The position numbers were made by a program, and so were the translations under genes. Below, piece after piece: positions 1-64,000 of a stretch of DNA of 64,000 nucleotides. Source of the stretch: Clostridiaceae bacterium (lineage in GTDB: Bacteria > Bacillota > Clostridia > Peptostreptococcales > T1SED10-28); NCBI GenBank assembly GCA_003554105.1, contig PWFQ01000014.1, positions 1-64,000 of the forward strand, read 5' to 3'. The notes below the pieces were generated by a model. It was not told where the DNA came from and searched no databases. It was given only the letters and a program-made list of their open reading frames with translations. Positions within the stretch are counted from its first letter, which is position 1. Each line of letters opens with the position of its first letter.

Positions 1-3
1 ACT

Positions 4-1974
4 TTGACAAATGATAAACAAAAACGAATTCAAGATCAGGCTGAAGTGGAAATTAACGTCGAAGAGAAGCTGGCAGAACTGGATCAGTCCTCAAACGTCA
101 GGAAGCTGGCCGGGAATCTGGGAAAGCTTATCACTTTAATCGCAATTGTGATGTCATTATTTCATTTATATACTGCAGGCTTTGGAATTCTACTGGCAAT
201 GAAACAAAGAGCGATGCACTTAATGTTTGTTTTTGTCCTTGGTTTTTTGATGTATCCTGCCAGTAAGCGGTTTGACAAAACAAAAATTCAGTTTTTTGAC
301 TGGTTTTTAGCCGGTGGAGGGATTATCGTCACCGGATATATTCTGATGTTTTACGAAGAGCTGGTTCGTCGTGGAGGGCGACCGACCTCTCTTGATATGG
401 TAATGGGAGTTATTGCAATTATTTTGGTTTTAGAAGTTACCAGAAGAAGCATCGGGCCACAGCTTCCAATTATTGCTACAATTTTTCTGATTTATACCAT
501 TGTGGGACCCTATATTCCCGGAATTTTGGGGCATCGGGGTTATTCTGTTCAACGACTGGTAAACCAGATGTATATGACAACAGAAGGGATTTTTGGCACA
601 CCCTTGGGGGTATCGGCAACCTTTGTTTTTATGTTTATCCTCTTCGGTTCTTTTTTGGAGATCACAGGAGTCGGGCAGTTCTTCATTGATGTTGCCTTCG
701 CAGCTGCAGGGACTCGAAAAGGCGGACCGGCAAAAGCTGCGGTAATTGCCAGCGGATTTATGGGTTCAATCTCCGGGAGCTCCATTGCCAATACCGTAAC
801 AACGGGAGCATTTACTATTCCCCTGATGAAAAAAGTGGGGTATGAGCCGACCTTTGCAGGTGCGGTTGAAGCCGCTGCATCCACCGGAGGACAAATTCTT
901 CCCCCGATCATGGGAGCTGCAGCATTTATAATGTCAGAGTTTACAGGAATTCCATATATTCAGATCATTGCAAGCGCAGTTGTACCTGCATTGCTTTACT
1001 ACTTGGGAGTAATCACCATGGTTCATCTCCAAGCCTCCAAAAAAGGACTGGTGGGGATGAAAAAAGAAGATCTGCCGGTCTTCAAGACGGTTTTCCTTGA
1101 AGGGTTTCATCTTCTGATTCCTTTAGTGGGTGTTGTTTTTCTCCTGATTCGTTTTACACCCTTAAGAGCCGCATACTGGTCAATAATTATTGCCATGGCA
1201 GTAAGCATGTTACGGGCACACACCCGCATCGGTATCAAGGACATTCTTTCTGCACTTGAAGAAGGGGCAAAAAAAGCCATCGGTGTTGCAGCAGCATGTG
1301 CATGTGCGGGACTAATTGTAGGAGTAGTGACTCTAACCGGGTTAGGGCTTACTTTTGCAAATCTGATTGTCAATCTTGCCGGAGGATTGCTGCTTCCCAC
1401 CTTATTCCTTACCATGATTGCCTCAATAATCTTAGGACTCGGTTTACCGACGACGGCAAAGTACATTGTTTTAGCAACAATGGCAGTCCCTGCTCTTCTT
1501 GAACTGGGTGTTCCTTTGCTGGCAGCCCACTTGTTTGTATTATACTTTGGAGTTATAGCAGACGTTACTCCTCCGGTTGCTCTCGCAGCATATGCCGGTG
1601 CAGGAATCGCCGGAGGCGACTCATTTAAAACCGGAATACAGGCGTTGAAGCTTGGTTCGGCAGGTTTCCTGATTCCTTATATTTTTGCGATGAGTCCCGA
1701 GCTGCTTTTAGTGGACGTAACCTTTTTCGAAGCAGGACTGGCAATTATCACAGCCTGTCTTGGGGTCGTAGCATTTGGATCAGCAGTACAAGGCTATTTA
1801 CTGACAAACACCAAGATTTATGAACGGATAATGTTCCTCATATCGGCACTATTGCTTATCCATCCGAATAAACTTGTGGACTTGGCAGGCTTTGGAATTC
1901 TTGTAGTCGCTGTTATTCTTCAAGTTGGGCGAAGTCGTTCACAAAAAAACAATCCGGTGGAGGTCAGCTCTTAA
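4..1974 (+). CDS. TRAP transporter permease, fused 4TM/12TM (DctQM-type)
   Basis: 656-aa polytopic protein; GSISGSSIANTVTTGAFTIPLMKK, ASTGGQILPPIMGAAAFIMSEFTGIPY and GLGLPTTAKYIV motifs typical of TRAP 4TM/12TM fusion permeases. Confidence 0.93.
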   Translation: MTNDKQKRIQDQAEVEINVEEKLAELDQSSNVRKLAGNLGKLITLIAIVMSLFHLYTAGFGILLAMKQRAMHLMFVFVLGFLMYPASKRFDKTKIQFFDWFLAGGGIIVTGYILMFYEELVRRGGRPTSLDMVMGVIAIILVLEVTRRSIGPQLPIIATIFLIYTIVGPYIPGILGHRGYSVQRLVNQMYMTTEGIFGTPLGVSATFVFMFILFGSFLEITGVGQFFIDVAFAAAGTRKGGPAKAAVIASGFMGSISGSSIANTVTTGAFTIPLMKKVGYEPTFAGAVEAAASTGGQILPPIMGAAAFIMSEFTGIPYIQIIASAVVPALLYYLGVITMVHLQASKKGLVGMKKEDLPVFKTVFLEGFHLLIPLVGVVFLLIRFTPLRAAYWSIIIAMAVSMLRAHTRIGIKDILSALEEGAKKAIGVAAACACAGLIVGVVTLTGLGLTFANLIVNLAGGLLLPTLFLTMIASIILGLGLPTTAKYIVLATMAVPALLELGVPLLAAHLFVLYFGVIADVTPPVALAAYAGAGIAGGDSFKTGIQALKLGSAGFLIPYIFAMSPELLLVDVTFFEAGLAIITACLGVVAFGSAVQGYLLTNTKIYERIMFLISALLLIHPNKLVDLAGFGILVVAVILQVGRSRSQKNNPVEVSS

Positions 1975-2040
1975 ATCATCTTAAACCATAGAAGGAAGGG
2001 GACTGGTAACCCGGTCCCTTTTTAAAGAACAGGAGGTGTC

Positions 2041-2937
2041 TTGATGGAAGCATTAATGCCGGATCTTAAGGCGGTTTTCCGGGAAATCGAAGAGGTAATT
2101 ACGAAAGATGAGGGACAGAGGGGAATCTCCAATCTGGTTCCATCAGTCGAGGATCTGTTTAAAGGCACCCGAAGCCTTCAGGAGGGAAGTAAAATCCTTT
2201 TACTGACAGGGTTTACTGTACCGGAATGCAAAGCAGGGGAAAGTGACGGACCCCTGGGAACAATTTCTCTTGCCAAAGCCTTGGAAGACATTGGGAAGGA
2301 AGTAAGGATTGCCACTGATATTTACTCGAAAAGAATTATGGAAGGGCTTAGAGCTGAAAAAAATATTATTGGCCCAATTGAAGTATTTAACATTCAAGTA
2401 GAAAAAAAAGAGCTGGTCAAACTCCTGGACTCCTTTCAGCCTTCCCACATTATCGCCATTGAACGACCCGGGAAAGCCAGCAATGGTCGTTACCATTCAA
2501 TGCGTGGTGAAGACATTAGCGCTTTTGTAGGCGATCTGGAGCCGATTTTTGATCTGGCAAAACAAAGGAACATTCCCACCATCGCCATCGGAGACGGTGG
2601 AAACGAGATGGGAATGGGCAAAATCAAGGAGAAAGGGCAAAAATTCATTCATTTGGGTGAAAAAATCTTTGCGACATCTCAGAGTGACTACCTCATTCTT
2701 TCCGGAGTATCCAACTGGGGTGCCTATGGAATCGTTGCGGGGCTTTCTTTGTTAAGCGGAGTCGATCTTCTTCAGGAAGAAACAGAAGAGGTCCGGTTGT
2801 TAAAATCATTAATTGAGCTTGGCGGTGTAGATGGCTGCAGCAAGAAAAGAGAAATGACCGTTGACGGCTTAAGTCTGGGAAGCAACCTGGACGTCATTGT
2901 TCAATTAAAAAAGATCATTGCAAAAACCCTTGGATAA
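2041..2937 (+). CDS. DUF4392 (D-glutamate cyclase-like) protein
   Basis: 298 aa; GFTVPECKAGESDGPLGTISLAKALEDIGK, IERPGKASNGRYHSMRGEDIS, IGDGGNEMGMGKI motifs of the DUF4392/glutamate cyclase family. Confidence 0.82.
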   Translation: MMEALMPDLKAVFREIEEVITKDEGQRGISNLVPSVEDLFKGTRSLQEGSKILLLTGFTVPECKAGESDGPLGTISLAKALEDIGKEVRIATDIYSKRIMEGLRAEKNIIGPIEVFNIQVEKKELVKLLDSFQPSHIIAIERPGKASNGRYHSMRGEDISAFVGDLEPIFDLAKQRNIPTIAIGDGGNEMGMGKIKEKGQKFIHLGEKIFATSQSDYLILSGVSNWGAYGIVAGLSLLSGVDLLQEETEEVRLLKSLIELGGVDGCSKKREMTVDGLSLGSNLDVIVQLKKIIAKTLG

Positions 2938-2950
2938 GGGTTTTTTTATT
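2920..2950 (+). terminator. Rho-independent terminator overlapping the DUF4392 stop
   Basis: AAACCCTT-GGAT-AAGGGTTTTTTT. Confidence 0.7.
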
Positions 2951-2994
2951 TGAGCGGGGTATAACATATATAGAGGTAAAGAACGGGGTGAAAG

Positions 2995-4209
2995 GTGGAG
3001 TTTGAAATGATCGGTTTAGCATTGGAGGGAGGGGGCACTCGAGGGGCATATCAATTTGGTGCATGGAAGGCCTTCAGGAAATTAGGAGTGGAGTTTGATG
3101 GAATAGTGGGAACCTCCATTGGAGCACTTAACGGAGCATTAATGATTCAAAATGACTTTGAACGTGCCCATGAAATATGGTCTGAAATTGCACCTGAGAA
3201 GGTTATGAGAATTGACCCTGAAGTCTATGAATTGATCAAGCAAAGCGGTTTGAATTCCGAAAAATTCGGAATCCTGAAAGAACAGTTTCAAACGGTATTT
3301 CATGATGCGGGAATTGACATCTCACCATTAGAGAAAATGATCCGGGAATGCACCAAAGAGGACCTCATACGTAAATCAAAGAAAGATTTTGGAATTGTCA
3401 CTGTTTCTCTCACGAATTTTAAGCCTTTAGAGCTGTTTAAAGAAGATATCCCATATGGAAAGATGGCAGATTACCTCTTGGCGACTTCCTATCTCCCGGT
3501 TTTTAAGACCTCAAAACTGGATGGAAAGACTTTTTTAGATGGAGGCTTTTATAACAATCTTCCGATTAATATGCTGCAAGAGAAAAAGTATGAGAAAGTC
3601 ATCGCTGTCAGACTGATGAGTCGTGGTCCGGTTCGTATCAATAAAACCGCTAAAACTGATCTGTTAATGATTGAGCCCAGGCAAGACCTGGGAAAAATAT
3701 TGGATTTTTCCAGGGAAAAGGTGGACTATAATATTCAACTGGGATACTTTGATACCTTAAAGGCATTAAATAAGCTAAAAGGAAAAAACTATTATATAGA
3801 GGGAGGAATTAAAGAAGAGCAGTCGATATATTTCTTTTTGCAACTTAGTGCAACCTGTGTAAAGGAATTAGGGGATATTTTAGGAATCAAAATCAGAGAG
3901 CCCAAGAACCGGGCTCTGATGGAAGAAATCCTTCCGAAAATTGCAGAACTTATGCAGTTAAATGGGAATTGGACGTATGAAGAGCTTCTATTAAGAATTT
4001 TTGAAGAGATGGCAGCATATAAGAAAATTGAGGTATTTCATATCTATACTCCGGAGACATTGGTGGAGAGGATTAAAAGAAAAGATGTGCCAATGGAAAA
4101 GGAAACAGAAATTGAATTTCTAAAAAGCGAAATTTTTCTGCGTTTTAACAAAGAAAAGAGGGTGGAGGAAGTGATTAAAACCATGCTCAGAGAAAAATGG
4201 AGCTGGTGA
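2995..4209 (+). CDS. Patatin-like phospholipase family protein
   Basis: GGGTRGAYQFGAW oxyanion motif, GTSIGALNG nucleophile elbow, DGGF catalytic Asp motif. Confidence 0.92.
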   Translation: MEFEMIGLALEGGGTRGAYQFGAWKAFRKLGVEFDGIVGTSIGALNGALMIQNDFERAHEIWSEIAPEKVMRIDPEVYELIKQSGLNSEKFGILKEQFQTVFHDAGIDISPLEKMIRECTKEDLIRKSKKDFGIVTVSLTNFKPLELFKEDIPYGKMADYLLATSYLPVFKTSKLDGKTFLDGGFYNNLPINMLQEKKYEKVIAVRLMSRGPVRINKTAKTDLLMIEPRQDLGKILDFSREKVDYNIQLGYFDTLKALNKLKGKNYYIEGGIKEEQSIYFFLQLSATCVKELGDILGIKIREPKNRALMEEILPKIAELMQLNGNWTYEELLLRIFEEMAAYKKIEVFHIYTPETLVERIKRKDVPMEKETEIEFLKSEIFLRFNKEKRVEEVIKTMLREKWSW

Positions 4210-4374
4210 TCTATGCAGATATTTTGAGCTGTTACAACGTGCTTCACTTTAATGGTGATTGACTTAAGTATTTTTATCATTTTAGAGAAATACAATCCGC
4301 ACAGACTTTTGCATAGAAAAAAGCTCATATCCGGAGATGACAACTCTGGAGATGAGCTTCTTTTGATCCATGGA

Positions 4375-4749
4375 CTATTTAACTTCGATTTTTTTACTGT
4401 TAATCCATAGGCCATGGATATTACAGTAGCTGATTGCATAGACAGTACCGGATTTCTTTAGCTTCACAGAAGTAAGCCCCGTGGGTTCGGTAAAATTATC
4501 GCTTTCTCCGTGAGCGGAAAAATTGAAGTTGGCCAATTCGATGGGAAACTTTGCTCCATCAGGATGAAACATCACTTTGAACCATGCAATATAGTGTTCA
4601 AAAGTATTGGGATGTCCGATGGCATCGCCGATAGAAACTTTCAGGTCAAACTTCTCATCAGCCTGTACACTCTCAGGGGCATGTATCACCGGTACATGTT
4701 TTTCACCCTTCCAATCGCCTGTTTGAAAAAACGTTCCAAATCCTTCCAT
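4375..4749 (-). CDS. Class II desulfoferrodoxin / superoxide reductase (neelaredoxin type)
   Basis: 124 aa; EKHVPVIHAP, H-x-W-like EHYIAWFKVMF and CNIHGLW metal-ligand motifs of the SOR centre; no N-terminal desulforedoxin domain. Confidence 0.9.
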   Translation of the reverse strand: MEGFGTFFQTGDWKGEKHVPVIHAPESVQADEKFDLKVSIGDAIGHPNTFEHYIAWFKVMFHPDGAKFPIELANFNFSAHGESDNFTEPTGLTSVKLKKSGTVYAISYCNIHGLWINSKKIEVK

Positions 4750-4849
4750 AGTTAAAACCCTCCTATTAATTAATTAAATATCGAACACGTCATAGTATAT
4801 ATAACCAAATTCAAGGGAATATAACAGGATTTTCATGGAAAGAAGGAGA

Positions 4850-5506
4850 TTACGCTGATAATGCCGTTCCTTTTCGCATTTCCTTCAAAATGGTTTGAAC
4901 TTGTGGAACTTGAAGAAGAGCAATAATGATCAGCAACTCCATGCCGATATAGGAGCCGTTATAGGTAAGTGAATAAATGTAATCATTCATTCCTTCAGGA
5001 GTGAATTCTCTGAAAAAAACGACACCGGATAAAAAGCTCATAAGCAGTCTTCCGGTTCCGCCGACCAATGCACTGGTCCAAAGAGGCTTTTTAATAAGCC
5101 CGGCGAGACCGACAGCCCCATAGGCTAGAGGATAATCCAGTACGACCTGGAGCCAATGAATCATATAGGGATCTTGAATTAAGTTCAAAAACCCTAAGGA
5201 AATTCCTGCTAAAATCCCTGCAATCGGACCGAAGGCCACTGCAAAAATAATAAGAGGGAGCATTCCAGCTAATGTGACACTTCCTCCCTGCGGCATCCGA
5301 AAGAGTCGAATATAGGAAAGAACAAAGGATAGAGCAACACAAAGACTCCCATAAACCAGGACCTTTGTATTGAGCAATGTTCCTCCCTGGGTTGCTCTTT
5401 TTCGACGAAGAAAAAATAAAAAAAGAGGGATGAGGAGCATGATTCCTAAAATGACCCAGACATTAAAGGATATTTGGTGCAGACGAATTTCAAAATTCTC
5501 AAACAT
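4850..5506 (-). CDS. thiT: ECF-type thiamine transporter S component ThiT
   Basis: Polytopic ~218 aa protein with ThiT-like sequence (FRMPQGGSVTLAGMLPLIIFA) and a TPP riboswitch immediately upstream. Confidence 0.9.
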   Translation of the reverse strand: MFENFEIRLHQISFNVWVILGIMLLIPLFLFFLRRKRATQGGTLLNTKVLVYGSLCVALSFVLSYIRLFRMPQGGSVTLAGMLPLIIFAVAFGPIAGILAGISLGFLNLIQDPYMIHWLQVVLDYPLAYGAVGLAGLIKKPLWTSALVGGTGRLLMSFLSGVVFFREFTPEGMNDYIYSLTYNGSYIGMELLIIIALLQVPQVQTILKEMRKGTALSA

Positions 5507-5555
5507 AAAGACACATCCTTTCGAATATTATTTTACATACGATAATAGGATGCAA

Positions 5556-5584
5556 AAAAAGGGTGAACGGAAACCGTCACCCAG
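5556..5584 (-). terminator. Intrinsic terminator downstream of the TPP aptamer
   Basis: Minus strand GGGTGACGGTTTCCGTTCACCC followed by TTTTTTT. Confidence 0.75.
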
Positions 5585-5667
5585 TCAACGCTTCCCTACG
5601 CAGGTTCTAACCTACAGGTTTAAAGGGTTGGAGAAATCCTCTCAGCCAATGGCACCCCTAGCAATCG
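5585..5667 (-). promoter_or_regulatory. TPP riboswitch (THI element)
   Basis: Minus strand AGGGGTGCC..GGCTGAGAGG..ACCCTTTAAACCTG..TAGAACCTGCGTAGGGAAGC matches the conserved THI-box core. Confidence 0.95.
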
Positions 5668-5770
5668 TATTCTGTTTTCAGTGAAAGTATACCATAGTGT
5701 GGGCAAAAAGAAAACACTGTAGTATAATGAAAAAGGAAAATCGAAATACGAAATATCAGGGGGTCGAAAA

Positions 5771-7171
5771 ATGCCTAAAACCCAAGAGGAAAAAGAGATT
5801 CGGAAGAAGATTTTAGGGATGATTCTTCCGATAACCGGGGAAAACCTGTTGCAAATGAGTGCAGCATTCATAACCATGGCGATGATCGGCCGTTTGGAAC
5901 CTCACATGATCGGTGCGGTTGGAATTGGGCTTCGAGTTTTTAAAATCGTTTGGGCACTTCTTCGTGGAGTGATTACGGGAACTACGGTGTTTGTCGCTCA
6001 AGCCTACGGTGCAGAAGATTATGGAAAACTGAAACTCGTGGTTATACGTTCCTTTTTCTCGATTCTTCTCATCACTGTCATTTTACAGCAATTAATCTTC
6101 TGGAACGTAGAAAGCCTCATGAAATTTTTTGGTGCATCGGGGGCATTGTTGGAAGAGGGAATACCTTATCTTCAAATTCTAACCATAGGGATTCCATTCT
6201 TAGGGATTATGTTAGTGGTGGCGGGGGTACTTCAAGGGATGGGAAATGCAAAAACACCGATGAAGGTTGCCGCTATTATGAACGTGATCAATGTAGCGGT
6301 GAGTTATCTGCTGATTTTCGGGATGGGACCGATTCAAGGACAGGGTGTCATTGGCGCAGCCTGGGGAATGATCATCGCTCAAACCGTGGCAGGTTTTCTA
6401 GGGATATATATTCTATTCAATAAAGATGGAATTTTAAGGGGAACGGTATCGAAAGCACTCTTTTCCATGAAACTCCCAGACATTTGGCCAATCTACAGAG
6501 TCGGTTTGCCGACTGCAATGGAATCTGTTTTTTGGCAACTATCTTCAGTCATACTGACGATTGTGATCCTTTCCTACGGAGACTTAGCCTTCGCCTCCTA
6601 TCAACTGGGCCTTCAGGCAGAAGCGATCTCCTATATGCCTGCGATGGGTCTTGGAGTCGCTGCAACAGCTTTTGTGGGTCAGGCACTGGGAGCGAAAGAT
6701 CCTGAATTGGCAAGAAAATATTTAAGGGAAATTATCAAGGGGGGAATTTTGATTACGGGAATCAGTTCCTGTATACTGATTTTTTTACCCCATCAGGTAA
6801 TGAGATTACTGACTCCGGATCATCAAGTGATTGAAACTGCAGTATGGTATCTGATCTTCATGGGATTGGTTCAATTACCTCAAAACCTTGCAATGATTCT
6901 GAATGGAGCATTAAGGGGTGCAGGACACTCCCGGGTTCCAATGATCGTTGCGGGTTTCGGCATATGGGGAGTGCGCGTGCCTCTTGCTTTGATTTCAGCC
7001 TTTCTTTTTAAGATGCCCTTGATGTATATATGGTTAGCAATCTCTTTGGATCTTATCCTGCGATTCATATTAAGCTTAGTGCTCTATAAACGGAAAAACA
7101 TTTATCAGGGAAAAACTCTTATTGAACAAACACCGATTGTAAAAGAAAAACCGGAACCCTCTGCTTCCTAA
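5771..7171 (+). CDS. MATE family efflux transporter
   Basis: 466 aa, 12-TM MATE fold; GTTVFVAQAYGAED, ATAFVGQALGAKDP motifs. Confidence 0.93.
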   Translation: MPKTQEEKEIRKKILGMILPITGENLLQMSAAFITMAMIGRLEPHMIGAVGIGLRVFKIVWALLRGVITGTTVFVAQAYGAEDYGKLKLVVIRSFFSILLITVILQQLIFWNVESLMKFFGASGALLEEGIPYLQILTIGIPFLGIMLVVAGVLQGMGNAKTPMKVAAIMNVINVAVSYLLIFGMGPIQGQGVIGAAWGMIIAQTVAGFLGIYILFNKDGILRGTVSKALFSMKLPDIWPIYRVGLPTAMESVFWQLSSVILTIVILSYGDLAFASYQLGLQAEAISYMPAMGLGVAATAFVGQALGAKDPELARKYLREIIKGGILITGISSCILIFLPHQVMRLLTPDHQVIETAVWYLIFMGLVQLPQNLAMILNGALRGAGHSRVPMIVAGFGIWGVRVPLALISAFLFKMPLMYIWLAISLDLILRFILSLVLYKRKNIYQGKTLIEQTPIVKEKPEPSAS

Positions 7172-7303
7172 CTCATAAGGCTGTTGGTTATCACCATCAA
7201 AACCATCGGTGGCTTCAGGAGGAAGATCTTTGTTAAAAGAAAGAAAACCTCCGGTAAAATGGCAAATTGAATATAAGGATTCCTTATATACAACAACAAC
7301 TCT

Positions 7304-7346
7304 TATGGCTGAAAGCCAATAAAATCATTGCTTTCAGCCTTTTTTA
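7304..7346 (+). terminator. Rho-independent terminator
   Basis: GGCTGAAAGC ... GCTTTCAGCC followed by TTTTTT. Confidence 0.8.
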
Positions 7347-7439
7347 AGGATACAATAAATACAACCTTTTAATATTTTTTTAACAAAGGTTGTCCGAAAA
7401 ATCACAATGTAAGTATTAAATCTAAAGGAGGAGTTGTAC

Positions 7440-8417
7440 ATGAATTTCAGAGGGAACAAATTATTAATGCTTCTTTTGGTGCTGTTATTATCATTAGCAC
7501 TTGTTGCAGGATGTGGGGGAGACAATGGTGAGGAGCCGGCAGATGAGCCCCAGGAAGATAATGAAGAAGTGGTTGAAGATGATGACGATGATGAAGATGA
7601 TGCCGATGAAGGGGAAGAGGCAATTGATCCGGATGAGTTGATTAATCGTGTAACGAGAGCGTACTTTGACTCGATTACAATGGAGAGCAGCACGTGGAAC
7701 ATGATGCCTTTTGATGTTGCTTTAGAGAACATTGAAAACAATCCTGATGACTACTTTGTAGTAGATATGCGGGGAGCAGATGATTATGCAGGAGGCCACT
7801 TCCCGGGAGCTGTGCATATCCCATACAATCAAATGGCAGATCAAATGGACCGATTACCAGCAGAAAAAACCATCTTAGTCTATTGCTTTACAGGACAGAC
7901 TTCAGGACAGGCAATAGCTGCAATGCAATTGATGGGATTTGATGCCATCTCATTACAAGGTGGAATGAACTTCGGATGGGCTGCACTTGAGCTCGATGAT
8001 GATCTGCTTGAAACTGAAGGAACGGATTTGCCGGAGGCAAGTAACGAATGGAACGAGGAGCAGGAAATTCTGATTGTTGAGATCCACAAACACTTTACTC
8101 AAGGAACGAACTATATTGTCCGACCTGACGATGAACTTCTGGAAGCTCTTGAAGGGGATGTTGCGGTTCTTGACATTCGAAATGACGAAGTATTTGAAGA
8201 AGGACATATCGAAAATGCTTTCCTAATTCCTTTTGCAGAGATTGGAGAGCGAATGGATGAAATACCAAATGATAAGCCTGTATACGTTACCTGTTTCTCA
8301 GGACAGACTGCGGGTCAGGCGATTCTTAATCTTCGACTGAATGGAATTGAAGCATATTCGATTTATCGTGGTATGCGTGGATGGACAGGAGAAGAAATGC
8401 CGGTAGTTACTCCATAG
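7440..8417 (+). CDS. Lipoprotein with two rhodanese-like domains
   Basis: Lipobox-like LVAGC, acidic linker, two rhodanese domains with active-site loops CFTGQTSGQA and CFSGQTAGQA. Confidence 0.88.
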   Translation: MNFRGNKLLMLLLVLLLSLALVAGCGGDNGEEPADEPQEDNEEVVEDDDDDEDDADEGEEAIDPDELINRVTRAYFDSITMESSTWNMMPFDVALENIENNPDDYFVVDMRGADDYAGGHFPGAVHIPYNQMADQMDRLPAEKTILVYCFTGQTSGQAIAAMQLMGFDAISLQGGMNFGWAALELDDDLLETEGTDLPEASNEWNEEQEILIVEIHKHFTQGTNYIVRPDDELLEALEGDVAVLDIRNDEVFEEGHIENAFLIPFAEIGERMDEIPNDKPVYVTCFSGQTAGQAILNLRLNGIEAYSIYRGMRGWTGEEMPVVTP

Positions 8418-8458
8418 ATTAGAGAGAAGATTTAATAAGAACTGAAGAGTTCATAAGG

Positions 8459-8490
8459 GAAACCCTGTTTTGGGTTTCCCTTTTCTTTAT
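8459..8490. terminator. Bidirectional terminator hairpin
   Basis: GGGAAACCC-TGTTTT-GGGTTTCCC followed by TTTTC. Confidence 0.7.
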
Positions 8491-9899
8491 GATGCAAAAA
8501 CATTTTTCTTCTTTTCGGCATGAATTTCTGGCTCGTCTTCAATCACTTTTTTCTCCCATTTACGGGACAGATAAATTCCGAATCCGATGATGCATATAAT
8601 GAAGTTGCTCAATACCATGGAATACCAGATAGCATCGGCTCCAAGATCCGTAAGTCTACCGAAAAGATAAATCATTGGAATTCGAAGACCCCAAAGGCGA
8701 AACATATTAATAAACATTGCATACATTGTGTGCCCGGAGCCTTGGAAAAGGCCATTTAGAATTTGAAAGATCCCCATTAACGGGATGGATAAGGAGATCA
8801 GTTGAAGATAATCTGTTCCCAGAGCAATAACCACGGGGTCTTCTGCAGCAAAGATTCTTATAATATCCTCTGCAAGTAAAAAAGCGATGAAACCACCTAT
8901 AGCCATAAACACTGTGGACATGAGAATGCTGATTTTAAAAGTTGAACGGGCTCTTAAGATCTGATCCGCACCGAGATTTTGACCGACAATCGGAGCGACC
9001 GCATTACCGATTCCCATAGCAGGCATCATCACAACGCTATTAATACGGTTTCCGATTCCAAAGGCAGCGAGAGCCGAGTCGCCATAACTGAGTACAAACA
9101 TATTCAGTACGATAAATCCGAATGCAGCGGCGGATTGACCGATTGAAGCGGGTAATCCGACTTTGATAATTTTCCGGAGCATTGTCAAATCAGGACTCAG
9201 GTACTTCTTACGAATAATAATTCCATCTTTACGCATAAACAGTGTATAGATGCCATAACCGACAAAGATTGCTCTTGAAATCAGAGTAGCAATCGCTGCT
9301 CCCCGGATCCCCATGTATGGAATTGGACCGAGGCCAAAAATAAATACCGGGGACAGTACAATATTCAGGAGGGATCCGGCGACATTTAAGATCATGGGGG
9401 TGAAGGTGTTTCCCTGTCCCTGCATAATCGCATTATATACAATAAACATAAATATCACCGGCATCTCCAAAAACATGATACTCAAATACTGGGAGCCGTA
9501 AAGATGGACGTTTCCGGTTCCTCCCATTAAACTGATCATATGGGGAGTGAAAAAATAGCCAAGTAGTCCTAAGAATACTGACAGCACCAGAAGGAAAGAA
9601 AAGAGTTGAGATGCCACTTTATTCGCTTGATCTTCCTGATTTGCACCAATGTATTGAGAAATTAAAGAAGTTCCGGCAATATTCATGCCCATAGCGATGG
9701 ACAGGATTAAAAAAATCACAGGAAAAACCAATGTCATTGCAGCGACTTCCTCAGAACCTAAACGGCTAACCCAATAGGTGTCGGATAAATTATACAAGGT
9801 TTGGATGAAGTTATTGAACATGATGGGAGCGGCAAGGCTTATGAGAATTTTAGGGATCGGCCCCTTTAGTATTTGTTCTTTTTTTTCTTCAAAATTCAT
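8487..9899 (-). CDS. MATE family efflux transporter
   Basis: 470 aa; GPIPKILISLAAPIMFNNFIQTLYNLSDTYWVSRLG typical of MATE. Confidence 0.94.
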   Translation of the reverse strand: MNFEEKKEQILKGPIPKILISLAAPIMFNNFIQTLYNLSDTYWVSRLGSEEVAAMTLVFPVIFLILSIAMGMNIAGTSLISQYIGANQEDQANKVASQLFSFLLVLSVFLGLLGYFFTPHMISLMGGTGNVHLYGSQYLSIMFLEMPVIFMFIVYNAIMQGQGNTFTPMILNVAGSLLNIVLSPVFIFGLGPIPYMGIRGAAIATLISRAIFVGYGIYTLFMRKDGIIIRKKYLSPDLTMLRKIIKVGLPASIGQSAAAFGFIVLNMFVLSYGDSALAAFGIGNRINSVVMMPAMGIGNAVAPIVGQNLGADQILRARSTFKISILMSTVFMAIGGFIAFLLAEDIIRIFAAEDPVVIALGTDYLQLISLSIPLMGIFQILNGLFQGSGHTMYAMFINMFRLWGLRIPMIYLFGRLTDLGADAIWYSMVLSNFIICIIGFGIYLSRKWEKKVIEDEPEIHAEKKKNVFAS

Positions 9900-10155
9900 G
9901 GTAAGCTCCTTTTTAATTGTTTCGACAATCTAAATAGATTATACCATTAGGGAAAGAATTAATAAAGGAAAAACGAAAAATGGAGTTACCCACAATATAA
10001 TGTGCATACTGGGGATAAACCACCTAAATGTAGTGGAACATTTTTTCGAGTTATCCACAGGAGATGACGACATAAGAAGGAATTTACTGCTATAATAGAG
10101 CAAATAAGGGTATAATGGTTATGAGCACTGACTAAAAAAAGAAAGGGTGGAGCAT

Positions 10156-11460
10156 TTGAGAGGAACAAAGCTCGCTGATCAGATCATAAAATTAATGAAG
10201 GATGGAGAAAAAACACCGAAGGATATGAAATTAGGCGTAGAGATTGAGCATATTGTTGTGAATAAAAAGGATTACTCCAGCGTTACTTACTACGGAGACA
10301 ATGGAATAGAAGGGCTTCTAAAACAACTTCTAGCAAAGGGAGACGGATATCAGGGGGTCTATGAAGACGGTTACGTCGTCGGTTTAAAAAAAGAGGACAT
10401 TGATATCACACTGGAACCGGGAGGACAATTGGAATTTTCTACCCGACCGTGTAATAAAATTTCCTATCTTCAAAAGAACTATGAAGAGTTTCTTGAAGAA
10501 ATTGATCCGATTTTAAAACAGAAAGATCAAAAGCTCCTTGGAATCGGTTATCACCCAGTCACTAGAATATCAGAGATTCCCTTTAATCCCAAAAAACGTT
10601 ACCAATGGATGTCAAAGTATCTTCAATCAAAAGGAAATTGTGCTTTAAACATGATGAAAGGGACTGCAGCTTTGCAGGTTACAATCGATTATATGGATGC
10701 AGGGGATTTTTCGAAGAAATTCAGAGTGGCCAACTTTTTAACACCTCTTCTCTATCTTTTTAGTGATAATGCTCCGTTTTTCGAAGGAGAGTTTTATGAG
10801 AAGCAGGGTCTTCGTGCAATGATTTGGGAAAATACGGATAATGACCGGTCAGGAGTTGTCCCAAGTGCAATGAATAAAAGATTTACCTACAGTGACTACG
10901 CTGAGTATCTAATAGAAGTGCCTGCAATATGCATAAAAAAAGAAGGTGTTTTGGAAAGCTCAGGAAGCAAGACAATAAAAGAAATCTATCAAAGTGAAGA
11001 GAAAATCGAAAAGGAGGAAGCAGAGCACCTGATGACGATGGTATTCCCGGATGTAAGATGCAAAAATTTTATTGAGATCAGAGCTGCAGATGCTATGCCG
11101 AAAAAAGAATTGTTTGCTTATGTAGCTTTTTTGAAAGGGCTATTTTATAATCAAGAGAGCTTGAACATCTTGTACGAGCTTTCTTTAGACTATTCCATAG
11201 AGGATGTGATTAAGGGAAAACATGAAATGATGAGGATGGGATTTGAGGGGAGATACTGTGGCGAATCCTTTAAAGAGCTGGGGAGCAAATTCATCGGAAT
11301 GAGCAAATGCGGTTTAGGGAGTGAAGAAAGAACTCTTCTGGAACCTCTTGAAGAACGGGTGAGACGAGGAAAAACACTTAGTCAGGAATTAAAGGAAGAA
11401 TGTAAAGAAGATAAAATTAAAGGGTTGCAGCGGCTAGAAATAAAGCCGTATCATGCATAA
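10156..11460 (+). CDS. Glutamate-cysteine ligase-like (GCS family) protein
   Basis: GVEIEHIVV, ITLEPGGQLEFSTRPC, FIEIRAADAMP motifs of the GCS2/plant-type glutamate-cysteine ligase family; start chosen as TTG after GAAAGGGTGG. Confidence 0.8.
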   Translation: MRGTKLADQIIKLMKDGEKTPKDMKLGVEIEHIVVNKKDYSSVTYYGDNGIEGLLKQLLAKGDGYQGVYEDGYVVGLKKEDIDITLEPGGQLEFSTRPCNKISYLQKNYEEFLEEIDPILKQKDQKLLGIGYHPVTRISEIPFNPKKRYQWMSKYLQSKGNCALNMMKGTAALQVTIDYMDAGDFSKKFRVANFLTPLLYLFSDNAPFFEGEFYEKQGLRAMIWENTDNDRSGVVPSAMNKRFTYSDYAEYLIEVPAICIKKEGVLESSGSKTIKEIYQSEEKIEKEEAEHLMTMVFPDVRCKNFIEIRAADAMPKKELFAYVAFLKGLFYNQESLNILYELSLDYSIEDVIKGKHEMMRMGFEGRYCGESFKELGSKFIGMSKCGLGSEERTLLEPLEERVRRGKTLSQELKEECKEDKIKGLQRLEIKPYHA

Positions 11461-11472
11461 GGAGGAATTAAT

Positions 11473-12840
11473 ATGTTATCCCATGAGCTGAACAATCGTT
11501 ACAAACAGGATGTCCTAAGGAATCCCCAGGGTCATCTGCAGTCCTATAGAGAAGTTTTCGAGAAGGTTCAAAAATCACCGGCAAAATACAAGGGAAAGCC
11601 TGTGGAATTTTTATATCAACCGATGTTTTTCAGTATGGAGGATGTCGAGAGAATTGAATCCTTGACCAGCACACTTTGGGGGATTATGAAAAAAGTGATT
11701 AATGAATATTTAAAGAACAGGGATTTCCGAAAAGCCTTCGGTTTTTCCCCATTTCTGGAAGAACTCATTTTAACTGATCCGGGATACTCTAATCCTGTTC
11801 CAATGGCCCGGTATGATGTTTTTTATCACGGAGACGGATCCTTTCAATTTTGCGAACTTAATGCAGACGGTTCATCAGGAATGGTTGAATCAAGAGAGCT
11901 CGAAGAGATTATCTACCATTCTCTGGCGATGGAGAAGTATAAGAAGGAATATGAATTTCAACGCTTTGAACTTTTTCAATCCTGGACAAAAGCATTGCTG
12001 GAGAATTATTATGAGTTTTCCGGCAACCGATCAACCAAACCTCAGGTTGCCATTGTGGATTGGATTGACGGTAACCCTCCCAGTGAATTTGTAGAATTCA
12101 AGAAAGAATTTGAGAATGCAGGAATTGAAACAGTCATAGCGGACCCTCGGGAACTAACCTTTGACGGAGAAAACCTTTATTATAAAGACTTTCGAATCGA
12201 CTGTATTTACCGTAGAGTTGTTACATGGGAGTTGGAGGAAAGAAAAGAGGAAATTCAAGATTTTCTTGATGCGTATCGCAAAGGGAAGATATGTATGGTA
12301 GGTCCCATACGCTCTCAAATCATTCACAATAAAGTGGTTTTTTCAATCCTGCATGACGAAGAATTGACTCCTTTTCTCACAAAGAAGGAGAGAAATTTCG
12401 TTGCGGATCATATTCCCTTTACGGCAACCTTGGACCTCAAGAATCCCAATCTATTGGAAATGGCTCAAAGAGATAAGGACCAATATGTTCTGAAGCCATT
12501 GGATAAGTATGCTTGCCTTGGAGTCTCTGTCGGGAAGGATTATCTTGCAGATCAGTGGAGAGAGTTAGTTGACGAGAAGTTGGAATCCGACTATCTTATC
12601 CAGGAGTATTGTGATGTTCCTTCAATGGATATGGCGATTTACTCATTGGATCGAAACAGTATCTCATTTACAGCGTGTAACTACATTACAGGTTTATTTA
12701 TGTACAATGGAAAATTTCAAGGAATCTATCATCGGGCAGGGAGAGAAAATGTTATAGGAAGTGTTGTGGAATCTTTCACTTTACCGAACTATCTTGTAAA
12801 AGGAGAAAAAGAGTGGCAAGTCAATCTGGAAACTCCATAG
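11473..12840 (+). CDS. Glutathionylspermidine synthase-family ATP-grasp protein
   Basis: MARYDVFYHGDGSFQFCELNADGSSGM, YVLKPLDKYACLGVSVGKD, LIQEYCD: GSP synthase-like ATP-grasp. Confidence 0.75.
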   Translation: MLSHELNNRYKQDVLRNPQGHLQSYREVFEKVQKSPAKYKGKPVEFLYQPMFFSMEDVERIESLTSTLWGIMKKVINEYLKNRDFRKAFGFSPFLEELILTDPGYSNPVPMARYDVFYHGDGSFQFCELNADGSSGMVESRELEEIIYHSLAMEKYKKEYEFQRFELFQSWTKALLENYYEFSGNRSTKPQVAIVDWIDGNPPSEFVEFKKEFENAGIETVIADPRELTFDGENLYYKDFRIDCIYRRVVTWELEERKEEIQDFLDAYRKGKICMVGPIRSQIIHNKVVFSILHDEELTPFLTKKERNFVADHIPFTATLDLKNPNLLEMAQRDKDQYVLKPLDKYACLGVSVGKDYLADQWRELVDEKLESDYLIQEYCDVPSMDMAIYSLDRNSISFTACNYITGLFMYNGKFQGIYHRAGRENVIGSVVESFTLPNYLVKGEKEWQVNLETP

Positions 12841-12885
12841 AATATGGGATATAATTGGGGTAAGACATGATAAAGGTGGGGCGAG

Positions 12886-14106
12886 ATGAAAATTCAATGG
12901 GACAAAAAACTGTTAAAATATGCATTCCATGTATTTCTTGTTATTGCTTTGGCAATTATTGTATATCAGGCACTGGACAATATGGGATACTTTACCCAAA
13001 GATTTGAGGATATTTGGAGATGGATCCGGAAAATCTTCAGCCCTTTTATCATCGGAGCATTTATCGCCTATGTTATTAATCCCGGAGTACGCTGGTTTGA
13101 AGAAAACCTCTATGGAAAAATGAATATTTTAAAGGGTAATCTTCGAACGAACAGGATTTTAAGTATTGCAAGCATGTACTTATTAGGAATCTTGTTTATT
13201 GCGATGATCTTTACGGTTGTGACACCTCGAATCGTTACAAACATCACGGATATCGCACAAAATTTTCCGGAGTACATGGATCGAACGGTGGCTTTTCTCC
13301 AGGATGCGGAAGAGACGTTGCGAAATCGAAACTTAGAAGGTTTTTTAGAGGAGTTCGAAGTGATCGAAGAAGTTGAAGGATGGATTGATTCCAGCTTCAA
13401 TTATGTAAGAAACTCATTGGATGAAATTTTAGATACCATCTTTGTCCAGATCACGGGTTTTACCTCCGGGGTAATTAATTTTCTGATCGGACTGATTATG
13501 GCTTTTTACCTTCTATATGATAAAAATATAATGAAGAAGAATGCCAATAAATTACTTCATGCTCTGTTCTCTAGAGAGCGGGTACAAAAGATTAATGATT
13601 TCGGCAGGGATGCGGATGAGCTCTTCGGGAGATACATTGTTGGCCGATCCATTGATTCTTTTATCATCGGGTGCATTTGTTTTGTCGGATTGAGCATTTT
13701 AGGGATCAGATATCGACTTTTATATAGTGTGATTATCGGTGTAACAAACCTGATCCCTTATTTCGGACCATTTCTGGGAGGAATACCGGTAGTGATTGTC
13801 ACGATGTTTTCCTCGTTTGGTGATGCAGTGAAAGTAGGACTTTTTATTCTGGCTTTGCAGCAATTCGATGGTCTTGTTTTAGGACCCAAGATCTTGGGGG
13901 ACAGTGTAGGGATCCGACCGATTTGGATCATACTTTCAATCTACGTTGGCGGGAGAATGTTCGGGGTTTTAGGCATGTTTCTGGGAGTCCCTGTATTTGC
14001 AATCATTGTGATGTTTTTCGAAGGTCTCATTCAACGAAGACTGGAGAAAAAAGGGCTTACCCTGGAACAGGCTGAAAGTACACCGAGGATAGGGAAAACT
14101 GAATAA
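12886..14106 (+). CDS. AI-2E family transporter (PerM/YtvI-like)
   Basis: GLIMAFYLLYDK, LIPYFGPFLGGIPVVIV, LGPKILGDSVGIRPIWIILSIYVGGRMFGVLGMFLGVPVFAI. Confidence 0.92.
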   Translation: MKIQWDKKLLKYAFHVFLVIALAIIVYQALDNMGYFTQRFEDIWRWIRKIFSPFIIGAFIAYVINPGVRWFEENLYGKMNILKGNLRTNRILSIASMYLLGILFIAMIFTVVTPRIVTNITDIAQNFPEYMDRTVAFLQDAEETLRNRNLEGFLEEFEVIEEVEGWIDSSFNYVRNSLDEILDTIFVQITGFTSGVINFLIGLIMAFYLLYDKNIMKKNANKLLHALFSRERVQKINDFGRDADELFGRYIVGRSIDSFIIGCICFVGLSILGIRYRLLYSVIIGVTNLIPYFGPFLGGIPVVIVTMFSSFGDAVKVGLFILALQQFDGLVLGPKILGDSVGIRPIWIILSIYVGGRMFGVLGMFLGVPVFAIIVMFFEGLIQRRLEKKGLTLEQAESTPRIGKTE

Positions 14107-14111
14107 ACCGA

Positions 14112-14152
14112 TTTCAACCTAAGGGAGCCCCGGCAAACTTAGGTTTTTTTTA
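14112..14152 (+). terminator. Rho-independent terminator
   Basis: AACCTAAG ... CTTAGGTT TTTTTT. Confidence 0.7.
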
Positions 14153-14289
14153 TGGGGAAGCAGGAGAAGTCGCAAAAGAGTACTAGTTGAAAACGGTTAT
14201 TATCTAGTGTATAATAAGGTTTTGCAGGAAGAATAATCAATCAGCAGAAACAGAAAAAAATCCTTAAATTAATTGTCAGGAGATTGAGA

Positions 14290-15843
14290 ATGGAACATTT
14301 AAAAAAAAGAAACTGGCGTAAGAAGATACCGCCAAATCCGATTCTGTTAGGGAGTAGCGCAGTAGTCGCACTTATGATGAGTATCCCTATTGTTTATGTG
14401 GCGATAAGAGGAATTTTTGCGGGGCAGGAGCGTTGGTTAAGGCTAATGGATGGCAGAATCCCTCAGTTATTATGGAATACTCTTAGTTTGATGGTTGTTG
14501 TAGTATTTTTGGCAATGATGATTGGAGTAATCTTAGCCCTTGGAGTCACCCGCCTAAACGTACCGGGGAAGAAGTACTTTACCTGGTTATTGGTAATGCC
14601 CTTAATTATACCTCCCTATGTTGGAGCTGTTGCCTATATTATGATTTTTGGGCCAACAGGACTTTTAGGAGGCATTTTTCCTATTTACTCTTTCTGGGGT
14701 GTTGCATTTGTGTTAACAATTTTTACCTATCCCTATGTTTATTTAGTTGCCAGGGCATCACTTAAAAAAATGAATCCGAATCTTGAAGAAGCGGCACGTT
14801 CTCTGGGATTAAACACATTCGAAATTTTATGGAAGGTGATCCTCCCCTTAATAAGACCTGCTATGGGGGCGGGTGGGATTTTAGTGGGACTCTATGTATT
14901 GTCGGATTTTGGCGCTATATCAATTCTACGATATAACACATTTACCTCTGCAATCTATTATCAGATTGGAGGGTATGACAACTTGTCCGCCACCGTATTA
15001 AGTGTGGTTTTAATCGGTATGACGCTGATCGTTCTCTGGCTGGAAGGCTGGTGGGGACGTCGGGGGAGTTATTCTCTCTCTTCAAGCTCTCAAAAAGAAA
15101 TGGAGATGTTGGAGATTGGAGGGTGGAAATACCTCTTGCTAATCCTGATGATCCTTGTGGTTATCATCAGTGTACTTCTACCCTTGGGAGTGCTATCTTA
15201 CTGGTCTTTTATCGGTCTTCAGCGTGGAGCAGTTGATCAGCGGTTTTTCGGATATTTGCTTAACAGTTTAAAAGTAGCAGTTTTAGCTGCAGGAATTTCA
15301 ATGTTCATCGGTTTTCCTGTCGTCTACTTAAATTCCCGATATCCTTCAAAACTAACGATGTTTTTTCAGCAACTCAGTTATGGAGGATACGCTCTTCCCG
15401 GAGTAATTGTTGCTCTTGGAATTATTTTTATTTTTAATCGTTATATTCCGTTTCTCTATGGGAGTTCATTTTTGATCGTGATTGCCTATATTATCCGTTT
15501 TTTACCCCAGGGAATGCAATCAGGCAGCGCATCCTTGGAGTCGGTTTCACCGCGACTTGATGAGGCGGCTCGAAATTTAGGTGTTCCCCTATGGAAAGTC
15601 ATCGGGAAAGTGATCTTTCCATTGATTTATCCCGGGGTGTTTGCAGGAGGGGCATTAATCTTCGTAAGTTCCATGAAAGAACTGCCTGCAACCTTGCTTC
15701 TGAGACCGCCGGGCTTTGATACCTTGGCGGTAAGGGTATGGGTAGAAGCCAGTGAAGCTATTTATCATATGGCTGCTCCATCCGCATTAATCATAGTGAT
15801 CGTATCAATTATACCGATCAAAGTTTTAATGGATAAGTATTAG
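14290..15843 (+). CDS. Iron(III)-type ABC transporter permease, fused double permease
   Basis: Two EAA-type loops (EEAARSLGLNTFEILWKVILPLIRPA; DEAARNLGVPLWKVIGKVIFPLIYPG). Confidence 0.9.
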   Translation: MEHLKKRNWRKKIPPNPILLGSSAVVALMMSIPIVYVAIRGIFAGQERWLRLMDGRIPQLLWNTLSLMVVVVFLAMMIGVILALGVTRLNVPGKKYFTWLLVMPLIIPPYVGAVAYIMIFGPTGLLGGIFPIYSFWGVAFVLTIFTYPYVYLVARASLKKMNPNLEEAARSLGLNTFEILWKVILPLIRPAMGAGGILVGLYVLSDFGAISILRYNTFTSAIYYQIGGYDNLSATVLSVVLIGMTLIVLWLEGWWGRRGSYSLSSSSQKEMEMLEIGGWKYLLLILMILVVIISVLLPLGVLSYWSFIGLQRGAVDQRFFGYLLNSLKVAVLAAGISMFIGFPVVYLNSRYPSKLTMFFQQLSYGGYALPGVIVALGIIFIFNRYIPFLYGSSFLIVIAYIIRFLPQGMQSGSASLESVSPRLDEAARNLGVPLWKVIGKVIFPLIYPGVFAGGALIFVSSMKELPATLLLRPPGFDTLAVRVWVEASEAIYHMAAPSALIIVIVSIIPIKVLMDKY

Positions 15844-15853
15844 GAGGAATAAC

Positions 15854-16915
15854 ATGGCAACAGCAATTGAATTAAAAAACGTGAGCAAAACCTACAAAGG
15901 GGAAGAGGATGCAGCAGTCAGAAATCTTTCTTTGAAAATTGAGAAGGGGAAAATTGTTACTCTCCTGGGACCCAGCGGGTGCGGAAAAACAACCACACTT
16001 CGTTTGATTGCAGGATTTGAACGTCCTGAAGAAGGAGAGATTTATATAGGCGAAAAACCAATGGCAAGGGAAAATGTATGGATCTCCCCTGAAAAGAGAA
16101 GAATCGGGATGGTTTTTCAAGACTACGCACTTTTCCCGCATCTTAACGTAGAGGAAAATATCGGGTTCGGTTATCGTGACAGTGACCGGGAAAAAAGAGT
16201 TTTTGAAGTGCTGGAAATGGTGAACCTTATAGGCTTTGAGAAAAAGAAGATTCACCATCTTTCCGGAGGACAGCAGCAACGGGTTGCATTAGCCAGAGCC
16301 CTGGCTAAAAAACCGGAAGTTGTGCTGTTGGATGAACCCTTTAGCAATCTGGATACCCATCTGAAACAAAAAATGAGAAATGAAGTAAAGCGGATCTTGA
16401 AAAAGGCCAATGCAACTGGAGTTTTTGTGAGTCATGATCAAAAAGACGCATTGGCAATCTCGGATGAGATCATCGTAATGAATAATGGAGTTGTCCAACA
16501 AAAGGGAAGTCCAAAAAGAATCTACCAGTTCCCGAATAATCCCTTCGTTGCAAAGTTTGTTGGAGAATCGAATTTGATTGAAGGGATCGTGGAAAAGGAC
16601 AAACGATGGATACGAACCGGAATCGGGAGAGTACCCTGCAATCAATACCACATTATCACAGAGGGAGAGAGGGTTCTTCTTTCAGTTCGGCCAAACGGTT
16701 TTACCCTTACGGAGAATAGTGAACTGAGAGGAGTAGTGGTAGGCTACAGCTATGTGGGAGAAAACTTAGAGGTAAGGATTCAACTATTTGATGATGAAAG
16801 AGAGAAAAAAACCCCCCTCCTGGTCTATCTTCATCCGAATGAGATCGTCCAAGAGGGAGATGAACTCGGTTTTACTATTTCTGCAAACTTTGTTTCAGTT
16901 GTGAAAGAGTGCTAA
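15854..16915 (+). CDS. ABC transporter ATP-binding protein (FbpC/PotA-like)
   Basis: Walker A GPSGCGKTT, signature LSGGQQQRVALARALA, Walker B VVLLDEPFSNLD, C-terminal TOBE-like region. Confidence 0.95.
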   Translation: MATAIELKNVSKTYKGEEDAAVRNLSLKIEKGKIVTLLGPSGCGKTTTLRLIAGFERPEEGEIYIGEKPMARENVWISPEKRRIGMVFQDYALFPHLNVEENIGFGYRDSDREKRVFEVLEMVNLIGFEKKKIHHLSGGQQQRVALARALAKKPEVVLLDEPFSNLDTHLKQKMRNEVKRILKKANATGVFVSHDQKDALAISDEIIVMNNGVVQQKGSPKRIYQFPNNPFVAKFVGESNLIEGIVEKDKRWIRTGIGRVPCNQYHIITEGERVLLSVRPNGFTLTENSELRGVVVGYSYVGENLEVRIQLFDDEREKKTPLLVYLHPNEIVQEGDELGFTISANFVSVVKEC

Positions 16916-16917
16916 AT

Positions 16918-17586
16918 TTAAAAACTGAAGCTTTCTCCAATTGTCAGTATTTTACCGTGAGCAGTTGAAACCTTTTCTATAAAAGCTTCCGGAGAGGCTT
17001 CGATGACCGGAAAAGTATTGTAATGCATGGGGATAGCAATTTTCGGTTTAATAAAATCCACTGCGATCAATGCATCTTCAACATCCATGGTGAAGTTTCC
17101 CCCAATTGGCAGGAGCGCAACGTCTACATGTTCCCGCTGGAGAAGCTTCATATCATAGGTTAATCCTGTGTCCCCGGCATGATAGAGCTTTTTTCCATCC
17201 ACTTCAATAAGGAAACCTCCGGGATTGCCACCATCAACGACCCCATCTTCAGTCTCGATTCCTGAACCGTGAAGTGCAGGGGTCATTTTTACTTTGCCGA
17301 AGGGGAAATTTGTGCGGCCGCCGATATGCATAGGATGACATTGCAAATCAAATTTTGATAAATACAGGCAGATTTCGTGGTTTGCGATGACTGTTGCACC
17401 GGTTTTCTCCGCAATTTCCTTTGTGTGTCCTATGTGATCTCCATGTCCGTGAGTGAGAAATATGGTGTTCACATCATTTAAAGAGAACTCCTGCTTTATG
17501 TCCTCATCATAAAAAGGATCGATCAATGCTTTCAATTTCCCTGCTTCAACAAAAAATGCTGAATGACCTAAATACTGAATTCTCAT
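16918..17586 (-). CDS. Metal-dependent hydrolase, MBL fold (UPF0173-like)
   Basis: [16 protein letters not shown] start; [27 protein letters not shown] motifs. Confidence 0.93.
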
Positions 17587-17742
17587 TTGACATCCTCCTT
17601 TAATCAATTGTATTACCCTTATTATCATATATAACAAAAGTATGGGGCTTTAATCATATTTTGCAGAAGATTTTGCAAATAGATATCTTTCCGTTATAAT
17701 AAGGAAATAGGAAAAGGAAACACATATAGGAGGATGATAAAA

Positions 17743-18309
17743 ATGACAAGAAAAGAAGCAATGGAGATATTTGAAAAGCATGTTACACAGGATTCACTGA
17801 AAAAACATACTTTAGCTGTTGAAGCCGGTGTAAGAGGATACTGTAAAAAGTTCGATGGGGATTTGGATAAATGGTCATCGGCAGCAATACTCCATGATCT
17901 GGATTACGAAAAGTTTCCCGAAAAGCATCCCTTCGCGGGTGCAGAGATCTTGAGGGAGAAGAGTGTGGATGAGGAAGTTATTGAGGCCATACTGGGTCAT
18001 GGTGATCACACAGGAATCCCGCGTGAATCCCTTTTGTCTAAGGTTCTTTATGCCAGCGATGAGCTTTCCAGCTTTATTGTCGCTTGCGCATTGGTAAGAC
18101 CATCCAAAAGCTTTGAGGATTTGAAGCTGAAATCAGTAAAGAAGAAATTAAAAGATAAAGCCTTTGCCAAAGGAGTGGATCGAGATATTTTGCAAAGAGG
18201 GGCAGATGAACTGGGAATTGATCTTGATGATCACATTAAAAATATGATTGAATTTTTGATGATCCGGGAAAGAGAGTTAAGCAGCGAAGGGGAATCATTG
18301 TTAGGGTAG
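17743..18309 (+). CDS. HD domain-containing protein
   Basis: HTLAVEAG ... AAILHDLDYEKFPEKHPFAGAEIL ... ILGHGDHTG HD-type signature. Confidence 0.9.
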   Translation: MTRKEAMEIFEKHVTQDSLKKHTLAVEAGVRGYCKKFDGDLDKWSSAAILHDLDYEKFPEKHPFAGAEILREKSVDEEVIEAILGHGDHTGIPRESLLSKVLYASDELSSFIVACALVRPSKSFEDLKLKSVKKKLKDKAFAKGVDRDILQRGADELGIDLDDHIKNMIEFLMIRERELSSEGESLLG

Positions 18310-18526
18310 AAAGATTATATAGCAGGAATTACTCTTCTTTACCCGGTGGATGAAGACCAGTTAAATCAACAGTCATAGATACATCAGAAAAGCTTATAAT
18401 GCATAAGGATTATTCATAGCGTTTCTTAATAGATAATTTCTATAAATACTGTTTAATATTTAACGGTTCTATGTTAAAATGGGGTTAGATATAAATAGTC
18501 AATTCGTTGAGAAAGGAATGGAAGAT

Positions 18527-19831
18527 ATGCAAAAAAAACAGATTATAGCATTGTTGACTATGGTCGTCCTGGCTGTGGGTTTACTATTCGGCTATGAAGC
18601 ACTGAGTGACGATGTATTGGCAGATGCCTTAAGTTATGAGGTGACAGCAGAAGGTTACGGTGGTCCTATCCGTCTTATGGTGTATGTTGAGGGAGAAGAA
18701 ATCGTAGACATTGAAGTTTTGGAAGAAAATGAGACTCCGAACCTTGGAGACGTTGCAATTGAAGAAATGATCACAAAAATTCTGGAGGGTCAATCCACTG
18801 ATGTAGATGTGCACAGTGGTGCGACGGTTTCATCCAACGCAGTGATTGAAGCGGTGAAGCAAGCGATGGCAGAAGCAGGACTGGTATCCGGAGATGCTTA
18901 CGTCGGTGTTGGAGCAGGATACGGCGGAGACGTGGAAGTGGAAGTGATTCTTGACGGAAATGCAATTGTTGCAATTAATGTGATCTCAGAAAATGAAACA
19001 GCGGACTTGGGAGATGTTGCTATTGATGAAATGATTGAAAAAATTATTGAAAATCAATCAGTGGATGTTGATGTTCGCAGCGGAGCAACTGTTTCTTCCA
19101 ATGCCTTGATTGAAGCAGTAAAAAATGCCCTTGAGGAAGCAGGAATTACCCTTGGTGAAGATGATGAATCTTCGATTGAGTTTGATGCAGAAGGAATTCT
19201 TGCCATCGCTCCAGGGTATGGGGGAGATATAGTTCTTGATATTATAATGGATGGCGAAGAAATACTAGAAATCCGTGTGTTGGATCAGAATGAGACAGGT
19301 GGTATTGGAGACATTGCAATTGATGAGATGATCGAGAAAATTATTGAAGCACAGAGCACAGATGTGGATGTTCAGTCGGGAGCAACTGTTTCGTCAGAGG
19401 CAGTAATAAAAGCGGTTGCCGAAGCTATGGGACAGGAGGCATCTGCAAGTGAACCTCCTCAAGATCCTTCGGCAGACTATGATTTGGAAACGTATGAACC
19501 TGAAGGAATTATGGTATCGGGGAAGGGATTCCAAGATCGCTATGACATCCACCTGGATGTAATCTTTGATGGGAATCAAATTGTTGAAATTCGTGTAATT
19601 GAGCATAACGAAACAACAGGATTTGGTGACGGAGCATTAAGAGTGGTCACAGAGAGAATCATCAACCAGCAAAACACCGATGTTGATATTCAAACCGGAG
19701 CAACCTGGACGTCAAACTCTACGATGGAATTGGTCCAGCAAGCTGTTGAAGAAGCAGACATTGTTCTCGAAGAACAGGAAGTATCAGAAGACGCAACCTC
19801 AACGGATGATGGTGGCGGAGGCGGAGGATGA
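18527..19831 (+). CDS. N-terminally membrane-anchored protein with four tandem FMN-binding domains
   Basis: Four ~90-aa repeats, each with Y(G)GPI/YGGDV..LEENET..GDVAIEEMI..I and flavinylation-type motifs SGATVSS, SGATVSS, SGATVSS, TGATWTS. Confidence 0.9.
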   Translation: MQKKQIIALLTMVVLAVGLLFGYEALSDDVLADALSYEVTAEGYGGPIRLMVYVEGEEIVDIEVLEENETPNLGDVAIEEMITKILEGQSTDVDVHSGATVSSNAVIEAVKQAMAEAGLVSGDAYVGVGAGYGGDVEVEVILDGNAIVAINVISENETADLGDVAIDEMIEKIIENQSVDVDVRSGATVSSNALIEAVKNALEEAGITLGEDDESSIEFDAEGILAIAPGYGGDIVLDIIMDGEEILEIRVLDQNETGGIGDIAIDEMIEKIIEAQSTDVDVQSGATVSSEAVIKAVAEAMGQEASASEPPQDPSADYDLETYEPEGIMVSGKGFQDRYDIHLDVIFDGNQIVEIRVIEHNETTGFGDGALRVVTERIINQQNTDVDIQTGATWTSNSTMELVQQAVEEADIVLEEQEVSEDATSTDDGGGGGG

Positions 19832-19863
19832 TAGAACTCTGTCTACGGTTTCGTAGACCTGTG

Positions 19864-19896
19864 AAGACCGAATGGGTAGCCATTCGGTCTTTTTCT
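19864..19896 (+). terminator. Rho-independent terminator
   Basis: GACCGAATGG-GTAG-CCATTCGGTC TTTTTC. Confidence 0.85.
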
Positions 19897-19978
19897 ATAT
19901 TCAGAAGATCTATTGATCACCTCTTGTTTATTGAAAAATGCAATGGGTATATAGAACATAGAATTTCGGACGAAGGGG

Positions 19979-20007
19979 TTGACTTTCGAAAAGAAGAAGA
20001 GTAAACT
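19979..20007 (+). promoter_or_regulatory. Sigma-A-type promoter of the HesB-like selenoprotein gene
   Basis: TTGACT - 17 nt - TAAACT. Confidence 0.65.
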
Positions 20008-20048
20008 ATCAACATACCCCCCGTATACGGGGCCTGGGAGGTGTAAAT

Positions 20049-20336
20049 ATGGATATCTGTTTAACGGAAAATGCAAAAAAAGAACTTGAAAAACAAAATT
20101 CGGATAAAAAAGCACTAAGAATATTTGTTCAGGGTGTTGGTTGAGGTGGTCCAACCTTTGGAATGACTCTGGATGAGTCTAAAGAAGAAGATGTGATAAA
20201 AGAAATAGAAGGCTATAAGTTTGCTGTTGATGGTGATTTGGACCGGCAAATCGAAGGAGTCACTGTGGATTATAAAGAAGGTCTTTTAAGAAAAGGCTTT
20301 GTCATTTATATGTCCAGCGGTGGAGGCAGTTGTTAG
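20049..20336 (+). CDS. HesB/IscA-like selenoprotein with in-frame UGA at 20142-20144
   Basis: Reading through TGA gives MDICLTENAKKELEKQNSDKKALRIFVQGVGUGGPTFGMTLDESKEEDVIKEIEGYKFAVDGDLDRQIEGVTVDYKEGLLRKGFVIYMSSGGGSC; RBS GGGAGGTG upstream; HesB-related (seleno)protein pattern. Confidence 0.88.
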
Positions 20337-20368
20337 CCGTCTTTCTAAAACTTGAAAACTGAAAAATT

Positions 20369-20394
20369 AAAAGACCGTCAAGGTCTTTTTTTTT
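20369..20394 (+). terminator. Rho-independent terminator after the selenoprotein gene
   Basis: AAAGACC-GTCAA-GGTCTTT TTTTT. Confidence 0.8.
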
Positions 20395-20405
20395 GCATAA
20401 AGTAT

Positions 20406-20434
20406 TTGACAAATAAAAGTGCACGTTGTACAAT
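20406..20434 (+). promoter_or_regulatory. Promoter P1 of veg
   Basis: TTGACA - 17 nt - TACAAT. Confidence 0.8.
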
Positions 20435-20449
20435 ATAAAGTTTACAAAT

Positions 20450-20478
20450 TTGACAAAATCCAAAGAATATGCTAAAAT
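20450..20478 (+). promoter_or_regulatory. Promoter P2 of veg
   Basis: TTGACA - 17 nt - TAAAAT. Confidence 0.8.
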
Positions 20479-20521
20479 ATTTATATGAATGTGCGTCAAT
20501 TCTTTGAAAGAGGGTGATTCC

Positions 20522-20788
20522 TTGGCCAACGGTAACACTTTAGATCAAATCAGAAAAAACATCACTGGATATATCGGACAAAAGGTGACATTAAAGGCAG
20601 ATAAAGGACGAAAAAAGGTTATGGTCAAACAAGGAGTTTTGGAAAACACTTATCCCAGCATTTTTGTTGTTAAGATTGACGGTGAGTTCGATGCAGAAAG
20701 AAGAATTTGCTACAGCTACTCCGATGTTTTGACATCTACTGTAGAATTAACATTTAACCCCCAAAAGGAAACAATTGAGGCCAATTAA
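20522..20788 (+). CDS. veg: Veg family protein
   Basis: NTLDQIRKNITGYIGQKVTLKADKGRKKVMVKQGVLENTYPSIFVVKID; TTG start after AGAGGGTG. Confidence 0.93.
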   Translation: MANGNTLDQIRKNITGYIGQKVTLKADKGRKKVMVKQGVLENTYPSIFVVKIDGEFDAERRICYSYSDVLTSTVELTFNPQKETIEAN

Positions 20789-20793
20789 CTTTA

Positions 20794-20828
20794 CCCCACC
20801 TACTTCATAGAAGGTGGGTTTTTTCTTT
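20794..20828 (+). terminator. Rho-independent terminator of veg
   Basis: CCCACCT ... AAGGTGGG TTTTTTC. Confidence 0.8.
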
Positions 20829-21090
20829 TTCCTCAAAATAAAATTATAAATTCTGAATTATTTTTATGCATAAAAACGAAGACGTGAAGAGAGAGAAGAG
20901 GATTACATAAGGAGCAGTGAGGAAAGCCGACAAAAACCATGGAAAATTATGCACTCAATGTATAAAAACCTCCAAAGCTATTGATTTAGCCGCTTGATTT
21001 ATACAATTATAGACAGTATACTGTTTAATAAGATGATAGAAGATGCGAATTATAACAAAGTGAGGAAACTCACCGGAGAGGAGTCGTACT

Positions 21091-22314
21091 ATGAATTCAT
21101 CGGACGGATTTTTGAATGTAACGTCGGAAATTGGAAAGTTGAAAGGAGTTCTATTGCATCGACCGGGAAAGGAACTGCAGCGGCTAACTCCCGCTTATCT
21201 TGAAGAGCTTCTGTTTGACGACATTCCCTGGTTAGATCGGATGCAAAAGGAACACGACGATTTTGCAAAGGCTATGGAAGGTAGAGGTGCGAAGGTTTAT
21301 TACTATGAAAATTTGTTGGAGGATGTTCTTAAAGAAAAAGAGATAGCACAAGATTTTATAGAAGACCTTCTACAGGTAGTTGGTTTTGAAGATCAAGGAT
21401 TGAACGAAGATATGAAGGAACTGCTGACGGGGAAAACACCAAAAGAGATCGTGGATACGGCAATCGCAGGATTATTAAAAGAAGAGCTTGGAGAAAGGAA
21501 AGGGAAAAAATCCCTATCGGACTATATTGAAAATGACTACCCGTTTTATATTAACCCCATTCCAAATCTTTATTTTACCCGGGATCCCGGTGCTGTGATC
21601 GGCAAAGGCCTTTCGATTAATAAAATGAATACACCGGCGAGAGATCGGGAAACTATGTTTTTAGAGTATATTTATCAACATCATCCTCTATTTCAAAAGG
21701 AGAAAAGCCCTCTATGGTACGATTACCGGGAGAGAAGCAGCATAGAAGGGGGAGATATTCTCGTCTTGAGTGATAAGGTAGTTGCCATTGGTATTAGCGA
21801 GAGAACTTCTCCAAGAGCAGTTGAAATCATGGCAGACCGATTGATCGGCAATTCCTCCTATGAAAAGGTTTTAGGGATTCAGATTCCTTTTACCCGGGCC
21901 TATATGCATCTTGATACGGTGTTTACAATGGTTGATTATGATAAATTTATCATTTATCCCGGTATCGAAAGTGCAGTACGGGTTTATGACATAACAAAAG
22001 GCAGGCAGGGTCTTAAAATTATCGAGAAGAACAGCTTGAAAGAGGGACTTGAGCAGGCCTTAGGGCTAAACGTTGACTTGATACAGAGCGGTGGAGGAGA
22101 TCCTATTACTGCGGCAAGAGAGCAATGGAATGACAGTACCAATACCTTAGCAATTGCACCTGGAGTTGTGGTAACATATAATCGGAACGAAGCATCGAAC
22201 AAAACTTTAAGGAAACATGGAATTGAAGTTGTGGAAATTGAAGGATCTGAATTGGTACGGGGTCGCGGAGGTCCAAGATGTATGTCGATGCCTTTGGTAA
22301 GAGAGGATTTATAA
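21091..22314 (+). CDS. arcA: Arginine deiminase
   Basis: GVLLHRPGKELQRLTP, PNLYFTRDP, EGGDILVLS, RGRGGPRCMSMPLVRED. Confidence 0.97.
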   Translation: MNSSDGFLNVTSEIGKLKGVLLHRPGKELQRLTPAYLEELLFDDIPWLDRMQKEHDDFAKAMEGRGAKVYYYENLLEDVLKEKEIAQDFIEDLLQVVGFEDQGLNEDMKELLTGKTPKEIVDTAIAGLLKEELGERKGKKSLSDYIENDYPFYINPIPNLYFTRDPGAVIGKGLSINKMNTPARDRETMFLEYIYQHHPLFQKEKSPLWYDYRERSSIEGGDILVLSDKVVAIGISERTSPRAVEIMADRLIGNSSYEKVLGIQIPFTRAYMHLDTVFTMVDYDKFIIYPGIESAVRVYDITKGRQGLKIIEKNSLKEGLEQALGLNVDLIQSGGGDPITAAREQWNDSTNTLAIAPGVVVTYNRNEASNKTLRKHGIEVVEIEGSELVRGRGGPRCMSMPLVREDL

Positions 22315-22344
22315 ATCATTTAAAATTATAAGGAGGAATGCTTT

Positions 22345-23340
22345 ATGCCGGTAAATTTAAAAGGAAGAAACTTTTTAACCCTGAAAGACTTCACACCTGA
22401 AGAAATCCAGTACTTATTGGATCTTTCAAAGGATCTCAAGGTGAAAAAACGAATTGGCAGCAAGGAAAAAGTTTTGGAAGGGAAAAACATTGTTCTTCTT
22501 TTTCAAAAGGCATCCACAAGAACCCGATGCGCTTTTGAAGTAGCTGCTTACGATGAAGGTGCACAAGTAACTTTCCTGGGAGCTTCGGATTCACAGATGG
22601 GAAAGAAGGAATCGTTGGAAGACACAGCAAAAGTATTAGGAAGATATTATGACGGAATGGAGTTTCGGGGATTTAAACAGGAGACGGTAGAGATTTTAGC
22701 TGAACACGCAGGAATTCCTGTATGGAACGGTTTGACAGACTTATACCACCCAACACAAATTCTTGCGGATCTTCTAACCGTTACAGAGCATGTACCCAAA
22801 CCCCTTAGTGAAGTGAAGTTTGCATATCTTGGTGATGCCCGAAATAATATGGGGAACTCTCTTATGATCGGTGCTGCTAAGTTAGGAATGGATTTCCGGG
22901 CGGTCGCACCGAAAGAGTTATTCCCTTCAGATGATTTAGTCTCTGAAATGAGAGAATTAGGAAAAGAAACAGGGGCTTCAATTACACTAACCGATGATGT
23001 TGCAGAGGGAGTTAAGGGCGCAGATGTAATCTATACCGATGTTTGGGTTTCAATGGGAGAAGAAGATCAGTTTGAAGAACGAATCAAATTACTGAAAGAT
23101 TATCAGGTGAATATGGAGATGATTAAAAAAACCGGGAATGATAACGTGATTTTCATGCACTGCCTCCCTGCTTTCCATGATTTAGAGACCGTAATCGGCA
23201 ACGAGGTTTTCGAGAAGTTTGGAATGAAGGAAATGGAAGTAACAGATGAAGTGTTCCGCTCTAAGCATTCTGTTGTTTTTGATGAAGCGGAGAACCGACT
23301 GCATACCATTAAAGCAGTTATGGTTGCGACAATGGGATAA
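22345..23340 (+). CDS. Ornithine carbamoyltransferase
   Basis: [20 protein letters not shown] (carbamoyl-P binding), [21 protein letters not shown]. Confidence 0.97.
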
Positions 23341-23357
23341 AATCATACGGGTATTAA

Positions 23358-23397
23358 GGCAAGTCTCGAGAAGCATAGAGACTTGCTTTTTTTGTTT
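23358..23397 (+). terminator. Rho-independent terminator
   Basis: GCAAGTCTC ... AGACTTGC TTTTTTT. Confidence 0.8.
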
Positions 23398-23459
23398 TTT
23401 ACAAGGTAGTCATTATAAGATATAATGATGATTGAATCGAAAGAATAAAGGAGTTTGCC

Positions 23460-24323
23460 ATGAAAAACTTAAAGATAAGAACCTATGGAAAGATCAACTT
23501 ATATTTAGAAGTTACAGGAAAACGAGAGAACGGGTATCATGAACTGGAAATGGTCATGCAAAATGTTAACCTTTATGATGAAATTTATCTGGAGGAGCTT
23601 GAAGAAAATCGAATCGTATTGACCAGTGATTCCCAGTACATACCGAAAGATGAAAGCAATATTGCAGCACAGGCTGCTGCAGTGATTAAGGAAAGGTTCG
23701 ATTTGGACAGGGGAGTAAAAATCCACATACGAAAGAATATTCCCGTTGCAGCAGGTCTGGCCGGAGGAAGCGGAAATGCTGCAGGTGTATTAAAAGGCCT
23801 TAACAGCCTATGGGAGCTTGGACTCTCGACCCGGGAATTGCAAGAGTTAGGGCTGAATCTCGGTGCGGATGTTCCATTCCAGGTTATGGGAGGAGCTGCT
23901 GTTGCCAGGGGAATCGGAGAAAATCTGACAGCCATTAGAGGCCTGAAGAACACATGGATTGTACTATCAAAACCTGCACTTTCTGTTTCAACACCTGAGG
24001 TCTACGGAGAATTGAATGTGGAACAGCTGCCTGAGAAGCCGATTCAAAAAGAGTTCATCGAAGCAGTTGAAAAGCGGGATCTGCACTATGTCAGTAACAA
24101 TATGTATAATGCGTTGGAATCGGTAACATTGATAAAGCACCCAGTGATAGAGGAAATTAAAAGAAAAATGATGCAATATAATGCAATGGGCTCAATGATG
24201 AGTGGGAGTGGACCAACAGTATTCGGCATATTCAAAAACCAGGAAAAAGCAAAAAAAGCTGCCTATCATCTTGGCAGATTTCATCGCCAAACCTTTGTGG
24301 TAAACACCTATAATGGAAAATAG
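23460..24323 (+). CDS. ispE: 4-(cytidine 5'-diphospho)-2-C-methyl-D-erythritol kinase
   Basis: GHMP kinase motif IPVAAGLAGGSGNAAGVL, MSGSGPTVFGIF; IspE-like N-terminus. Confidence 0.95.
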   Translation: MKNLKIRTYGKINLYLEVTGKRENGYHELEMVMQNVNLYDEIYLEELEENRIVLTSDSQYIPKDESNIAAQAAAVIKERFDLDRGVKIHIRKNIPVAAGLAGGSGNAAGVLKGLNSLWELGLSTRELQELGLNLGADVPFQVMGGAAVARGIGENLTAIRGLKNTWIVLSKPALSVSTPEVYGELNVEQLPEKPIQKEFIEAVEKRDLHYVSNNMYNALESVTLIKHPVIEEIKRKMMQYNAMGSMMSGSGPTVFGIFKNQEKAKKAAYHLGRFHRQTFVVNTYNGK

Positions 24324-24336
24324 AAAGGGAGATTTA

Positions 24337-25446
24337 ATGAAAAAGAGAATTCTTATTTTAATGGGCGGACAGTCAGGAGAACATGAAGTATCTCTTATGT
24401 CAGCGATATCTGTGTTGAAAGCGATTAATTACTCAAATTATGATGTAATTCCCATTGGAATCAGTAAGAATGGGACCTGGAAATTTTTCAAAGAGGATGC
24501 AAAAGCTATTGCTGAATGGACTTGGCAAGAAGCAAAAAGTTATTTAGAGAGTGAAGAGGGTGAACATGTTTCAGTCAGAACCAGTACGAAAGAAGAACCA
24601 GAGGGTAAGCTGGTTGTGTGGAACGGGCATCGCAGAGAAGAAGTTGAACTTGTCTTCCCGGTACTCCATGGTCCTAAAGGCGAAGATGGAACAATACAGG
24701 GGATGTGCGAAATGTTGAATATTCCCTATGTTGGAGCCGGAGTTTTGGCCTCTTCCTTAGGTATGGATAAAGGGATGACAAAAAAAATCGTAGAAAGCAT
24801 GGGAATTTCTCAGGCAAAATATCATTTGGTGACTAAACAGCAATGGGAGAGTGAAAAAGAGGAAATTGTTCGTGGGGCGGAAAAAGCGTTCAGCTATCCT
24901 GTATTTGTTAAGCCATGCAACTTGGGATCCAGTGTAGGTGTTACCAAGGCAAAAGATCAGGCCACTTTAATTAAAGGGATTGACGAAGCTTTAAGACATG
25001 ATGGGCGAATTCTTGTTGAAAGATTCGTAAATGCCAGAGAAGTAGAGTGTGGTGTTCTTGGGAATGAAACCCCTAGAGCTTCTGTTCCTGCGGAGATTAT
25101 CCCTCATAATGAGTTTTATGATTATCAGGATAAATATTTTGATGGCAAAAGCCGATTCGAGATACCTCCAAAAATGAGCGTGAATACTATAAAAACAATA
25201 AAGAAAATATCACTGGATGTCTATAAAGCTCTTGGTGTTACAGGCTTAGCAAGGGTGGATTTTTTTGTTGAAAAGGACACGGGAGAAATTTTTTTCAATG
25301 AAATCAACACAATGCCCGGGTTTACCAAGATCAGCATGTATCCTAAAATGTGGGAAGTTACAGGGATTTCCTATGACCAACTAATCGACGAACTGATTCA
25401 ACTGGGATTTTCACGACATCAGAAGAGAGAAAGGAAGATCAAATGA
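24337..25446 (+). CDS. ddl: D-alanine--D-alanine ligase
   Basis: MGGQSGEHEVSLMSA, PVLHGPKGEDGTIQGM, FVKPCNLGSSVGVTKA, NEINTMPGFTKISMYPK. Confidence 0.97.
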   Translation: MKKRILILMGGQSGEHEVSLMSAISVLKAINYSNYDVIPIGISKNGTWKFFKEDAKAIAEWTWQEAKSYLESEEGEHVSVRTSTKEEPEGKLVVWNGHRREEVELVFPVLHGPKGEDGTIQGMCEMLNIPYVGAGVLASSLGMDKGMTKKIVESMGISQAKYHLVTKQQWESEKEEIVRGAEKAFSYPVFVKPCNLGSSVGVTKAKDQATLIKGIDEALRHDGRILVERFVNAREVECGVLGNETPRASVPAEIIPHNEFYDYQDKYFDGKSRFEIPPKMSVNTIKTIKKISLDVYKALGVTGLARVDFFVEKDTGEIFFNEINTMPGFTKISMYPKMWEVTGISYDQLIDELIQLGFSRHQKRERKIK

Positions 25447-25868
25447 AATCCGAAGTGAAAGTAAAAGTAATTGGAAGTCAAAAGGATAGTACCGGGGAAG
25501 AGCAGAGGATTGAATTAGTTACCGAAGGAAAATATATCAAAAAAAACGGGAATATTTATGTGGTCTATGAAGAATCAGAAATATCGGGCATGGAAGGTTC
25601 CACAACCACGTTAAAATTAGAGAAGAATCAAAAAGCAAGTATCCGACGATTTGGAAGCACGAACACAGAGATGATATTTGAAAAAGGGAAAACCCACAAC
25701 ATGGCATATGAAACTCCTTATGGTCTTTTGGATATGGCAATCACAACCCATCGTCTTGAAGTGAAAGCTGAAAATGATCTGCCTAAAGTAAGAGTGCATA
25801 TTCAATATCGTATAAAAATAATGGGTCTCGAGGATACGATGAATACATTGGAGATTAATGTGGAGTAA
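25443..25868 (+). CDS. DUF1934 domain-containing protein
   Basis: 141 aa; EVKVKVIGSQKDSTGEEQRIELVTEGKYIKKNGNIYVVYEESEISGMEGSTTTLKLE typical of DUF1934. Confidence 0.85.
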   Translation: MKSEVKVKVIGSQKDSTGEEQRIELVTEGKYIKKNGNIYVVYEESEISGMEGSTTTLKLEKNQKASIRRFGSTNTEMIFEKGKTHNMAYETPYGLLDMAITTHRLEVKAENDLPKVRVHIQYRIKIMGLEDTMNTLEINVE

Positions 25869-25894
25869 GCTTGAAAGGCGGAAGGGAATTATAC

Positions 25895-27028
25895 ATGGAA
25901 GGAGTGGTAAACATCGTTGAAGAGATTTTTACACTAACTGAGCCTTTGAATCAATGGGTAAGGAGCTTATTGATTCTCGGAGTGTTTATTATATTATATC
26001 GCCCTGTGGCAAAACTGATTTTTCAAAGCATGATGATGGTAACAAAAAGAACGAAAACCGATGTGGATACAAAGGTTGTACAATCATTTGAAAAACCTTT
26101 CCGTGTATTTTTGTTACTATTGGGTGTTTTTTTGGCAGTTCGTGTCATGGACATGAGTCCTGGAATAGAGGATGTGATTTGGAAAGCATTTCGTTCCGGA
26201 TTAATTATTATTATTGCTTGGGGATTGGCTAATCTTTCCAAAAAAGACTCGGGTATATTTGAAAACTTGGCTTCACGCTTCCGCATAGAGGTTGAAGATA
26301 TCCTGATACAATTTTTGGCAAAAGGGATGAGGTTTATCGTCATCGCATTGACCATAAGTATTGTAGCCCAGGAATGGGAGTATGATGTAAATGGATTTGT
26401 GGCAGGATTGGGAATTGGGGGTCTTGCCTTTGCACTGGCTGCCCAGGACACCTTGGCAAACCTGTTTGGAGGGATGGTTATTACTGTGGATAAACCTTTC
26501 AATCTGGATGATTGGATTGAAACTCCTTCTGTTGAAGGAACGGTGGAGGAAATTTCCTTTCGAAGCACAAGAGTCAGAACCTTTGCCCAGGCACTTGTTC
26601 ACGTCCCGAACTCCAGAATTGTCAAAGAACCAATTACTAATTGGAGCAGGATGGGGAAGAGACGTGTCATGTTTAACTTAGGTGTAATGTATAAGACACC
26701 GAAAGAGAAACTAGAAATCTGCGTGAAGAGAATTGATGAGATGCTTAACGCTCATTCTGAAGTGGATAAAGAGTTTATAATCGTGCGCTTTAGTGAGTTC
26801 AGCGAGAGCAGCTTGGATATTTTTATCTACTGTTTCGCCCAAACAACCCAATGGGCTGAGTTCATGAGGATTAAAGAGGACATTAACTATCGGGCTATGA
26901 CGATATTAGCAGAGGAAGGCGTGGAAGTGGCATTTCCCTCAAGAAGCATTTATATGGAAGACCATCAGAAAAACAAGAGTCAGGATAAGGAGGAGGAAAG
27001 TGGCATTACTGAAATTAAAAAATCTTAA
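25895..27028 (+). CDS. MscS-family mechanosensitive ion channel
   Basis: GFVAGLGIGGLAFALAAQDTLANLFGGMVITVDKPFNLDDWIE, EISFRSTRVRTF. Confidence 0.95.
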   Translation: MEGVVNIVEEIFTLTEPLNQWVRSLLILGVFIILYRPVAKLIFQSMMMVTKRTKTDVDTKVVQSFEKPFRVFLLLLGVFLAVRVMDMSPGIEDVIWKAFRSGLIIIIAWGLANLSKKDSGIFENLASRFRIEVEDILIQFLAKGMRFIVIALTISIVAQEWEYDVNGFVAGLGIGGLAFALAAQDTLANLFGGMVITVDKPFNLDDWIETPSVEGTVEEISFRSTRVRTFAQALVHVPNSRIVKEPITNWSRMGKRRVMFNLGVMYKTPKEKLEICVKRIDEMLNAHSEVDKEFIIVRFSEFSESSLDIFIYCFAQTTQWAEFMRIKEDINYRAMTILAEEGVEVAFPSRSIYMEDHQKNKSQDKEEESGITEIKKS

Positions 27029-28142
27029 AGAGTCGAATGCGTTTTTAAATACCTTATTGGATAATGTTGATTCACTGATTTTTGTCATCGATAAAGACTT
27101 GCGGGTTGTTCAAATTAACGAAGCCTTTCGAATGTTCATCTATAAGCAGGACGAAGAGATCGATCAGGATTTTTTTGGGAAAGTACTGAGTTGTGGATAT
27201 ACAGTGAATGAAAGCGTAAACTGTGGCTCAACAAACCATTGCCACCTCTGTGAATTTAGAAACGGTGTCTTAAAATCCTTAGAAGAGGAAGAGGTGGTAA
27301 AAAAGCGGTTGGCGAGAGCAATTTATTTGAAGGATAAGGAAGCTCAACGACATTTTCAATTCACAACACGGCCTGTTGATTTTCAGGGCGAAAAAATGGT
27401 ACTGATGATCATTGATGATATAACAGAAATGGAAGAGAAAAAAGAAAAGCTTAAACAGCTGAATGAAATTAAAAACCGGTTTCTCGGGACGGTTTCCCAT
27501 GATCTCAAAAATCCTATCGGGGCTATTCAATCTCTGGCATATGTGCTGCTTGAAGAAGATTTAGGAGAAGAGCATAAAACCTATGTCGATGAAATTTATA
27601 AAGCCAGTGAGTATATGATGCGTCTAGTCGAAGATTTGCTGGATATCTACAAAATTGAAACGGAAAATGGGAGAATGAACTTAAGACGGGTGGAGTATAT
27701 ACAGATCCTACAGGAGGTAATCGACTCCCACCGAATTACAGCAAAGGATCGTCGTATACAAATGATTCTGGAAGTCGCAGAAGATGCCGGGACTTTAATG
27801 ATCGATCGGAATAAAATTCTGCAGGCCTTAAATAATCTTATCGATAATGCTTTGAAGTTTTCCCCGCAGGGAAGCAAAGTCGTTATAAGGGGATATCGAC
27901 GAAGCAATCACTTTATTACAGAAGTACAGGACGAAGGTCCTGGTATAAAAAAGGAAGACCGCGAAAAAGTTTTTCAGGAATTTTATCAGGGGAGCCTTCC
28001 TTTCGAGACTAATCGTGTAAAAAGTACAGGGCTGGGGCTGGCCATAGCCAAAAAAATTGTTGAAGCCCATAATGGGGAAATTGGAATGGAAAGCAATCAG
28101 AAGGGAACAAAATTTTTCTTTGCAATACCCATAGCGCATTAA
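27000..28142 (+). CDS. PAS-domain sensor histidine kinase
   Basis: PAS fold with Cys cluster CG..CGSTNHCHLC; H-box FLGTVSHDLKNPIGAI; N, G1, G2 boxes; GTG start behind AAGGAGGAGG, overlapping the MscS gene by 29 nt. Confidence 0.92.
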   Translation: MALLKLKNLKESNAFLNTLLDNVDSLIFVIDKDLRVVQINEAFRMFIYKQDEEIDQDFFGKVLSCGYTVNESVNCGSTNHCHLCEFRNGVLKSLEEEEVVKKRLARAIYLKDKEAQRHFQFTTRPVDFQGEKMVLMIIDDITEMEEKKEKLKQLNEIKNRFLGTVSHDLKNPIGAIQSLAYVLLEEDLGEEHKTYVDEIYKASEYMMRLVEDLLDIYKIETENGRMNLRRVEYIQILQEVIDSHRITAKDRRIQMILEVAEDAGTLMIDRNKILQALNNLIDNALKFSPQGSKVVIRGYRRSNHFITEVQDEGPGIKKEDREKVFQEFYQGSLPFETNRVKSTGLGLAIAKKIVEAHNGEIGMESNQKGTKFFFAIPIAH

Positions 28143-28154
28143 ACAGCGATAAAA

Positions 28155-28180
28155 AAACGCCCTCCTGTTTGGAGGGCGTA
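28155..28180. terminator. Bidirectional terminator hairpin
   Basis: ACGCCCTCC-TGTTT-GGAGGGCGT between convergent genes. Confidence 0.75.
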
Positions 28181-28189
28181 ATGGAAGAC

Positions 28190-28942
28190 TTATTTAATTT
28201 CAACATTGTAGTCTTTTTTAAATTCTGCCACTTTTGCAGTGTAGAGAGCTTGCTGCTTTTGCATAAGAAGATTCTGCATAAGCTGGTCTTCGACTTCATC
28301 GAAGGACTTAACGGACTCATCGGTTTTACCGGTTACCTTGATAAGGTGATAACCAAACTGGGTTTTTATGGGGTCGCTGACTGTTCCCACTTCCATATCG
28401 AAAGCAGCTTCTTCAAATTCCGGAACCATTTTTCCCTTTGGAAATGCACCTAAGTCACCACCCTGCTCCTTCGAAGGACATTTTGAATTTGTTTTTGCCG
28501 CATCTTCAAAGCTGGCATTACCGCTGTCAATTTCTTCTTTAACTTTAGTGAGTTCTTCCGCATCATCCATAAGGATATGCTTGCACTCTACTTTTTCGGG
28601 CTCTTTAAATTGAGACCTATTCATGTTATAGAATGCTTCAGCTTCTTCAGGCTCAACTGTTGCTTCTCGGATCGTTTTGTTGATGGCATACTGTTTAAGG
28701 AAGTTATCTTTGATTTTTGCAAGTTCTCTTTGGAACTCTTCATCTTCCTCTACGTTGTTTTGTTTTGCTTTCAGGAGAAAGAGTTCTTGATTGACAAGTT
28801 CCTCAACCAGGGTTTTTTGACCTTCTTCTGACTGAAATTGCATTGCTCTTTGAGGATCCAGGGATCCCAGAAGGGTGTCCACATCCTGTTGGGTGATTTC
28901 CCGACCTTCAACGACTGCTAACACTTTGTTTTCGTTCGACAT
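28190..28942 (-). CDS. Peptidylprolyl isomerase, parvulin type
   Basis: SurA_N-like N-terminus; [56 protein letters not shown]. Confidence 0.93.
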
Positions 28943-29142
28943 AAATTAATACGCTCCTTTATAATTAGATTCTTTGACATCATAACAGAAAAAAAAGGAT
29001 CTGTCCAATGATTATCATCTCCGCCTAGGGACGGAGAATAAAACCGTCTGAGGGGTGTTGGTTTTAAAAGAATGATCATCTATACTTAAGTTAATATCAA
29101 AAGAATATATTAACGATTATAGATTAACATCAAAGAAAGGAG

Positions 29143-30180
29143 ATGATGATCATGAAGAAAAATATTGGGAAGCCATTACTCGGGTCGATTCTAGTTGCAA
29201 TAGGAGTTTTGTATTTGTTGGGAAATACGGGGGTAATCCCCCTTAGCTTTAGAGAAATCATCAGTAATTATTGGCCGGTGGCGATTATCCTATGGGCAGG
29301 AGTTCGTTTTGTACAAGGATTTTTTATGAAAACCTCAGTAAAAAGTCGGTTTAACCGTATCTATTGGTCATTGGGCTTTCTCTTAATCGGAGGAATCCTG
29401 TTAGAAAACCGGATCAATCTTCTTATGGAGGATCCCGTCGGACTATGGGGTGTGATTTTTGCATGGTTTATTATCTATATCGGTTTGAGTATTGTGTTTT
29501 TCCGTTCCAATACATTTGAGTTTAAAGTGGATGGTGGAAATGTAGTCGTCAATTCTATTGATGAAGACGATCAGGAAGAATGTTGTGTTCATAATGAAGA
29601 GTGCAATGAAGAAACGGACGATGAAGAAAACGATGAAATAAAGGCACGGATTAAGGAAAAACAGAAGAAGAGGACCGAAAATATTCGGCGTAAATATGGA
29701 AACAAAAAGTCCTATGAAGGATACAGTCATCGATCGGAAAAAAACAAAGAATACACATATGAAGATATAAAAACCGGGAAGGATCGATTCCATTTTATCG
29801 GAGAACTCCGGAGAGGAGACCGCCCCTGGGCGCTGGAGAACAGTAGTTACCGACTGGGAATCGGAGAAATCTATATTGATCTGACTACTGCACTTCTTGA
29901 AGAAGGTGTCACTTATCTGAATTTATCCGGATGGGTGGGGAGCATCCAAATTATCGTTCCGGAGGACTTGGCAATCGATTTGTCAGCAGATGTCAATATC
30001 GGCAGTGTTGACTTGTTTGGCGATGAACAGGAATTCACAAGACACACTTCGAAGAAAAGTTCAGGTGTTTCTTCAAATTTACTTTGTTATCGTAGCGAAA
30101 ACTATGATGAATCACTAAAAAAAGTCCGAGTAAATGCATCAATGAATATTGGGGAAGTATCACTAAAAAAGGTGGGATAA
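29143..30180 (+). CDS. LiaF-like cell-wall-stress protein
   Basis: Four predicted TM segments plus C-terminal LiaF-like domain (LGIGEIYIDLTTALLEEGVTYLNLSGWVGSIQIIVPEDLAI); followed by HK/RR. Confidence 0.82.
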   Translation: MMIMKKNIGKPLLGSILVAIGVLYLLGNTGVIPLSFREIISNYWPVAIILWAGVRFVQGFFMKTSVKSRFNRIYWSLGFLLIGGILLENRINLLMEDPVGLWGVIFAWFIIYIGLSIVFFRSNTFEFKVDGGNVVVNSIDEDDQEECCVHNEECNEETDDEENDEIKARIKEKQKKRTENIRRKYGNKKSYEGYSHRSEKNKEYTYEDIKTGKDRFHFIGELRRGDRPWALENSSYRLGIGEIYIDLTTALLEEGVTYLNLSGWVGSIQIIVPEDLAIDLSADVNIGSVDLFGDEQEFTRHTSKKSSGVSSNLLCYRSENYDESLKKVRVNASMNIGEVSLKKVG

Positions 30181-30181
30181 A

Positions 30182-31324
30182 ATGAAAATCATCAAAAACC
30201 TTTTTATTCGGAGTACCCAGGGAAAAACTGTTCAGTTCGATTTAGTGAAAAAATTCTGGCTCTCCAATATCCTTACCGTGGGATTTTTAATTCTTGGAGT
30301 TTTTCTCTTTGGATTCCTCCTTTCGGAAGGAATGAGCAGCACATATATGCAAGAACGACTGGGTTTTTCCTTTTTTTCAGGCGAGTTTTTCAGAGTGCTT
30401 ATCACGATTATCATTCTTGGGTTTTTCGCATCGGTTGGAGCCACAGTGATGATTGGTGTCCCGGTGGGTAAAACCCTGAAAACGTTACTCCATGTTATTA
30501 GGGATGCAAATGAAAAATTATCCCGGGGCAAACTGGATTTTCGTTTGAAGATTCGTGGTTATATCGAGCTTGAGGAAATCAGCAATCAATTTAACAGAAT
30601 GGCTCAACGCACGGAAAAACAAGTGGAATCTCTACAACGGTTAATCAATGAAAATAAAGAGTTGCTGGAAGGGGCGGAGGAAGCCGCATCGTCGGAGGAA
30701 CGACGAAAAATTGCTCGAGAGCTTCACGATGCCATCAGTCAGCAGCTTTTTGCAATTAGCACAACGGTTTCGGCGATTCCCAAAGTAATGGAAAAAGATC
30801 CTGAGAAGGCAAAAAAATATTTTGTGATGATCGAAAACATGGTTTCAATGGCACAACAGGAGTTAAGAGCCCTGATTATGCACCTCCGACCTGTGAATCT
30901 GGAAGAGGACTGTTTAAAAGATGGAATTGAAAAATTGTTAAATGAGTTGGATGCCAAGCATGAAAGCATCGAAATTTATCAGGACTTACATAATATACAG
31001 GGTCTTGCACCGGGATTGGAAAACAATATTTTCCGAGTAATTCAAGAAGCGGTATCAAACATTCTCCGTCATTCGAAAGCAAGTAAATTCAGTGTCAAAC
31101 TTTTCCAAAAAGAAAAAGTCTTGAATTTAGTGATTGAGGATAATGGAATCGGCATGGATATCTCCGATGAAAAAAAATCATCCTATGGGATGATGACCAT
31201 GAGAGAACGAATCGAGGAGCTGGGAGGGCGTTTTGATGTATTGTCCTTTCCTCAAAAGGGAACACGGATTGAAGTGAGGGTCCCCATCGGTTTACAAAGC
31301 ACTTTTGGAAAGCAGAAAAAGTAG
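30182..31324 (+). CDS. Sensor histidine kinase (LiaS/NarL-associated HisKA_3 type)
   Basis: HAMP-like linker; RRKIARELHDAISQQLFAIS H-box; ATPase domain. Confidence 0.93.
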   Translation: MKIIKNLFIRSTQGKTVQFDLVKKFWLSNILTVGFLILGVFLFGFLLSEGMSSTYMQERLGFSFFSGEFFRVLITIIILGFFASVGATVMIGVPVGKTLKTLLHVIRDANEKLSRGKLDFRLKIRGYIELEEISNQFNRMAQRTEKQVESLQRLINENKELLEGAEEAASSEERRKIARELHDAISQQLFAISTTVSAIPKVMEKDPEKAKKYFVMIENMVSMAQQELRALIMHLRPVNLEEDCLKDGIEKLLNELDAKHESIEIYQDLHNIQGLAPGLENNIFRVIQEAVSNILRHSKASKFSVKLFQKEKVLNLVIEDNGIGMDISDEKKSSYGMMTMRERIEELGGRFDVLSFPQKGTRIEVRVPIGLQSTFGKQKK

Positions 31325-31390
31325 TCTTTCCATCGAAGATAAGGTAAAATAGGAAATAACAGAAAGAATTCAGGGTGAAGGAGGCTTCAT

Positions 31391-32047
31391 ATGGAAGAGA
31401 AGATCAAAGTGTTGCTGGTCGATGACCACGAAATGGTGCGGATGGGTCTTGGAGCTTATATTTCAACAGATGAGGAGATCGAAATCGTTGGAGAGGCAAA
31501 CAACGGGAAAATGGGTGTTGAGATGGCTATTGACAAAAGGCCGGATGTTATCTTGATGGATTTGGTAATGGAGGAAATGAATGGAATTGAGGCGACAGAG
31601 AAAATCACTGATCTCTTCGAGGAAAAGGGATGGGATGTAAAAATCATTGTCTTAACCAGCTTTATTGAAGAGGATAAAGTGATGCCGGCTTTGGAAGCGG
31701 GAGCATTCAGCTATTTATTGAAAACAACCAAGGCGGATGATATTGTACGTGCAATTAAAAAAGCCTATCACGGTGAATCTGTGCTGGAGGGTAAAGTAAG
31801 TCAAGTGATGCTTAACCGCAGCAGAAAAAAAGCACCGAAGCATGATTGTTTGACTGAGCGTGAGTTGGAAGTTCTCAGAGAACTGGGACGGGGAATGACA
31901 AATAAAGAAATTTCGGAAACTCTTTATATTGGTATAAAAACGGTAAAAACCCACGTAAGTAATATTTTGTCAAAGCTGGAACTGGAAGATCGCACGAAGG
32001 CAGCGGTTTATGCCAATAAAAACGGACTGACTGACGAAGATAAATAA
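31391..32047 (+). CDS. Response regulator, LuxR/NarL family (LiaR-like)
   Basis: Receiver domain VLLVDDHEMVRMGL; C-terminal LTERELEVLRELGRGMTNKEISETLYIGIKTVKTHVSNILSKL. Confidence 0.95.
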   Translation: MEEKIKVLLVDDHEMVRMGLGAYISTDEEIEIVGEANNGKMGVEMAIDKRPDVILMDLVMEEMNGIEATEKITDLFEEKGWDVKIIVLTSFIEEDKVMPALEAGAFSYLLKTTKADDIVRAIKKAYHGESVLEGKVSQVMLNRSRKKAPKHDCLTERELEVLRELGRGMTNKEISETLYIGIKTVKTHVSNILSKLELEDRTKAAVYANKNGLTDEDK

Positions 32048-32060
32048 TTGAGAAAAGCCC

Positions 32061-32089
32061 TTTACAAAGAACGCATGTTCGTATATACT
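32061..32089 (+). promoter_or_regulatory. SOS-type promoter: LexA/DinR box in the -35/-10 spacer
   Basis: TTTACA - 17 nt containing GAACGCATGTTC (32069-32080) - TATACT. Confidence 0.8.
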
Positions 32090-32098
32090 GTAAATACA

Positions 32099-32112
32099 GA
32101 ACAAACGTTTGT
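32099..32112 (+). promoter_or_regulatory. Second LexA/DinR-like box downstream of the promoter
   Basis: GAACAAACGTTTGT; contains the perfect palindrome ACAAACGTTTGT; one mismatch from GAAC-N4-GTTC. Confidence 0.6.
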
Positions 32113-32147
32113 AACGTCGATGGATAATCGAAAAGGAGGGCGATCAA

Positions 32148-32216
32148 ATGAAGGTCTTTGTATTTTCAGGTACAATTAAAGATTTGCGTGCATACTTGAA
32201 GGAGTGGAAGCGCTAA
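32148..32216 (+). CDS. 22-aa small protein, predicted SOS-regulated
   Basis: MKVFVFSGTIKDLRAYLKEWKR; RBS AAAGGAGGG 9 nt upstream; LexA-box promoter upstream and terminator downstream. Confidence 0.7.
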   Translation: MKVFVFSGTIKDLRAYLKEWKR

Positions 32217-32221
32217 AGCAG

Positions 32222-32250
32222 CCCCGGTGAATAGAACCGGGGTTTTCTTT
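32222..32250 (+). terminator. Rho-independent terminator of the small SOS ORF
   Basis: CCCCGGT-GAATAGA-ACCGGGG TTTTCTTT. Confidence 0.85.
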
Positions 32251-32381
32251 AGATTAAGAGAGAAAAGAGTTAGTGAGTGCTAAAAGCGGATATCGATTCT
32301 AAAACAAAAATAATTATCCTGTAATAGGCGCTACAGAATCAGAAAAGAAAATAGATTCATATAAATTTTCTTATATTATTG

Positions 32382-32410
32382 ACCCGTTGATTTAAAGAGA
32401 GTATAATTAC
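32382..32410 (+). promoter_or_regulatory. Promoter of the T-box leader
   Basis: TTGACC - 17 nt - TATAAT. Confidence 0.7.
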
Positions 32411-32435
32411 TTTTATTCTAATAGAAATAAATATC

Positions 32436-32705
32436 GGCTGTGAGAGGAAGAGTAAATATCCATCGAACTTTACAGAGAGTCGGGGTGCTGAGAATCCGAC
32501 AGGGAGAGGGTATTGAAAAACATCCTTGAGCTTCTAACCAAAATGGTTCATCCAGAGTAGGCTTAGACGGAACCCAACCGTTATCTCAGGGGATCTATCG
32601 ATCATGCTGAAGTGATCCGTAGAGACTTAAGTGGGCTTTCCAAGGAAAGTCAATAAAGGTGGTACCGCGATAACATACCCTTTCGTCCTTTAAAATTCGT
32701 TTTAT
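32436..32705 (+). promoter_or_regulatory. T-box leader upstream of asnA (probable Asn specifier AAC)
   Basis: AGAGAGTCGG.GGTGCTGAGAATCCGAC, GAGCTTCTAACC specifier region, AAAGGTGGTACCGCG T-box, TTTCGTCCTTT. Confidence 0.92.
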
Positions 32706-32751
32706 GGGAGGAAAGGTTTTTTTGTTTCTATTTAAAAAAGGAGTGTTGACC

Positions 32752-33771
32752 ATGGAAGGAAGCAAAAAGTTAATGTTACCCGATGGATATAAGAGTCCTC
32801 TGGACATTCGGGAAACGGAAGTGGCAATTAAGAAGGTTAAGGATCATTTTGAACGGCGGCTGGGGATGGAGTTAAACCTTACAAGGGTTTCCGCTCCTTT
32901 ATTTGTGGAGCCGGAGACGGGGTTAAACGATAACTTGAATGGAACTGAGCGGCCTGTATCCTTTGGAATAAAGGATTTGGATGATCGAAAAGTGGAGATT
33001 GTACATTCCCTGGCAAAATGGAAACGCATGGCCCTCCATCGCTATGGCTTTAAAGATGGTGAAGGACTCTATACCGATATGGATGCTATACGGAGAGACG
33101 AGACTTTAGACAACTTGCACTCCGTGTATGTGGATCAATGGGATTGGGAAAAAATCATTTCCAAGGAAGATCGTGGTGAAGCATTGCTTAGAGAGATCGT
33201 AGAAAAAATCTATCAAGTTTTTAAGGATACTGCAAAGCTTATTGAAGGGCACTATCCGGAGCTGAGAAGTTTCTTGCCCGAAAGAATTACGTTTATCACT
33301 ACTCAAGAACTGGAGGAACGGTACCCGGATCTGGATCCGGAAGAGCGGGAAAATCAAATTACGAAAGAGAAGGGTGCGGTATTCCTGATGGGAATTGGAA
33401 AGAAGCTTCAATCCGGGAAAGCACATGATGGAAGGGCTGCTGACTATGATGACTGGGACCTCAATGGAGATATTCTTTTCTGGTATCCGGTGTTGGAGAG
33501 GGCCTTTGAACTCACTTCGATGGGAATTCGAGTAGACGCAAACTCCTTAAAAAAACAATTAGGAGAAAAGAAAGAGGAGTGGAAAGAGGAACTGCTCTAC
33601 CATAAAATGGTGCTTAGGAGTGAGTTGCCTCTTACCATAGGCGGTGGCATAGGCCAGTCACGTATTTGCATGTTTTTGCTTCAAAAAGCACACATCGGGG
33701 AAGTTCAGTCCGCTGTTTGGCCAAAGGAAATGTTTTTGAAGTGTGAAGAACACGGAATTCACTTACTATAA
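32752..33771 (+). CDS. asnA: Aspartate--ammonia ligase
   Basis: VSAPLFVEPETGLNDNLNGTERPVSF, HSLAKWKRMAL, YTDMDAIRRDE, GGGIGQSRICMFLLQ. Confidence 0.97.
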   Translation: MEGSKKLMLPDGYKSPLDIRETEVAIKKVKDHFERRLGMELNLTRVSAPLFVEPETGLNDNLNGTERPVSFGIKDLDDRKVEIVHSLAKWKRMALHRYGFKDGEGLYTDMDAIRRDETLDNLHSVYVDQWDWEKIISKEDRGEALLREIVEKIYQVFKDTAKLIEGHYPELRSFLPERITFITTQELEERYPDLDPEERENQITKEKGAVFLMGIGKKLQSGKAHDGRAADYDDWDLNGDILFWYPVLERAFELTSMGIRVDANSLKKQLGEKKEEWKEELLYHKMVLRSELPLTIGGGIGQSRICMFLLQKAHIGEVQSAVWPKEMFLKCEEHGIHLL

Positions 33772-33776
33772 TAAAA

Positions 33777-33812
33777 GCGAATCGTCATTTGGGACGATTC
33801 GCTTTTTTGTCT
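33777..33812 (+). terminator. Rho-independent terminator
   Basis: GCGAATCGTC-ATTTG-GGACGATTCGC TTTTTT. Confidence 0.85.
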
Positions 33813-33984
33813 AAATTTTTATGTGGTATATATTCATTGTGAAAGGTGGTGACCAACGGCTGAAACCCTTGGAACAAGTTATTTTTTTAACAGTTGAATA
33901 ATTCAAAAAACTATACTATAATCACACATATAAAGGGTTACGGGATTTTCAAAATGCGTCCCTATGAAAGGAGAGGAATAGAGA

Positions 33985-35079
33985 ATGGAAGAGAGTAAAA
34001 GAACGCCTTTATATGAAGAACATTTGAGTTTAAAGGGTAAAGTAGTTGATTTTCACGGTTGGGCACTTCCAATTGAATACGAAGGCATCATCAGTGAGCA
34101 TAAGAGTGTTCGTGAAAAAGCAGGGATCTTTGATGTTTCTCATATGGGAGAAATCCGTGTCAAAGGAAAAGAAGCAGAAGCATATGTGCAATATCTCATG
34201 ACGAACGATATTAAAGCGATGGACGATGGGCAAATTGTATATACCTTTATGTGCTATCCTGAAGGAGGAATTGTGGACGATCTGCTTGTTTACAAGTATA
34301 ATCGTGATCATTATTACCTCGTAGTCAATGCCTCGAACATCGAAAAAGACTTCGAATGGATGAAGACTCATGTCGATGGATATGATGTTTCCCTGGACAA
34401 TGAATCTGAACAAGTTGCGGAGGTGGCGGTACAGGGTCCGTTAGCAGAAAAGATTGTGCAGAGAATAACAAAAGAACCTTTGGAGAAAATCACTTTTTTC
34501 ACATTCAAAGATCATGTGGAGATTCTTGGCAAAAAGTGCATGATATCAAGAACCGGATACACCGGAGAAGACGGATTTGAAATTTATATGAAACCTGAGG
34601 ATGTTACTGAGGTTTGGAGGGGAATCCTGGAAGCTGGAAAAGAAGAAGGAATTCAACCTGCAGGACTTGGAGCAAGAGACACTTTGCGATTTGAAGCGGG
34701 GCTTCCACTTTATGGGAATGAGCTCTCAAAGGACGTCTCACCTCTGGAAGCCGGTTACGGGTATTTTGTGAAACTTGACAGGGATAATTTTATAGGGAAA
34801 GATGCTCTTCTCAAAGAAAAAAAAGAAGGGATTAAACGAAAGGTTGTCGGCTTTGAGTTAAAGAAACGGGGGATTCCACGAGAAGGCTACGAAGTATTAA
34901 AAAATGGAGAAAAAATCGGTATCGTTACGACGGGTTATCTTTCACCCACATTAGGAAAAAGTATAGGGAATGCCCTGGTTCAATCTGAATATGGTGAACT
35001 CGGTTCCGACATACAAGTAAAAATCCGAAAAAAAGAAGTTGAAGCAACAGTAATAAAAAGAAGATTCCTCAAGAAATAA
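33985..35079 (+). CDS. gcvT: Glycine cleavage system aminomethyltransferase (T protein)
   Basis: RTPLYEEHLSLKGKVVDFHGWALPIEY, SRTGYTGEDGFEIY, GLGARDTLRFEAGLPLYGNEL. Confidence 0.97.
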   Translation: MEESKRTPLYEEHLSLKGKVVDFHGWALPIEYEGIISEHKSVREKAGIFDVSHMGEIRVKGKEAEAYVQYLMTNDIKAMDDGQIVYTFMCYPEGGIVDDLLVYKYNRDHYYLVVNASNIEKDFEWMKTHVDGYDVSLDNESEQVAEVAVQGPLAEKIVQRITKEPLEKITFFTFKDHVEILGKKCMISRTGYTGEDGFEIYMKPEDVTEVWRGILEAGKEEGIQPAGLGARDTLRFEAGLPLYGNELSKDVSPLEAGYGYFVKLDRDNFIGKDALLKEKKEGIKRKVVGFELKKRGIPREGYEVLKNGEKIGIVTTGYLSPTLGKSIGNALVQSEYGELGSDIQVKIRKKEVEATVIKRRFLKK

Positions 35080-35195
35080 ACCATTGGTTATGAAAGAAGA
35101 ATCATATAAAAAGGATTGAAGGATTATTATTTGGATAAGTATAGGATAAGGAAAAAAACGCTCCAAAAATAAAAAAACTATGAGGAGGAATGAAA

Positions 35196-35567
35196 ATGAG
35201 TGAGAGGTATTACACGAAAAAACATGAATGGGTACTAGTCGATGGAAAAGAAGCAACAATTGGAATCAGTGACTACGCTCAAGATCAATTAGGAGATATC
35301 GTTTTTATTGAACTTCCGGATGTAGACGATGAGTTTGAGAAGGAAGAGGATTTTGGAGTGGTAGAATCTGTGAAGGCAGCTTCGGATCTATACATGCCCA
35401 TCAGTGGGAAGGTAATTGAAGTGAATGAGGATTTAGAGGATGCACCGGAACTTGTGAATGAAGATGCTTTAAGTAACTGGATGATCAAGGTGGAAGTGAC
35501 CAGTCCGGATGAGGTGGAAGAGCTCTTAACTGAAGCGGAGTACAAAGATTTTATTGAGGAGGAATAA
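35196..35567 (+). CDS. gcvH: Glycine cleavage system H protein
   Basis: [48 protein letters not shown] lipoyl site. Confidence 0.97.
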
Positions 35568-35569
35568 AT

Positions 35570-36916
35570 ATGTATCCTTATATCGCAAATACTCCTAAAG
35601 ATGAAAAGGAGATGTTAAAAAGGATCGGTGTTGAGTCCATCGATGAACTTTTTGCAGATATACCAAAAGATCTCCGATTGAATCGGGAGTTGGATCTAAA
35701 GACTGCAATGACTGAGGCGGAAGTCACCAGACATATGAACGAGCTTGGGAAAAAGAATTGCACAAACGAGTATGTAAGCTTTGTTGGTGGAGGAGTATAT
35801 GACAGGCACATTCCTTCTGTTGTCGATCATGTGATCTCCCGATCGGAGTTTTACACAGCATATACACCCTATCAACCAGAGATAAGTCAAGGAACTCTTC
35901 AAGTTATTTTTGAGTATCAATCCCTGATCACAAATCTGACCGGGCTTGATGTTTCCAATGCTTCTCTTTATGATGGAGCCAGTGCATTAGCAGAAGCGGC
36001 GTTTCTAGCGGTTGATAAGACCAGAAACAAAGAGATCATTGTACCGGATAATATCCATCCCAATACGATGAGGGTTGTAGAAACCTATCTTCGTTTTAAG
36101 AACATTGATTTAGTCGTCATACCGACTTCAGAAAAAGGAACATTTAAGAAAACTGCTTTAGAAGAGAAAATCAGCAAAAATACCGCAGGTGTGATTGTTC
36201 AAAATCCAAACTTTTACGGATTAGTTGAAGATGAGATTGAAGAAATTGTCAAGCTGACTCATGAGAACAAAGCGTTATTGATTATGAGCGTCGATCCCAT
36301 CACCTTAGGGGTATTAAAAAGTCCGGGAGAATACGGGGCTGACATTGCAGTGGGAGATGGACAATCTCTTGGAAATGGTCTGAACTATGGAGGCCCTTAT
36401 CTTGGGTTTATGGCTGCAACGAATAAATTAATCCGAAAAATGCCTGGAAGAATCGCAGGCCAAACTGTTGACAAAGATGGGAAACGGGGCTTTGTTTTAA
36501 CTCTTCAAACAAGGGAGCAACACATTCGAAGGGGAAAAGCGACATCCAATATTTGTACTAATCAAGCACTGAATGCTTTAGCTGCAAGTGTTTATTTGGT
36601 AGCATTGGGTAAAAAAGGGATTCAGGAAGTTGCAAACCAGAGCGCTCAAAAGGCACATTACCTCTATCAGCAAATTCTTGAGAAAACTGATTTCAAACCT
36701 GTCTTTGACCATCCCTTCTTTATGGAATTTGCAATTCAGAGCGACAGATCTGCCACTGATGTAAAAAGCGAACTTCTGAAAGAAGGATTTCTTGGCGGGA
36801 TCGAGCTTGAGCAATGCAATGCAAAGTTTAAAAATGGCCTCTTGGTAGCAGTGACAGAAAAGAGAACGAAGGAAGAAATGGATCAATTTGTCCAGGTATT
36901 GGAGGGATTAAAATGA
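35570..36916 (+). CDS. gcvPA: Glycine dehydrogenase (decarboxylating) subunit 1
   Basis: P-protein N-terminal subunit sequence; [43 protein letters not shown]. Confidence 0.96.
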
Positions 36917-38376
36917 GAAAATATGATCACGTCATCTTTGAACTATCGAATCCTCACCGACGAGCGTATGAAATCCCGAAAAATGACATTGAAGAAGTCT
37001 CATTAGACAGTTTTTTACCAAAGAATACATTACGAAAAGAAGCTCCTGAGTTGCCACAGGTTAGTCAGGTAGACTTAATGAGGCATTATACCAACCTGTC
37101 AAACAAAAACTATGGTGTTGACACAGGCTTTTATCCTCTAGGCTCTTGCACCATGAAATACAATCCGAAGATCAATGAAGATATGGCACGACTGCCATAT
37201 TTTTCGAAATCTCATCCTATGCAGGATGTTGATACTGTTCAGGGTAACCTTCAATTGATGGATGAACTGGATCAGATGTTATCGGAGATTACCGGCATGG
37301 ATAAGATGACTTTACAGCCAATTGCAGGATCACACGGAGAAATGACAGGTCTTATGTTAATGAAGGCCTATCATCAGGATAATGGAGAGGATCACAGAAC
37401 GAAGATCATTGTACCTGACTCTTCACATGGAACTAATCCCGCAAGTGCTACAATGGCAGGATTTGATATTGTAGAGATTGAGTCCCGTGAAAATGGGGAA
37501 GTGGATCTGGATGCATTAAAAGAAGCTTTAGGCGACGACATTGCCGGTTTAATGCTAACAAACCCCAACACATTAGGTCTGTTTGAAACTCAGATAACAG
37601 AGATTTCTGCCCTTGTTCATGAAGCAGGAGGATTACTATACTACGATGGAGCAAACATGAACGCCATAATGGGGAAAACACGTCCTGGAGACATGGGATT
37701 TGATATCATTCATCTCAATCTCCATAAAACGTTTTCGACTCCTCATGGAGGCGGAGGACCCGGCAGTGGACCTGTTGGAGTAAAGGAACGATTAATCAAG
37801 TATTTACCTGTACCCTTCGTGAAAAAAGAGGAAACGGGATACCGGTTGGATTATGATTATCCAAAATCAATTGGAAAAGTCAGTAACTACTATGGGAATT
37901 TCGGCATCTATCTAAGAGCGTACACGTATATTTTATCAATGGGTCGGGATGGATTAAAAAAAGCCAGCGAAGTTGCTGTACTCAATGCAAATTATATTTT
38001 GAGTTCCCTGAAGAGTCATTATAAAATTGCGGTTGACCGACACTGCATGCATGAGTGTGTATTTGCAGGTCTCAGGAAAGAAATTGCTGAAATGCCGGTT
38101 GTGAATATTGCCAAAAGACTTTTGGACTATGGGCATCATCCGCCCACAGTGTATTTCCCTTTAATAGTTCATGAAGCGATTATGATTGAGCCTACAGAAA
38201 CTGAATCAAAAGAAATGCTGGATGAGTTTATTGAAGCGATGAAGGCAATTGCAGAAGAGGCAAAAACCGATCCGGAGACCGTAAAAGGTGCGCCATATAC
38301 AATGCCGGTGAAAAAGCTTGACGAGGTGGGAGCAGCAAGAAATCCTATCGTGCGTTGGAGCCCTAAAGAATCATAG
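36913..38376 (+). CDS. gcvPB: Glycine dehydrogenase (decarboxylating) subunit 2
   Basis: [50 protein letters not shown]. Confidence 0.96.
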
Positions 38377-38397
38377 ACAAGGCGGTGGGAGAGTTCA

Positions 38398-39798
38398 ATG
38401 AAAGATATAGTTATTATAGGAGGTGGTCCCGGAGGCTATGTAGCTGCCATCCGGGCTGCTCAACTAGGAGCAAAAGTTGCGGTTGTAGAAAAAGAAGAGT
38501 ATGGAGGCACCTGCTTGAACAAAGGGTGCATACCGACAAAAGCCTTATTTAAAAACGCAGAAGTAATCCACACAATGCAGGGGCTTGAAGAATTTGGAAT
38601 AAGCATCGATGGTTATTCAATTGATATAGAAAAGATTCATCAGCGAAAAGAGAAGGTAGTGCATCAACTTGTTGATGGCGTAAAAAAGATTTTAGCCTCC
38701 TATGATGTGGAAATGATAATCGGGAAGGCGTCCATAAAAAGCAATAAAGAAGTTTTAGTGGGAATGGCCAGTGGAGAAGATGTCATATTGGAGACGAAAA
38801 ATATTTTGATCGCTACTGGAGCAGTTCCCAACGTTCCTGAAGAATATCAGATGGATCATCCAGGTTTGATGACCAGTGATGATTTAATCAACTTCCGAAA
38901 AATTCCGGAATCCTTGATTGTTATCGGCGGCGGAGTTATAGGAATGGAGTTTGCAACGATTTTTAATGCTATGGGAACAAAGGTTGAAGTGATAGAAAGA
39001 GGACCTAGAATTTTAAGCAGACTTGACTCCGATTTGTCCAGAAGATTACAGGCATTATTGAAGAAAAAGGGAATGATTATTCATAATCATTCCACTGTCA
39101 AGGAAATCAGAAAAGCCGATGATGGTAATCTAATCATGGAATTGGACAAAAAAGGGAAAGATGTTACTCTCAACACAGAGAAAATTCTCGTTTCAGTTGG
39201 AAGGAGACCTCAACTCAAAGGACTGAACTTAGATGAAATGGGAGTGAAGTATACAAAAAAAGGAATCGACGTTGATGAGAATTATGAAACGAACGTTGAA
39301 GGTATTTATGCAATCGGTGATGTAATTGGTCGAACCATGCTGGCTCACGAAGCGTCTCATCAAGGAATCATCGCTGCTGAAGCAGTTTTGAACCGAAGAA
39401 TCACCAAAGAAGGGACAGTAATTCCCAGTTGTATTTTCACTTATCCGGAAGTAGCGACTGTGGGATTGAGTGAGGAAGAGGCGAAGGCAAAAAAACTTGA
39501 TTATCGAACGAGTAAGTTTATGTTCGGAGGAAACGGAAAAGCCTTAGCAATGGGAGACACAGACGGTTTCATTAAAGTAGTTGCCAATGGTGACACAATC
39601 GTAGGGGTTCACATCATGGGTCACAATGCATCCGACCTTATTCATGAAGGAATTCTTGCTGTGAGCAGAGGAATGCGCATTGATGACATCACAGGAACAG
39701 TTCATGCTCATCCGACTCTCAGTGAAGGTTTTGCTGAAGCTGTTCTGGGCTTAAAAGGCGAGTCTATTCATGCTATGGCTTCGAAAAACGCGAAGTAG
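38398..39798 (+). CDS. lpdA: Dihydrolipoyl dehydrogenase
   Basis: IIGGGPGGYVAAIRAAQLGAKVA, GGTCLNKGCIPTKAL redox-active disulfide, AHPTLSEGFAEA. Confidence 0.96.
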   Translation: MKDIVIIGGGPGGYVAAIRAAQLGAKVAVVEKEEYGGTCLNKGCIPTKALFKNAEVIHTMQGLEEFGISIDGYSIDIEKIHQRKEKVVHQLVDGVKKILASYDVEMIIGKASIKSNKEVLVGMASGEDVILETKNILIATGAVPNVPEEYQMDHPGLMTSDDLINFRKIPESLIVIGGGVIGMEFATIFNAMGTKVEVIERGPRILSRLDSDLSRRLQALLKKKGMIIHNHSTVKEIRKADDGNLIMELDKKGKDVTLNTEKILVSVGRRPQLKGLNLDEMGVKYTKKGIDVDENYETNVEGIYAIGDVIGRTMLAHEASHQGIIAAEAVLNRRITKEGTVIPSCIFTYPEVATVGLSEEEAKAKKLDYRTSKFMFGGNGKALAMGDTDGFIKVVANGDTIVGVHIMGHNASDLIHEGILAVSRGMRIDDITGTVHAHPTLSEGFAEAVLGLKGESIHAMASKNAK

Positions 39799-39814
39799 CA
39801 TTTAAAAACCTTAA

Positions 39815-39880
39815 ATAAACCGACCCTCATCAGTCAGTTTTTGTCTGACTTGAGTGGTCGGTTTATCATTTTTTGTTTAT
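39815..39880. terminator. Bidirectional terminator between lpdA and folC
   Basis: AAACCGACC ... GGTCGGTTT with flanking A/T runs. Confidence 0.7.
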
Positions 39881-41214
39881 TCAATGGATGGGTTTAAGCA
39901 TTCGTGCACCTTCTCTTTTGCATGACCGATCATATAGAGGGATCCGGCAATCATTAAGAGATCATCTGTTTCACATAACCTCATCGAATATTCTACAGCC
40001 TCATCGATATCTGTGAGAACTGCAGAAACCCGCCTTCCTAAATTCTCTATTCTTAAACCCAATTCATGGGGATCCATTGCTCTATTATTTAGTGGTTTCG
40101 TTACAATGACTTCATCAAAGAGGGGAAGAAGCGAGGTTAAGAATCCATCCACGTCTTTATCTCCTAATAACCCTAAAAGCAAATAGGATTTTCCTTTTAC
40201 AGGATAAGTCTTCAGTGTTTCTGATAAACATTTGGCGGCGGCAGTGTTATGAGCTCCATCAATGATAATATCGGGGGCTGATCCGATTATTTCAAATCGA
40301 CCGGGCCATTTGTGAGATAAAAAAGCTGAGAATAAGGTTTCCGTGTTAAAATGGAGATTATGATGATAAGAGAGAAGCTCTAAAGCCGACAAGGCAACAG
40401 ATGCATTGACTGCTTGATGATAACCCGCCATGGAGAGCTCAACAGGATGTCCTTGAAAGAAGGGCAGCCGATCCTTAAAACTAAAAGGATTGCTTAGAAA
40501 AAAGGTCTGTCCATCCAAAAAAACTGAAGCCTGCTTGATGCAAGTATGTTTGATTGAATAGAAGGGAGAGTTATTCTCCTCGGCTTTAAGCATGAGTATA
40601 TTCTCAACTACCGGAGCTTGAGGTGCGCTTAAAACGGGGCAGGCTTTTTTGATAATCCCTGATTTTATTTCAGCGATGGAAGCAAGATCATTTCCAAGAA
40701 TTGCAGTGTGATCCATGGAAATTGGAGAGAAGATGGAGAGGAGGGGTTTTTCTATGACATTGGTGGCATCATCACGGCCTCCCAGACCAACTTCCACAAC
40801 TGCAAAATCAACATTTGAGACAGAAAAAAACCAATAACCCAGTGCAACCATCGTTTCAAACTCTGTTGGAGAAGCATATCCTGAACGTTCCATCCGCTCA
40901 ACCGCCGATGCAACTTCTGTGATTCCCTCTGAGAAAGAGGCCTCGGATATGAAAGAACCATTAATTTCTATCATTTCCTTCGGGGAATGAAGGTATGGGG
41001 AGGTAAAGAGACCCACCGAATAGGCGGAGGAAAGTCCTTTGGCCAAATAGGATGCGACAGAACCTTTCCCATTCGTTCCCGTGATGTGGATCACTGAGAG
41101 TTTGCTTTCCGGATTACCCAGGTAATCAAGGAGTTTTTTTATCGTTGAAAGTCCTAAAATGCTTCCTTTGCTTTCCGTTTTTTTCAAGTACTTTAGTGCT
41201 GATTGATAATCCAT
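39877..41214 (-). CDS. folC: Bifunctional folylpolyglutamate synthase/dihydrofolate synthase
   Basis: VIHITGTNGKGSVASYLAKGL, VEVGLGGRDDATNVI, IIDGAHNTAAAKCL. Confidence 0.96.
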   Translation of the reverse strand: MDYQSALKYLKKTESKGSILGLSTIKKLLDYLGNPESKLSVIHITGTNGKGSVASYLAKGLSSAYSVGLFTSPYLHSPKEMIEINGSFISEASFSEGITEVASAVERMERSGYASPTEFETMVALGYWFFSVSNVDFAVVEVGLGGRDDATNVIEKPLLSIFSPISMDHTAILGNDLASIAEIKSGIIKKACPVLSAPQAPVVENILMLKAEENNSPFYSIKHTCIKQASVFLDGQTFFLSNPFSFKDRLPFFQGHPVELSMAGYHQAVNASVALSALELLSYHHNLHFNTETLFSAFLSHKWPGRFEIIGSAPDIIIDGAHNTAAAKCLSETLKTYPVKGKSYLLLGLLGDKDVDGFLTSLLPLFDEVIVTKPLNNRAMDPHELGLRIENLGRRVSAVLTDIDEAVEYSMRLCETDDLLMIAGSLYMIGHAKEKVHECLNPSIE

Positions 41215-41265
41215 GAGAACCTCCCGTAGGAAAGAATGAAAGCCCTGCTTGAGAGGGCTTTCGTC

Positions 41266-41841
41266 TTAGAGTTGTTTTCTTAATTCTTCCAAAACTTTTG
41301 ACAAAGAGAGGATAACACCAACTGTAAGGATAGCGACCCCTCCGTAAATCGTTGCTCTTAAGGGGACGAGAACCAAGTAGGCATCCCCCAGAATTGTTGA
41401 TGCCCAATAGGTATCCAAGGTAATGTTCACCAGGAGAAAAACAAGCCCCATTGATATAATGAGATTCTTTACTGTAAAAGCTGGAGATGAGTGATTCTTT
41501 TTCCTCATTAACCAAACTACCGCTCCTGGGATCACTCCTACGAGTATTGCGCTTAATGTAAATCCCGGATGAAATCCTGCTCCGATGATCATTGCACCGA
41601 TGATATCCTGTAAAAAACCAGCCATAGCTCCTGCAAGGGGCCCGAACATCATACTGGCAATGACAATAGGAATTCGGGCCATTCCGATTCGGAAGGTATG
41701 ATTGGCAAAAATCATTGAAAGCTGTCCGATAACAACGGACATAGAGACCAATAATGCGGTTGTTACAAGTGCTTTATTGGTTAGCTTTACACTTAACTCT
41801 TTACTTCTTTTCTCTTCAGGGTAACCTTTTTCATGAGCCAT
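41266..41841 (-). CDS. folT: Folate ECF transporter S component
   Basis: RIGMARIPIVIASMMFGPLAGAMAGFLQDIIGAMI; THF riboswitch upstream; folC downstream. Confidence 0.92.
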   Translation of the reverse strand: MAHEKGYPEEKRSKELSVKLTNKALVTTALLVSMSVVIGQLSMIFANHTFRIGMARIPIVIASMMFGPLAGAMAGFLQDIIGAMIIGAGFHPGFTLSAILVGVIPGAVVWLMRKKNHSSPAFTVKNLIISMGLVFLLVNITLDTYWASTILGDAYLVLVPLRATIYGGVAILTVGVILSLSKVLEELRKQL

Positions 41842-41914
41842 TTCAGCACCTCCTCTCTCTTAAGTTAGGCATGGAGCTCCAACATTAAGAGAAATTTGGT
41901 GAAATCTCCAATGG

Positions 41915-42013
41915 TGGAGCAGCGGAAGCGATATTACAACGCGATGTCAAGATCTTCGTTTAGAAGCAACCTCCCATCTTCTAACACTTAACGCATAATA
42001 TCTACTCTGCTCA
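41915..42013 (-). promoter_or_regulatory. Tetrahydrofolate (THF-I) riboswitch
   Basis: Minus strand GAGCAGAGTAGATATTATGCGTTAAGTGTTAGAAGATGGGAGGTTGCTTCTAAACGAAGATCTTGACATCGCGTTGTAATATCGCTTCCGCTGCTC; conserved AGAGTAG, GCGTTAAGTG, GATGGGA, ACGAA and CCGCTGCTC blocks. Confidence 0.93.
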
Positions 42014-42053
42014 CGCTTATATCATACAAGGATCTTATGGGAATAGAGATCCT

Positions 42054-43283
42054 TTATATGCAGGTATTGCAGGAATCACTTTTTCGTTCTGCCAGCAGAA
42101 GATCTGCCATGGAGTTGGCGATGGCGATGCACTTTATGAAATCCTCCTCTTTTGGTGAAGAGAGTGCTTCTACCGGAGATTCAACCAAATTCCATTTGAT
42201 GGTTTTTGCAAAGGACTCCAGGGAAGAGACTCCACCTCCACTCCAGGAGGCTGTTCCAAAGATCCCAAGTAAACGATCCTTAAGCTGAGAATTTTCGATT
42301 TTATGTGTAACTGTCTGCATCGCTGGAAAAAGTCCGGTATTGTAAGCACAACTGCCGAGAAGCACTCCTCTGAATCGCCAGATATCACTGATAATATAGG
42401 AAACATGGGTTTTGGATGCATCATAGATACGTATATTTTTGATGCCGCGCTCTGAAAGTCTACGAGCCATAAGGTCCGCCATTTTTTGAGTATTACCGTA
42501 CATAGAGCCATAGACTATCACAACGCCTTCCTCGGTTTCTGCTCGAGACCAGCGGTCATAATGGTCAAGTATGCAAGCGGGATTCTTTCTCCAAACAGGA
42601 CCGTGAGTTGAAGCAATAACGTGAAGAGGAATTTCCGCGTCTTTCAGTTTTTTTATTGCCCGTTGGACCATCGGACCAAACTTCCCGACGATATTTGAGT
42701 AATATCGTCGAATTTCATCCATATAAAACTCCAAATTCACTTCATCGTCAAAGATTCCTCCGTCCAAGGATCCAAACCCTCCAAAGGCATCACCGGAAAA
42801 CAGAATTCCCTGTCGACTCTCGTAGGTCATCATCGTTTCCGGCCAATGAACCATCGGTGTCATATAAAAATTAAGAGTATGCTTACCCAGTGACAGGCTG
42901 TCTCCGTCCTTCACTTCGTAATAGGGGCTTAAGTCACCATAGAAATTCTGAATAAATTGAAAGGTTTTTGCATTGCCTACAATTTCAACATCAGGATAGC
43001 GTTGGCGAATATCTTTAATAGCTCCGGAATGATCAGGCTCCATGTGGTTGATGATGAGATAATCAACATTTCGATCACCGAGAATGCCTTCGATCTTGTT
43101 GAGGAATGAATCCATTTTAGTGTTTTTCACCGTATCGAACAGTGCCACTTTTTCATCCACAATCAGATAGGAGTTGTATGAGACCCCTTTATCCAAGGGC
43201 CAAAGATTTTCGAACAGCCGAGTTTCCCGATCGTTGACTCCGACAAAATAAACGTTTTTACAAATTTGATCACTATGTATCAT
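42054..43283 (-). CDS. FprA family A-type flavoprotein (flavodiiron protein)
   Basis: MBL-fold diiron ligands INHMEPDHSGAI; C-terminal flavodoxin domain VVIVYGSMYGNTQKMADLMA. Confidence 0.95.
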   Translation of the reverse strand: MIHSDQICKNVYFVGVNDRETRLFENLWPLDKGVSYNSYLIVDEKVALFDTVKNTKMDSFLNKIEGILGDRNVDYLIINHMEPDHSGAIKDIRQRYPDVEIVGNAKTFQFIQNFYGDLSPYYEVKDGDSLSLGKHTLNFYMTPMVHWPETMMTYESRQGILFSGDAFGGFGSLDGGIFDDEVNLEFYMDEIRRYYSNIVGKFGPMVQRAIKKLKDAEIPLHVIASTHGPVWRKNPACILDHYDRWSRAETEEGVVIVYGSMYGNTQKMADLMARRLSERGIKNIRIYDASKTHVSYIISDIWRFRGVLLGSCAYNTGLFPAMQTVTHKIENSQLKDRLLGIFGTASWSGGGVSSLESFAKTIKWNLVESPVEALSSPKEEDFIKCIAIANSMADLLLAERKSDSCNTCI

Positions 43284-43320
43284 TTTATCCCTCCGGTTTT
43301 AAAATTTTCTTTGAATTATG

Positions 43321-43335
43321 ATATAATCATTATAA
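43321..43335 (-). promoter_or_regulatory. PerR-type box upstream of flavodiiron gene
   Basis: ATATAATCATTATAA versus TTATAATnATTATAA, one mismatch. Confidence 0.65.
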
Positions 43336-43518
43336 CATTTTTTTTGTAGCGGGACACCGGTTTGTTCGCTGTAAAGAAATTTCAACTTTGAAAGCAAGGT
43401 TGAATAAAGATAAGCTACTAAAGAGAATAGAGATAAATTAAGGAGTCCCGGGACATACCGAAAAGAAACTATGAGAGCTTTCATTGAATGAAAGCTTGCT
43501 CTTAAGAGGAGGAATTAG

Positions 43519-44007
43519 ATGAAAACCTTAATCGTCTATGGAACGAAATATGGAACAACAGAGAAGGCGGCAAAAATCTTGCAGGAGCGTTTGCCTGGGC
43601 AAGTGGAGCTTGTAAACTTAAAAGAAAACAGCCGTCCTTCAATGAAAGATTATGATGTGGTTCTTGTTGGTAGCGCAGTTTATGGAGGAGGTATCCGTAA
43701 AGAGGTAAGGCGTTTTTTTGACCATCAAAAAGGGGAGTTGTTTCAGAAGCCCTTCGGATTGTTTTTAGCTGCAGGGAATACTCTGGAAGTTAAACGAAAT
43801 TATGTTGTATATGTTGGTAAAGATGTTTTTGATAAAGCAGGGATCAGAGAGCACATCGGGTTCGGCTTCGATTTTAGTAAAATGAATTTTTTAGAAAAAG
43901 TAATCACGAAAAAGGGGGCAAAGGTAAACAAAGATATGGAGAGCATCAATTATCAAGGGATTGAAAACATTATTCACTGGGCTTGTGAAGTTGGCGGAGT
44001 TAAATAA
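43519..44007 (+). CDS. Flavodoxin domain-containing protein (HemG-like)
   Basis: MKTLIVYGTKYGTTEKAAKIL, DVVLVGSAVYGGGIRKEVRRFF. Confidence 0.93.
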   Translation: MKTLIVYGTKYGTTEKAAKILQERLPGQVELVNLKENSRPSMKDYDVVLVGSAVYGGGIRKEVRRFFDHQKGELFQKPFGLFLAAGNTLEVKRNYVVYVGKDVFDKAGIREHIGFGFDFSKMNFLEKVITKKGAKVNKDMESINYQGIENIIHWACEVGGVK

Positions 44008-44126
44008 ACCAGGTCATCAAAAATACATTTAAGTGCTGAATGGAAGCATGAAAAAAGCACTGGTTTTGCGATAAATGACAGCATTGTATAAAATAATTGG
44101 TGAAATAGTAAAAAGGAGGGAATATA

Positions 44127-45008
44127 ATGACAATTTTTAGAGGATCCGGAGTAGCGTTAGTGACACCATTTATAGGAGATGAAGTGAATTATAAGAAAAT
44201 AGGAGAGTTAATCGATTGGCACATTCAAGAAGGAACGGATGCAATAGTTGTTTGTGGGACTACGGGAGAATCTCCGACTTTATCCAAAGATGAAAAGAAA
44301 AAAGTCATTGAATTTGCTATTGAACATACCGATGGACAAATCCCAGTTATAGCAGGAACAGGAGGTAACAATACAAAAGATGTTATTGAGCTGAGCAGGT
44401 TTGCAGACGAAAAAGGAGCAGACGGTCTTTTGATTGTAACCCCCTATTATAACAAATCAACTCAGAAGGGTTTAATCAAGCACTATCATGCGATTGCAGA
44501 TGCGGTGGATACACCGATTATCCTCTATAGTGTGGCAGGGCGTACAGGAATTAACATAGATCCTGAAACTGTTGAAGCATTATCAAAACACCCGAACATT
44601 GTAGCAATTAAAGAGGCAAGTGGGAACATAGCACAGATAGCAGAGATTGCTGAGCGTGTTCCTTCAAATTTTGGGATTTATTCGGGAAATGATGACCAAA
44701 TATTGCCGCTCCTCTCTTTAGGAGGAATTGGAGTAATTTCAGTTGTAGCAAATATTCTTCCGAAGATGACGCATGAACTGGTCATGGATTATTTGAAAGG
44801 AAGTGGGGATGAATCCCTTAAAAAACAACTAAAAATCCTTGAAGTTGTCCGAGGACTGTTCATTGAAACCAACCCTATTCCTGTGAAAGAGGCAATGAAC
44901 TTAATGGGGTGGGAAGTTGGAGAGTTAAGAGCTCCTTTGTATCCGATGGAGGACTCTAATCGATCGGTGCTTGAAAATGCCATGAGGAAGATAGGAATCG
45001 ATCTTTAG
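44127..45008 (+). CDS. dapA: 4-hydroxy-tetrahydrodipicolinate synthase
   Basis: GTTGESPTLSKDEK, PVIAGTGGNNTKDVIEL, VTPYYNKSTQKGLIKHY, AIKEASGN. Confidence 0.96.
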   Translation: MTIFRGSGVALVTPFIGDEVNYKKIGELIDWHIQEGTDAIVVCGTTGESPTLSKDEKKKVIEFAIEHTDGQIPVIAGTGGNNTKDVIELSRFADEKGADGLLIVTPYYNKSTQKGLIKHYHAIADAVDTPIILYSVAGRTGINIDPETVEALSKHPNIVAIKEASGNIAQIAEIAERVPSNFGIYSGNDDQILPLLSLGGIGVISVVANILPKMTHELVMDYLKGSGDESLKKQLKILEVVRGLFIETNPIPVKEAMNLMGWEVGELRAPLYPMEDSNRSVLENAMRKIGIDL

Positions 45009-45032
45009 GAGCACTTTTATCATTGAATATTA

Positions 45033-45062
45033 AAAGGCCCGTTTCATTAGAAACGGGCCTCT
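45033..45062. terminator. Bidirectional terminator
   Basis: AGGCCCGTTTC-ATTA-GAAACGGGCCT. Confidence 0.85.
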
Positions 45063-45073
45063 CAGATAGGGTT

Positions 45074-45502
45074 TTATTTTTGCATGCTGTCGATGAACCA
45101 CAATTGCTTATTATAAAACGCAACGTGATCTTCAAACATTCCAACGGCAACAAAATCGCTTTTTTCGTCAGCTGCATTCCGAATTTCCACAGCCATATCC
45201 CTCATCATGGTAAGATCGTCTTTGAGGTAACCAAGGACTTCCTGTGTACTATAGGATGTTTTATCCAACTCTTTCATCGTCGCTGCTTCAAGATAATCCG
45301 AAAGCTTGGCTAAGGGTTCTTCTCCGATCATTTTCAGGTGTTCAGCGACTTCATCGTACTTTTCAAACACATCATCATAGAGTTCTTCGGTAAAGTTGTG
45401 AAGGGAGACAAACTGGACTCCCACAACATTCCAGTGTAAATTGTGAAGTTTCACATTCCATACTGCTAAATTTGATAAATAGGTGTTTAACTTATTTTTC
45501 AT
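45074..45502 (-). CDS. Dps/ferritin-like DNA protection protein
   Basis: LSNLAVWNVKLHNLHWNVVGVQFVSLHNFTEELYDDVFEKYDEVAEHLKMIGEEPL: Dps ferroxidase motif. Confidence 0.94.
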   Translation of the reverse strand: MKNKLNTYLSNLAVWNVKLHNLHWNVVGVQFVSLHNFTEELYDDVFEKYDEVAEHLKMIGEEPLAKLSDYLEAATMKELDKTSYSTQEVLGYLKDDLTMMRDMAVEIRNAADEKSDFVAVGMFEDHVAFYNKQLWFIDSMQK

Positions 45503-45624
45503 TTTTACATACCTCCATTTTCTTTTCTTTTTCTAAATTCTATATTATAATGATATCATTTAAGAGTGTTTCTTTCTAGTCACAAAATTGTTTGTTTAAT
45601 TTTTACTGAAACGGGGTATGGATC

Positions 45625-45924
45625 ATGATTAAAATAGACAATGAATTTGACGAAGTTCATGGAATCATTCGATCGAGATGGATTCCCGAAATATTGGAAT
45701 CCATTAGTAGAGGAAATCATTATTATGGGGAGATTCAAGCATCTATTGAATACATTAGTCAAACCGAGCTCAATAGAAAACTAAATCTGCTTGTCGGCAA
45801 AGGTGCCTTGGATAAAAAAGAAGAAGCAAATCGAACTCGCTACGAGATGAAGGAATTAGGAGAAGATCTTCATCATATTTTCGGACACTTGTTCGAGGTT
45901 AGAGATAAGTATTTTAAAGGGTAG
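45625..45924 (+). CDS. HxlR-like winged helix-turn-helix regulator
   Basis: RSRWIPEILESISRGNHYYGEIQASIEYISQTELNRKLNLLVGKGALDKKEEANRTRYEMKELGEDL. Confidence 0.82.
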   Translation: MIKIDNEFDEVHGIIRSRWIPEILESISRGNHYYGEIQASIEYISQTELNRKLNLLVGKGALDKKEEANRTRYEMKELGEDLHHIFGHLFEVRDKYFKG

Positions 45925-45939
45925 CCGTCGGCTACCCTT

Positions 45940-47733
45940 TTATGATGATGTTAAGAATTGGAACTGTGCGGCAAACAGCTTATAATACATAGAGCGGTTC
46001 TTCAAAAGCTCATCATGGGATCCGGTCTCGAGAATCTTACCATCGTGAATGACCATAATCCGATCAGCTTTTTTTATCGTGGAAAGCCTGTGGGCAATAA
46101 CAAAGGATGTTCGATCCTTCAACAGCTTTTCGATTCCTTCCTGCACAAGAAGCTCTGTTTCGGTATCAATACTGGAGGTTGCCTCGTCAAGTATCAGAAT
46201 CCGAGGATCATTGAGAACTGCCCTGGAAAGCGCCAGCAATTGTCTCTGTCCAATGGATAGCTTAGAGCCTCTTTCATTAATCTCGGTATCATACCCCATT
46301 TCAAGAGTCATAATAAATGAATGGGCATTGACAACTTTTGCTGCATGGATGATTTCCTCATCACTTGCATCGGGTTTTCCGTATCGGATATTATCTTTTA
46401 CGGTTCCTGAAAAAAGAAAGGTGTCCTGCATCATAACGGCCATTTGGCTTCGAAGAGAATCCATGGTTGCCTTGCTGATATCATGGCCGTCAATGGTGAT
46501 TTTACCCTCCTGAAGATCATAAAAACGACTTAGAAGGTTAATAATAGTGGTCTTGCCTGCACCGGTATGTCCGACTAAAGCAATTGTTTCACCTTGTTTC
46601 ACATCGAAGGAAACACCATCCAAGACTCTTTCCTCCCTGTCATAGGAAAAGCTTACATTCTGAAATGATACCTGCCCCTGGATCGGCGGGAGCATTTTCG
46701 CATTATGTTCATCAACAATACCCGGAGGTGTATCGAGAATTTCGAAGATCCGTTCAGCACTTGTCATATTACTTACAGTGATATTATAGAAGTTCGTTAA
46801 GTTCATTACCGGTCTCCAAAACATTGTGATATAGCCCATAAAAGCGACGAGGACTCCGATGGATATTTCTCCTCTTTCAATAAGCCGAACTCCCGCCCAA
46901 AATACAACGGCAGTACCCAATCCCCAAGACAAAACGACCATTGACCAAAAACCATTGGCATAGCGGATGGCACTTGTGAAAGCATGATTGAGCTGTCTTC
47001 CCAGGTCAAAGAATGTATGGCTCGTTTCGGTTTCTTTTGCAAAGCTTTGCACTACACGGATCCCTGAATAGTCTTCATGGATATAGGCATTCAGGTTTGA
47101 ATTTTTTTTGCGGAAAACCTGCCATTTTTTACTGAAGGTTCTTTCGATAAAAGCAAGACCTCCCATAAGAAGGGGAAGCATAACAAATGCAGCCAGAGCC
47201 AATTGGTAGTTCATCCAAAACATGATTCCTGAAATCGCCAAGAGAGTAATGATGTCCGGAATCACAACAGTAACACTATCAGTAAAAAAATTGGTCAAAG
47301 CATTGACATCAGTTGTAATCCTCGCAAGGATCTTTCCAACCGGACGGCTATCAAAAAAGGAAAAGGAAAGTTTTTGAATATGATTAAAAAGGGCTTCCCG
47401 AATTTCCATGAGGATTTTATTTGAGGTCACACCCATAAGATTGATTCTTTTTTTTGATGCAATCATTGAAAGACTGTTTACAACGATCATGATCCCTCCA
47501 AGAGAAATAAGCCCCCGGGTATTGTTTTCGCTGATATACTCATCAATTCCGATTTTTATAAAATAGGGATTGATGATATTAACGGTGACCGCAATAAGCA
47601 TAAGAAGCATTGCAAAAAGAACATTTTTTTTATAATTTTTGAGATAGCTGAGGAGACGAAAGAGAACATTCAGATTAATGGAATGATCAATTTTCTCGTC
47701 TTCCCGAAATGTATTAATCGCCATAAGCTTCAC
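45940..47733 (-). CDS. Heterodimeric-type ABC exporter subunit, TMD-NBD (catalytic Walker B)
   Basis: VGHTGAGKTTI Walker A; Walker B ILILDEATSSID with catalytic Glu; degenerate signature LSIGQ. Confidence 0.96.
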   Translation of the reverse strand: MKLMAINTFREDEKIDHSINLNVLFRLLSYLKNYKKNVLFAMLLMLIAVTVNIINPYFIKIGIDEYISENNTRGLISLGGIMIVVNSLSMIASKKRINLMGVTSNKILMEIREALFNHIQKLSFSFFDSRPVGKILARITTDVNALTNFFTDSVTVVIPDIITLLAISGIMFWMNYQLALAAFVMLPLLMGGLAFIERTFSKKWQVFRKKNSNLNAYIHEDYSGIRVVQSFAKETETSHTFFDLGRQLNHAFTSAIRYANGFWSMVVLSWGLGTAVVFWAGVRLIERGEISIGVLVAFMGYITMFWRPVMNLTNFYNITVSNMTSAERIFEILDTPPGIVDEHNAKMLPPIQGQVSFQNVSFSYDREERVLDGVSFDVKQGETIALVGHTGAGKTTIINLLSRFYDLQEGKITIDGHDISKATMDSLRSQMAVMMQDTFLFSGTVKDNIRYGKPDASDEEIIHAAKVVNAHSFIMTLEMGYDTEINERGSKLSIGQRQLLALSRAVLNDPRILILDEATSSIDTETELLVQEGIEKLLKDRTSFVIAHRLSTIKKADRIMVIHDGKILETGSHDELLKNRSMYYKLFAAQFQFLTSS

Positions 47734-47751
47734 CTCATTTCCAAAAGATTT

Positions 47752-47886
47752 TTATTTTTTTGTCACCAAGCGATATGCAATGATGAATGCGATGATCGGA
47801 AAGATGATCAGGCAATACTCAAACTGATAGTCTCTTGCACGAAGCTGGCGAATAAGTTTTAAAAGAAATTTATTACAGCATGTCAC
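47752..47886 (-). CDS. 44-aa small ORF with one hydrophobic segment, between the two ABC genes
   Basis: GTG start after GAGGTGAT; (M)TCCNKFLLKLIRQLRARDYQFEYCLIIFPIIAFIIAYRLVTKK. Confidence 0.5.
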   Translation of the reverse strand: MTCCNKFLLKLIRQLRARDYQFEYCLIIFPIIAFIIAYRLVTKK

Positions 47887-47887
47887 G

Positions 47888-49621
47888 TTAGATCACCTCT
47901 TTTTTTGCTAACGCCACATCCCCCAATTGATTTTGGAATAATCGGTAATAGTATCCTTTACGATTCATTAACTGATGATGATTTCCCCGCTCTGAAATTT
48001 TGCCATCCTGCAAGATAATAATTTCATCAGCATCCTTTACTGCTGAAATTCGATGGGCAACGATTATTTTCGTGATCGCTGTTCGTTGCTTCAGTGCTCT
48101 TTGAATCGAGAATTCAGTTTCCATATCAAGGGCGGAAGTGGCATCGTCGAAGATTAGTATCGGGCATTTTTTCAACAAAGCTCGGGCAATTGATACCCGC
48201 TGTTTCTGGCCACCGGAAAGCCCGACTCCCCGCTCTCCGATAACAGTATTAAGGCCGTCGGGTAATTCATGAACAAAGTCATCGACTTTGGAATCTTTAA
48301 TAACCTGGCGGACTTCCTCTTCACTTACATGATCTCTTCCAAACGTCAGATTTGCATAAAGAGTATCTGAAAAGAGGAACGTATCCTGCATAACGACGGA
48401 AATATTTTCCCGAAGAGAACGCAGATCTTGTTTCCGTACATCGATTCCATCGACCAATAGAATTCCATGATCAATATCATAATATCTTGGCACGAGGTTT
48501 ACTAAAGAAGATTTTCCGGAACCGGTAGCACCCATTATTGCAACGGTGCTTCCGGGTTTAATTTTTATGGATAAATCCTTCAGGATCTGCTCCTGATCAT
48601 AAGAGAACGCTACATTCCTGAATTCGACCGAACCTTGACGGGTGTCAGGTTCTATGGGCAGATCGGGGCTTTTTATTGAAGGTTCCTGATCCATTATGCC
48701 AAAGATTTTCTTCAAGGAAGCATTGCATCGGGAAAGACTGTTTGTCAGCCACCCCAAAAACCGCATCGGCCAAACGAGCATCGCAACATATCCATTGAAA
48801 GCCACAAGTTCTCCGATGCTCATCTGTTGACGGATGACTAGAAATCCTCCGACTAAAATCACAAGAATTGTTGAAGAGTAGGAAAGAAACTCGATTTTTG
48901 GCTGAAAATTTCCAAGAATCCGGCTTCGATTCACGTTTAACTCAAAGAGTTTGTGATTTTCCTTTCGAAATTTCTTCTTCTCTAAAGACTCCCGGTTGAG
49001 TGATTTAACAAGCCTGACCCCTGCAATATTTTCCTGGGCTTTTGTGTTTAAGATCGCATCCTGATCGCTGATTTCCTCGTAGGCTTTTCCCATTGTGCGA
49101 TCCATTTTCACCGCGAGGTATGCCAGCAGCGGAAAGATGACTGTGCAGGCCAGTGCGAGCTGCCAATTGATCATATACATAAGCGATGTTGCTACAATCA
49201 CGTAGAATATCTGTTCAAGGAAAAATCCGGCAACAAAGCCGACCACTTCCCATACGTTATCCACATCACGGGTGGTTCTGGACATGATCTCACCAGTGTT
49301 TGTCTGGTCAAAATATTCAAAGGGCAGACTCTGGATGTGATCGAATAAATCTTTGCGAAGGTCCAGACCAACCTGTACCCCCGCATAATCAAACATAAAT
49401 TCGCGAATATATCCGAAGATTGCTCTCCCTAAGGTAATCCCTATCAGTAAAAGCAATAGTCCGTTTAAACGATGAAACTCCTGATTTATGATGACTTTAT
49501 CAATGATTACTCCTGTTATATAGGGATTAAGCATATCCAAGCCGATAAGGATAAACATGGCGAAGATTGGTGTAATAAACAGGAATTTGTATTTTTTTGT
49601 GTATTGAAGCAAGCGAAACAT
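47888..49621 (-). CDS. Heterodimeric-type ABC exporter subunit, TMD-NBD (degenerate Walker B)
   Basis: MGATGSGKSSL Walker A; Walker B ILIFDDATSALD with Asp at the catalytic Glu position; canonical signature LSGGQ. Confidence 0.96.
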   Translation of the reverse strand: MFRLLQYTKKYKFLFITPIFAMFILIGLDMLNPYITGVIIDKVIINQEFHRLNGLLLLLIGITLGRAIFGYIREFMFDYAGVQVGLDLRKDLFDHIQSLPFEYFDQTNTGEIMSRTTRDVDNVWEVVGFVAGFFLEQIFYVIVATSLMYMINWQLALACTVIFPLLAYLAVKMDRTMGKAYEEISDQDAILNTKAQENIAGVRLVKSLNRESLEKKKFRKENHKLFELNVNRSRILGNFQPKIEFLSYSSTILVILVGGFLVIRQQMSIGELVAFNGYVAMLVWPMRFLGWLTNSLSRCNASLKKIFGIMDQEPSIKSPDLPIEPDTRQGSVEFRNVAFSYDQEQILKDLSIKIKPGSTVAIMGATGSGKSSLVNLVPRYYDIDHGILLVDGIDVRKQDLRSLRENISVVMQDTFLFSDTLYANLTFGRDHVSEEEVRQVIKDSKVDDFVHELPDGLNTVIGERGVGLSGGQKQRVSIARALLKKCPILIFDDATSALDMETEFSIQRALKQRTAITKIIVAHRISAVKDADEIIILQDGKISERGNHHQLMNRKGYYYRLFQNQLGDVALAKKEVI

Positions 49622-49691
49622 CGCTACCCCTCCTTTGGTCTTTCAGTGTAAGATTTTATTGATGAAAGTGGTGCGGAATTTTCGATAAACG

Positions 49692-49717
49692 AAAAAAACC
49701 ACAGAGAGAATCTGTGG
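49692..49717 (-). terminator. Strong intrinsic terminator in the ABC leader
   Basis: Minus strand CCACAGA-TTCTC-TCTGTGG TTTTTTT. Confidence 0.85.
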
Positions 49718-49812
49718 CTCGTCGAAACGATTAAATTCTATTTACCTCTCCGCTAAAATATAAGACGTTGAAACCTGTCGATCGGTTTCATAGTTCTGCA
49801 TAGGAAAGGCGG

Positions 49813-49874
49813 GCATAGAAAAAGGCCACAGCCATCACAGCTATCGCCTAAAAAGCATAGAAAAAGGCCATAGC
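49813..49874. repeat. Direct repeat pair covering the terminator tails
   Basis: GCATAGAAAAAGGCCACAGC (49813-49832) and GCATAGAAAAAGGCCATAGC (49855-49874), 19/20 identical. Confidence 0.85.
49819..49848 (-). terminator. Terminator-like hairpin 2 in the ABC leader
   Basis: Minus strand GGCGATAGC-TGTGATG-GCTGTGGCC TTTTTC. Confidence 0.55.
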
Positions 49875-49889
49875 TACTCTGCCATGACC
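49861..49889 (-). terminator. Terminator-like hairpin 1 in the ABC leader
   Basis: Minus strand GGTCATGG-CAGAGTAG-CTATGGCC TTTTTC. Confidence 0.6.
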
Positions 49890-49948
49890 AGTTAGTTTTG
49901 TTTAAGGAAATCACCTGATCGAAGACCAAAATGAAAAACCGATTAAAC

Positions 49949-50047
49949 CTATCTGTATAAAATGGCAGAGGAAATGTGATGAGATTCAGTAAATTGACTT
50001 GTAAACATGCTTTGATCTTTGATTTGATTCATTCTTAACTTAATCAT
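49949..50047 (-). CDS. 32-aa leader peptide upstream of the ABC exporter
   Basis: TAAGGAGGAAAAACG-ATG; MIKLRMNQIKDQSMFTSQFTESHHISSAILYR; followed by terminator-like hairpins. Confidence 0.65.
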   Translation of the reverse strand: MIKLRMNQIKDQSMFTSQFTESHHISSAILYR

Positions 50048-50253
50048 CGTTTTTCCTCCTTAATCTATGTATTTTTGTGATTGGTTTTTTACCTATTTCA
50101 CATTTCATATCTTATACCCAGGTGAAATAAAAGTCAATAGATTTTTTTCAAAAAGTTATAATAATTATTTCATACACCCTCACAGTGAAACAACCCCGCC
50201 TTGCAGTTTCATTGCAAAAAGGGTAAGATACTCGAGAGCAGGTTAAGAAAGAG

Positions 50254-51591
50254 GTGGGAGAAGTGAACAAAAAATATATGAAAGCATTAATGATTATCGC
50301 TTTTCCTTTGATGGTTCAAAACATGCTTAGGGGACTTTTAGGATCTGCGGATAAACTTTTTATCGGGCAATTGGGTGAGTCGGCACTTGCCGGTGTTGGT
50401 GGTGCTAATCAACTTTTCAGTCTTTTTCTTACAATTTTCATGGCGGTCTCAGCTGGACTGACCGTTCTTCTTTCCCAGTATATAGGTGGTAAAAAGGAAG
50501 AGAAGTTTGAAAAAGTTATAGGGACTATGATGACCTGTGCAATTGTTGGAGGAATAGGAATTATTCTTGTTTTCCAGGGAGCTGGAATCCATTTTTTAAA
50601 AGCACTTAATATTTCGGGTTTGGCATTGGAATCGGCCCATGAATACTTGCATATTATCGCTTATTCCATTCTATTTATTTTGTTTTCCTCAATTTTTTCG
50701 GGGGTTTTTCTGGCATTTAAAAAAAACACCTATCCAATGATTGCCACATTCATATCAATGGGAATTAATCTTTTGTTAAATGGACTCTTCTTCCTCATTT
50801 TAAACTGGGGGATCATGGGCATTGCTTACGCCACTCTCATTGCCCGGGGAATAGAGTTCGGGATCCTTCTTCTTCTCGTGAAGAGTATTCTAAGAAAAAA
50901 AGGGATTTCTCTTTCCTTGGGCTTCGATCGCCATCTTTTCCTGGGACTGTTTCATATCAGTGTTCCAATGGTGTTGGATGGAGCAGCCTGGCAATTGGCG
51001 ATGACGTTTTATACCCGAATTGTATTTACCATAGGGGTACAGGAAGTCGCAGTTTATGAAATACTAAAGATTTTTCAAACTCTTACGATCACAGGGGTTG
51101 CTGCAATGGCTGCTGCAAATGTGGGAATCGTAGGGCAGGAACTGGGGAAAAGTGCATATCGTGTTGCCAAAGAAAAAGCGGAGTCCGGTGTATGGTCGGC
51201 ATTAATTATGGTGACACTTATGAATGGACTGATACTTGTTTTTTCCAGACCGGTTTTCGGTGTATTCAGCTTGGAACCGGAGACGGTAACGATGGGTATA
51301 TCAGCGATTCCATTGGTGATCACGATTATCTATGCACAAGTACTCAATGTCATGTTTCCCTATATCCTAAGGAGCGGTGGTGACACATGGGCGAACTTAT
51401 GGATCACAATTATCGGCTTTTGGGGTCTTCAGATTCCTCTTGCTTGGATTCTCGGAATCATGCTGAACTTAGGGATCATGGGAGTACTAGCCAGTATGCT
51501 GGTTGCTGAAAGCACAAAAGGACTGCTGTTTTATTTACGATACAAAAGAGGGTCATGGATGAAAAATCTGGCGGAAAATCAACGATATTAA
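50254..51591 (+). CDS. MATE family efflux transporter
   Basis: 445 aa; MKALMIIAFPLMVQNMLRGLLGSADKLFIGQLGESALAGVGGANQLF. Confidence 0.93.
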   Translation: MGEVNKKYMKALMIIAFPLMVQNMLRGLLGSADKLFIGQLGESALAGVGGANQLFSLFLTIFMAVSAGLTVLLSQYIGGKKEEKFEKVIGTMMTCAIVGGIGIILVFQGAGIHFLKALNISGLALESAHEYLHIIAYSILFILFSSIFSGVFLAFKKNTYPMIATFISMGINLLLNGLFFLILNWGIMGIAYATLIARGIEFGILLLLVKSILRKKGISLSLGFDRHLFLGLFHISVPMVLDGAAWQLAMTFYTRIVFTIGVQEVAVYEILKIFQTLTITGVAAMAAANVGIVGQELGKSAYRVAKEKAESGVWSALIMVTLMNGLILVFSRPVFGVFSLEPETVTMGISAIPLVITIIYAQVLNVMFPYILRSGGDTWANLWITIIGFWGLQIPLAWILGIMLNLGIMGVLASMLVAESTKGLLFYLRYKRGSWMKNLAENQRY

Positions 51592-51673
51592 ACCCTTTAG
51601 TGGTGTTCACTTCAGGGTTTTTTTGTTATAATCAAGGTCTAAGAACGATGGCTTATTTTCGAAAGGAGTCAAG

Positions 51674-53101
51674 ATGATGACACAGATCCTTCATTTCTTT
51701 TACGCTTATATTGCAACCATGGGGTTTGCCGTGCTTTTTCAGGTGCCGAGAAAAACCCTGCTATATTCGGGATTTTCAGGAGCCTTTGGATGGACCATCT
51801 TTCAGGGTATAAAGCTGGAATTTGGGAATGCGGTTGTGGCTACATTTATAGGGGCAATGATTATTGCGATGATCGGAGAGCGTTTTGCAAGAAAGGGGAA
51901 ACATCCCTTCACTGTTTACGTGATTCCTGCAATTGTTCCTTTAGTTCCCGGACTTACTTTATATCGAACAATGTTAGCAATTTTAGAAGAGGATTATCAT
52001 CTAGCCGCAGAGGCTGGAAGTGAAGCACTTCTAGTAGCATTGGCGATTGCCGGTGGGCTGACGATTATTTTGTCGATTAACAGTTATCTCAGAAAAAAAA
52101 GAATGGAATTGGCAGAGTTGAGAGCGAGGAAAAAACAACGCTTGCTGGAAAAAAAGGGATCGGTGGATTCCACTGCAAATGAAGATCTGGAATTACATAA
52201 AGAAATTGAAAAGGCAAAAATAGAAGACTATTACCAGCGCGGAGATCCAGTAGACGAAGGAGAAAATGAGAGTTTGCCGGAAGAAAAGGAGGTTGTTCAA
52301 ACCGACCATATTACTCCACGTATATCTGCTAAGGAAGAAAAAAAGATTTTGATTCTCGCTATGTATGCAGGGGAGATTATGGTGAAAAACGGAAGTGAAA
52401 CCTACCGTGTGGAGGATACTATTCAACGAATTTGCCGTTCTGCCGGAATCGAATATGTTGAATCATTAGTCACACCAACAGGAATTCATATATCTGTTGA
52501 TTTGAAGGAAACTTCAGTTGAACATATGCTTTCATCTTTAAAGAGGATTCAGGAGCGTTTAATCAATTTGGATAAAGTTTCAAAGGTTAATGATTTCTCC
52601 AGGCGCTTTGTTATGCAGGAAATCTCTATTGAAGAGGGGATGAGAATACTAAAGAGGATTGATGAAGAAAAAGAACCTTATTCCATACAGTTTCAAGCGA
52701 TTTCTGCAGGAATTGCAAGTGCGTTTTTTATCCTTCTGGTTGGAGCAAGCCTTGGTGAATTTACAGGCGCACTGCTCAGTACAATCATTATGACATATGC
52801 ATTGAGAATCCTTCTGAGAGGAGGGTTTCCAAGCTTTTTCGCCCACCTGGCAGGTGGTATGATTGCTGCATTTCTGGCAATATTTATTGCAGCGATCTTT
52901 CCGGAAATTCGCATGAATGTCATGATTGTCGGAGGAATTATGGTAATGGTTCCGGGAGTTGCAATTACCAACAGTCTGAGAGATACTGTTGCGGGGGATC
53001 TCGTTTCTGGAATGACGCGAGGTTTGGAAGCTATGACTATAGCAGTTTCCATTGCATTTGGTGTAGGCTTTATGATTAATTTATTGGGGATTTTATTTTA
53101 A
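51674..53101 (+). CDS. Threonine/serine exporter family protein, ThrE_2 + ThrE fusion
   Basis: N-terminal ThrE_2-like part (IPAIVPLVPGLTLYRTMLAI) then charged linker and ThrE/DUF1212-like part (AGEIMVKNGSETYRVEDTIQRICRSAGIEYVESLVTPTGIHIS). Confidence 0.88.
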   Translation: MMTQILHFFYAYIATMGFAVLFQVPRKTLLYSGFSGAFGWTIFQGIKLEFGNAVVATFIGAMIIAMIGERFARKGKHPFTVYVIPAIVPLVPGLTLYRTMLAILEEDYHLAAEAGSEALLVALAIAGGLTIILSINSYLRKKRMELAELRARKKQRLLEKKGSVDSTANEDLELHKEIEKAKIEDYYQRGDPVDEGENESLPEEKEVVQTDHITPRISAKEEKKILILAMYAGEIMVKNGSETYRVEDTIQRICRSAGIEYVESLVTPTGIHISVDLKETSVEHMLSSLKRIQERLINLDKVSKVNDFSRRFVMQEISIEEGMRILKRIDEEKEPYSIQFQAISAGIASAFFILLVGASLGEFTGALLSTIIMTYALRILLRGGFPSFFAHLAGGMIAAFLAIFIAAIFPEIRMNVMIVGGIMVMVPGVAITNSLRDTVAGDLVSGMTRGLEAMTIAVSIAFGVGFMINLLGILF

Positions 53102-53144
53102 GAGGAATAGAAAGGTTATAAAGGTTTTAGGAGGCTGTTATTGA

Positions 53145-54371
53145 ATGGAAAGTATATTGACCAACCCTTTTATTTTAATGTTCGGCACCATTTTTATAGG
53201 GAAATTTTTAGGATTGATTGATATAAAAGGAGTCAGTCTGGGAAGCTCCGGAGGTCTTTTTGTGGGGATTTTCATCAGCTACGGAGTAACGGCATTTTTG
53301 TTGATGGGAAATCCGGACTTTGACACGACGCAAAACTTTATCTCGGGAGAACTTTTTAATTTGAGCCTCGTTCTTTTTATCGCATCCGTGGGTTTGGCAG
53401 CATCGAAAAATATTCGAAGGATCATACGGAATAACGGTCCTCAGTTCATCATTCTTGCTTTTGTGGTGACACTTACCGGAAGCCTTGCCACATGGGCTTT
53501 CGTTAAACTGTTCCAAAGCCAGAGTTTGGAAAGTGTCGTAGGGACATTTTCCGGAGCCCTGACCAGTTCTCCCGGCCTGGCGGCTGCGATTGAATCTTCT
53601 TTAGCAACAGGTGGATCGGAAGCGTTGGTAGGCCTTGGGTATTCCATAGCATACGTCCCCGGAGTTATTATCGTGATCCTCTTCGTTCAAATCCTTGCAA
53701 AAAGCTTTAGGGAAAAAGGAATGCTTTTGGAAACTGATTCCGGAGATACTGAAGAAATGAAAATTTACAGACGGGACAAAGAAACAGAAAAAGAAACGGA
53801 AAAAGAAAAAGAGAAAAAGCTTTTGCATCGCTTCAGTGTCACCGGATTTTCACTAGTCTGTGCAAGCGGAGTTTTATTGGGGAATGTCAGCATTCCTTTG
53901 GGGGAAACTCTCGGAGAGTTTTCTCTGGGAGCCACCGGTGGAGTTTTGATCATGGCACTTTTTCTAGGTGATCGAAAAAAAATCGGGAAAATAAGCTTTG
54001 AAATGGACGAAAAAGTACTGGGTGTGACCCGGGATTTAGCGTTGAAAATGTTTTTGGCCATTGTAGGATTAAATTATGGATATGAGGCCCTGACTCTAAT
54101 AAGAACAACCGGTGTGGAACTGCTTTTTATCGGATTTCTTACTGGACTGGCAAGCATTGGATCCGGCTATTTAGTGGGAAGTAAATTATTAAAGATCAAA
54201 CCCCTCTACTTAATTGGCGGACTATGCGGAGGAATGACCAGCACACCGGGTTTGGCAGCTGCTATTGAGTCGACAGACTCCAATGAAGTGGGAGTTGCAT
54301 ACGGTGCAACATATCCATTTGCTCTGTTTTTTATGATTCTATTTATTAACTTGTTATTCCAAATTGTTTAA
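53145..54371 (+). CDS. AspT/YidE/YbjL-type antiporter family protein
   Basis: Duplicated [20 protein letters not shown] and [20 protein letters not shown] motifs. Confidence 0.82.
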
Positions 54372-54387
54372 AGAAAGGAGTGGTTTG

Positions 54388-55569
54388 ATGAACATCCACG
54401 AGTATCAAGGGAAAGAACTGTTTCGAAAGTATGGTATTCCTGTTCCCAAAGGGGAAGTGGCCTATAGTTCCGAAGAAGCATATCAGCTTGGGAAAACAAT
54501 GGGTTCCTATCCTGTTGTTGTAAAAGCTCAGATCCATGCAGGTGGCAGAGGAAAAGCCGGTGGTGTAAAACTTGCCTTTGGAGAAGAAGAACTGAAGGAT
54601 TTCACGGAAAAAATGTTAGGGATGACCCTCGTCACTCACCAAACAGGACCGGAAGGAAAAAGAGTTCAGCGATTACTGATTGAAGAAGGAGTTGAAATTT
54701 CAAAGGAATTCTATATCGGATTTATCTTAAATAGAGAGATGGGTAAAATTACTTTAATGGTATCCTCAGAGGGGGGGATGGACATTGAGGAGGTTGCAGA
54801 AAAAACTCCGGGAAAGCTTCTGCAAGAGACGATTGAGCCTTCTTTGGGCTTGAGTGATTTTCAGTGCAGACGAACAGGCTTTAAACTTGGGTTGAAAATC
54901 CAACAGATGGAATCATGGACGAAGCTGTTAAAAAACCTTTATCGATTATACACTGAAAAAGATGCATCGGTTATCGAAATCAATCCTTTGATTCTCAATA
55001 GTCAGGGCAAATTTTTGGCCATTGATGCGAAAGTGAACATTGATGATAACGGGCTTTTTCGTCAGGAGGATCTTCGCGACTTAAGGGATGAAGATGAGGA
55101 AAATCCAAAGGAATTAGAGGCGGCAAAGTACGGTCTTTCTTATATTGCTCTTGATGGAAAAATTGGTTGCATGGTAAATGGAGCAGGACTTGCTATGGCA
55201 ACAATGGATACAATTAAACATTATGGCGGAGAACCTGCAAATTTTCTTGATGTGGGAGGAAGCGCGACAAAAGAAAACGTGGCACATGCCTTTCGAATTA
55301 TTATGTCCGATGAGAAGGTTCGAGGGATCTTTGTAAACATTTTCGGCGGCATAATGAAATGTGATGTAATTGCTGAGGGCATCGTGGAAGCGGTAAAGGA
55401 AACTGAACTTAGTGTACCTCTAGTCGTTCGCCTGGAAGGAACCAATGTTGAAAAAGGGAGAAGTATTCTTCGAGATTCATCGGTCAACGTCATTAGTGTA
55501 TCATCGATGGATGAGGGGGCAGAAAGAATCATTGCGGAAATTGAAAAGGAATTGAGAGGGGAGGTTTAA
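54388..55569 (+). CDS. sucC: ADP-forming succinate--CoA ligase subunit beta
   Basis: [61 protein letters not shown]. Confidence 0.95.
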
Positions 55570-55570
55570 G

Positions 55571-56455
55571 ATGAGTATTTATGTGAACGAATCATCGAAA
55601 ATTATCGTCCAGGGGATTACAGGCTCAGCTGGAAAATTTCACACCCAAAAGATGTTAGAATACGGAACGAAAATCGTTGCGGGGGTGTCTCCCGGAAGAG
55701 GAGGGGAGAAAGTTCAGGGGATACCGGTATTCAATACTGTTGAAGAAGCAGTCCGGAAAACACAGGCAAACGTATCGGTGATTTATATTCCCGCACCCTA
55801 TGCATCAGACGGGATTTTGGAAGCTGCAAACTCCAATATCCCTTTGGTTATCTGTATAACAGAGCATATCCCTGTTAAAGATATGATTAGAGTAAGGGAG
55901 TATTTGAAAGATAAACCTACAACACTCATTGGTCCAAACTGCCCCGGTGTGATCACGCCGGATGAATGCAAGGTGGGGATTATGCCAGGTTACATTCATA
56001 AGAAAGGGAGAATTGGTGTTGTCTCCAGGTCAGGAACCTTGACATATGAAGCGGTTCATCAACTATCCCAAGTCGGATTGGGACAATCGACAGCTGTTGG
56101 AATTGGTGGCGACCCTGTGAATGGAACGAGTTTTGTGGATGTACTAAAGTTATTCAACGAAGATCCTGAAACACATGGAGTCGTTATCATCGGGGAGATC
56201 GGGGGGAATCAGGAAGAAGAGGCGGCAAAGTGGATTAATGAGAATATGAGAAAACCGGTAGTAGGTTTCATAAGCGGCGTAACGGCACCTGCAGGAAAAA
56301 GAATGGGACATGCAGGAGCCATTATTTCCGGAGGGAAAGGAACCGCATCGGAAAAAATCAGAGTGATGGCAGAGTGTGGAATCACAATGGCAACAACCCC
56401 TTCAACCATCGGTGAAACGATGAGAAAGCAAATGGAAGAGCAAAAAACTCATTAA
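55571..56455 (+). CDS. sucD: Succinate--CoA ligase subunit alpha
   Basis: [68 protein letters not shown] phospho-His region. Confidence 0.95.
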
Positions 56456-56525
56456 GAGAGCCGTGAATCTGAACTGACCCTTGTCAAGTAGACAGGAAAC
56501 AATCACGGATGAAAGGAAGAGTTTC

Positions 56526-57185
56526 ATGGATAAAAAGGCCTTTGATTTGGCGGTGAGGTATCTTTCATATCGCAGTAGAAGTCAAAAAGAAATTAGGGAC
56601 TATCTTAATGGAAAAGGATATTCCTCGAAAGAAATTCAAACTGCCATTGATAAACTTCATCAGTATGGCTATCAGAGTGATGAGAGTTTCGGGAAAGAGT
56701 TTGTCAGGATCAAAGGAGAAGGAGGTAAAAAAGGGAGCAGATTTGTAAGTGCAAAACTAAAGGAGAAAGGGATAGAAGAAGAGCTGGTCGAAAAAATTAT
56801 AAATGAGGAGTATCCTCCGGAAAAGGAACTTCTGATTGCCCAGGATGAAGGCTACCGATATTTTCATTCCCACAGGGCCCTTCCAATGAATCTGCTTCTC
56901 AATAAGCTATATCAGAGGTTAATGGGGAAAGGATTCACTCATGGTGCCATTCATCACACTCTGGAAACTCTGAAGAATGATCCCGAAGTGAGAAAAGCGA
57001 TTGATGAGATGGTAGACGTTCATTATGAAAAAGCACTAGAGGAAGCTCAAAAAGTTTTGCGAAAACGAGAGAGAAAGGATGAAACACACTATAAGAAAAG
57101 AGGGGCAGTCTATAGCTCTCTTTTGAGAAAAGGTTTTACTTCAGAGGTGATTAAGAGAGTCCAGGAGACCCTTGAAGATGAATAG
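56526..57185 (+). CDS. recX: RecX family regulatory protein
   Basis: AFDLAVRYLSYRSRSQKEIRDYLNGKGYSSKEIQTAIDKLHQYGYQSDESFGKEFVRIK. Confidence 0.88.
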   Translation: MDKKAFDLAVRYLSYRSRSQKEIRDYLNGKGYSSKEIQTAIDKLHQYGYQSDESFGKEFVRIKGEGGKKGSRFVSAKLKEKGIEEELVEKIINEEYPPEKELLIAQDEGYRYFHSHRALPMNLLLNKLYQRLMGKGFTHGAIHHTLETLKNDPEVRKAIDEMVDVHYEKALEEAQKVLRKRERKDETHYKKRGAVYSSLLRKGFTSEVIKRVQETLEDE

Positions 57186-57251
57186 AATAAGAATTTTTCT
57201 TGACAGAAGAAAATATTCAATGGTATAGTAAGTACACAAATGAATAATTGA

Positions 57252-57366
57252 TGATCTTCAGGGCAGGGTGTAATTCCCGACCGGCGGTAAAGTCCGCGAA
57301 CCTTAAGGGTTGATTTGGTGAAACTCCAAAACCGACAGTAAAGTCTGGATGGAAGAAGAGAACTGG
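57252..57366 (+). promoter_or_regulatory. FMN riboswitch (RFN element)
   Basis: ATCTTCAGGGCAGGGTGTAATTCCCGACCGGCGGTAAAGTCCGCGAAC..GGTTGATTTGGTGAAACTCCAAAACCGACAGTAAAGTCTGGATGGAAGAAGA. Confidence 0.98.
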
Positions 57367-57412
57367 TTGCATTATAAGTATAATTATAATGTATTTTAGT
57401 TGGGATAATTTT

Positions 57413-57446
57413 TAACACCTGAGGATATTTCTTCAGGTGTTTTTTG
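57413..57446 (+). terminator. Intrinsic terminator of the FMN riboswitch
   Basis: AACACCTGA ... TCAGGTGTT TTTTGG. Confidence 0.85.
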
Positions 57447-57481
57447 GTGAATAAATCATTTCAGCTCAAGGAGGTCAGGCT

Positions 57482-58600
57482 GTGAAAGAAGAACAGATCC
57501 AAGAAGATCTTAAGTACATGAAAAGAGCGATGGAGCTTGCAGAAAAAGGAAGAGGAAGGACCAACCCCAATCCTTTGGTCGGTGCGGTAATCGTAAAAGA
57601 GAACCGAATCATCGGTGAGGGCTTCCACAAAGCTTACGGCGATCATCACGCAGAAGTAAATGCATTTGAAGCTGCAATCGAAGATTGCAATGGAGCAACA
57701 TTATACGTAACATTGGAACCCTGTCATCATTATGGGAAAACCCCACCCTGTGTTGATCGAGTGATTAAAGAGAAAATCGGGAGAGTAGTGATTGGACTGA
57801 CAGACCCGAATCCATTAGTGATGGGGAAAAGCATTAAAAAGATGATGGACAAGGGCATCAGGGTGCACACAGGAGTTATGGAAAAAGAATTACGAATACA
57901 AAATCGGGTGTTTCTGCACTATATGAAAAAAGGATATCCTCATATTACATTAAAAACAGCAATGACCCTCGATGGAAAAATTGCTACTGCATCCGGTGAA
58001 TCAAAATGGATTACCGGAAGTGAAGCAAGGCAGTGGGTGCACAATTTCAGAGATCATGTAATGGGGATTATGGTTGGTGTTAATACAGTAATTGCGGATG
58101 ATCCATTATTAACAACCAGATTAGAAAAAAGTGAAGGGAAAAATCCGATCCGAATTGTGGTGGATAGCAAAGGAAGAGCACCATTTAATGCGAAGGTCTT
58201 TGATGTTGATGAAAAAACGAAAACAATTCTCGCTACGACGGAAAGTATGAATAAAGATAAAATGTATTCATTGGAAAGGAAAGGCGTAAAAGTAGCGATC
58301 CTTCCCTCTGACCAAGGAAGAGTTGATCTACAGGCATTAATGGAATTTCTTGGAGAAGAGAAGATCGACAGTGTCCTGCTGGAAGGAGGAGCAACTCTTA
58401 ACTACAGTGCTTTAAAGGGTAAAATAGTGCAAGAGGTCATTGCATTTATAGCTCCGAAACTTATTGGTGGCCTAACAGCTAAAACTCCGGTTGGAGGAGA
58501 AGGCATTCCCCACCTGGAAGACGCAATTGTTTTAAAAGATGTTGAATATAGTGTGGTTGGCAAAGATTTAATGGTAAAAGGGCGCATAGAAGAGGGATAA
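57482..58600 (+). CDS. ribD: Bifunctional diaminohydroxyphosphoribosylaminopyrimidine deaminase/reductase
   Basis: NPNPLVGAVIVKENRIIGEGFHKAYGDHHAEVNAFE, CCHH-type PCHHYGKTPPC zinc site, reductase domain. Confidence 0.97.
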   Translation: MKEEQIQEDLKYMKRAMELAEKGRGRTNPNPLVGAVIVKENRIIGEGFHKAYGDHHAEVNAFEAAIEDCNGATLYVTLEPCHHYGKTPPCVDRVIKEKIGRVVIGLTDPNPLVMGKSIKKMMDKGIRVHTGVMEKELRIQNRVFLHYMKKGYPHITLKTAMTLDGKIATASGESKWITGSEARQWVHNFRDHVMGIMVGVNTVIADDPLLTTRLEKSEGKNPIRIVVDSKGRAPFNAKVFDVDEKTKTILATTESMNKDKMYSLERKGVKVAILPSDQGRVDLQALMEFLGEEKIDSVLLEGGATLNYSALKGKIVQEVIAFIAPKLIGGLTAKTPVGGEGIPHLEDAIVLKDVEYSVVGKDLMVKGRIEEG

Positions 58601-58621
58601 AAATCCAAAGGGAGTGATCGC

Positions 58622-59281
58622 TTGTTTACAGGAATTGTTGAGGAGCTGGGAAAACTTGCATCGATTGAAGGAGGGAGTAACGTTTTCCGCATTAAAATTA
58701 TCGGGAATAAAGTTCTTGAAGATGTTAAGCTCGGAGATAGTATCAGTACCAATGGTGTATGCTTGACGGTGGTTAAATATGATAAAGACTCTTTTAGCGG
58801 AGATGTAATGCCGGAGACGCTAAGAAGAACCAATCTTGGAGATTTGAAGGTGGGTGACACTGTGAATCTGGAAAGGGCCATGGCAATCGGAGACCGCTTT
58901 GGAGGTCATATTGTGTCGGGGCATATTGATGGAACCGGTAACATTATCAACTATCGAAAAGAGAAAAATGCAACATGGATCCGAATAGAGTGCAGTAGTG
59001 AGCTTCTTCGATATATGATTCCTAAAGGATCGATTGCCATAGACGGGACATCCCTAACGTTAGCAACAGTGGACCATCAGGGATTTGAAGTATCAATTAT
59101 TCCCCTGACCGGGGAGGAAACTACTTTATTGAAGAAAAAAACGGGAGACAAAGTAAACCTGGAATGTGACATGATCGGAAAGTATGTTGAAAAGCTTTTT
59201 CCGAAGGAAAACAGTGACAAAGGAGAGATGAAAAGCTCAGGATTGACCCAAGAGAAACTGGAAAAGATGGGATTTTATTAA
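58622..59281 (+). CDS. ribE: Riboflavin synthase alpha subunit
   Basis: [12 protein letters not shown] start; two-fold repeated lumazine-binding domains. Confidence 0.96.
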
Positions 59282-59298
59282 GAGAAAGGGTGAAATTA

Positions 59299-60513
59299 AT
59301 GTCAGAATTTAACAGCATAGAAGAAGCAATTGAAGATATAAAAAACGGGAAAATGGTCGTTGTGGTTGATGATGAAAATCGTGAAAATGAAGGCGATCTT
59401 GTTATGGCTGCAGAAAAAGCAACCACAAAGCATGTAAACTTCATGGCGACTCATGGAAGAGGTTTAATCTGTGTACCCATGGAAAGAGAACGGCTACAGG
59501 AGCTTGATATCCTCCCGATGGTCAATAATAACACAGATCCGAACCAAACAGCATTTACAGTTTCTGTTGATGATCGAAGAACTTCAACAGGGATTTCTGC
59601 TGAAGAGCGGGCAATGACAATCAGAAGGCTGATCGAAACTGATGCAACGGCTAGAGATTTTCATAAGCCGGGGCACATTTTTCCTCTAATCGCCAAGGAG
59701 GGAGGAGTTCTTAAAAGAGCCGGTCATACAGAAGCCTCAGTAGATCTGGCAAGGTTGGCAGGACTTTACCCGGCTGGCGTCATTTGTGAAATTATGAATG
59801 AAGACGGAACAATGGCAAGAGTCCCCCAATTGAAAGAGTATTGTCAAAAACACGATCTGAAATTTATTACTATTGCGGATCTTATCGCATACAGAAGTAA
59901 AAAAGAAACTCTGATCGAACGTATTACTGAAGCGGAACTCCCAACAAAGCATGGCAAATTCAGAATTTTCGGGTATGTCAATCAGCTTAACGGTGAACAC
60001 CATGTAGCTCTTGTAAAAGGCGAAGTTGATGGAAAAGAGCCGATTCTTGTGCGGGTCCATTCCGAGTGCCTGACAGGAGATGCTTTCGGGTCCAAACGGT
60101 GTGATTGCGGAGAACAGTATGATCGGGCAATGGAGATGATTGAGAAAGAAGGAAAAGGTGTACTCGTCTATATGCGTCAGGAAGGCAGAGGCATTGGTCT
60201 GATCAATAAACTCCGGGCATACTCTTTACAAGATGAAGGGTATGATACGGTAGAAGCCAATGAAGCCCTAGGATTTCCGGGGGATCTTCGGGAATACGGG
60301 ATTGGAGCACAAATATTAAAAGATCTCAAAATAGAAAAAATTAAACTGATTACAAATAATCCAAAAAAGATTCATGGATTATCAGGTTATGGGATTGAAA
60401 TTGTTGAGCGTGTGGAGATTGAAATAGATCCTCAAGAGGACAATAAATTCTACCTGGAAACAAAGGAGTCGAAAATGAACCATATGACCCACTATAAAAA
60501 GGAGGAAAAGTAA
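59299..60513 (+). CDS. ribBA: 3,4-DHBP synthase/GTP cyclohydrolase II
   Basis: [45 protein letters not shown]. Confidence 0.97.
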
Positions 60514-60984
60514 ATGAAGAATTATGAAGGAACACTTCTTGTGAAAGAGGCAAAATTTGGAATTATCGTTGGGCGATTTAATGAGTTTATTGGAAGCAAG
60601 CTTTTATCAGGGGCGATTGATGCATTGAAAAGACACGGAGCCACCGATGATCAAATCGATGTAATCTGGGCACCGGGAGCGTTTGAAATACCTCTTATAG
60701 CTAAAAAGGTTTCGAAAAGTGGACGATACGACGGTGTGATTTGTTTAGGAGCTGTCATTCGCGGAGCAACCCCTCATTTTGATTACGTGTCCAGTGAAGT
60801 AACAAAAGGGATTGCAAGTGTTTCTCTTGATACTGAGGTTCCTGTGGTATTTGGAGTGCTTACGACAGACACCATTGAACAGGCTATCGAGCGGGCGGGA
60901 ACGAAAGCGGGGAATAAAGGATTTGATGCAGCCATGACAGCCATAGAAATGGTTAATCTTATGAAAGAAATCCACAATGTTTAG
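60514..60984 (+). CDS. ribH: 6,7-dimethyl-8-ribityllumazine synthase
   Basis: [58 protein letters not shown]. Confidence 0.97.
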
Positions 60985-61630
60985 TGGCGTAAAAACCTTA
61001 TACTTTGATTATGACGGAACCCTTCATTGGAGTGAAAAAATCTATTTGCCCGCATTTCGAAAGGGACAGGAAGCATTAATGGAATTAGGGCATTTAAAAA
61101 GCAGGGACTTAACGGATCGGGAGGTTACACGATTTCTTGGACTTACCAGATACGAAATGTGGGAGAAGTATCGCCCTGATTTGCCTGAAGAAGTGACTAA
61201 AATCGCAGGAGATGTTATAGGGAAAGAAATGGAGCGGTTAGTTTTAATCGGCGAAGCCGAACTCTATCCGGGAGTCATTGAAACACTCGAGCACCTTAAA
61301 AACAAAGGCTATACTCTCGTATTCCTCAGCAATTGCGGGAAAAATTACTTGGAGAATGCAAAAAAAACATTTCCTCTCGATAAGTACTTTGAGGCTTTTT
61401 ATTATGCTGAAGCCTTCGGGTATCTGCCTAAGCATGAAATTTTACGGCAGGTACGAGAAAATCACCCCGAAAAACAAGTCATTGTCGGAGACCGTCATAA
61501 AGATATGGAAAGCGGATATAAAAACAACATGAAAACCATCGGTTGCAGCTATGGTTATGGGACAGAAGAAGAATTAAAGGGGGCGACCGTTGTCATAGAA
61601 GATATACGCAAACTAATAGATCTGCTTTAA
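60977..61630 (+). CDS. HAD family hydrolase; candidate riboflavin-pathway phosphatase
   Basis: DYDGTLH motif I, LSNCG motif [12 protein letters not shown] motif IV; overlaps ribH by 8 nt. Confidence 0.9.
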
Positions 61631-61708
61631 CAGACTAAGTTCCGGGAAAATTGATATGGATGATGTGGAGGAGAAGAATATATATTCTTCTCCTCTTTTA
61701 GATAAACT

Positions 61709-63211
61709 CTATTCTTTCTTCGACCGGGATTGGATTTTGTAATACTGATAAAGAAGGTCTACTCCTGCTCCGGTACCACCAACAGGACTTAAGGGTCCTT
61801 TTTTATCCTGCCAGGAAGTTCCGGCTATGTCCAAATGAATCCAGGGAAGGCTTTGTGTGAATTTTTCAATAAAAAGGCCGGCAACAATGGTTCCAGCAAG
61901 TCGGGGACCCGAGTTTTTCATATCAGCAATCTCTGATTTGAGCAAGTCATGATAATCGGACTCTGCAGGGAGTCTCCATATTTTCTCTAAAGAGTTTTTG
62001 CTTGCATCTTCCAATTGTTGACTCCCCTCATTGGTGCTGGATAGATAGGGGGTGATGTTTTTACCTAAAGCAACGAGTGCAGCTCCGGTCAATGTTGCAA
62101 TATCAATAATTGAATTGACTTTTTCCTGATCGATGATAAAATGTACAGCATCAGCCAGTGTCAATCTCCCTTCTGCATCAGTGTTTGTAATTTCAATGGT
62201 TTTTCCTGCCATTGAACCGATCACGTCACCGGGCCGATACGCATTTCCTGAGATCATATTTTCGCAAGCTGCAATGACTACCGTCAGATTTACTTTCAAT
62301 CGGTTTTTTGCCACAGCGGCGATTGTTCCTATAGCAGAGGCGGCACCACCCATATCCATCTTCATTGTAAGCATTCCGCCGGTCGGTTTAATTGAATAAC
62401 CTCCACTGTCATAAGTGAGCCCTTTACCAACCAATCCGTAGATTTGATCTGAAGAAGGATTTCCCTGATACCGCATAACGATTAATTTGGGGGGCTGGGA
62501 AGAGCCTTTGGAAACATTCAAAAAAGCCTCCATGCCAAGTCTGTTCATCTCATTCTCATCAAGGATTTTAACATCCAATCCATAAATTTCACCTTGAACT
62601 GAAGCCACCTGAGCAAGAGCGGAAGGGGTCATCACATTGGCGGGCTCGTTAACCAGATCCCTTGCAAAGCAAATACCCTCACCGATGGAAATTCCCTCTT
62701 CTAATGCTGATTTTGTTGAAAACAGTTCTTCTTCATCGCGGGAAAACAGATAAACGGTTTCAATAGGAGGTGTTTCGTCAGAAGAGTCCTGCTTATATTT
62801 ATTAAAAGAATACTTGGAGAGAATAAGAGATTTTCCCAAGGTCTGAACGAGGGACTTAAGAGGAAGAGTACCTTCCAAAGGTGTTAAATCGAGTCCTACG
62901 GAGATGTAATTTTCCGTGTAACATTTTTGAACAGCCTTCCCGAAATTTGTTGCAATAGACTGAGGGTTAAGATCTTCTCTTTTGCCCATTCCGATGAGAA
63001 CAACCATTTGAGGAAATTCCTGATGAAACAGGGGCAATAGTCTAGTGCTTCCTTTCTTTCCCAGGAAGGGTCGATCGGTATTTTTTTGCTCTAAAACCTC
63101 CTTAAGATTTCTAGGGTAATCTTCCTGCGAAATTTCGGATTCCTCAAATACGGGCAGGATCAGAGCCTTTACTTCATTTAAATTCGGCAATCCTTTGAGT
63201 TCAATTTTCAT
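61709..63211 (-). CDS. Leucyl aminopeptidase (M17)
   Basis: GLVGKGLTYDSGGYSIKPTGGMLTMKMDMGGAASAIG, NTDAEGRLTLADAV, GTGAGVDLL. Confidence 0.96.
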   Translation of the reverse strand: MKIELKGLPNLNEVKALILPVFEESEISQEDYPRNLKEVLEQKNTDRPFLGKKGSTRLLPLFHQEFPQMVVLIGMGKREDLNPQSIATNFGKAVQKCYTENYISVGLDLTPLEGTLPLKSLVQTLGKSLILSKYSFNKYKQDSSDETPPIETVYLFSRDEEELFSTKSALEEGISIGEGICFARDLVNEPANVMTPSALAQVASVQGEIYGLDVKILDENEMNRLGMEAFLNVSKGSSQPPKLIVMRYQGNPSSDQIYGLVGKGLTYDSGGYSIKPTGGMLTMKMDMGGAASAIGTIAAVAKNRLKVNLTVVIAACENMISGNAYRPGDVIGSMAGKTIEITNTDAEGRLTLADAVHFIIDQEKVNSIIDIATLTGAALVALGKNITPYLSSTNEGSQQLEDASKNSLEKIWRLPAESDYHDLLKSEIADMKNSGPRLAGTIVAGLFIEKFTQSLPWIHLDIAGTSWQDKKGPLSPVGGTGAGVDLLYQYYKIQSRSKKE

Positions 63212-63317
63212 ATAATCACTCCTTTTTAGTCTCTACAACCATATTTTACCCTCCAGATGAGGATAGAATCATTCTGTTGATAGAAAATGCAGAGAGAAAA
63301 GAATTATTTGAAAAAAC

Positions 63318-63346
63318 TTGACAAAGAAAACACAGAGATATATAAT
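63318..63346 (+). promoter_or_regulatory. Consensus sigma-A promoter
   Basis: TTGACA - 17 nt - TATAAT. Confidence 0.85.
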
Positions 63347-63362
63347 AATGATAATCATTATC
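63344..63362 (+). promoter_or_regulatory. Fur box
   Basis: AATAATGATAATCATTATC versus consensus GATAATGATAATCATTATC, 18/19; overlaps the -10. Confidence 0.88.
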
Positions 63363-63402
63363 ATATAATGAGTGTGAAAATTATAAAAAGGAGAGTGACA
63401 AC

Positions 63403-63726
63403 ATGACAGCATTATTGGTAGGAGCAGATAAATTAGGAAATATTCCGGAAACCCTTCGATGTCAGGGGATCGATCACTACGTACATTGGACGGGGAGAAA
63501 AAAGAAACTCAGAAAATCAAAAATCCCCAAAGAGGCGGATATGATTATCTTATTCTATGACTATATTGAGCATAATATAGCAAGTATTATAAAGGAACAG
63601 GCTAAACAGCAAAACATCCCCTGTGTTTTCTCTAAGAGAGCTGTAAGTGATTTGACTCAACAACTCGAACGCTGTTCTCAGTGTAATTTAAAAGATCTAT
63701 GTCACGGAACTTCCATGGTCAGCTAA
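63403..63726 (+). CDS. DUF2325 domain-containing protein with C-terminal Cys cluster
   Basis: MTALLVGADKLGNIPETLRCQGIDHYVHWTGRKK; CSQCNLKDLC. Confidence 0.85.
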   Translation: MTALLVGADKLGNIPETLRCQGIDHYVHWTGRKKKLRKSKIPKEADMIILFYDYIEHNIASIIKEQAKQQNIPCVFSKRAVSDLTQQLERCSQCNLKDLCHGTSMVS

Positions 63727-63896
63727 AAGGTTCTTTAGAATATTCGGTATAAATGGTAAACTAAAATCAGTCCCTTTGTTAAAAGGCACTGATTTTTTAG
63801 TTGCAATAGATGAAAGAAAGAGCAGCAGAGCGTCACTGTTGAAGATTACGTCCAATATGTGATTGTATGAACTAATAAATTACTGGGAGGTACTCG

Positions 63897-64000
63897 ATGA
63901 TTACATTAGAAAAAATTATTGAATCCCGCAGAAGAATTCAGAGCTCAATTTATCGAACACCGCTGGAGCATTCGATGCATCTGAGTAACAAAAAACAGGA
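63897..64000 (+). CDS. Threonine ammonia-lyase (threonine dehydratase), 5' fragment truncated by window end
   Basis: MITLEKIIESRRRIQSSIYRTPLEHSMHLSNKKQ; RBS GGGAGG. Confidence 0.75.
   Translation, partial: MITLEKIIESRRRIQSSIYRTPLEHSMHLSNKKQ

Follow-up and report, generated by a model that had tools for sequence, protein, structure and literature searches.

In Bacillus subtilis, a three-codon upstream open reading frame (uORF) controls vmlR by a proven anti-antiterminator/antiterminator/terminator mechanism (PMC9226507), and cplR of C. difficile has an MR[I/M] uORF together with elements directed against the Shine-Dalgarno sequence (anti-SD elements; PMC10201436). The lincomycin-inducible bmrBCD genes of B. 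subtilis carry a terminator within their leader ORF, and the same three-part logic has been proposed for them (PMC4191407). Two adjacent terminators are ascribed to erm(K) of B. licheniformis in work cited within PMC4335068. Attenuators ahead of ABC transporter operons, with predicted antiterminators, were also collected by Naville and Gautheret as ABC-leaders, and the five shown come from Gammaproteobacteria, lactobacilli, bacilli or other Firmicutes (PMC2965389).

Here we describe a leader on the minus strand of a 64,000-nucleotide stretch of contig PWFQ01000014.1 from a Clostridiaceae bacterium (hereafter the window). With a probability of roughly 0.78, we read it as a transcription attenuator that senses the ribosome and has one movable strand, on the basis of its presence, its conservation, the preference of its strands for their own partners and its predicted folding. 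Like bmrBCD, it sets a leader ORF and a putative conditional terminator ahead of a heterodimeric ABC exporter; however, bmrB has a single terminator inside its ORF, whereas the first terminator here (T1) starts 59 nt past the uORF stop codon and is followed by two more (T2 and T3). It resembles vmlR and cplR in its anti-antiterminator/antiterminator/terminator arrangement, in its anti-SD pairing and in the favouring of read-through by a stall at the earliest codons (here a prediction), and the uORF-sensed induction by antibiotics found in those systems is likewise proposed for it. In vmlR and cplR, however, a three-codon uORF and one terminator precede an ABC-F gene, whereas here the uORF has 32 codons, and two or three terminators stand before a membrane exporter; unlike them, the present leader uses the 3' end of the uORF as the switching strand and the uORF's own SD as the competing partner. 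On the account of erm(K) cited above, both leaders join a leader peptide to at least two intrinsic terminators, but the erm(K) peptide is one of macrolide-specific arrest, and the gene downstream is a methylase rather than an exporter. No ABC-leader is described as combining a uORF/SD switch with tandem terminators (PMC2965389), and we did not find this design described in the open-access literature searched. The logic of the leader is the one that has been proven for vmlR and put forward for bmrBCD, but the variant is new, more elaborate and outside the bmrB and vmlR/cplR architectures.

The exporter genes lie on the minus strand in the order half 1 (577 aa, 47888..49621) and half 2 (597 aa, 45940..47733), an order that is the same in relatives. 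Both encode half-transporters with ABC_membrane and ABC_tran domains, and TM287/288 and B. subtilis YheI/YheH are among their relatives of solved structure. Half 1 has a degenerate Walker B motif (ILIFDDATS) and a canonical LSGGQ, and half 2 has a canonical ILILDEATS and LSIGQ; judged by these motifs, such a pairing of a degenerate with a canonical half marks a heterodimeric exporter in which one site is degenerate. Other genes surround the operon. A MATE-family efflux transporter gene (50254-51591, plus strand) lies divergent to the leader, the two having an upstream region in common, and a piece of this gene is also found upstream in genome G001 (locus L005). An HxlR-type regulator gene (45625-45924, plus strand) converges on the 3' end of the operon, is kept near it in G001 (L015, 71% identity) and could be a second regulator. 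Elsewhere in the window, a T-box leader (32431-32693, plus strand), a THF riboswitch (41918-42011, minus strand) and an FMN riboswitch (57250-57364, plus strand) reach gathering scores.

The leader region spans 49622-50140, and all of its features lie on the minus strand. A promoter-like scan places TTGACT-17-TAAGAT at 50109..50137, a site that is near-invariant when six genomes are aligned. Next comes a predicted 5'-terminal hairpin of the leader RNA (TGTGA..GGU/ACC..UCACA, 50076..50102), recognised from the sequence, predicted folds and conservation; kept in 6/6 leaders, it may be an RNA stabiliser or a protein site. The SD region of the uORF (AAGGAGG, 50051..50061) holds segment 0 (GGAGGAAA, 50052-50059), and the 32-codon uORF (MIKLRMNQIKDQSMFTSQFTESHHISSAILYR, 49949..50047) has counterparts of 39-45 codons in five genomes. 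The uORF 3' end is segment 1 (UUUCCUCUGCCAU, 49962..49974), which includes the antiterminator strand CUCUGCCAU (49962-49970). Downstream lie a GTTTAA/TTAAAC complementarity (49943-49948 and 49900-49905), T1 (49866..49889, TTTTTC tail) with segments 2 (AUGGCAGAG, 49877-49885) and 3 (AGCUAUGGCC, 49866-49875), T2 (49824..49848, TTTTTC tail) with segments 4 (GGCGAUAGCU, 49839-49848) and 5 (CUGUGGCC, 49824-49831), a hairpin TGAAACC/GGTTTCA (49769-49790), and T3 (49699..49718, T7 tail) with segments 6 (GCCACAG, 49712-49718) and 7 (UCUGUGG, 49699-49705). The SD of the first half-transporter gene comes after T3, and the intrinsic terminators stand between the uORF and the first structural gene. A strict terminator pattern gives two matches on the minus strand against 0.6 expected (1.1 kb). 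An earlier note on this DNA had listed the uORF with its strong ribosome-binding site, the GTTTAA/TTAAAC complementarity, the 49769-49790 hairpin and the three terminators, and all of these are present.

These segments can pair in two registers, one that we call OFF (0:1, 2:3, 4:5 and 6:7) and one that we call ON (1:2, 3:4 and 5:6). The idea of a register shift among segments 1-7 was fixed from the sequence before any folding, and the 0:1 pairing with the SD was added after the homologs. The strand CUCUGCCAU is perfectly complementary to AUGGCAGAG, which makes up the top of the T1 5' arm and the loop, and the uORF end, as UUUCCUCU, is also complementary to the uORF SD. Further down, the T1 3' arm is complementary to the T2 5' arm, and the T2 3' arm (CUGUGGC) to the T3 5' arm (GCCACAG). 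The T1 loop AGAG, which has no role in the T1 stem, is invariant and complementary to an equally invariant CUCU in the uORF. Among 52 other terminator-like hairpins, taken as controls from the window and the homolog loci, none equals the 1:2 pairing (-16.9 kcal/mol) or the 3:4 pairing (-15.3 kcal/mol) of the window, but the 5:6 pairing is equalled or beaten by 5 of these unrelated terminators, so the part of T3 in the switch is the weakest claim. In the folding model, the uORF 3' end is the antiterminator strand and, when paired with the SD, the anti-antiterminator. Ribosome-mediated attenuation of a heterodimeric ABC exporter, as the earlier note had it, is well supported, although that note did not recognise the uORF 3' end as the antiterminator.

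We propose that the leader would be off in two situations: when the uORF is translated through and the ribosome covers or melts its 3' end, and when the uORF is not engaged and its 3' end pairs with its own SD. In both, T1, T2 and T3 would form and transcription would halt before the exporter. It would be turned on by a ribosome stalled at the uORF start codon, or immediately past it, and occupying the SD, in which case the uORF 3' end would pair with the T1 5' arm and loop (1:2), the freed T1 3' arm would take the T2 5' arm (3:4) and the freed T2 3' arm could, in turn, take the T3 5' arm (5:6). Because these pairings are chained, one register shift would disarm all three terminators. With the terminators lost, RNA polymerase would, we infer, enter the heterodimeric exporter genes in vivo, and the signal would presumably be drugs that freeze early elongation.

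Partition-function folding gives probabilities for T1, T2 and T3 of 0.98, 0.97 and 0.85 with no ribosome and of 1.0, 0.98 and 0.85 with a ribosome at the uORF stop, but of 0.07, 0.11 and 0.34 with a ribosome footprint on the uORF start codon. The minimum-energy fold contains the pairing of the SD with the uORF end and all three terminators when no ribosome is present, and 1:2, 3:4 and 5:6 all together when one sits on the start. The effect on T1 is robust to footprint size, temperature and choice of start site, and 0 of 200 shuffled leaders reproduce it. Computationally, the antiterminator and the terminators are mutually exclusive and ribosome position governs the choice. In the equilibrium model T1 is off only with stalls at codons 1-3, and partly at codons 4-6; stalls from codon 7 on leave T1 formed because the SD is free again. 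What the model predicts is thus a switch that responds to a ribosome "initiated but not elongating". A trp-type attenuator, in which amino-acid starvation stalls the ribosome at hungry codons within the uORF, shares the mutually exclusive hairpin logic, but it would act by a mid-uORF stall where a first-codon stall is predicted to be required, its downstream gene would hardly be an exporter, and no run of a single residue occurs in the uORF of the window or of other families; we regard it as extremely improbable.

A DNA search of 98 related genomes recovers the leader in five genomes of the sister genus, one of which is SLKF01000188.1, the 'Clostridiales bacterium' MAG CSSed165cm_262; it is present in 6/6 genomes of the family (two genera, the window's genome included). 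A scan of genome contigs returns a single close relative. In each of the five other genomes an orthologous exporter pair lies downstream (75-76% identity for half 1 and about 80% for half 2), and the six-genome alignment conserves the promoter, the 5' UTR, the uORF start, a CCTCTGC within the uORF end, and T1, T2 and T3. The uORF and the terminators are in this way kept across the family, in line with the earlier note. The interval between T2 and T3 shows no conservation in the same alignment, including the 49769-49790 hairpin that the note had offered as an alternative structure; we rejected that hairpin as the switch on this ground, and the switch does not need it. In predicted folds, three of the five sister-genus leaders act like the window's at T1 (probability 0.09-0.24 with a ribosome on the start); the exceptions are L016, in which T1 keeps a probability of 0.91 with a ribosome there, and L015, in which T1 is unformed without a ribosome. 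The sister-genus leaders (L012-L016) also carry, between T3 and the exporter start and directly before the exporter SD, an inverted repeat GGAACTC..GAGTTC that is missing in the window and may add translational control in that genus.

Conservation of the 5' hairpin (TGTGA/TCACA) would also fit a metabolite riboswitch, or an antiterminator protein that binds the RNA there. We consider such control highly improbable, as the switch is explained without this hairpin and neither the window leader nor any of 16 homolog loci reaches the gathering score of an Rfam family; the best weak match has an E value of about 0.5. That match, to ncr1575 (22.9 bits, E 0.4-0.5, against a gathering score of 60), was taken as chance.

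For exporter half 1, orthologs at about 44-55% identity were gathered from the order, the class and the order of genome G660. Many are preceded by a uORF whose SD is extended (AAGGAGGCAGGA, AGGAGGUAGGA, GCGAGGUAAAA) and whose end is complementary; tandem terminators follow in most cases. The uORFs of the other leaders inspected have 24-52 codons, and the SD and the putatively translated uORF are kept in the six family genomes and in most other leaders examined. One large group ends its uORF in GAUAACCCUGCCUUACUC (DNPALL), within which GAUAACCC pairs with GGGUUAUC in T1 and CCUGCCU with the SD. Across 17 representatives, strands pair better with their own partners than with swapped ones, both for 0:1 (-15.3 vs -12.3 kcal/mol; 1 of 20,000 permutations) and for 1:2 (-16.1 vs -11.2 kcal/mol; 0 of 20,000), and combined shuffle tests give a Fisher p of about 2e-13 for each. 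Paired strands change jointly, for example in GAGGCAGA:UCUGCCUC, AGGUAGGA:UCCUACCU and CGAGGUAAA:UUUACCUCG. Individually, the 1:2 shuffle test is not significant in L057, L058, L063, L069 and L070; L057 and L058 have a weak 1:2 pairing and L063 has none. An alignment of 11 leaders yields no covariation for 1:2, which is almost invariant there and hence uninformative; in the same leaders both strands of the 3:4 helix vary at 4 of its 9 pairs, none of 500 shuffles attains its covariation score, and T1 and T2 also covary. The 3:4 helix could partly be a by-product of terminator duplication.

In several other clostridial families, then, the leaders of exporter orthologs share this design while their sequences drift rapidly. 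The C. sartagoforme homolog (L018) has no such leader, and none is visible ahead of orthologs L071, L075 and L078. A search with T1 and T2 alone (model R1) across the order gave, as its best weak matches outside the family, ordinary terminators or unrelated leaders; these were inspected by eye, with minus-strand loci viewed unreversed. Model R2, run across the class, scores clearly solely for exporter leaders already known, and the primary sequence family is therefore narrow, although the design recurs. Separately, L041 (about 1319-1575; G200, another family of the order) has a possible uORF MNTLINKQARFSFYSQFI followed by tandem terminators, and its downstream gene resembles a lipoprotein-type ABC substrate-binding protein; it may be a separate tandem attenuator.

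In many of these other families, equilibrium folding favours T1 irrespective of the ribosome, and for them one has to suppose that 1:2 gains kinetically from being transcribed earlier. This folding, like the weak constraint on the peptide, is what one would expect of constitutive insulation, in which the terminators merely block a transcript arriving from upstream or running antisense, the uORF is due to chance, and the exporter has another promoter or lives on weak read-through. The promoter, SD, uORF and terminators are nonetheless conserved together, the T1 loop is complementary to the uORF end, strands prefer their own partners, and the promoter-like scan of the minus strand finds no site between T3 and the exporter. 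We think insulation distinctly improbable.

The uORF peptide itself is weakly constrained. In the sister genus its pN/pS is 0.74, in another group 0.83; its N-terminal codons differ between families, and L057 and L058 both keep the pairing nucleotides but read them in different frames. For these reasons we hypothesize, from sequence comparison, that the uORF probably senses a blocked start and not a specific nascent chain. A drug that stalls the ribosome at a nascent-chain motif, as in erm/mef leaders, could be suspected from a (D/N)NPALL-like C-terminal motif that recurs in several families and from the MIKLR common to both genera of this one; the recurrent motif, however, is the pairing strand, and neither the pN/pS values nor the frame shift fits a selected peptide, so we judge such an arrest peptide unlikely. 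The new leader family envisaged in the earlier note holds for the RNA pairing design, which is conserved, but not for the peptide, which is replaced by others elsewhere. By analogy with vmlR and cplR, early-acting peptidyl-transferase inhibitors are likely inducers of a leader that senses a blocked start.

Whether this amounts to an undescribed and widespread clostridial design is, in our estimate, an even bet. In such a design the uORF 3' end would be contested by the uORF SD and the first terminator, activation would require a ribosome that has initiated but is kept at the start codon without elongating, and one register shift would propagate through two or three tandem terminators. If true, antibiotic-responsive exporter operons in uncultured Clostridia could be sought by a compact rule, a uORF with a 3' end that pairs both with the uORF's own SD and with the first terminator, and their inducers would be predictable as inhibitors that hold ribosomes on the first codons. 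The chained shift would also show how one ribosome position can release serial terminators, allowing tight repression while induction is kept.
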